Below are positions 1-21,813 of a DNA stretch of 21,813 bases, one piece after another (position 1 is the first letter of the stretch; every line of letters begins with the position of its first letter). Both the position numbers and the translations under genes were made by a program. The DNA lies in assembly GCA_028284025.1 (NCBI GenBank), contig JANQSM010000229.1:1-21813 (forward strand), read 5' to 3'. The stretch is from Alphaproteobacteria bacterium (GTDB lineage: Bacteria > Pseudomonadota > Alphaproteobacteria > JANQSM01). A model generated the notes under the pieces. The model had not been told where the DNA came from. It did no database searches and worked only from the letters and a program-made list of their open reading frames with translations.

Positions 1-21
1 ATAATGGCGCACTAAAAATTC

Positions 22-1389
22 CTATATAAAGAAAATAAACGTTATCACCCCATAAAGCGGTAATAAAATCCCACACGACCACAGCATATACCCAAAGAAA
101 CTTGGCATCGGGATACCTCGCTGTTCTGCAATGGCCTTGACCATGAAATTAGGTGCATTCCCGATATAGGTCACTGCCCCAAAGAAAACTGCCCCGGCAG
201 AAATCGCTAACAAGGTATCAGCCATCACTGTCATTAGAGTTTGAGCGTCTCCTCCGGCAGTATTAAAAAACACAAGATATGTCGGCGCATTATCCAAGAA
301 GCTGGATAAAATCCCCGTCATCCAAAAATATGCAGCGTGCACCGGCTCTCCATTGTCATCAGAAAGTGTATGAATAAGCGGCTCTAATGCACCATCAGCA
401 CCAGCTCGCAAAATGGCCAGGGCAGGAATCATGGTGGCAAAAATAGCAGAAAATAACATGGCAACCTCAACAATAGGAAACCAGCTAAAGCCATTTAACT
501 TGCGTGATTCCTTACTGGTCAGCTTTAAAGACAGAAACGTCAAAAAGAGTAGCCCGGCATCTCTTGCAAGGTTTTGCAACGCGACAGGTACATGATAAAT
601 AGTGTACTCTACGCCAGGTTTCCAAACGCCACTTAAAATCACAAATCCCAAAACACCCAGCAACAAAATCAGATTAACACTTCCTTCCAATCGAAAAGAT
701 TCAATTTCCAATTTTGTTTTTTGTGGTGAAGGCTTCCCTTCCCGCCGATGCAGAATCACATCAACCCAAAAAAAGATAAACAATAGGATGGGAGCCAAAA
801 TAATCATGGGCGTAATTAAATGCTCTGCTGGCCAAAAAAAGTGAACCCCATTCAAAAAGCCTAAAAATAAAGGTGGATCCCCTAATGGTGTTAGTGACCC
901 TCCAATATTGGCTACCAGAAAAATAAAAAATACCACAACGTGCACGCGGTATCGCCGGTTCAGGTTGCTTTTAATTAATGGCCGGATTAATAGCATTGAT
1001 GCACCCGTCGTACCCATAATGCTGGCCAGAGCGGTGCCTAATCCCAAAATGCCTGTATTCACAATAGCAGTTCCAGGCAACTGGCCTTTTAAACGCACAC
1101 CGCCGCCAATGGTAAACAGGGCTAACAATAAAATGATAAAAGGCACATATTCCAGAAGCAGGGTATGCATCAATTCATAGAATACGACGTTCGTTCCGAA
1201 AGAAAAGCTGGCTGGAAGAACAAACGCCACGGACCAGATAGCCGCAATTTTGCCAAAATGCCTGTGCCAAAGCTTTGGCATCACCAGGGGCAGAAAAGCA
1301 ATAGAAAGTAATAAACCCACAAAGGGGACCACCCAGCCCAGACCAAGATCCGCACCAACAATATGAGGGACATCATGTGCCTGAACCAT
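22..1389 (-). CDS. Putative Na+/H+ antiporter or organic-anion transporter of the CitMHS/ion-transporter superfamily
   Basis: This is a polytopic inner-membrane protein of 455 residues with about 11-12 hydrophobic segments. Two family landmarks are visible: the segment around residues 128-180 (GTTGAS, then VANIGGSLTPLGDPPLFLGFL) and a later SFLDNAPTYL motif. Both are typical of bacterial proteins annotated as 'sodium:proton antiporter' or 'putative citrate transporter' (CitMHS_2-like). The re-entrant NIGG..TPLGDP and DNAP segments probably line the ion/substrate site, as in related NhaD/ArsB carriers; substrate specificity cannot be read from sequence. The ATG overlaps the stop of the upstream SCO gene by one base (TAATG), so translation is probably coupled. 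It is the last gene of the minus-strand run that starts at the rodZ-like gene. The stop codon is 21 bases inside the window edge. Confidence 0.82.
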   Translation of the reverse strand: MVQAHDVPHIVGADLGLGWVVPFVGLLLSIAFLPLVMPKLWHRHFGKIAAIWSVAFVLPASFSFGTNVVFYELMHTLLLEYVPFIILLLALFTIGGGVRLKGQLPGTAIVNTGILGLGTALASIMGTTGASMLLIRPLIKSNLNRRYRVHVVVFFIFLVANIGGSLTPLGDPPLFLGFLNGVHFFWPAEHLITPMIILAPILLFIFFWVDVILHRREGKPSPQKTKLEIESFRLEGSVNLILLLGVLGFVILSGVWKPGVEYTIYHVPVALQNLARDAGLLFLTFLSLKLTSKESRKLNGFSWFPIVEVAMLFSAIFATMIPALAILRAGADGALEPLIHTLSDDNGEPVHAAYFWMTGILSSFLDNAPTYLVFFNTAGGDAQTLMTVMADTLLAISAGAVFFGAVTYIGNAPNFMVKAIAEQRGIPMPSFFGYMLWSCGILLPLYGVITFIFFI

Positions 1390-2045
1390 TAGCTTGTCCC
1401 TTTCAGATGCTGCCTGACTTCCTGTAGCATTAAATCCGGGTTAGCCGGATAACGGAATAAGGCAATAAGACTCCCCTCTTGGTCCATAAGGTAAGTGAAG
1501 GTGGTGTGATCCATTAAATATTGTGAAGATCCTGGATCCTCTACTTTTTGAAAATAGATTTTATACTCATCCGCAACTTTTTTGATTTCGGCCTGACTGC
1601 CAGTCAAACCCATAAAGCGAGGATGAAACAACCCAAGGTATTCTGCCAAATGTTCCGGTGTATCGCGTTCTGGATCAATAGTAATGAATACAGGTTGAAC
1701 TTGATCCGCCAACTCTGGTGGCAGACGGTTCATCACAGAAGTAATGGTCTGCAATTCCATTGGGCAAATATCCGGGCAATAGGTAAAACCAAAATAGATC
1801 AACTGCAATTTTCCGGCAAAATCAGTTGAGCTGACTTTTGTTCCTGTATGGGATGTCAAACTGTAAAGGCCACCTATATCGGCATCTGTCTTGATAATTC
1901 CAGGATTCTGATCTTTAGATAATTCAGTACTTTGGCGCATATAAACAGCAACCACATAGACTGCCAGAAGGCAGGCTGCAAAAACTAAAAGCCACAGAAG
2001 TCGACGTATAGCAGGCATCTCTTTTACTATAATAAAATTACCCAA
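1389..2045 (-). CDS. SCO1/SenC family copper chaperone, thioredoxin fold
   Basis: This is a membrane-anchored periplasmic protein that, from family knowledge, delivers copper to or reduces the CuA site of cytochrome c oxidase. One N-terminal transmembrane segment (about residues 14-36) is followed by a thioredoxin-like domain. It has the copper-binding CPDIC pair (Cys90, Cys94) and the distal histidine (His180, in MDHTTF), so the metal site is complete. The longest frame starts at a TTG (2045) one base after the prmC stop, with a GGA just upstream. An ATG ten codons in (2018, MPAIRRLL) gives a 209-residue protein with the membrane segment right at the N-terminus, but its AAAGAG sits too close to be a good ribosome site. 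Either start keeps the functional domain. The gene is coupled to the downstream antiporter by a one-base overlap. Confidence 0.9.
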   Translation of the reverse strand: MGNFIIVKEMPAIRRLLWLLVFAACLLAVYVVAVYMRQSTELSKDQNPGIIKTDADIGGLYSLTSHTGTKVSSTDFAGKLQLIYFGFTYCPDICPMELQTITSVMNRLPPELADQVQPVFITIDPERDTPEHLAEYLGLFHPRFMGLTGSQAEIKKVADEYKIYFQKVEDPGSSQYLMDHTTFTYLMDQEGSLIALFRYPANPDLMLQEVRQHLKGTS

Positions 2046-2046
2046 A

Positions 2047-2862
2047 CTATCCAGTATTAAACACCACTACCCTATCAATTCCGGCAAGATCTTTGTGAAT
2101 ACTTTGTAGCGCAAACCCGGAGTCCGAAAAAATGTGGATAACTTGCTCACCTTGTCCCTGCCCCAACTCTAAAGCAAGAAAACCTGAAGGTTTCAGGTAA
2201 TTGCCCGCAGCAGATGCAATCTGACGGTAAGATTCCAAACCGTCCTCTCCACCATCCAAAGCAAGGTGCGGATCATATTGTTTCACCTCTTTGGCAAGCG
2301 TCTCAATTTCTGTTGTCGTAATATAGGGTGGGTTAGATAAAATAATGTCAAACTGGCTTTCTACATTCTCAAACCACCGGCTTTGCAAAAAAGTAGCCTG
2401 CCCTTTTAATCCAAGAGTTTCAGCATTTTCCTGGGCAATTTTCAATGCAGCTCTAGATAGATCAACTCCCAGCCCAGAACTATCTGGCAATTCTGATAAA
2501 AGCGAAAGCAACAAACAGCCTGTTCCCGTTCCCAAATCCAATAGTTCCAATGGACCAGGTTTAGCATTCTTCAAAACGGCTTCTACCAAAGTTTCTGAAT
2601 CCGGACGAGGGTCTAGCGTATCTTGTGAGACTTTAAACGGCAGGCTCCAGAATTCTTTCAATCCCAAAATTTTGGACAGAGGTTCCCCGGCCAACCGCCG
2701 CTGAACCAACGGAAGCGCTGATTCATCTTTAACCGTTGCCTCGCGCACATTTAAAGATGCCTGACCCTGATCCAATACATGGGCCATTATGATACGTGCT
2801 TCTAAAGAAGGATTGTCAATCCCGCCTTCTTTGAGTTTTTCAACCAGGTAGGTAAAATCCAT
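2047..2862 (-). CDS. prmC: Peptide chain release factor N5-glutamine methyltransferase
   Basis: PrmC (HemK) methylates the glutamine of the GGQ motif of release factors RF1/RF2 using S-adenosylmethionine in the cytoplasm. The 271-residue length is normal. There is an N-terminal helical domain (about 1-75), then a Rossmann methyltransferase domain with the glycine-rich SAM loop LDLGTGTGC (108-116) and the catalytic NPPY motif (177-180) that positions the glutamine amide. It starts two bases after the stop of prfA, its substrate's gene; the prfA-prmC pair is a common bacterial arrangement and confirms the assignment. One base separates its stop from the TTG start of the SCO gene. Confidence 0.96.
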   Translation of the reverse strand: MDFTYLVEKLKEGGIDNPSLEARIIMAHVLDQGQASLNVREATVKDESALPLVQRRLAGEPLSKILGLKEFWSLPFKVSQDTLDPRPDSETLVEAVLKNAKPGPLELLDLGTGTGCLLLSLLSELPDSSGLGVDLSRAALKIAQENAETLGLKGQATFLQSRWFENVESQFDIILSNPPYITTTEIETLAKEVKQYDPHLALDGGEDGLESYRQIASAAGNYLKPSGFLALELGQGQGEQVIHIFSDSGFALQSIHKDLAGIDRVVVFNTG

Positions 2863-2864
2863 AA

Positions 2865-3938
2865 TCAGGTGATTTCAGCAAGGCGCACAGCCTGATCTTC
2901 TGTCGTTAGTGCATCGACAAATTCATCCAGTGCTGTGCCTAACAGCATTTCATCCAGCTTATAAAGCGTCAGGTTAATTCGGTGGTCCGTTACTCGCCCC
3001 TGCTGAAAATTATAGGTCCGAATGCGTTCCGAACGGTCCCCGGTTCCCACCTGGCCTTTACGTGCAGCTGACCGTTCATCCGCCAAACGTTGGCGCTCAG
3101 CTTCAAACAAGCGAGCTTTTAAGATTTTCAGAGCTTTAGCCCGATTTTTATGCTGGGATTTCTCATCCTGTTGGCTCACCACAATACCCGTGGGAATATG
3201 GGTAATACGTACCGCACTATCGGTTGTATTGACACTTTGTCCCCCCGGCCCACTGGCCCGAAAGACATCCACCCGCAGATCTTTTTCATGCACTTCGATA
3301 TCTACATCTTCTGCTTCGGGCAATACTGCCACCGTAGCCGTAGAGGTATGGATCCGGCCACCAGATTCTGTCTCCGGAACACGTTGAACACGATGAACAC
3401 CAGATTCAAATTTTAACCGGGCGAACACATCGTTGCCAGTGATTTCAGCCACGGCTTCTTTAATCCCCCCCACCCCGGTATGCGAAATACTGATGGTTTC
3501 AAATTTCCAGTTATGAATCCCTGCATAGCGCTGATACATCGTGAACAAATCATGCGCAAACAATCCTGCTTCATCCCCCCCGGCACCGGCCCGGAATTCA
3601 ATGATGGCGTTTTTCTCATCCGCCTTGTCTTTTGGCAATAACAGAATTTTAATTTCCTGCTCCAACTCAGGCAGCTTTTCTTTTAATTCGTAGAATTCTT
3701 CATTTGCCAGCTCCTTCATCTCTGCATCTGCTGATTCCTCTGCCAAGATACTTTCAGCTTCCTGCATGTCATTTTGTGCTTTTTTATAAGCGTTGATTTT
3801 TTCCGCTACTTTTTGCAGTTCGTTAAACTCTTTTCCCAAGCGGGCCATATCATCAGGTGTTAAGTCCGGAGAAGCCAATCTGGCCTGGACATCCTCAAAA
3901 TTCTTCAGGACGGAATCAAGTTTTTCATTCAAACTCAT
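2865..3938 (-). CDS. prfA: Peptide chain release factor 1 (RF1)
   Basis: RF1 recognises UAA and UAG stop codons and triggers peptide release on the ribosome. The 357-residue length is typical. The PxT-type codon-recognition motif reads PET (188-190), identifying RF1 rather than RF2 (which has SPF). The peptidyl-transferase-centre motif GGQ is at 232-234 in the sequence GPGGQSVN, and the N-terminal third is the expected helical domain. Its ATG overlaps the hisS stop by four bases (ATGA), so translation is probably coupled. The downstream prmC product methylates its GGQ glutamine. Confidence 0.97.
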
Positions 3939-5182
3939 GACAGTAAAGCCTTCAAATGGGCGGCCACGCCTTCCAGGCTTTGTGCTTCCTGATGTCCAGA
4001 AGACAAATCCCGTACGGTGACTGTTTTTTGTTTTAATTCATCATCGCCGATGATCAAGGCATATGCTGCCCCAATTTTGTCAGCGCGCTTCATGCGCTTA
4101 CCCATATTGCCGCCATAGGCCATATCTGTAACCAGATCATGCTGACGCAGTTCATGAGACAAAGAGACCCCTACCGCCTGTGCCTCTTTTGACATCGGTA
4201 CGATAGCAATTTTAGGTTTTGTTTCTTGCGGCATGTTGGCCAGTAGAGCTAAACGCTCAATGCCTGCACCCCAACCAACTGCGGGGGTATCTGGTCCTCC
4301 CATTAATGCCATCAGGCCGTCATACCGCCCTCCGGCCAGAACGGTACCCTGTGCCCCCAGCGCATCTGTCACAAATTCAAAAACCGTGTGACAGTAATAG
4401 TCCAGTCCGCGCACCAGGCGGGAATTTAACGTATATTCAATACCAGAAATTTTTAACTCTTCGCACAGCTCTGCAAAAAACTCCGTCGATATCGCATTTT
4501 GATAATCTCTAAAATCCGGGGCATTCTCAATAATCTTGCGATCACCTTCATCTTTTGAATCCAGAATCCGCAACGGATTAATAGACAAACGCCGTATTGA
4601 ATCCTCCGACAAACCTTTCTCATGATCTTTAAAATAGTCCACCAAAGCATCACGATACGCCTTGCGACTGTCGGCATCCCCCAGCGTGTTCAGCTCTACC
4701 TTGACCTTATCTGCAATGCCCAGGCTATCCATAAGATCCATGCCCAGGCGCATAATTTCCGCATCAGCCTGCGGGGAAGGCGTTCCAATAATTTCCGCAT
4801 CCAGTTGATGAAACTGCCGCATACGGCCTTTTTGTGGACGTTCGTACCGGAATATCGGCCCCATTGTAAATAGTTTCAAAGGAATATTTTGTTGTAACCC
4901 GTTTTGAATCACGGCTCGCACAATCCCGGCTGTAAATTCTGGCCGGAGGGTAATGCTCTCCCCGCCACGGTCTTCAAAGCTGTACATTTCTTTGGACACC
5001 ACATCAGACTCTTCACCCAAAGTCCGCGCAAAAACTTGAGTAAATTCAAAAATGGGAGTCGTCAGTTCTTCAAAATTATACAGCTCAAACAACTCTGTTG
5101 CTATGGCCTGGACATAACGGTGCAACAGAGCATCCTGCCCATATAAATCATGTGTGCCGCGAACTGTTTGTAATTTAGTCAT
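3935..5182 (-). CDS. hisS: Histidyl-tRNA synthetase
   Basis: This class II aminoacyl-tRNA synthetase charges tRNA-His. It is 415 residues long, the usual bacterial size. Visible signatures are motif 2 ([14 protein letters not shown], then RQFHQLDAE), the histidine-specific [15 protein letters not shown] loop and motif 3 ([11 protein letters not shown]). The C-terminal anticodon-binding domain begins near residue 320 (KPKIAIVPM). The ATG at 5182 is preceded by a weak GAAAG ribosome site. It lies 68 bases downstream of ispG and overlaps prfA by four bases, within a co-directional housekeeping run. Confidence 0.97.
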
Positions 5183-5250
5183 CTATATCTTTCAGGAATT
5201 TAAGGAGAAATTAGTAGCATTAATAAGGTGCAAAGACAATGGCTATAGAG

Positions 5251-6372
5251 TTAAGCAGCGTCCAGCTTCTTCGCGGCCTCGATCTCAGCCGCTTTGGTTT
5301 CAATTTGCTCCACCAGATGCTCAACCAAATCTACATCCTTAATGCGATGATGTTTTTGGCCCATGTTATAAACCATATGAGTATTGTTACCTCCGCCGGT
5401 AATACCCAAGTCAGTCATAGTGGCTTCCCCAGGACCATTGACGACACAGCCAATGATAGAAACTGTCATAGGCGTAGCAATGTGAGCAATCCTTTCCTCA
5501 ACTTTACGGACCGTTTCAATCACATCAAATTCCTGACGTGCACACGACGGGCATGAGATCACATTTACCCCACGATGCCGCAGATTTAATCCTTTCAGAA
5601 TCTCAAACCCAACTTTGATTTCCTCCACTGGGTCCGCTGACAATGAAACACGAATTGTATCTCCAATTCCATCCCACAATAAAGCCCCCAGACCAATGGC
5701 AGATTTCACTGTACCCGTCTGTAAACCACCTGCTTCCGTAACACCTAAATGTAACGGGTAATCACATTGTGCGGCTAACCCGCGGTAAGCGGCCACAGCC
5801 AAAAACACGTTGCTCGCCTTACAAGAAATCTTGAAACGGGTGAAGTCATTGTCTTCCAAAATTTTGATATGGTTCAAAGCAGATTCAATCATCGCTTCTG
5901 GATTAGGCTCACCATATTTTTCCAGCAAATCTTTTTCCAAAGACCCGGCGTTTACTCCAATCCGAATGGCACAGTCATTGTCCTTTACAGCCTGTACAAC
6001 ATCACGCACCCGATCCTTATGACCAATATTGCCAGGATTAATGCGAATACACGCCGCCCCGGCTTCTGCTGCCTCAATTCCGCGCTTATAGTGAAAATGA
6101 ATGTCGGCAATGATCGGCACGGTAACTTCTGGAATAATCTTCTTCAAAGCCGCTGTAGATTCTTCATCCGGGCAAGATACCCGTACCAGATCTGCTCCTG
6201 CTACTTCCAGTGCCCGAATCTGGGCAATCGTTGCCGCAACATCCGTGGTCAAAGTATTCGTCATGGACTGAACGGTAATAGGTGCTTGCCCACCAACAGG
6301 AACATTGCCCACCATAATCTGGCGGGACTGACGGCGGTTAATATTCATATACGGGCGATCCATCACACTCAT
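5251..6372 (-). CDS. ispG: 4-hydroxy-3-methylbut-2-en-1-yl diphosphate synthase (flavodoxin), MEP pathway
   Basis: IspG (GcpE) converts MEcPP to HMBPP in the non-mevalonate isoprenoid pathway and carries a 4Fe-4S cluster. The 373-residue protein has the TIM-barrel N-terminal domain (VQSMTNT near 34-40, ADIHFHY near 89-95). Its C-terminal cluster domain has ligands Cys274 and Cys277 (CPSC), Cys309 and Glu316 ([10 protein letters not shown]), all intact. The longest start is an ATG at 6372 without a clear ribosome site. An ATG three codons later (6363) has GAG at better spacing and may be the true start. It lies 58 bases downstream of the rodZ-like gene in the same operon direction. Confidence 0.96.
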
Positions 6373-6430
6373 AACGCTGGTAACATGCGTTGAAACGCTT
6401 AAAAAATCAAGAAATTAGTGATTGGAAAGA

Positions 6431-7348
6431 TTAATTGACGACAGCCTGACCCTGAGTCAGAAGAGAAGCATCCAGCTTCACATTGCGCAAGATTTTGCCG
6501 TAAGACCCGATCGCTGGAACAGGCGTTCCATCTACTAAAATCTCAAGGCCACCGGCATTGCCCGTAAGCAACTTCATATCTGCTGACTCCGCCGGAACAC
6601 GGAATACTTCACCCGGGCGCATCACTTTACTAATAAGAGGAAGACGTTCGCCATCTCCAACCTGTACCCAGGTCTCACGTACAGCACGAATCGCGACAAC
6701 ACCTTTTGGTAAAGCCGGTTGCTGCTGAACGGTTTCTACAGTCGCAATCTGAATTGGAGCAACAGATTCTTCTTCTACTGGAGCGGGAACTTCAGCGGCT
6801 ACCACTTCTTCAGCAGGAGTAATTTCTTCTTCAACAACAGCGGCAGCTGTTTGTTCAGGCTGAACTACAGCTTCTTCTGTTACTTCGTCAACCTGGGAAA
6901 CAGCTTCAATAGTATCGCTCGGCTGAGAATATGTCCAAGCACTGTACACCAATACGGCAATAATCAAAGACATGCCCATCATCCATGCATTCGGGATGCG
7001 ACTTGTTGGCTCATTAATTGGGAAATGCAAATCATGATCTTCTTCTTCAAAATCAGCATAAAATTCATCCTTGAAACGCTCTACCATTTCCTGAGGGTCA
7101 AGTCCAAGGTGTGTCGCATAAGAGCGCACAAAACCCAGAACATAGCAAGCATCTGGTAGCTCTTCGCGGTTTTCATTTTCTAAAGCTTGAAGGTAAATTT
7201 TGCGGATGCAAAGTTCCTTGGCAATTTCCGGTAACCTTAATCCCTTCGCAAGTCGTGTCTTTTTTAAAAGTGGTCCTACGGCCATTTTTTTGTCACTAAC
7301 TGTTGGTTCTATTTGTTCTTCAAAAATTCCGTGCAATCTGATTGCCAT
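6431..7348 (-). CDS. RodZ-like protein: cytoplasmic helix-turn-helix, one membrane span, periplasmic C-terminal domain
   Basis: The 305-residue protein has the RodZ layout. A Cro/RodZ-type helix-turn-helix occupies about residues 25-95 (LLKKTRLAKGLRLPEIA, then YVLGFVRSYA). One transmembrane segment follows at about 120-140, then a Glu/Val/Pro-rich low-complexity periplasmic linker (about 145-205) and a C-terminal beta-rich domain (about 210-300) like that of RodZ (DUF4115). In other bacteria RodZ links MreB to the cell-wall elongation machinery; here that role is inferred from architecture. Position directly upstream of ispG and hisS is typical for this gene. The ATG at 7348 has a weak GAAAG upstream, and an alternative ATG at 7285 lacks any ribosome site. 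It is the first gene of the minus-strand run. Confidence 0.85.
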   Translation of the reverse strand: MAIRLHGIFEEQIEPTVSDKKMAVGPLLKKTRLAKGLRLPEIAKELCIRKIYLQALENENREELPDACYVLGFVRSYATHLGLDPQEMVERFKDEFYADFEEEDHDLHFPINEPTSRIPNAWMMGMSLIIAVLVYSAWTYSQPSDTIEAVSQVDEVTEEAVVQPEQTAAAVVEEEITPAEEVVAAEVPAPVEEESVAPIQIATVETVQQQPALPKGVVAIRAVRETWVQVGDGERLPLISKVMRPGEVFRVPAESADMKLLTGNAGGLEILVDGTPVPAIGSYGKILRNVKLDASLLTQGQAVVN

Positions 7349-7394
7349 TTTCTTTCAACCCTGGCTTACGCCATTAATTTAGTTTTACCATCTA

Positions 7395-7400
7395 ATTATA
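7395..7400 (-). promoter_or_regulatory. Candidate -10 box for the rodZ-like/ispG/hisS operon
   Basis: The 152-base gap between the rodZ-like and NMO genes (7349-7500) is AT-rich. On the minus strand it contains a perfect TATAAT at 7400-7395, about 47 bases upstream of the rodZ-like ATG. No convincing -35 box is seen at 16-18 bases upstream (TAAGAG at 17). No strong terminator with a T-run is visible for the upstream NMO gene, so read-through is possible. Confidence 0.35.
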
Positions 7401-7500
7401 AGCAAATAGTTAATTTTCTCTTATAACACCAGAAAAAATTTCTATAAAAATAAACTGTTACTAAGCACTGTTAATAGCGAGGACAAACATTGCTAAAGCC

Positions 7501-8559
7501 TTATACGGCCTTAAGTTTTACCGCTTTTCCTTTTCCTTCTCTTAATTCTATTGTATGTATCGCTTGGCTCACGAGGTCATCAATAATTTTTTTTGTTGGC
7601 TGAATTTCCTTAACCATACCCACACTCTGTCCAGCCATTAAAGACCCGTGCTCCACATCTCCATCTTGCACTGCCCGGCGCAAAGATCCGGCCCAGAAAT
7701 GTTCAATCTCCAGCTGGGCTTTTTCCTGGGAAAGCTCCCCACTCAAAAATTTTTCAATCGCTTTTTTCTGCGCTTCAATAAATTCTTCTGTGCCCTTATT
7801 TTCCAAAGCGCGTACCGGAATTACCGGAAAACGCGGATCAATCTGTATAGTTGTCACGGCATCGCGTGCACCTGCACGAATGAAAGCCTTCTTAAAATTC
7901 TCGTGCGCAACGCACTCTTCGGAAACAACCAGCCGCGTGCCAATTTGACATCCAGCCGCCCCCATTTCAAGGTAAGACACAATAGCTTCTCCGCGGGCAA
8001 TCCCGCCGGCTACAAAGACAGGAACATCTTCAATATGTGGTAAAATTTCTTGTGCTAACACGGTAAGGGAGACAGGCCCAATATGCCCCCCTGCTTCCAT
8101 GCCTTCAATTATCAAAGCATCAATCCCGTTTCGAATCATCCGTTTGGCAATGCTTAAAGCAGGCGGTAAAGCTAAAACCTTAATCCCGCCCTCTTTCAGC
8201 TGATCAATGGTTTCTTTTTTCGGTATACCGCCAGCAAGCACGACGTGAGATACTTTTTGACGAATACAAATATCGCACAGAGTTTTAAGCTCAGGATGCA
8301 TAATGATCAAATTCACCCCAAACGGCTTTTGGGTCAATTTACGTGTTTCAATTATTTCTTGTTCCAGAATATCTGGCGGCATAGCGCCACAGGCAATCAC
8401 ACCAAATGCTCCAGCATTGGAAATGGATGAAACCAGGTTACGCTCTGACACCCAGGTCATTGCTCCCCCCATAATGGCGATATCAACACCCAGAAACTCT
8501 TTTCCGCGCGCCCAAAGATGGTCCAGCTTTTGCTTGTAAATATTACCCTGCGTATTCAT
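7501..8559 (-). CDS. Nitronate monooxygenase / FabK-like flavoprotein (2-nitropropane dioxygenase family)
   Basis: This 352-residue FMN-dependent TIM-barrel protein belongs to the family that includes nitronate monooxygenase and the FabK enoyl-ACP reductase. The N-terminal PIMGG-like element reads AIMGGAMTWVSE (28-39). The family signature EGMEAGGHIG is at 152-161, followed by the phosphate-binding VFVAGGIA and GAAGCQIGTRL segments. These support the fold and FMN binding but do not separate denitrification of nitronates from enoyl-ACP reduction. It lies 23 bases downstream of lysC on the same strand, so the two are probably co-transcribed, though no metabolic link is evident. The ATG at 8559 has only a weak AAAGA-type ribosome site. 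Confidence 0.85.
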   Translation of the reverse strand: MNTQGNIYKQKLDHLWARGKEFLGVDIAIMGGAMTWVSERNLVSSISNAGAFGVIACGAMPPDILEQEIIETRKLTQKPFGVNLIIMHPELKTLCDICIRQKVSHVVLAGGIPKKETIDQLKEGGIKVLALPPALSIAKRMIRNGIDALIIEGMEAGGHIGPVSLTVLAQEILPHIEDVPVFVAGGIARGEAIVSYLEMGAAGCQIGTRLVVSEECVAHENFKKAFIRAGARDAVTTIQIDPRFPVIPVRALENKGTEEFIEAQKKAIEKFLSGELSQEKAQLEIEHFWAGSLRRAVQDGDVEHGSLMAGQSVGMVKEIQPTKKIIDDLVSQAIHTIELREGKGKAVKLKAV

Positions 8560-8582
8560 TTATTTATCTTTTTATCACCAAA

Positions 8583-9827
8583 TCATTCGCTTAACTTAAA
8601 GCTCTCATGCAAGCTTCTAACCGCTTCTTTTACCCGATCCCGCGGGATAAGCACACTAATTTTTACCTGAGACGTTGAAATAACATCAATATTTATTCCT
8701 CTGTCAGATAGGGTCGTAAACATTGTGTGAGCGATACCAGCACGGGATTGCAACCCAAGGCCAACCACGGTTACCTTGCACACGGCCTCATTCATGACCA
8801 TACTTTGAAAACCGATTTCGGCTTTTGCTTCCTGCAATACCTCTTGACACTTATCCACATCTGCTTGTGGAATAGTAAAGGTCATATTGGTGGTGCTCCC
8901 GGTAGCTGGAACATTAAAGTTCTTAATGTTCTGAACAATCATATCAACTTCAATTCCCGCCTCCATCAACGGTTTGAAAATAGATGATGCTTTACCGGGG
9001 ATGTCAGGAAAATCAAATACAGTAACCTGTACTGCATCATCCGTATGAGTGATTCCGCTTATTGTAGGAGATTCCATAAGGGCCTCTGGTGTTGCTGCAA
9101 TTACGCGAGTACCGGGTTGATCTATAAATGTTGACCGAACAGTCAAAGGCACGCTATATCGCATGGCCATTTCAACTGACCGGGGATGAAGTACTTTAGC
9201 GCCCTGATACGCCATTTCAACCATTTCTTCGTAAGTCACATGTTCCAACTTTTGGGCGTCATCCACCCAGCGCGGGTCAGCAGTAAACACGCCTTCTACG
9301 TCTGTGTAAATATCGCATCGACTTGCTTTTAAGGCTGCAGCAATGGCGACAGCCGTTGTGTCAGATCCCCCACGCCCTAAAGTCGTCACCCGGTTATCCA
9401 TCGATACTCCCTGGTATCCAGAAACAACTGGAACAGTTCCTTCGTCCAGATATTTATTTAATGTATCTGTACCAATCTCAGAAATACGAGCATCTGTGTG
9501 CTGTTTGTCGGTGTGCAATGGAATCTGCCACCCCATGAAAGAGCGCGCCTTAATCCCGACTTTTTCTAACGCAATGGCCGTAAGTCCTGCGGTGACTTGC
9601 TCTCCACTAGACAGCACAACATCCTGCTCAGGCGTGGCCAGTACTGTATCGGCTAAAATATCATTTACATAATTTGCTAATGTGTTGGTATGTCCCGCCA
9701 TGGCTGAAACCACCACAGCCACCTGATTTCCCAGATCCAATTCCCGCTTTACTACGGCAGCTACATGGCTAATGCGCTGGGGATCTGCTACCGAGGTACC
9801 ACCGAATTTTTGAATGATAAGTTCCAT
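8583..9827 (-). CDS. lysC: Aspartate kinase
   Basis: This cytoplasmic enzyme phosphorylates aspartate in the first step of the Lys/Met/Thr/diaminopimelate pathway. The 414-residue protein starts with the kinase signature KFGGTSV (7-13). It continues with the nucleotide/substrate segments SSGEQV (73-78), GRGGSDTTA and IYTDVEGVFTADPR, and ends in two ACT domains (about 270-410) of the kind that mediate lysine/threonine feedback. It is a monofunctional single-chain aspartokinase, with no homoserine dehydrogenase fusion. It is divergent from ubiG with 51 bases between the start codons, a pairing seen in many Alphaproteobacteria, and is followed closely by the NMO gene. Confidence 0.96.
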   Translation of the reverse strand: MELIIQKFGGTSVADPQRISHVAAVVKRELDLGNQVAVVVSAMAGHTNTLANYVNDILADTVLATPEQDVVLSSGEQVTAGLTAIALEKVGIKARSFMGWQIPLHTDKQHTDARISEIGTDTLNKYLDEGTVPVVSGYQGVSMDNRVTTLGRGGSDTTAVAIAAALKASRCDIYTDVEGVFTADPRWVDDAQKLEHVTYEEMVEMAYQGAKVLHPRSVEMAMRYSVPLTVRSTFIDQPGTRVIAATPEALMESPTISGITHTDDAVQVTVFDFPDIPGKASSIFKPLMEAGIEVDMIVQNIKNFNVPATGSTTNMTFTIPQADVDKCQEVLQEAKAEIGFQSMVMNEAVCKVTVVGLGLQSRAGIAHTMFTTLSDRGINIDVISTSQVKISVLIPRDRVKEAVRSLHESFKLSE

Positions 9828-9878
9828 AGGCCAATTATTTTATTGATTCGCGAGAATTCCTACATACAGTGTTTTGCC

Positions 9879-10607
9879 ATGGACACAAGTGTAAATATTA
9901 AAGAAGTTGATAAATTTGCAGCCATCGCAAATGAGTGGTGGGATCCAACCGGCAAATTTAAACCGTTACACCAATATAACCCTCTCAGAATAGATTATAT
10001 CACGCGACAGTGCGGACGTGTTTTTAAACCAAAAAATCAAGAACTTCCCCTTAAGGGACTTAGAATACTGGATGTTGGATGTGGGGGTGGCATACTGTGT
10101 GAAGCTCTCGCCAAACTGGGAGCAGATGTCACTGGCATTGATGCTGCGCCTGAATCTATCGAAGTCGCCAAACATCACGCCGCACAGGAAGGCCTTAAAA
10201 TCAAATATTTTTCGCTAACTGCTGAAGCATTACATGAACAAAAACAAACATTTGATGTCGTGACCTGTCTGGAGGTAATTGAGCATGTAGATAATGTAAC
10301 GGACTTTGTTGCAACGCTCAGCAATCTTACCCAAAAAAACGGCGTGATGTTTTGGTCTACAATTAACCGAACCCCTGGATCTTATTTAAAGGCAATTGTA
10401 GGGGCAGAATATATCCTGCGCCTGCTGCCACGTGGAACACATGATCATGCGCGGTTTGTCAAACCCTCAGAGCTTCGGCGTTATTTAGCTGCCTCCGGTT
10501 GCGAGTTGCTAGACGTTCAGGGAGTAAATTACTCACCTTTTTCGCAGAAATTCACCTATACAGAAAACCTGGATACAAACTATCTTGCTGTTGCCCGTAA
10601 AAATTAA
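9879..10607 (+). CDS. ubiG: Ubiquinone biosynthesis O-methyltransferase
   Basis: UbiG performs both O-methylations of ubiquinone synthesis. The chosen ATG at 9879 gives 242 residues beginning MDTSVNIKEVDKFAAIANEWWDP, which matches the conserved UbiG N-terminus. A longer frame back to 9765 would overlap lysC and adds unrelated residues. Motif I is LDVGCGGGILCE (64-75), the post-I acidic residue is in GIDAAP, and VVTCLEVIEHV forms the active-site helix. The C-terminal segment has the usual WSTINRT and YLRLLPRGTHDH-like landmarks. It has no clear ribosome site. Its TAA shares bases with the TAA of convergent grxC (four-base overlap at 10604-10607). Confidence 0.95.
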   Translation: MDTSVNIKEVDKFAAIANEWWDPTGKFKPLHQYNPLRIDYITRQCGRVFKPKNQELPLKGLRILDVGCGGGILCEALAKLGADVTGIDAAPESIEVAKHHAAQEGLKIKYFSLTAEALHEQKQTFDVVTCLEVIEHVDNVTDFVATLSNLTQKNGVMFWSTINRTPGSYLKAIVGAEYILRLLPRGTHDHARFVKPSELRRYLAASGCELLDVQGVNYSPFSQKFTYTENLDTNYLAVARKN

Positions 10608-10861
10608 GCAGCCAGAAGCTGATCCAACTTACCTTCCTTGTTAAGGCCTTGCAGTTCCATATTGCCGCCAATGTGCTGATCATTAATAAAGATTTGCGGC
10701 ACAGTTTTTTGACCATTGGCAATGCCCATTAAAAAGTCATGCCGGTCTTCCCGCTCGGTCAGATCAATTTCTTCAAATTCAATACCTTTGGCCTGCAGTA
10801 AAGATTTTGCTGCCACGCAGTGTGGGCAATAAGTGGTAGTGTATACTTTTACATTTGCCAT
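10604..10861 (-). CDS. grxC: Glutaredoxin 3 family
   Basis: This is a small (85-residue) glutathione-dependent dithiol oxidoreductase. It shows the thioredoxin fold with an N-terminal dithiol motif C12-P-H-C15, the cis-proline segment TVPQIFIND and the glutathione-binding GG motif in HIGGNMEL. The active site reads CPHC where most GrxC proteins have CPYC; CPHC is better known from DsbA. Everything else fits GrxC. A good AAAGGA ribosome site precedes the ATG. It lies 34 bases downstream of comF on the same strand (a frequent alphaproteobacterial pair) and converges on ubiG with overlapping stop codons. Confidence 0.93.
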   Translation of the reverse strand: MANVKVYTTTYCPHCVAAKSLLQAKGIEFEEIDLTEREDRHDFLMGIANGQKTVPQIFINDQHIGGNMELQGLNKEGKLDQLLAA

Positions 10862-10895
10862 GTGTTTTCCTTTCTTTAATCCGCTCTAAATAACT

Positions 10896-11672
10896 CTATA
10901 TAACTCTGGCAAGAGTCAATATATAAACTTGTGCGGCGCCTGATTTTTTCAAGACCTTGGCACACTCATTCACTGTAGCCCCTGTAGTCAGGACATCATC
11001 AATAATAAGGATGGTTTTTCCTGCTACTCCCGATTTATATTTTTCAGGCACCGTGAAGACACCTTTTACATTCTGCCGGCGTTGTTTGCGTTTGAATTTA
11101 CCTTGTGGTTTGGTGGCTTTGGTGCGCTCCAACAAATCTGGTATACACAGCATGCCAAATTTATTTGCCAGGTTTTCTGCCAATAGCTGGGATTGGTTAA
11201 ATTTACGCCGGACCAATCGCGTCCAATGCAACGGCACCGGACAAATAAAATCTGCCGGGGCAATGATGTCTCTCTCATATCTACACAGCCAATGAGTAAA
11301 AGTTTTTGCATAGTGCGTCTGATCACCATGTTTAAAAGCCAGAATCAGTTTCCGGCTAGCATCATCATACACAAACACAGCCCGGGCCTTGTCATAATAA
11401 AGGTTTTGTTCTTTAACCAAGGGTAAGGAACTGCCTGCTTTGACTTCAAAGCCTGTTTCAAAAGGAATGCCTGTTACGTCACAATACGGTCGGGAAATAA
11501 AATTCATCTGCCCCCAGCAAGACGGACAAAGCCCCGCATCCTCAACAATTTCATTACATGATACACACTGGGGTGGCAGTAAGGTGTCTACCACCTTGCG
11601 TGCTCCCATTTTTAAGGTATCAGATGATAAAAACGTGGATTTTGGCGACAAAGTCGCTATGTTTTGAGACAT
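10896..11672 (-). CDS. comF: ComF family phosphoribosyltransferase-like protein
   Basis: The protein has an N-terminal zinc-ribbon (CVSC at 36-39 and CPSC at 49-52 in the version chosen here) and a C-terminal PRPP-binding signature ILIIDDVLTTGATV. This is the ComF/GntX architecture, linked in other bacteria to DNA uptake or carbon use; the biochemical role is unsettled. Three starts are possible. The frame opens at 11696 with no ribosome site. The ATG at 11672 has GGA at suitable spacing and is used here (258 residues). An ATG at 11609 would start right at the conserved GARKVVDTLLPPQC. The 11672 start shares a CATG with the divergent methyltransferase start. It is followed by grxC. Confidence 0.88.
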   Translation of the reverse strand: MSQNIATLSPKSTFLSSDTLKMGARKVVDTLLPPQCVSCNEIVEDAGLCPSCWGQMNFISRPYCDVTGIPFETGFEVKAGSSLPLVKEQNLYYDKARAVFVYDDASRKLILAFKHGDQTHYAKTFTHWLCRYERDIIAPADFICPVPLHWTRLVRRKFNQSQLLAENLANKFGMLCIPDLLERTKATKPQGKFKRKQRRQNVKGVFTVPEKYKSGVAGKTILIIDDVLTTGATVNECAKVLKKSGAAQVYILTLARVI

Positions 11673-12570
11673 GGAATCCAAGGAAACGTCGCCCATAATT
11701 GTATTTGACCGCCCGGTGTTATTCGCGCGTCGCGCAAGATTATTAGATCAAGCAAAGTCTACACAAGCCCACTTTTTACACAAAGAACTTTTTGGCCAGC
11801 TTCTGGATCGCGTGGATGATTTTAACAGAACATTCGACAATGCCTTAATTATTGATGGTCACGGATTGGAATATCGTCTCAACCACCCCAAAATCAAAAC
11901 AGCCATTCATGCCACCTTGTTTGATGCAGCAGCAGATATTGTCATAGATGAAGAAGCCATGCCGTTTGCACCGCAAAGCTTTGATTTGGTAATCTCCAAT
12001 CTGAACCTGCACATGATCAATGATGTGCCAGGAACATTGCTACAAATCAGGAATATTTTAAAGCCCGACGGATTATTGATAATCAGCCTTTTTGGAGGCC
12101 AAACTTTACATGAACTCCGCCACAGTCTGACGGAAGCGGAGCTTCAAGTCAAAGGGGGGGTAAGCCCGCGGGTTTCCCCCTTTGCCAATATTCAGGATAT
12201 CGGTATGCTACTGCAGCGCGCCGGCTTTGCCTTGCCTGTAATAGACAGTGAGCTTCTGACCGCCACCTATGAAACCATCTTTGATTTAATGAAAGATTTA
12301 CGCCTGATGGGAGAAAGTAACGCCATCCATAAACGGCACAAAAGTTTCACTGGCAAAGAAATGTTTTTAAAAGCTGGGGAAATCTATCAGCAAACCTTTG
12401 CCGATGCTGAAGGTCGCCTGCCCGCTACATTTGAAGTGATCCAAGCAACGGCGTGGACGCCACATGAAAATCAACAACAACCCCTTAAACCAGGAAGTGC
12501 AACACAAAAACTGGCAGCGGCACTGGGAACAGAAGAAATTTCAGCCGGGGAAAAAGCTGGATCTGGCTAA
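11671..12570 (+). CDS. Class I SAM methyltransferase-like protein, BioC/NDUFAF5 type
   Basis: This 299-residue protein resembles the alphaproteobacterial relatives of BioC and mitochondrial NDUFAF5 that are commonly found next to comF/grxC. It opens with the typical FDRPVLFARRARLL, and has an SFDLVISNLNLHMINDVPG segment (103-121) plus a post-motif LKPDGLLIISLFGGQTL. Motif I, normally a glycine-rich SAM loop, reads ALIIDGHGLEYRL (58-70) and is clearly degenerate. It may bind SAM differently or have a non-methyltransferase role (NDUFAF5 is a hydroxylase of a complex I subunit). The C-terminal 30 residues are low-complexity and polar. It starts head-to-head with comF and ends in a four-base stop overlap with the next, convergent gene. 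Confidence 0.82.
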   Translation: MESKETSPIIVFDRPVLFARRARLLDQAKSTQAHFLHKELFGQLLDRVDDFNRTFDNALIIDGHGLEYRLNHPKIKTAIHATLFDAAADIVIDEEAMPFAPQSFDLVISNLNLHMINDVPGTLLQIRNILKPDGLLIISLFGGQTLHELRHSLTEAELQVKGGVSPRVSPFANIQDIGMLLQRAGFALPVIDSELLTATYETIFDLMKDLRLMGESNAIHKRHKSFTGKEMFLKAGEIYQQTFADAEGRLPATFEVIQATAWTPHENQQQPLKPGSATQKLAAALGTEEISAGEKAGSG

Positions 12571-13355
12571 CGATTGGGACTACCTAAGCCTACAAACAAC
12601 AGCCCTTGTTCTAAACGGCTGAGCGGCTTTTCTGTTGAGGCCGGTCCAAGACGCATTTTAGCATCTTTCAAAAACTTGGCAGGCCAGGAATCATCCAGAA
12701 CTTGTAAGGAGAGTGAACGGTACCCTTCCACTGCATGCACTGCTTTTGAAAGCATATCTTTTGGCATAACACGCATGCTGATTTCATACACCAACTCAAA
12801 TTCTTCACGCGTTAAAGAGACATTCTCCTCACATACACTACCTGTTGACCGAACAGTTATTAATCGACCTGACGGAATTAAAAATTGCTGCTGTTGATCC
12901 GTCGGCATTTCATCACGTAAATCCATGAACCAGGGGATATTAGAAGTTTGACATTTAGTCATCAACATTAAGCACGTAGCCTGCAGCATGGTGTATAATT
13001 GGGATCCTTTATACGCTTTAATCAAATCAGAATCATCCGTCTGCTCTATTTCTTTCTTTACATCCTCTGGAACACGCACCCATCCATCCTGTCTCAGGGC
13101 CATCCACCACTTCTCTAATTCTCGTACATGGTGTCGCAATAAAGATGGGTTGTGCTGAATCTTCAAAAAAACCTTCAGCATAAACAAAGGGTTTAAAGGC
13201 CGCGGGCGGTCAGATTCACCCAGACTATTTGCAAGCCCGCGGAAAAAATCAATACGTTCCGTTTCCGTTTCAAGACGGGGGAGATCAAACACATCGGGTG
13301 ATAAAAAAGATGTATTTTGCCCAATTTCTATTTTTAGTGCGTCTGTAGCAACCAT
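12567..13355 (-). CDS. Conserved-looking hypothetical protein, 262 residues
   Basis: I do not recognise a family. The 262-residue product is soluble, with no signal peptide and no membrane segment. It looks largely helical in the middle (FMLKVFLKIQ, then HHVRELEKWWMALR, then YTMLQATCLMLMTKC) and more strand-rich near 150-175 (QFLIPSGRLITVRS). Composition and codon use match the surrounding housekeeping genes, the start has its own plausible promoter (13389-13417), and no other long frame competes, so I take it as real. It converges on the methyltransferase gene with a four-base stop overlap (CTAA). The context gives no functional hint. Confidence 0.72.
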   Translation of the reverse strand: MVATDALKIEIGQNTSFLSPDVFDLPRLETETERIDFFRGLANSLGESDRPRPLNPLFMLKVFLKIQHNPSLLRHHVRELEKWWMALRQDGWVRVPEDVKKEIEQTDDSDLIKAYKGSQLYTMLQATCLMLMTKCQTSNIPWFMDLRDEMPTDQQQQFLIPSGRLITVRSTGSVCEENVSLTREEFELVYEISMRVMPKDMLSKAVHAVEGYRSLSLQVLDDSWPAKFLKDAKMRLGPASTEKPLSRLEQGLLFVGLGSPNR

Positions 13356-13388
13356 ATTCTGTCTTTTCTTTTCTCAAAATAGCCCCAA

Positions 13389-13417
13389 AGTATAGCATAA
13401 AATATCCGTATTGGCTA
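13389..13417 (-). promoter_or_regulatory. Extended -10 sigma70-type promoter for the 262-residue hypothetical gene
   Basis: On the minus strand, TAGCCA (13417-13412) is followed after 17 bases by TATACT (13394-13389). The TATACT is preceded by TGC, forming an extended -10. This places the expected start of transcription near 13382, about 27 bases before the ATG. The rest of the gap to the tRNA (13356-13517) shows no other clear signal; a weak TTGAAT (13468) / TGTTAC (13492) pair could serve the tRNA. Confidence 0.5.
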
Positions 13418-13517
13418 TACCCAAAAAGCTCTTTACCCTAATGTTCTGACCTGCTAGATAGGATATCTTGAATTAAACCGCAGTCTTTGCATGTTACCAC
13501 AAAATTGAATGATTTAT

Positions 13518-13605
13518 GGAGAGGTGGCAGAGCGGTTGAATGCACCGGTCTTGAAAACCGGCATAGGGCGACCTATCGTGGGTTCGAATCCCACCCTCTC
13601 CGCCA
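13518..13605 (+). tRNA. tRNA-Ser(UGA)
   Basis: This is an 88-base cloverleaf with encoded CCA. The acceptor stem GGAGAGG (13518-13524) pairs with CCTCTCC (13595-13601), then discriminator G and CCA (13603-13605). The anticodon stem CCGGT/ACCGG encloses loop CTTGAAA with anticodon TGA at 13552-13554. A long class II variable arm precedes the T-arm GTGGG-TTCGAAT-CCCAC (13578-13594). The long variable arm and anticodon together identify serine. Confidence 0.97.
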
Positions 13606-13785
13606 TCCTCCGTCGCTATGGCCCAAAGAGCCATAAGCTATGGAGGACGAGGTGTGCGAGTTGAGAACCCACGATATTATAAAGTGGGTTCGGTGACGAT
13701 CAACGGGAGGAACGACGCCGAAGGCGGCCCTGAGCAAAGCGAAGGGTGAGCTGCCCGAACTATCCCACCCTCTCCCCCATGATAT
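13606..13785 (+). repeat. Palindromic element containing an inverted T-arm fragment and a split duplicate of the tRNA-Ser 3' end
   Basis: Directly after the tRNA lies a chain of inverted repeats. TCCTCC..ATGGC (13606-13622) pairs with GCCAT..GGAGGA (13630-13647). GAACCCAC (13665-13672) pairs with GTGGGTTC (13684-13691), an 8-bp stem. A GC-rich palindrome with a CCCTGAGCAAAGCGAAGGG core (13728-13746) resembles common bacterial intergenic REP-like repeats. ATCCCACCCTCTCC plus CCAT at 13762-13780 repeats the tRNA 3' end (13588-13606) with 18 of 19 bases identical. GTGGGTTCG at 13684-13692 repeats the 5' half of its T-arm. GAACCCACGAT (13665-13675) is the reverse complement of tRNA bases 13575-13585. 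Confidence 0.7.
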
Positions 13786-13815
13786 AAAAAATGGGGTCAG
13801 ACGGCCCCATTTTTT
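13786..13815. terminator. Bidirectional rho-independent terminator
   Basis: ATGGGGTC (13791-13798), a 4-base AGAC loop and GGCCCCAT (13803-13810) form a stem of about 8 bp (one G-T wobble). It is flanked by a run of A on the left and a run of T on the right, so it can work on either strand. It would stop tRNA-Ser transcription before the exporter gene. The last bases of the tRNA-like repeat (CCCCAT, 13775-13780) could pair with ATGGGG as an alternative fold. Confidence 0.75.
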
Positions 13816-13857
13816 GTGTCATTTTGTGGGAGGTGGAGAAACGGAGAAGTTTTAACG

Positions 13858-14775
13858 TTGGCAAAACTTATACAACTTCATTTTAATAAAAATCTGCTCC
13901 CTTACGGAGTATTATGTAGCAATGTTTTGGATGACGTGTTTTTAGGATTTGTGTTACTTAGTATACATCCGTTTATTGCCATGCCTGTTTGGTATGCTTC
14001 AGCTGCAGCAATAGGAACAATAGCCTATTTCATTACGAAAAGTGAAAAAGCAAGACTCAAAACACTTTTGTGCTATTGGCCGTATACGTTGGGATTTTTA
14101 CTTTTTTCAATGCTGTCCGGTTTTTGTTGGTTTCTTTCAGTGCACTACCTAGGGATAAGCGGCAATACAGTTATTGACCAGTCGCATTACTTGATCCTTA
14201 TTTTGTGGAGCCTTCTCGTTTTCAAAGAATCCATTTCTAAGCATCAGTGGTATGGAGCCAGTATTATTTTCACAGGTCTTTTAATTTTTGCATTAGGCTC
14301 AGAAAACGTAGGTGATTGGCTCGGTATTTTCTTTGCCAGTCTAATGGCCATAGGTGTTGCCGGAGCAATTATTTCCAAAAAATATGCTGCTGGAAAAATT
14401 AATCATAATGTTTTGGTAACATTACGCGCCTGGCTAATGTTTGCCGTAACTTTAATTATTAGCCTAAAATTCAATAATAAAGGTATCGCAGCTTATGATT
14501 TGGCTTATACAATATGGATTGCACTTATAATCGGTGGGGCTATCGGGGCCGGATTAAGCCACCATTTATCCTTAGCAGCCCTTAATCATGTAACTCTTTC
14601 TACATACACATTTGTACAAATGCTGCATCCGCTCGCCATTTTAACCATTGGCGTTTTATTCTATGGTGATGATTTAAGTAACTTGCAACTTTTAGCAGCA
14701 AGTTTTGTACTTGTAGGAAAACTAACCTTAATCACAGGTAAAAAGCAGCAAGCCAGCAAAGCTTCAGTTCTATGA
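13858..14775 (+). CDS. DMT superfamily (EamA-type) small-molecule exporter
   Basis: This is a polytopic protein with about 10 hydrophobic segments in two repeats of five, the layout of EamA/RhaT-type drug-metabolite transporters. Typical pieces are FLSVHYLGISGNTVIDQSHYL near the end of the first half, LVFKESISKHQWYGASIIFTGL, and the second-half equivalent TFVQMLHPLAILTIGVLFYGDDLS. The substrate is unknown. The frame is open from a GTG at 13816, but that codon lies inside the terminator T-run with no ribosome site. A TTG at 13858 with GGAGAA about 9 bases upstream is the better start (305 residues); no ATG exists near the N-terminus. Base composition is AT-rich (sampled lines 30-45% GC) compared with the genes to the left, suggesting later acquisition. 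Confidence 0.82.
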   Translation: MAKLIQLHFNKNLLPYGVLCSNVLDDVFLGFVLLSIHPFIAMPVWYASAAAIGTIAYFITKSEKARLKTLLCYWPYTLGFLLFSMLSGFCWFLSVHYLGISGNTVIDQSHYLILILWSLLVFKESISKHQWYGASIIFTGLLIFALGSENVGDWLGIFFASLMAIGVAGAIISKKYAAGKINHNVLVTLRAWLMFAVTLIISLKFNNKGIAAYDLAYTIWIALIIGGAIGAGLSHHLSLAALNHVTLSTYTFVQMLHPLAILTIGVLFYGDDLSNLQLLAASFVLVGKLTLITGKKQQASKASVL

Positions 14776-14909
14776 AAGAGCTTGAAAAGTGTTGAAGGCG
14801 TATCCAGAAAGCAGCTCTCTTAAACCTAAGCAGGACACCCCAATAGAGAAAATTTGGACCTGTTGACCTTCACTCCGCCATCAACGCTAAACTCCTGATG
14901 GAAATGTAT

Positions 14910-14938
14910 TTGAACTCGCTGCGCTTGTTGGGTATAGA
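14910..14938 (+). promoter_or_regulatory. Sigma70-type promoter of the SBP/ABC operon
   Basis: TTGAAC (14910-14915) and TATAGA (14933-14938) are separated by exactly 17 bases, in the 192-base gap upstream of SBP1. Each box matches consensus at 4 of 6 positions. The expected start is near 14945, leaving a short leader with a GAAGG ribosome site (14956-14960) 7 bases before the SBP1 ATG. The rest of the gap has no clear terminator or operator. Confidence 0.5.
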
Positions 14939-14967
14939 TAGTACGTCCCAGAAAAGAAGGTAAAGTT

Positions 14968-15843
14968 ATGAAAAATATTGGCGTTTATATTGTTGCAATC
15001 ATCTTAGCCATCGGTGCGACACTGGCAACGCAGCATTTTACAGCAGCACCCAACGGCCAGTCAGCCATGGCAGAGAAAAAAGAATCCGTCTATGACCGTG
15101 TTACAGCTTCTGGCACATTACGCTGTGGGTATTTCATCTGGCCGCCTGCGGTGATGAAAGATGAAGCTACAGGCGAATTAACAGGGTTTATCGTTGATTA
15201 TTTTGAAGCCTTAGGCCAAGCCCTGGACTTAGAGGTGGAATGGAGCCAGGAGTTAAACTTTTCAACTTATCTGCAAGACCTAAATGCTGGCCGATATGAT
15301 ATTGAATGTTCTGGCGGCTGGCCCAATGCAAGCCGTGGGAAGCTGGTGGATTATACAACACCCATCGGTTATCTGCCGATGTACGGCTATACCCGTGCCG
15401 ATGACACCCGCTTTGATAACAATTTAGATGCTATTAACAACCCCGATGTGCGCTATGTGGCCATTGATGGGGAAACGTCAGCCCATATCAGAAAGCGACG
15501 TTTTCCTAATTCGACGCTGGTCTCTCTGCCGCAAATCACGCCATTTACAGACCTTTTGCTTAACGTAGAAACAGGCAAAGCCGACGTTGCAGTGATTGAT
15601 GCAAGCCAGGCGTATGGATATTTGTCTGCCAACCCAGGCAGCATCCGACGTGTGGCCTCTGACCCTATCCGTGTTTTACAAATGAACGCAGGCGTGGCGC
15701 AAAACAACTTTGAGTTTCTGGAAATGATCGACACGGCTACCAAAGAGCTGATTTACGATGGCGTGATTGATCAAATCTTGAATAAGTATGACCCCACTCA
15801 AACCCAAATCCTGCGCCTTACAGACCCCTATGAGGTAAATTAA
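14968..15843 (+). CDS. SBP1: membrane-anchored family-3 (polar amino acid type) solute-binding protein
   Basis: The 291-residue protein starts with one hydrophobic segment (about 5-23, GVYIVAIILAIGATLATQ) and no lipobox cysteine, so it is probably anchored at the outer face of the inner membrane, though cleavage cannot be excluded. A polar linker follows, then an SBP_bac_3 domain (about 45-285) with TLRCGY as first strand, a YDIECSGGWP segment, RADDTRFD (143-150) and GKADVAVID. It has exactly two cysteines, Cys53 and Cys114. Arg123 lines up with the Arg that binds the ligand carboxylate in amino-acid-binding members. Composition near 50% GC resembles the permease and ATPase genes. First gene of the operon; its TAA overlaps the SBP2 ATG by one base. 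Ligand unknown. Confidence 0.85.
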   Translation: MKNIGVYIVAIILAIGATLATQHFTAAPNGQSAMAEKKESVYDRVTASGTLRCGYFIWPPAVMKDEATGELTGFIVDYFEALGQALDLEVEWSQELNFSTYLQDLNAGRYDIECSGGWPNASRGKLVDYTTPIGYLPMYGYTRADDTRFDNNLDAINNPDVRYVAIDGETSAHIRKRRFPNSTLVSLPQITPFTDLLLNVETGKADVAVIDASQAYGYLSANPGSIRRVASDPIRVLQMNAGVAQNNFEFLEMIDTATKELIYDGVIDQILNKYDPTQTQILRLTDPYEVN

Positions 15844-16727
15844 TGAAGCATCTCCCCGTTTATATCACCGCCATTATCCTGGCCGTTGCAGCCAGTTACA
15901 TTTCAGTGCAGGTATTTATGCCGGAAGGCGAGACCGTGCGGGAGCAGGAGGAATCTGTCTATGACCGTGTGATGCGGACAGGTACGATTCGCTGCGGGTA
16001 TGCTACATGGAATCCATCCTTGATGAAAGATCCAAATACTGGTGAATTTTCTGGAATTATATATGAATACAGCGAGGCTTTAGGGAAAACGCTCAACCTA
16101 GATATTGAATGGGTAGAAGAAATTCCTTGGAGTGAATTCCCAGCAGCCCTTGAAGCTAAGCGTGTCGATGTTATGTGTGCAGGAGTTTGGCCAAGCGCCA
16201 ATCGTTCCAGGATTATAGACTATAGCAATCCAGTATATTATGTCCCATTTCTTCCGTACGGAAGAATTGATGATTTTAGGTTTGATCAAAACCTTAAAAA
16301 ACTAAACAATCCTGACTACACACTAACAATGACCGATGGAGAGACATCATCTATAATCGCGCATCAAGATTTTCCAAACACTAAAAAGGTTGAATTACCT
16401 CAACTAACTAATATTTCGCAGAATTTTTTAAATGTTGTAAATAAAAGGGCAGATGTTTATCTGAATGATCTTACATCATTCTATGATTTTAATGAAAATA
16501 ATCCTGACTTATTAAGGATCATTCCTACTGACAGACCAATACGCTTGTTTGGTGTTGTAGTTGCAATCCCCCGTGAAGAAGAAGGATTGAGACGAATGAT
16601 TAATAATGCAACTGCAGAACTCCACCAATCAGGAGTAGTTGAAAAAATTCTCAGAAAATATGAAAAATACCCAGGAAGTTTGTATAGAACTGCAAAGCCT
16701 TATCAGCCTTATGAGGTGCCAAATTAA
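15843..16727 (+). CDS. SBP2: membrane-anchored family-3 solute-binding protein with a composition break
   Basis: This 294-residue paralog of SBP1 has an N-terminal hydrophobic segment at 5-21, then SBP_bac_3 with TIRCGY, DVMCAGVWP, RIDDFRFD, and a C-terminal KYEKYPGSLY tail. The only cysteines are Cys51 and Cys112; Arg121 is at the presumed ligand site. By hand count the first 180 bases are 52% GC, whereas 16021-16680 is about 36.5%, with the change at about codon 60, just after the first strand. This points to a replaced ligand-binding body. The start overlaps the SBP1 stop (TAATG), with an in-gene GAGGT as ribosome site, and its own stop overlaps the permease ATG in the same way. Confidence 0.85.
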   Translation: MKHLPVYITAIILAVAASYISVQVFMPEGETVREQEESVYDRVMRTGTIRCGYATWNPSLMKDPNTGEFSGIIYEYSEALGKTLNLDIEWVEEIPWSEFPAALEAKRVDVMCAGVWPSANRSRIIDYSNPVYYVPFLPYGRIDDFRFDQNLKKLNNPDYTLTMTDGETSSIIAHQDFPNTKKVELPQLTNISQNFLNVVNKRADVYLNDLTSFYDFNENNPDLLRIIPTDRPIRLFGVVVAIPREEEGLRRMINNATAELHQSGVVEKILRKYEKYPGSLYRTAKPYQPYEVPN

Positions 16728-17392
16728 TGACCGTCATTGATATTCTTATCAATTATCGTCAGGCTTTTTTACAGGGGCTGTGGGTGACGTTGGAGCTTTC
16801 GGCCATCATCTGGGGCAGCGGTATTTTAATTGGTGGCGCTTTGGGCGTGTGGGGGGCAGACAGCTGGAAATCTGTGGGTATCCCCAGCCGACTTTTCTCA
16901 TTTTTGCTCTCTGGCGTACCGATTCTGGTATTTTTATTCTGGCTGCACTATCCGGCGCAAGCCATGTTTGACTTGGTGATTGACCCGTTTTATACAGCCG
17001 CGCTCACGCTAGCTATTGTGAACATTTTTGGCGTGGCAGATGTGGTGCGTGGCAGTCTCATGGACTTTCCAAAGCAATATCTTACCGCTGCCCGTGTGAC
17101 TGGGTTAACCACCAAACAAACGGTGCTGAAAATTCAACTACCGCTGATCTTTCGCCAGATTCTGCCCGCACTTCTCTTACTGCAAGTGACGATGCTGCAC
17201 ACCACGCTATTTGCCAGCCTTATTTCAGTGGAAGAAATTTTCCGTGTGGCTCAACGCATCAATGCACAAATTTATAAACCCGTTGAAATTTACACCGCCC
17301 TTGGTATCTTTTTCCTGGCGGTTAGCTTGCCAGTCAACGGCATGGCCTTCTGGCTAAAACATAAATTTACACGCAACCTATCGGAGAATTAG
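16727..17392 (+). CDS. ABC transporter permease, polar amino acid (HisM/GlnP) type
   Basis: This 221-residue inner-membrane subunit has about five hydrophobic segments. The ATPase-contacting EAA loop reads TAARVTGLTTKQTVLKIQLP, close to the consensus with G and I-LP spaced as expected. Length and loop match the single-domain permeases of family-3 amino-acid uptake systems. Such systems in Gram-negative bacteria often have two different permeases; only one is encoded here, so a homodimer (as in GlnP-type systems) or a second subunit elsewhere is inferred. GC is about 51%, unlike the AT-rich genes on either side. It is coupled to SBP2 by a one-base overlap. Its tail (GGAGAA just before the TAG) supplies the ribosome site for the next gene. 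Confidence 0.88.
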   Translation: MTVIDILINYRQAFLQGLWVTLELSAIIWGSGILIGGALGVWGADSWKSVGIPSRLFSFLLSGVPILVFLFWLHYPAQAMFDLVIDPFYTAALTLAIVNIFGVADVVRGSLMDFPKQYLTAARVTGLTTKQTVLKIQLPLIFRQILPALLLLQVTMLHTTLFASLISVEEIFRVAQRINAQIYKPVEIYTALGIFFLAVSLPVNGMAFWLKHKFTRNLSEN

Positions 17393-17399
17393 AATTCCG

Positions 17400-18257
17400 A
17401 TGCTTCATGAAAATACTTATGAATTTGATGGTATTAAAGTTCTTACTGATAAGCTAAATCGCTTACGATCAGATGATAACGATAATGTGATGGAGATATT
17501 TTACGAAGAGCAACCAGCTTCTTGGCTCTTTGTAATGGATGCTCTCAAAAAAGGCTTCTCTGGTAGTGCGCCTAAATTTTTAGATATAGGTTGTGGGTGT
17601 GGAATATTTGGCCTTTTAGCAGCTAAACATTTAAAGGCTGAAGTTACAGCTATAGATATCAGCTCACGTGCTATTGAATTTACAAGAGAAAATGCTAAGC
17701 TCAATGGCCTTGAATTAAACTTGAAACATGAAGCCTATTCAAAAGAAAGTTTTGCTGCAAATGCAGCTGATATTATATGTATGAATCCCCCATTCCACAT
17801 CTACCCGAGGGAATTTGAAACATCTTTACCCCAGCATGCAAGAGGAGGATCAGATGGACAAACTGAATTTAAATCTCAGCTGACAATAGCATTTAGTCAT
17901 CTATCAGCTAACGGATATTTATTTTTTGTGATTATGTGCGGAGGTGACGACCAACAGCCTGATTTTTGCAACTACATTCCTAGTATATTTAAAAATCGTA
18001 GCTTAGTTTACACTAATATACTACCACCCATTTCTTCGCGAGATTTTATGTTTCAACTCTATGGAGAGAAATACCAATATTTTACTAGAAACTATGAGGC
18101 AAGCTTTCCTTGGATTTACTATTGTACTGGTCTAGTAAAGGCTACTTCTGATTCATCAGAAATAACTTGTAAGCAGCACAGCATTGACCTCAAAGGCAGA
18201 GGCTGGAGTGATCGTATTGAACTTCACCAAGCAATTAATGAGCATGTTATAAATTAG
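17400..18257 (+). CDS. Class I SAM methyltransferase, MTS/NPPF type, inside the transporter operon
   Basis: The 285-residue soluble protein has motif I FLDIGCGCGIFGL (60-72), an acidic post-I residue in TAIDIS, and NPPF at about 128-131. NPPF/Y motifs are typical of enzymes that methylate amino groups in planar systems (RsmC, PrmC, TrmN6-like). The 60-residue N-terminal and about 100-residue C-terminal parts are not recognised, so the substrate is unknown: RNA, protein or a small molecule. By hand count the first 300 bases are about 37% GC, well below the neighbouring permease (51%), which suggests insertion of a foreign gene. It starts 7 bases after the permease stop and ends with TAG embedded in the GGAG ribosome site of SBP3, so it is translated within the operon. 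Confidence 0.82.
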   Translation: MLHENTYEFDGIKVLTDKLNRLRSDDNDNVMEIFYEEQPASWLFVMDALKKGFSGSAPKFLDIGCGCGIFGLLAAKHLKAEVTAIDISSRAIEFTRENAKLNGLELNLKHEAYSKESFAANAADIICMNPPFHIYPREFETSLPQHARGGSDGQTEFKSQLTIAFSHLSANGYLFFVIMCGGDDQQPDFCNYIPSIFKNRSLVYTNILPPISSRDFMFQLYGEKYQYFTRNYEASFPWIYYCTGLVKATSDSSEITCKQHSIDLKGRGWSDRIELHQAINEHVIN

Positions 18258-18269
18258 GAGAACTGAATA

Positions 18270-19157
18270 ATGAAAAACCTACCCATTTACATTACCGCAA
18301 TCATCCTTGCTGTTGCGGCTACTTTGCTAACACAGCAGTTTTCTGCTTCTACAGCTGTTGATCAAAATCAGATAAGTACACCTTCTGAGAGAGAATCAAT
18401 TTATAAGCGTGTTTTGAGAACTGAGACTATACGCTGTGGCTATCTCACTTACCCTCCTGAAATTGTTGTTGATTCGCAAACAAATCAAATCTCAGGCTGG
18501 GTTTATGAAATCATTGAAGCTGCGGCTAAAGAGCTTAATTTTAAAGTAGAATGGGTTGAACAAGTTACTCACGACAGCATGTTTCAAGGGCTTCAAACAG
18601 GTCGCTATGATGTTATCTGTAGTGGGCTTTGGGAATCTCCTCCTCGCAGTAAGGTGGCTTTATTTATGACACCTGTAACTTACGCAACATACTACCCATT
18701 TGTTCGCGCTGATGATACGCGGTTTGATAACGATTTAAGACTCATCAATTCAGAAGATGTTAAGATCGCCGTGGCTGATGGAGAATATGGGGAAGTAGTT
18801 GCTCGTGAAAAGTTCCCGAGTGCTGGTCTGCATAGTATTCCTCCTGGAACCTCCTACTCGCTTATCTTTCCTGATGTAGCAACCGGTAAGGCAGATGTGG
18901 TTTTCGCCTTACCTTCTACCGCTAGCCATTACATGAAGAACAACCCTGGGAAGTTGAAAATGATTGATCAAGAAGTTTTGGTTATGCCTTCATCTGTCAT
19001 GTCAACGAATGTGGGGGAGCATAAGCTTAAATATTTACTTGATAGTACTTTACGCCATCTCCTCAATACAGGTGTTGTTGCTAATATCATTGCCAAATAC
19101 CATCCAGGTGATGACAAAACTAATTATCCAGTAGCAAGACCATATCAGGAGAATTAA
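18270..19157 (+). CDS. SBP3: membrane-anchored family-3 solute-binding protein
   Basis: This 295-residue paralog has hydrophobic segment IYITAIILAVAATLLTQQF (6-24), almost the same as in SBP1, SBP2 and SBP5. A long polar linker follows, then the SBP_bac_3 body: TIRCGY, YDVICSGLWESPPR, RADDTRFDNDL, VATGKADVVF, and a C-terminal ARPYQEN. Cys56 and Cys117 are the only cysteines; Arg126 is the presumed carboxylate ligand. Here the WP of the other copies is WE. Sampled lines are about 42% GC, intermediate. Ribosome site GGAG (18257-18260) lies 9 bases before the ATG. Its last codons carry an AGGAGAA (19147-19153) that serves SBP4, whose ATG follows the TAA by one base. Confidence 0.85.
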   Translation: MKNLPIYITAIILAVAATLLTQQFSASTAVDQNQISTPSERESIYKRVLRTETIRCGYLTYPPEIVVDSQTNQISGWVYEIIEAAAKELNFKVEWVEQVTHDSMFQGLQTGRYDVICSGLWESPPRSKVALFMTPVTYATYYPFVRADDTRFDNDLRLINSEDVKIAVADGEYGEVVAREKFPSAGLHSIPPGTSYSLIFPDVATGKADVVFALPSTASHYMKNNPGKLKMIDQEVLVMPSSVMSTNVGEHKLKYLLDSTLRHLLNTGVVANIIAKYHPGDDKTNYPVARPYQEN

Positions 19158-19158
19158 T

Positions 19159-19986
19159 ATGTTGCAAAAATTGATCTTCTTTGCTGCCGCTTTGTTTCTT
19201 TTGCCAATTTCTGCTTATGCAGATCCAGTTATGGATCAAATCAATAAAACACAAACTATCCGTTGCGGTTATGTTTCGTATAGTCCTGCGTCTACAATCA
19301 ATCCTGAAACTAACAAGCTGGAAGGATATATGATTGACCTTATGGATGAGATTGGCCAACGCATGAATCTCAAAATCGAGTGGGCTCAAGAAACAAATTG
19401 GCCCACAATGTCCACAGATTTAAAAACAAATAAGTTTGATGCAGGGTGTGTGGCATATTGGAGTAATCCGCGTTCTGCCCGCCAAATGCTGACCAGCATA
19501 CCGCTTTTTTATCAGCCTGTATTTTTCCTGACACGTGCAGATGACACGCGTTTTGATGCAAATATCAGAAAAATAAATGATAAAGATGTTAGCGTTTCTG
19601 TTCTAGAAGGAGATGTGCCTGAAACTATTCTAAAAGAACTCTACCCAAATTCGAAAAAAATCGCTCTACCGCAAAACGCTGCTTTTGCCCAAGTGTTTCA
19701 AGAAGTTGCCTCTGATAGAGCTGATGTAACAATCGCGGCCAAACCCGATGCCGAACAGTTTATGAAACATAATCCAGGTATTCTCAAAGTGATTAATGAT
19801 CAGCCTGTTCGTCTTTATGCAAATGTCATGACGATGCGCCCTGGCTCTGAACAGCTTAAAAATGCTCTAGACGTTACCATTCGTGAAATGCAGCTAGATG
19901 GCACTATTGAAAGAATTATGAGCAAATACTCAAATAGTGAAGATGATTATTATATAATCGAATATCCCTATAAGAAGTTGAAATAA
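19159..19986 (+). CDS. SBP4: secreted (soluble) family-3 solute-binding protein
   Basis: This is the odd member of the five. Instead of the shared anchor it has a classical Sec signal peptide, with a hydrophobic core at 5-18 and a probable cut after AYA (residue 21), followed at once by the domain (TIRCGYVSYSP). The mature protein should be free in the periplasm. SBP_bac_3 landmarks are RADDTRFDANI, VLEGDV and SDRADVTIA. The only cysteines are Cys36 and Cys97, again 61 apart. The ligand-site Arg is shifted by one (Arg105 at Cys+8 instead of Cys+9), and the tail YIIEYPYKKLK differs from the other copies. Ribosome site AGGAGAA lies inside the end of SBP3. Stop to SBP5 start is 16 bases, with GAAAGG between. 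Confidence 0.85.
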   Translation: MLQKLIFFAAALFLLPISAYADPVMDQINKTQTIRCGYVSYSPASTINPETNKLEGYMIDLMDEIGQRMNLKIEWAQETNWPTMSTDLKTNKFDAGCVAYWSNPRSARQMLTSIPLFYQPVFFLTRADDTRFDANIRKINDKDVSVSVLEGDVPETILKELYPNSKKIALPQNAAFAQVFQEVASDRADVTIAAKPDAEQFMKHNPGILKVINDQPVRLYANVMTMRPGSEQLKNALDVTIREMQLDGTIERIMSKYSNSEDDYYIIEYPYKKLK

Positions 19987-20002
19987 GAAAGGTATTTATC
20001 CT

Positions 20003-20890
20003 ATGAAAAATTTATCCATCTATATCGCCACCATCATCCTGGCTATCGGTGCGACGCTCATCACCCAGCATTTTACGGCTCCACAAAATAACGCGACGGC
20101 GGTGTCCTCACAAGAAAAGGAATCCGCCTATGACCGCGTGATGCGTACGGGAACGATAAGATGTGGGTATGCGCTCTGGGAACCAGGGTTTATCGCCGAC
20201 CCTAATACGGAAGAAATTACAGGCTTAATTCCTGAAATTATGAATACCTTTTCTAAATACGCAGATATTAAAGTTGAGTGGACAACGGAAGTTGACTGGT
20301 CAAGAGTACCTCAGGAGTTAGAGCAAAACAAAGTAGATGTGATGTGTGCTGGTATGTGGCCCGATGGGAGGCGAGGTAAGTATATTATTCATTCCAAGCC
20401 GCTTATGGTTATGGCAGCACGTGTTTTTATGCGTGCTGGCGAAGCCGCCCAATATTCTTCGTATGAGAGCCTGAATAAACCTGATATGACATTTGCGGTT
20501 GTTGAGGGTGATATTTTACAAAAAATAGTGGATATTAATTTCCCAAAAGCCAACCAGCTTGATCTTTTGGGTATTGCAAATGCAGCTGAAAACCTTACTT
20601 CCGTTGCGGCTGGAAAAGCAGATGCCACCATAAATATTAATTCTGTTGTACAGGGTTTTTCGCGGAGCAATCCAGGGCAACTTGAAGCAGTTGACCTACC
20701 ACCCATTTCTTACCATCCTATTGTACTTGCGACTTATAACAGTGAAGATAAACTGATAAACTTTATCAATGCGACTCTCACACACATGCACTACGCAGGG
20801 GAGTTTAAGAGGATATTGAAAAAGTACCAGAATCAATATCCTGGATCTTTCTATTCACCCCTCATTCCTATTAATTTTATGGAAAACTAA
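20003..20890 (+). CDS. SBP5: membrane-anchored family-3 solute-binding protein with a composition break
   Basis: The 295-residue paralog has anchor IYIATIILAIGATLITQHF (6-24) nearly identical to SBP1, even at the nucleotide level in stretches. The next part (ESAYDRVMRTGTIRCGY) is nearly identical to SBP2. The body diverges: the RADDTRFD of the others is replaced by RAGEAAQYSS, while DVMCAGMWPDGRR keeps Cys115, Trp119 and Arg123/124. The only cysteines are Cys54 and Cys115. The tail KYQNQYPGSFY resembles SBP2. By hand count 20041-20220 is 53% GC, falling to about 41% over 20221-20580. The TAA overlaps the ATPase ATG by one base. Confidence 0.85.
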   Translation: MKNLSIYIATIILAIGATLITQHFTAPQNNATAVSSQEKESAYDRVMRTGTIRCGYALWEPGFIADPNTEEITGLIPEIMNTFSKYADIKVEWTTEVDWSRVPQELEQNKVDVMCAGMWPDGRRGKYIIHSKPLMVMAARVFMRAGEAAQYSSYESLNKPDMTFAVVEGDILQKIVDINFPKANQLDLLGIANAAENLTSVAAGKADATININSVVQGFSRSNPGQLEAVDLPPISYHPIVLATYNSEDKLINFINATLTHMHYAGEFKRILKKYQNQYPGSFYSPLIPINFMEN

Positions 20891-21618
20891 TGCTCCACGC
20901 CACAAACATTCATAAAGCCTTTGGCGAAAATAAAGTTCTGAAAGGCATTGATATTGAGATCAAGCCCGGCACCATCACGTGCCTGGTGGGACCGAGCGGG
21001 ACAGGCAAGACAACACTTTTGCGTGCTTTGTCAGTTCTGGATTTACCGGATCAAGGAACGGTGACGATTGATGGGGAATCTCACAGCTTTCCGTTAAAAG
21101 AGGGTGAAGTCATCACGCCCCCCTACCCCCAATTGACCGTGGTATTCCAATCACTGTTCCTGTGGCCGCATTTGACCCTACGCGAAAATATCATGCTCCC
21201 GGCGGGTAACATTGCACGAGATGATATTCATGCTGACCTGGATGAGCTGATCACATTTTTTGAGATGGAGCATTTTATTGATAATTACCCTAATCAGGCA
21301 AGTTTGGGGCAGCGACAGCGCGTGGCGTTGGCACGCGCCCTGATGCTTAACCCGAAATATATTTTGATGGACGAAATCACCAGCAGCCTGGATGTGGAGC
21401 AAATTCACAAAATTCTCACCAAGCTGGAAATGCTGAAAGAAAAAGGTATTGGCATTTTTTTGATCACGCACCTATTGAACTTTGCCAAGCGCGCGGCGGA
21501 TAATATTTGTTTTATTGATGATGGAAAGATTATTGAATCTGGCCCGCCCTCCATTCTGCAAAAACCTAAAACAGACCGGTTGAAGCAATTTGTCTCCGTT
21601 GTTGAAGCGGCGAGCTAA
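20890..21618 (+). CDS. ABC transporter ATPase, polar amino acid uptake type
   Basis: This 242-residue cytoplasmic ATP-hydrolysing subunit would power the permease encoded at 16727-17392. Walker A is GPSGTGKTT (34-42), Q-loop Gln87 lies in VVFQSLFLWPHLTLREN, Walker B ILMDE ends in Asp161-Glu162, and the switch His194 lies in LITH. All catalytic residues are present. The ABC signature is unusual: ASLGQRQRV (137-145) in place of LSGGQ, keeping Ser and the second Gly but losing the first Gly. The D-loop region reads EITSSLD where EPTSALD is usual. GC returns to host-like values. It is the last gene of the operon, with no strong terminator; only a 5-bp hairpin (21634-21647) without a T-run follows. 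Confidence 0.93.
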   Translation: MLHATNIHKAFGENKVLKGIDIEIKPGTITCLVGPSGTGKTTLLRALSVLDLPDQGTVTIDGESHSFPLKEGEVITPPYPQLTVVFQSLFLWPHLTLRENIMLPAGNIARDDIHADLDELITFFEMEHFIDNYPNQASLGQRQRVALARALMLNPKYILMDEITSSLDVEQIHKILTKLEMLKEKGIGIFLITHLLNFAKRAADNICFIDDGKIIESGPPSILQKPKTDRLKQFVSVVEAAS

Positions 21619-21668
21619 CGCACCCCGCCATCCGCCTTTATCAAGGCTCTGGGAATGACACAACATGA

Positions 21669-21697
21669 TTGACATCCTTAAAAGATGTGCCTATACA
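21669..21697 (+). promoter_or_regulatory. Sigma70-type promoter for tRNA-Met
   Basis: A perfect -35 TTGACA (21669-21674) and a -10 TATACA (21692-21697) are separated by 17 bases, about 40 bases upstream of the tRNA. This is the best promoter match seen in the window and sits in the 119-base gap after the ATPase gene. Two short hairpins are also present: ACATC/GATGT in the spacer, and GAAA..GCTA/TAGCTTTC (21710-21730) between promoter and tRNA. Confidence 0.7.
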
Positions 21698-21737
21698 CAT
21701 AAGTCCCGTTGAAAGAGCTAGATAGCTTTCATACTGT

Positions 21738-21813
21738 GGCGGAGTAGCTCAGCTGGTTAGAGCAGCGGAATCATAATCCGCGTGTCGGGGGTTCAAGTCC
21801 CTCCTCCGCTACC
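21738..21813 (+). tRNA. tRNA-Met(CAU), elongator type, cut by the window edge after CC
   Basis: Acceptor GGCGGAG (21738-21744) pairs with CTCCGCT, with a G-U at the first pair, then discriminator A and CC; the final A of CCA lies just outside the window. D-arm AGCTC-AGCTGGTTA-GAGC, anticodon stem GCGGA/TCCGC and loop ATCATAA with anticodon CAT at 21772-21774. T-arm is GGGGG-TTCAAGT-CCCTC, with one G-T pair. The base-paired first position rules out initiator tRNA. A lysidine-modified tRNA-Ile2 is the only alternative, but the sequence matches my knowledge of alphaproteobacterial elongator tRNA-Met. Confidence 0.93.

Follow-up and report, generated by a model that had tools for sequence, protein, structure and literature searches.

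Do five solute-binding proteins (SBPs), encoded together with one permease and one ATPase, all serve that one pore, and how did such a set come about? The question is raised by an operon in the window, by which we mean the whole analyzed stretch of 21,813 nucleotides from an alphaproteobacterial genome. The genes probably encode a family-3 (polar amino-acid) ABC importer used as a hub for the five SBPs.

Operon organization

ORF calls agree with the first-pass annotation in placing five family-3 SBPs, a permease, a methyltransferase and an ATPase on the same strand, the joints ranging from -1 to +16 nt:

SBP1: 14968-15843, + strand, SBP_bac_3 protein, 291 aa
SBP2: 15843-16727, + strand, SBP_bac_3 protein, 294 aa
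Permease: 16727-17392, + strand, BPD_transp_1 protein, 221 aa
Methyltransferase: 17400-18257, + strand, MTS/HemK-like protein, 285 aa
SBP3: 18270-19157, + strand, SBP_bac_3 protein, 295 aa
SBP4: 19159-19986, + strand, SBP_bac_3 protein, 275 aa
SBP5: 20003-20890, + strand, SBP_bac_3 protein, 295 aa
ATPase: 20890-21618, + strand, ABC_tran protein, 242 aa

In order from SBP1 to the ATPase, the joints are -1, -1, +7, +12, +1, +16 and -1 nt, and from this spacing we infer that the eight genes form a single transcript. The earlier claim of one visible promoter found no support: a scan of positions 13300-21813 for sigma-70-type sites gave 19, in line with shuffled sequence (19.7 ± 4.1), and the 192-nt spacer ahead of SBP1 has no such site on the + strand. 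A riboswitch or other leader RNA upstream of SBP1 was rejected, as an Rfam search of positions 14700-15100 returned nothing.

The core transporter

The permease matches BPD_transp_1 at 45 bits (Pfam). Its assignment to the polar amino-acid 3-TM class (TIGR01726) is a borderline pass, with 41.5 bits for the protein, just below the 42.2 cut-off, and 43.9 bits, above it, in the genome search. The best equivalog, GlnP, scores 78 bits, far under its cut-off of 303, and among the NCBIfam equivalogs shown, none reached its cut-off for the SBPs, the permease or the ATPase. The sole PDB match of the permease is 4yms_D, a structure of Art(QN)2. The ATPase (ABC_tran, 106 bits, Pfam) has the elements of an ABC ATPase, i.e. 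a Walker A motif (GPSGTGKT), the DE of Walker B with the catalytic Glu, as read in the sequence, and a signature that departs from LSGGQ, being ASLGQ here as in most relatives. The methyltransferase (MTS, 57 bits, Pfam; NPPF motif) was absent from the 53 other permease loci and from 80 dispersed SBP loci; a structure prediction from its single sequence had a mean pLDDT of 34.9, too low for a usable model.

The 1.33 Mb genome (85% complete) has SBP_bac_3 matches only in the five SBPs, all in the core operon. Its three BPD permeases are the operon permease and a YejB/YejE pair; this pair (C235) had been a candidate for phosphate PstCA, which was rejected. The assembled genome thus sets five SBPs against one core, with no second permease of the polar amino-acid class, although the assemblies are drafts, this one 85% complete and a completeness value accompanying only a minority of the relatives, and a further permease could be missing.

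The five binding proteins

All five SBPs lie well above the SBP_bac_3 cut-off (63-76 bits vs 26.4, Pfam), as befits SBPs of family-3 importers, and they share 26-42% identity with one another, which marks them as real, old paralogs. TctC models, which would mark TTT/Bug receptors, gave no match to any of them at E <= 0.001 (Pfam). The most isolated is SBP5, whose closest relative is 35% identical. The leader is long and hydrophobic in SBP1, SBP2, SBP3 and SBP5, and SBP4 alone reads with a classical short signal peptide. By eye, the leader DNAs of SBP1 and SBP5 show many silent differences, which speaks against recent gene conversion of the leaders and makes any homogenization old.

Two residues, an Arg and an Asp, grip the alpha-amino acid in LAO/HisJ. 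SBP1 and SBP2 keep both. SBP3 and SBP5 keep the Arg, with Leu and Ile, respectively, in place of the Asp, while SBP4 has Ser for the Arg (an Arg lies one residue before) and Ala for the Asp. The loss of one or both residues in SBP3, SBP4 and SBP5 favours different ligands for the five, as judged from these residues, whether the set widens the ligand range or acts as a sensor panel, the two roles put forward in the first-pass annotation. The same split would suit a reading in which the permease is fed by the canonical SBPs alone (those next to it, SBP1 and SBP2 for instance), and the others sense or scavenge, sharing the operon for expression without docking. We consider this unlikely, though it deserves weighing: SBP3, SBP4 and SBP5 sit between the permease and ATPase genes, just where SBPs are found in 18 of 54 permease loci, the window included.

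Among PDB sequences, each of the five SBPs has its best match in a cyclohexadienyl dehydratase or a reconstructed ancestor of one (E from 2e-16 to 2e-23), which could mean that the set includes periplasmic enzymes of this type rather than receptors alone. We find this very improbable. For SBP2 the top match is indeed a dehydratase (5jos), followed by AncCDT-1, but for SBP1, SBP3, SBP4 and SBP5 it is an ancestor, AncCDT-1 or CDT-Anc1, regarded as a binding protein. Moreover, the column of Glu173, the catalytic Glu of the dehydratase, holds Q, S, T, D and V in SBP1 to SBP5 (alignment column 212, where 10 of the 196 members of the family carry a Glu).

Origin of the paralogs

The first-pass annotation saw expansion by tandem duplication inside this operon, a proposal that found no support: SBP1 to SBP5 each have their closest relative among the SBPs of other genomes, not among their four neighbors, so recent duplication within the operon is rejected. 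Across the family, the nearest relative is a same-genome paralog for 9 of 179 SBPs, in a set that is incomplete. Nor can the separation of permease from ATPase be taken as a sign of expansion, as had been suggested, since the 18 loci with SBPs between the two make that layout shared, not new.

Low mutual identity and first grouping with SBPs of other genomes might also be expected from a chance gathering of unrelated SBPs from other transporters. This is scarcely credible. Close homologs beside permeases of their own, the observation that would have spoken for it, were sought and not seen: the nearest relatives adjoin the orthologous permease (e.g. at loci L084, L009, L011, L004 and L037) or none, never a different one, and the 80 dispersed SBP loci hold no permease relative, so the idea is rejected for the loci seen. 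Locus comparison also shows permease, ATPase and SBP genes clustered in like form in other genomes, a further reason to regard the gathering in the window as other than chance.

One permease and many SBPs in relatives

Counting in related genomes, a check proposed along with the original observation, found one permease of the class together with several to many SBPs. At E <= 0.001, TIGR01726 has exactly one match in 36 of 37 permease-bearing genomes and none in the remaining one; matches exceed the curated cut-off in 11 of the 37. Each of the 37 has 1 to 31 SBP_bac_3 matches, some of which may be enzymes or sensors. When BPD permeases of every kind are counted, 36 of the genomes have 3-6 and G122 has 0; in both genomes that reach 31 SBP matches the total is three, made up of the hub permease and a Yej pair. 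We infer, with good support, that many receptors use one pore; the proposal that the five receptors of the window do so is supported by the lack of another permease of the class in the assembled genome and by the recurrence of the pattern in relatives.

SBPs and permease co-occur across genomes, which argues against docking by the canonical SBPs alone. In the order of genome G003, SBPs are found in all 25 permease-bearing genomes vs 16 of 117 without the permease (Fisher p 2e-17, relatedness ignored); in the order around a Micavibrio genome, pore and receptors are mostly present together or absent together (25 genomes with both, 101 with neither and 16 with SBP matches only). Genomes with SBP_bac_3 matches and no permease speak for that alternative: G069 has seven matches and no permease of the polar amino-acid class, so that SBPs can exist without the core, unless the assembly is incomplete, and another 15 permease-less genomes in the order of G003 have 1-3 matches each. 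Two of these fall in long frames (815 and 923 aa) that may encode multidomain proteins. Nor does the hub always come with many SBPs: among the 25 genomes of this order that have the permease, 8 show 1-3 matches. Long frames in G085 and G007 had suggested a two-SBP fusion, but the ORF calls give separate adjoining genes.

Identity to relatives is 45-81% for the permease and at most ~50% for the SBPs of the window (Chloroflexi outgroup excluded), pointing to a steady pore with changing receptors. In the hub that we favor, the permease would act as a homodimer together with a homodimeric ATPase. Each SBP would pick up a ligand of its own in the periplasm, in all likelihood an amino acid or amino-acid-like compound, before docking on the common permease. 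The unusual long hydrophobic leader shared by four SBPs may tether them to the inner membrane, close to the pore. Related small-genome Alphaproteobacteria conserve the core and differ greatly in the number of SBPs, with the genes partly beside the core and partly elsewhere, and the window, with every SBP found in its genome lying in the core operon, represents the compact form.

Dispersed receptor genes

Genomic surroundings were inspected for 105 dispersed SBP_bac_3 matches. SBP genes of relatives can stand between the genes of housekeeping operons: nuo (nuoB|nuoC, nuoG|nuoH, nuoL|nuoM), pet (petA|petB), pnt (pntA|pntB), pha (phaA|phaB), mre (mreB|mreC) and car (carA|carB). The pha, pnt and topA examples hint at old, inherited insertions rather than repeated ones. 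A histidine kinase gene adjoins the SBP at loci L104 and L168, the latter in a permease-less genome, as a sensing role for non-docking SBPs might lead one to expect; these two aside, the flanks that could be named are mostly metabolic or housekeeping genes, which weakens that reading. Operonic and dispersed SBPs are intermixed in a single tree.

SBP genes inside housekeeping operons would be constitutively expressed. A broader receptor-hub model follows these lines: in small-genome Alphaproteobacteria, one homodimeric core of the amino-acid type would serve up to ~30 SBPs per genome, SBP genes would be single-gene cassettes that settle inside housekeeping operons, with a shared genome-specific leader in many genomes, and the receptors would form a constitutive, exchangeable set that leaves the core untouched. 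We regard this model as evenly poised between right and wrong. Receptors lodged among complex I subunit genes or between carA and carB urge caution in inferring function from operon neighbors.

Comparison with known systems

In enteric bacteria, HisJ and ArgT share HisQMP, likewise a case of different family-3 SBPs on one core, though with two SBPs and two permease genes. Shared cores, as in Borrelia Opp, and SBP expansions, as in the TTT family, are already known. The titles and abstract starts surveyed in the open-licence literature yielded no description of a family-3 core with many SBPs, nor of nuo, pnt or pet operons that harbor SBP genes.

In Borrelia burgdorferi, an organism with few amino-acid transporters, five OppA proteins are reported to serve one oligopeptide importer (PMC6719511, PMC5736914). 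The number of binding proteins per importer is the same as here, but those of Borrelia bind oligopeptides and work with heterodimeric permeases and a nucleotide-binding domain, whereas our locus combines family-3 SBPs with a single permease gene and a single ATPase gene, and SBP_bac_3 matches reach 31 in relatives. The TTT (TctC/Bug) SBPs are over-represented in Bordetella and Rhodoplanes, one 8.2 Mb genome encoding 434 SBPs, and a shared membrane component has been proposed as one explanation of the surplus and sensing as another (PMC5994714). That expansion resembles ours in having many SBPs and few membrane components, most TTT SBPs being orphans by that account; it differs in that TTT systems are not ABC importers, use another SBP family and expanded in a lineage-specific way, while the paralogs here look old and shared.

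The genome of the predator Micavibrio aeruginosavorus ARL-13 is reported to lack any known amino-acid, peptide or amine transporter (PMC3189940). Related lineages appear to depend, for this class of uptake, on a single pore with several to many receptors, which raises the questions of how many receptors one ABC pore accepts and how receptor genes spread without the pore. Amino-acid importers of the GlnPQ and Art(QN)2 type belong to the same permease and ATPase classes as the core here, and in GlnPQ two different binding domains feed one pore (PMC8025302); there the two domains are fused to the pore, whereas here the binding proteins are separate genes and more numerous.

A probable operon with five putative receptors and one pore

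The first-pass annotation had read positions 14968-21618 (+ strand) as one operon of eight closely spaced genes, and ORF calls agree with it on gene positions, strand and spacing (gaps of -1 to +16 nt). The order is SBP1, SBP2, permease, methyltransferase, SBP3, SBP4, SBP5 and ATPase, where SBP1-SBP5 are family-3 solute-binding proteins (SBPs). All five match Pfam SBP_bac_3, with pairwise identities of 26-42%, and the permease, methyltransferase and ATPase each match their own family. Two tRNA genes bracket the region:

13518-13605, tRNA-Ser gene
13816-14775, + strand (same as SBP1), EamA-type transporter gene, 192 nt upstream of SBP1
21738-21813, tRNA-Met gene

The further claim of one visible promoter fell away in a promoter scan: promoter-like sites occur at chance level, and the 192 nt separating the EamA-type gene from SBP1 contain none on the + strand. 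Judging by spacing, the eight genes are likely a single transcript. The methyltransferase (17400-18257) is HemK/MTS-like, with an NPPF motif, and occurs in none of the other permease or SBP loci examined.

The genome holding the window (G000; 1.33 Mb, 321 contigs, 85% complete) is the sole representative of its order in the genome set searched. It has five SBP_bac_3 matches, every one inside the window cluster, and three BPD_transp_1 permeases, namely the window permease and a pair on contig C235. By NCBIfam this pair is YejB and a matching microcin C permease, both above cut-offs; the latter is known as YejE. Yej pairs with a different SBP family, which leaves the assembled genome with a single candidate family-3 pore for its five family-3 SBPs. 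The system is most likely a family-3 importer in which several to many SBPs feed one core (single permease and single ABC ATPase). The permease would presumably act as a homodimer on which each SBP would dock, the SBPs would differ in ligand, and receptor genes dispersed away from the permease locus may be expressed constitutively.

Permease loci of relatives

Scanning genome contigs with the window permease gave 45 loci; ten added stretches, less two repeats of known contigs (L088, L090), brought 8 more, for 53 loci plus the window. With a distant Chloroflexi locus among the 45 (L045, 28%) set aside, the window permease shares 45-81% identity with its relatives, and the window SBPs share no more than about 50% with theirs. 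Beside the permease, 13 of the 54 loci have no SBP, 16 have one, 13 two, 6 three, 3 four, 2 five and 1 six, counts in which 21 arrays, the window's included, end within 1 kb of the stretch end and may be incomplete. SBPs lie between permease and ATPase at 18 loci, window counted. The window is therefore a high-count example of a common pattern. The permease itself is uncommon: in a sample of 385 genomes of the class, 9 have it at E <= 1e-40, G000 counted.

Among 45 ATPases (the window's, 20890-21618, and those of 44 other loci), the signature LSGGQ is replaced by xS[LIV]GQ in 35; eight have xSGGQ, one ASRGQ, and in one no signature was found. Two permease matches (L083 of G053, L085 of G122) each contain one TAG.

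Receptor and pore counts

SBP_bac_3 is present in all 39 genomes searched, with 1 to 31 matches each. Permease class TIGR01726 was searched in 37, of which 36 have exactly one match (11 over the curated cut-off); the match is absent in G122, where a contig end cuts the permease. BPD permeases of any kind number 3-6 per permease-bearing genome (n = 37), except 0 in G122. G085 and G010, both with 31 SBP matches, have three, namely the core permease and a Yej pair, to which G268 (99% complete, 19 SBP matches) adds PstC and PstA.

In the order around G003 (a record titled Micavibrio), the permease occurs in 25 of 142 genomes. SBP_bac_3 is found in all 25 (227 matches, 1 to 28 each) and in 16 of the 117 genomes lacking the core (25 matches in all), a co-occurrence with Fisher p 2e-17 when genomes are treated as independent despite shared ancestry. 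Completeness figures exist for a minority of the genomes counted, and G085 scores 28 matches here versus 31 in the 39-genome count, where more candidates were scored. Two observations run counter to one core serving many receptors: eight of the 25 permease-bearing genomes have only 1-3 SBP matches, and G069 has seven without a TIGR01726 permease. In the permease-less G021 (contig C71) and G111 (C12), SBP_bac_3 domains belong to 815- and 923-aa open frames, possibly sensor proteins. One MAG record titled Micavibrio aeruginosavorus (L039) has permease and ATPase, with 3 SBP_bac_3 matches in its genome (G014); M. aeruginosavorus ARL-13 was reported as being without amino-acid transporters (PMC3189940).

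A core common to several SBPs is already known from Borrelia Opp, with five OppA (PMC6719511, PMC5736914). An excess of SBPs over membrane parts is likewise known for TTT transporters, whose SBP families far outnumber their membrane parts (PMC5994714). The titles and abstract openings of the literature searched mention neither such an extent of SBPs for a family-3 ABC system in small genomes nor receptor genes lodged in housekeeping operons.

History of the paralogues

Expansion by tandem duplication, as first proposed, finds no support in best identities or in a tree built from 92 SBPs of permease loci and 104 dispersed ones (196 in all). In the tree, the first neighbours of every window SBP come from other genomes (support 0.84-1.0), with operonic and dispersed SBPs intermixed; SBP3 and SBP4 fall in a wider 11-member clade (0.835), SBP1 and SBP2 in one of 57 members. 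None of the five, a complete set, is nearest an operon neighbour. For 179 SBPs the set includes a paralogue from the same genome, and in 9 cases such a paralogue is the closest sequence, which may be an undercount as other genomes' sets are incomplete. Median best identity is 36% within versus 50% between genomes, and at locus L084 the relatives of SBP4, SBP2 and SBP3 follow a gene order unlike the window's. The paralogues are therefore old and reshuffled rather than recent tandem copies.

Dispersed receptors in housekeeping operons

We took 80 stretches around SBP_bac_3 matches, hand-chosen among the matches listed; they come from fifteen genomes, ten with the permease and five without it. 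The family model finds SBPs in 77 (105 in total); no permease relative occurs in the 80, and four ATPase-like genes do. That of L160 continues the G032 core operon over a contig break, and that of L152 is probably the detached core ATPase of G006, where it and the permease (L013) lie ~30 kb apart on contig C23 with an SBP array beside each.

Merging neighbouring copies gave 81 units. Of these, 26 are flanked on both sides by a same-strand gene no more than 120 nt away, 44 on one side and 11 on neither. Pfam/NCBIfam named both flanks of 17 two-sided units, one flank of 8 and neither of 1 (L133, left out of the scan). Twelve of the 26 interrupt a well-known operon (L117, L119, L120, L128, L129, L130, L131, L134, L136, L149, L157, L158), splitting nuoB/nuoC, nuoG/nuoH, nuoL/nuoM, petA/petB, pntA/pntB (twice), phaA/phaB (twice), prpD/prpB, mreB/mreC, carA/carB and, in permease-less G069, pyrH/frr; the genes of each pair belong to a common operon.

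Five nuo regions were fetched as an internal control, one of which (L183, G268) holds no nuo gene. An SBP separates nuoB from nuoC in G081, and the gap between these two genes in G006 is 4 nt. Both genomes have SBPs between nuoC and nuoD, which adjoin in G007 (called ORFs overlap 8 nt). The nuo operon of G081 (L128 and L130 on contig C20; L179) holds four SBP genes: a single one splits nuoB from nuoC, two follow nuoC, and the fourth separates nuoG from nuoH. Some insertion sites look inherited, as the SBPs in phaA/phaB and in pntA/pntB and one near topA each have their reciprocal best match in a second genome (64-68% identity); no such reciprocity links the nuoC/nuoD SBPs of G081 to those of G006.

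Ligand and leader clues

The closest PDB sequences to the five SBPs are cyclohexadienyl dehydratases and reconstructed ancestors, and the catalytic Glu of that enzyme is missing from all five. LAO-type SBPs grip the alpha-amino acid with an Arg and an Asp. Both are present in SBP1 and SBP2; SBP3 and SBP5 keep the Arg, with Leu and Ile, respectively, at the Asp position, and SBP4 has neither in register. Family-wide (n = 196), 53 members carry the Arg/Asp pair and 35 an Arg/Glu pair, and this variation in sequence points to a family serving several ligand classes.

At equal body identity, N-terminal leaders are more alike within than between genomes (for example, mean score at 30-35% body identity, 38.5 versus 24.4), and strongly so in the window and several relatives. 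The window scores 85.2 (6 pairs among the four SBPs starting at 14968, 15843, 18270 and 20003; short-leader SBP4 left out), and these four hydrophobic leaders may be uncleaved anchors. The effect is absent in some genomes (G533, 24.6; G003, 21.3).
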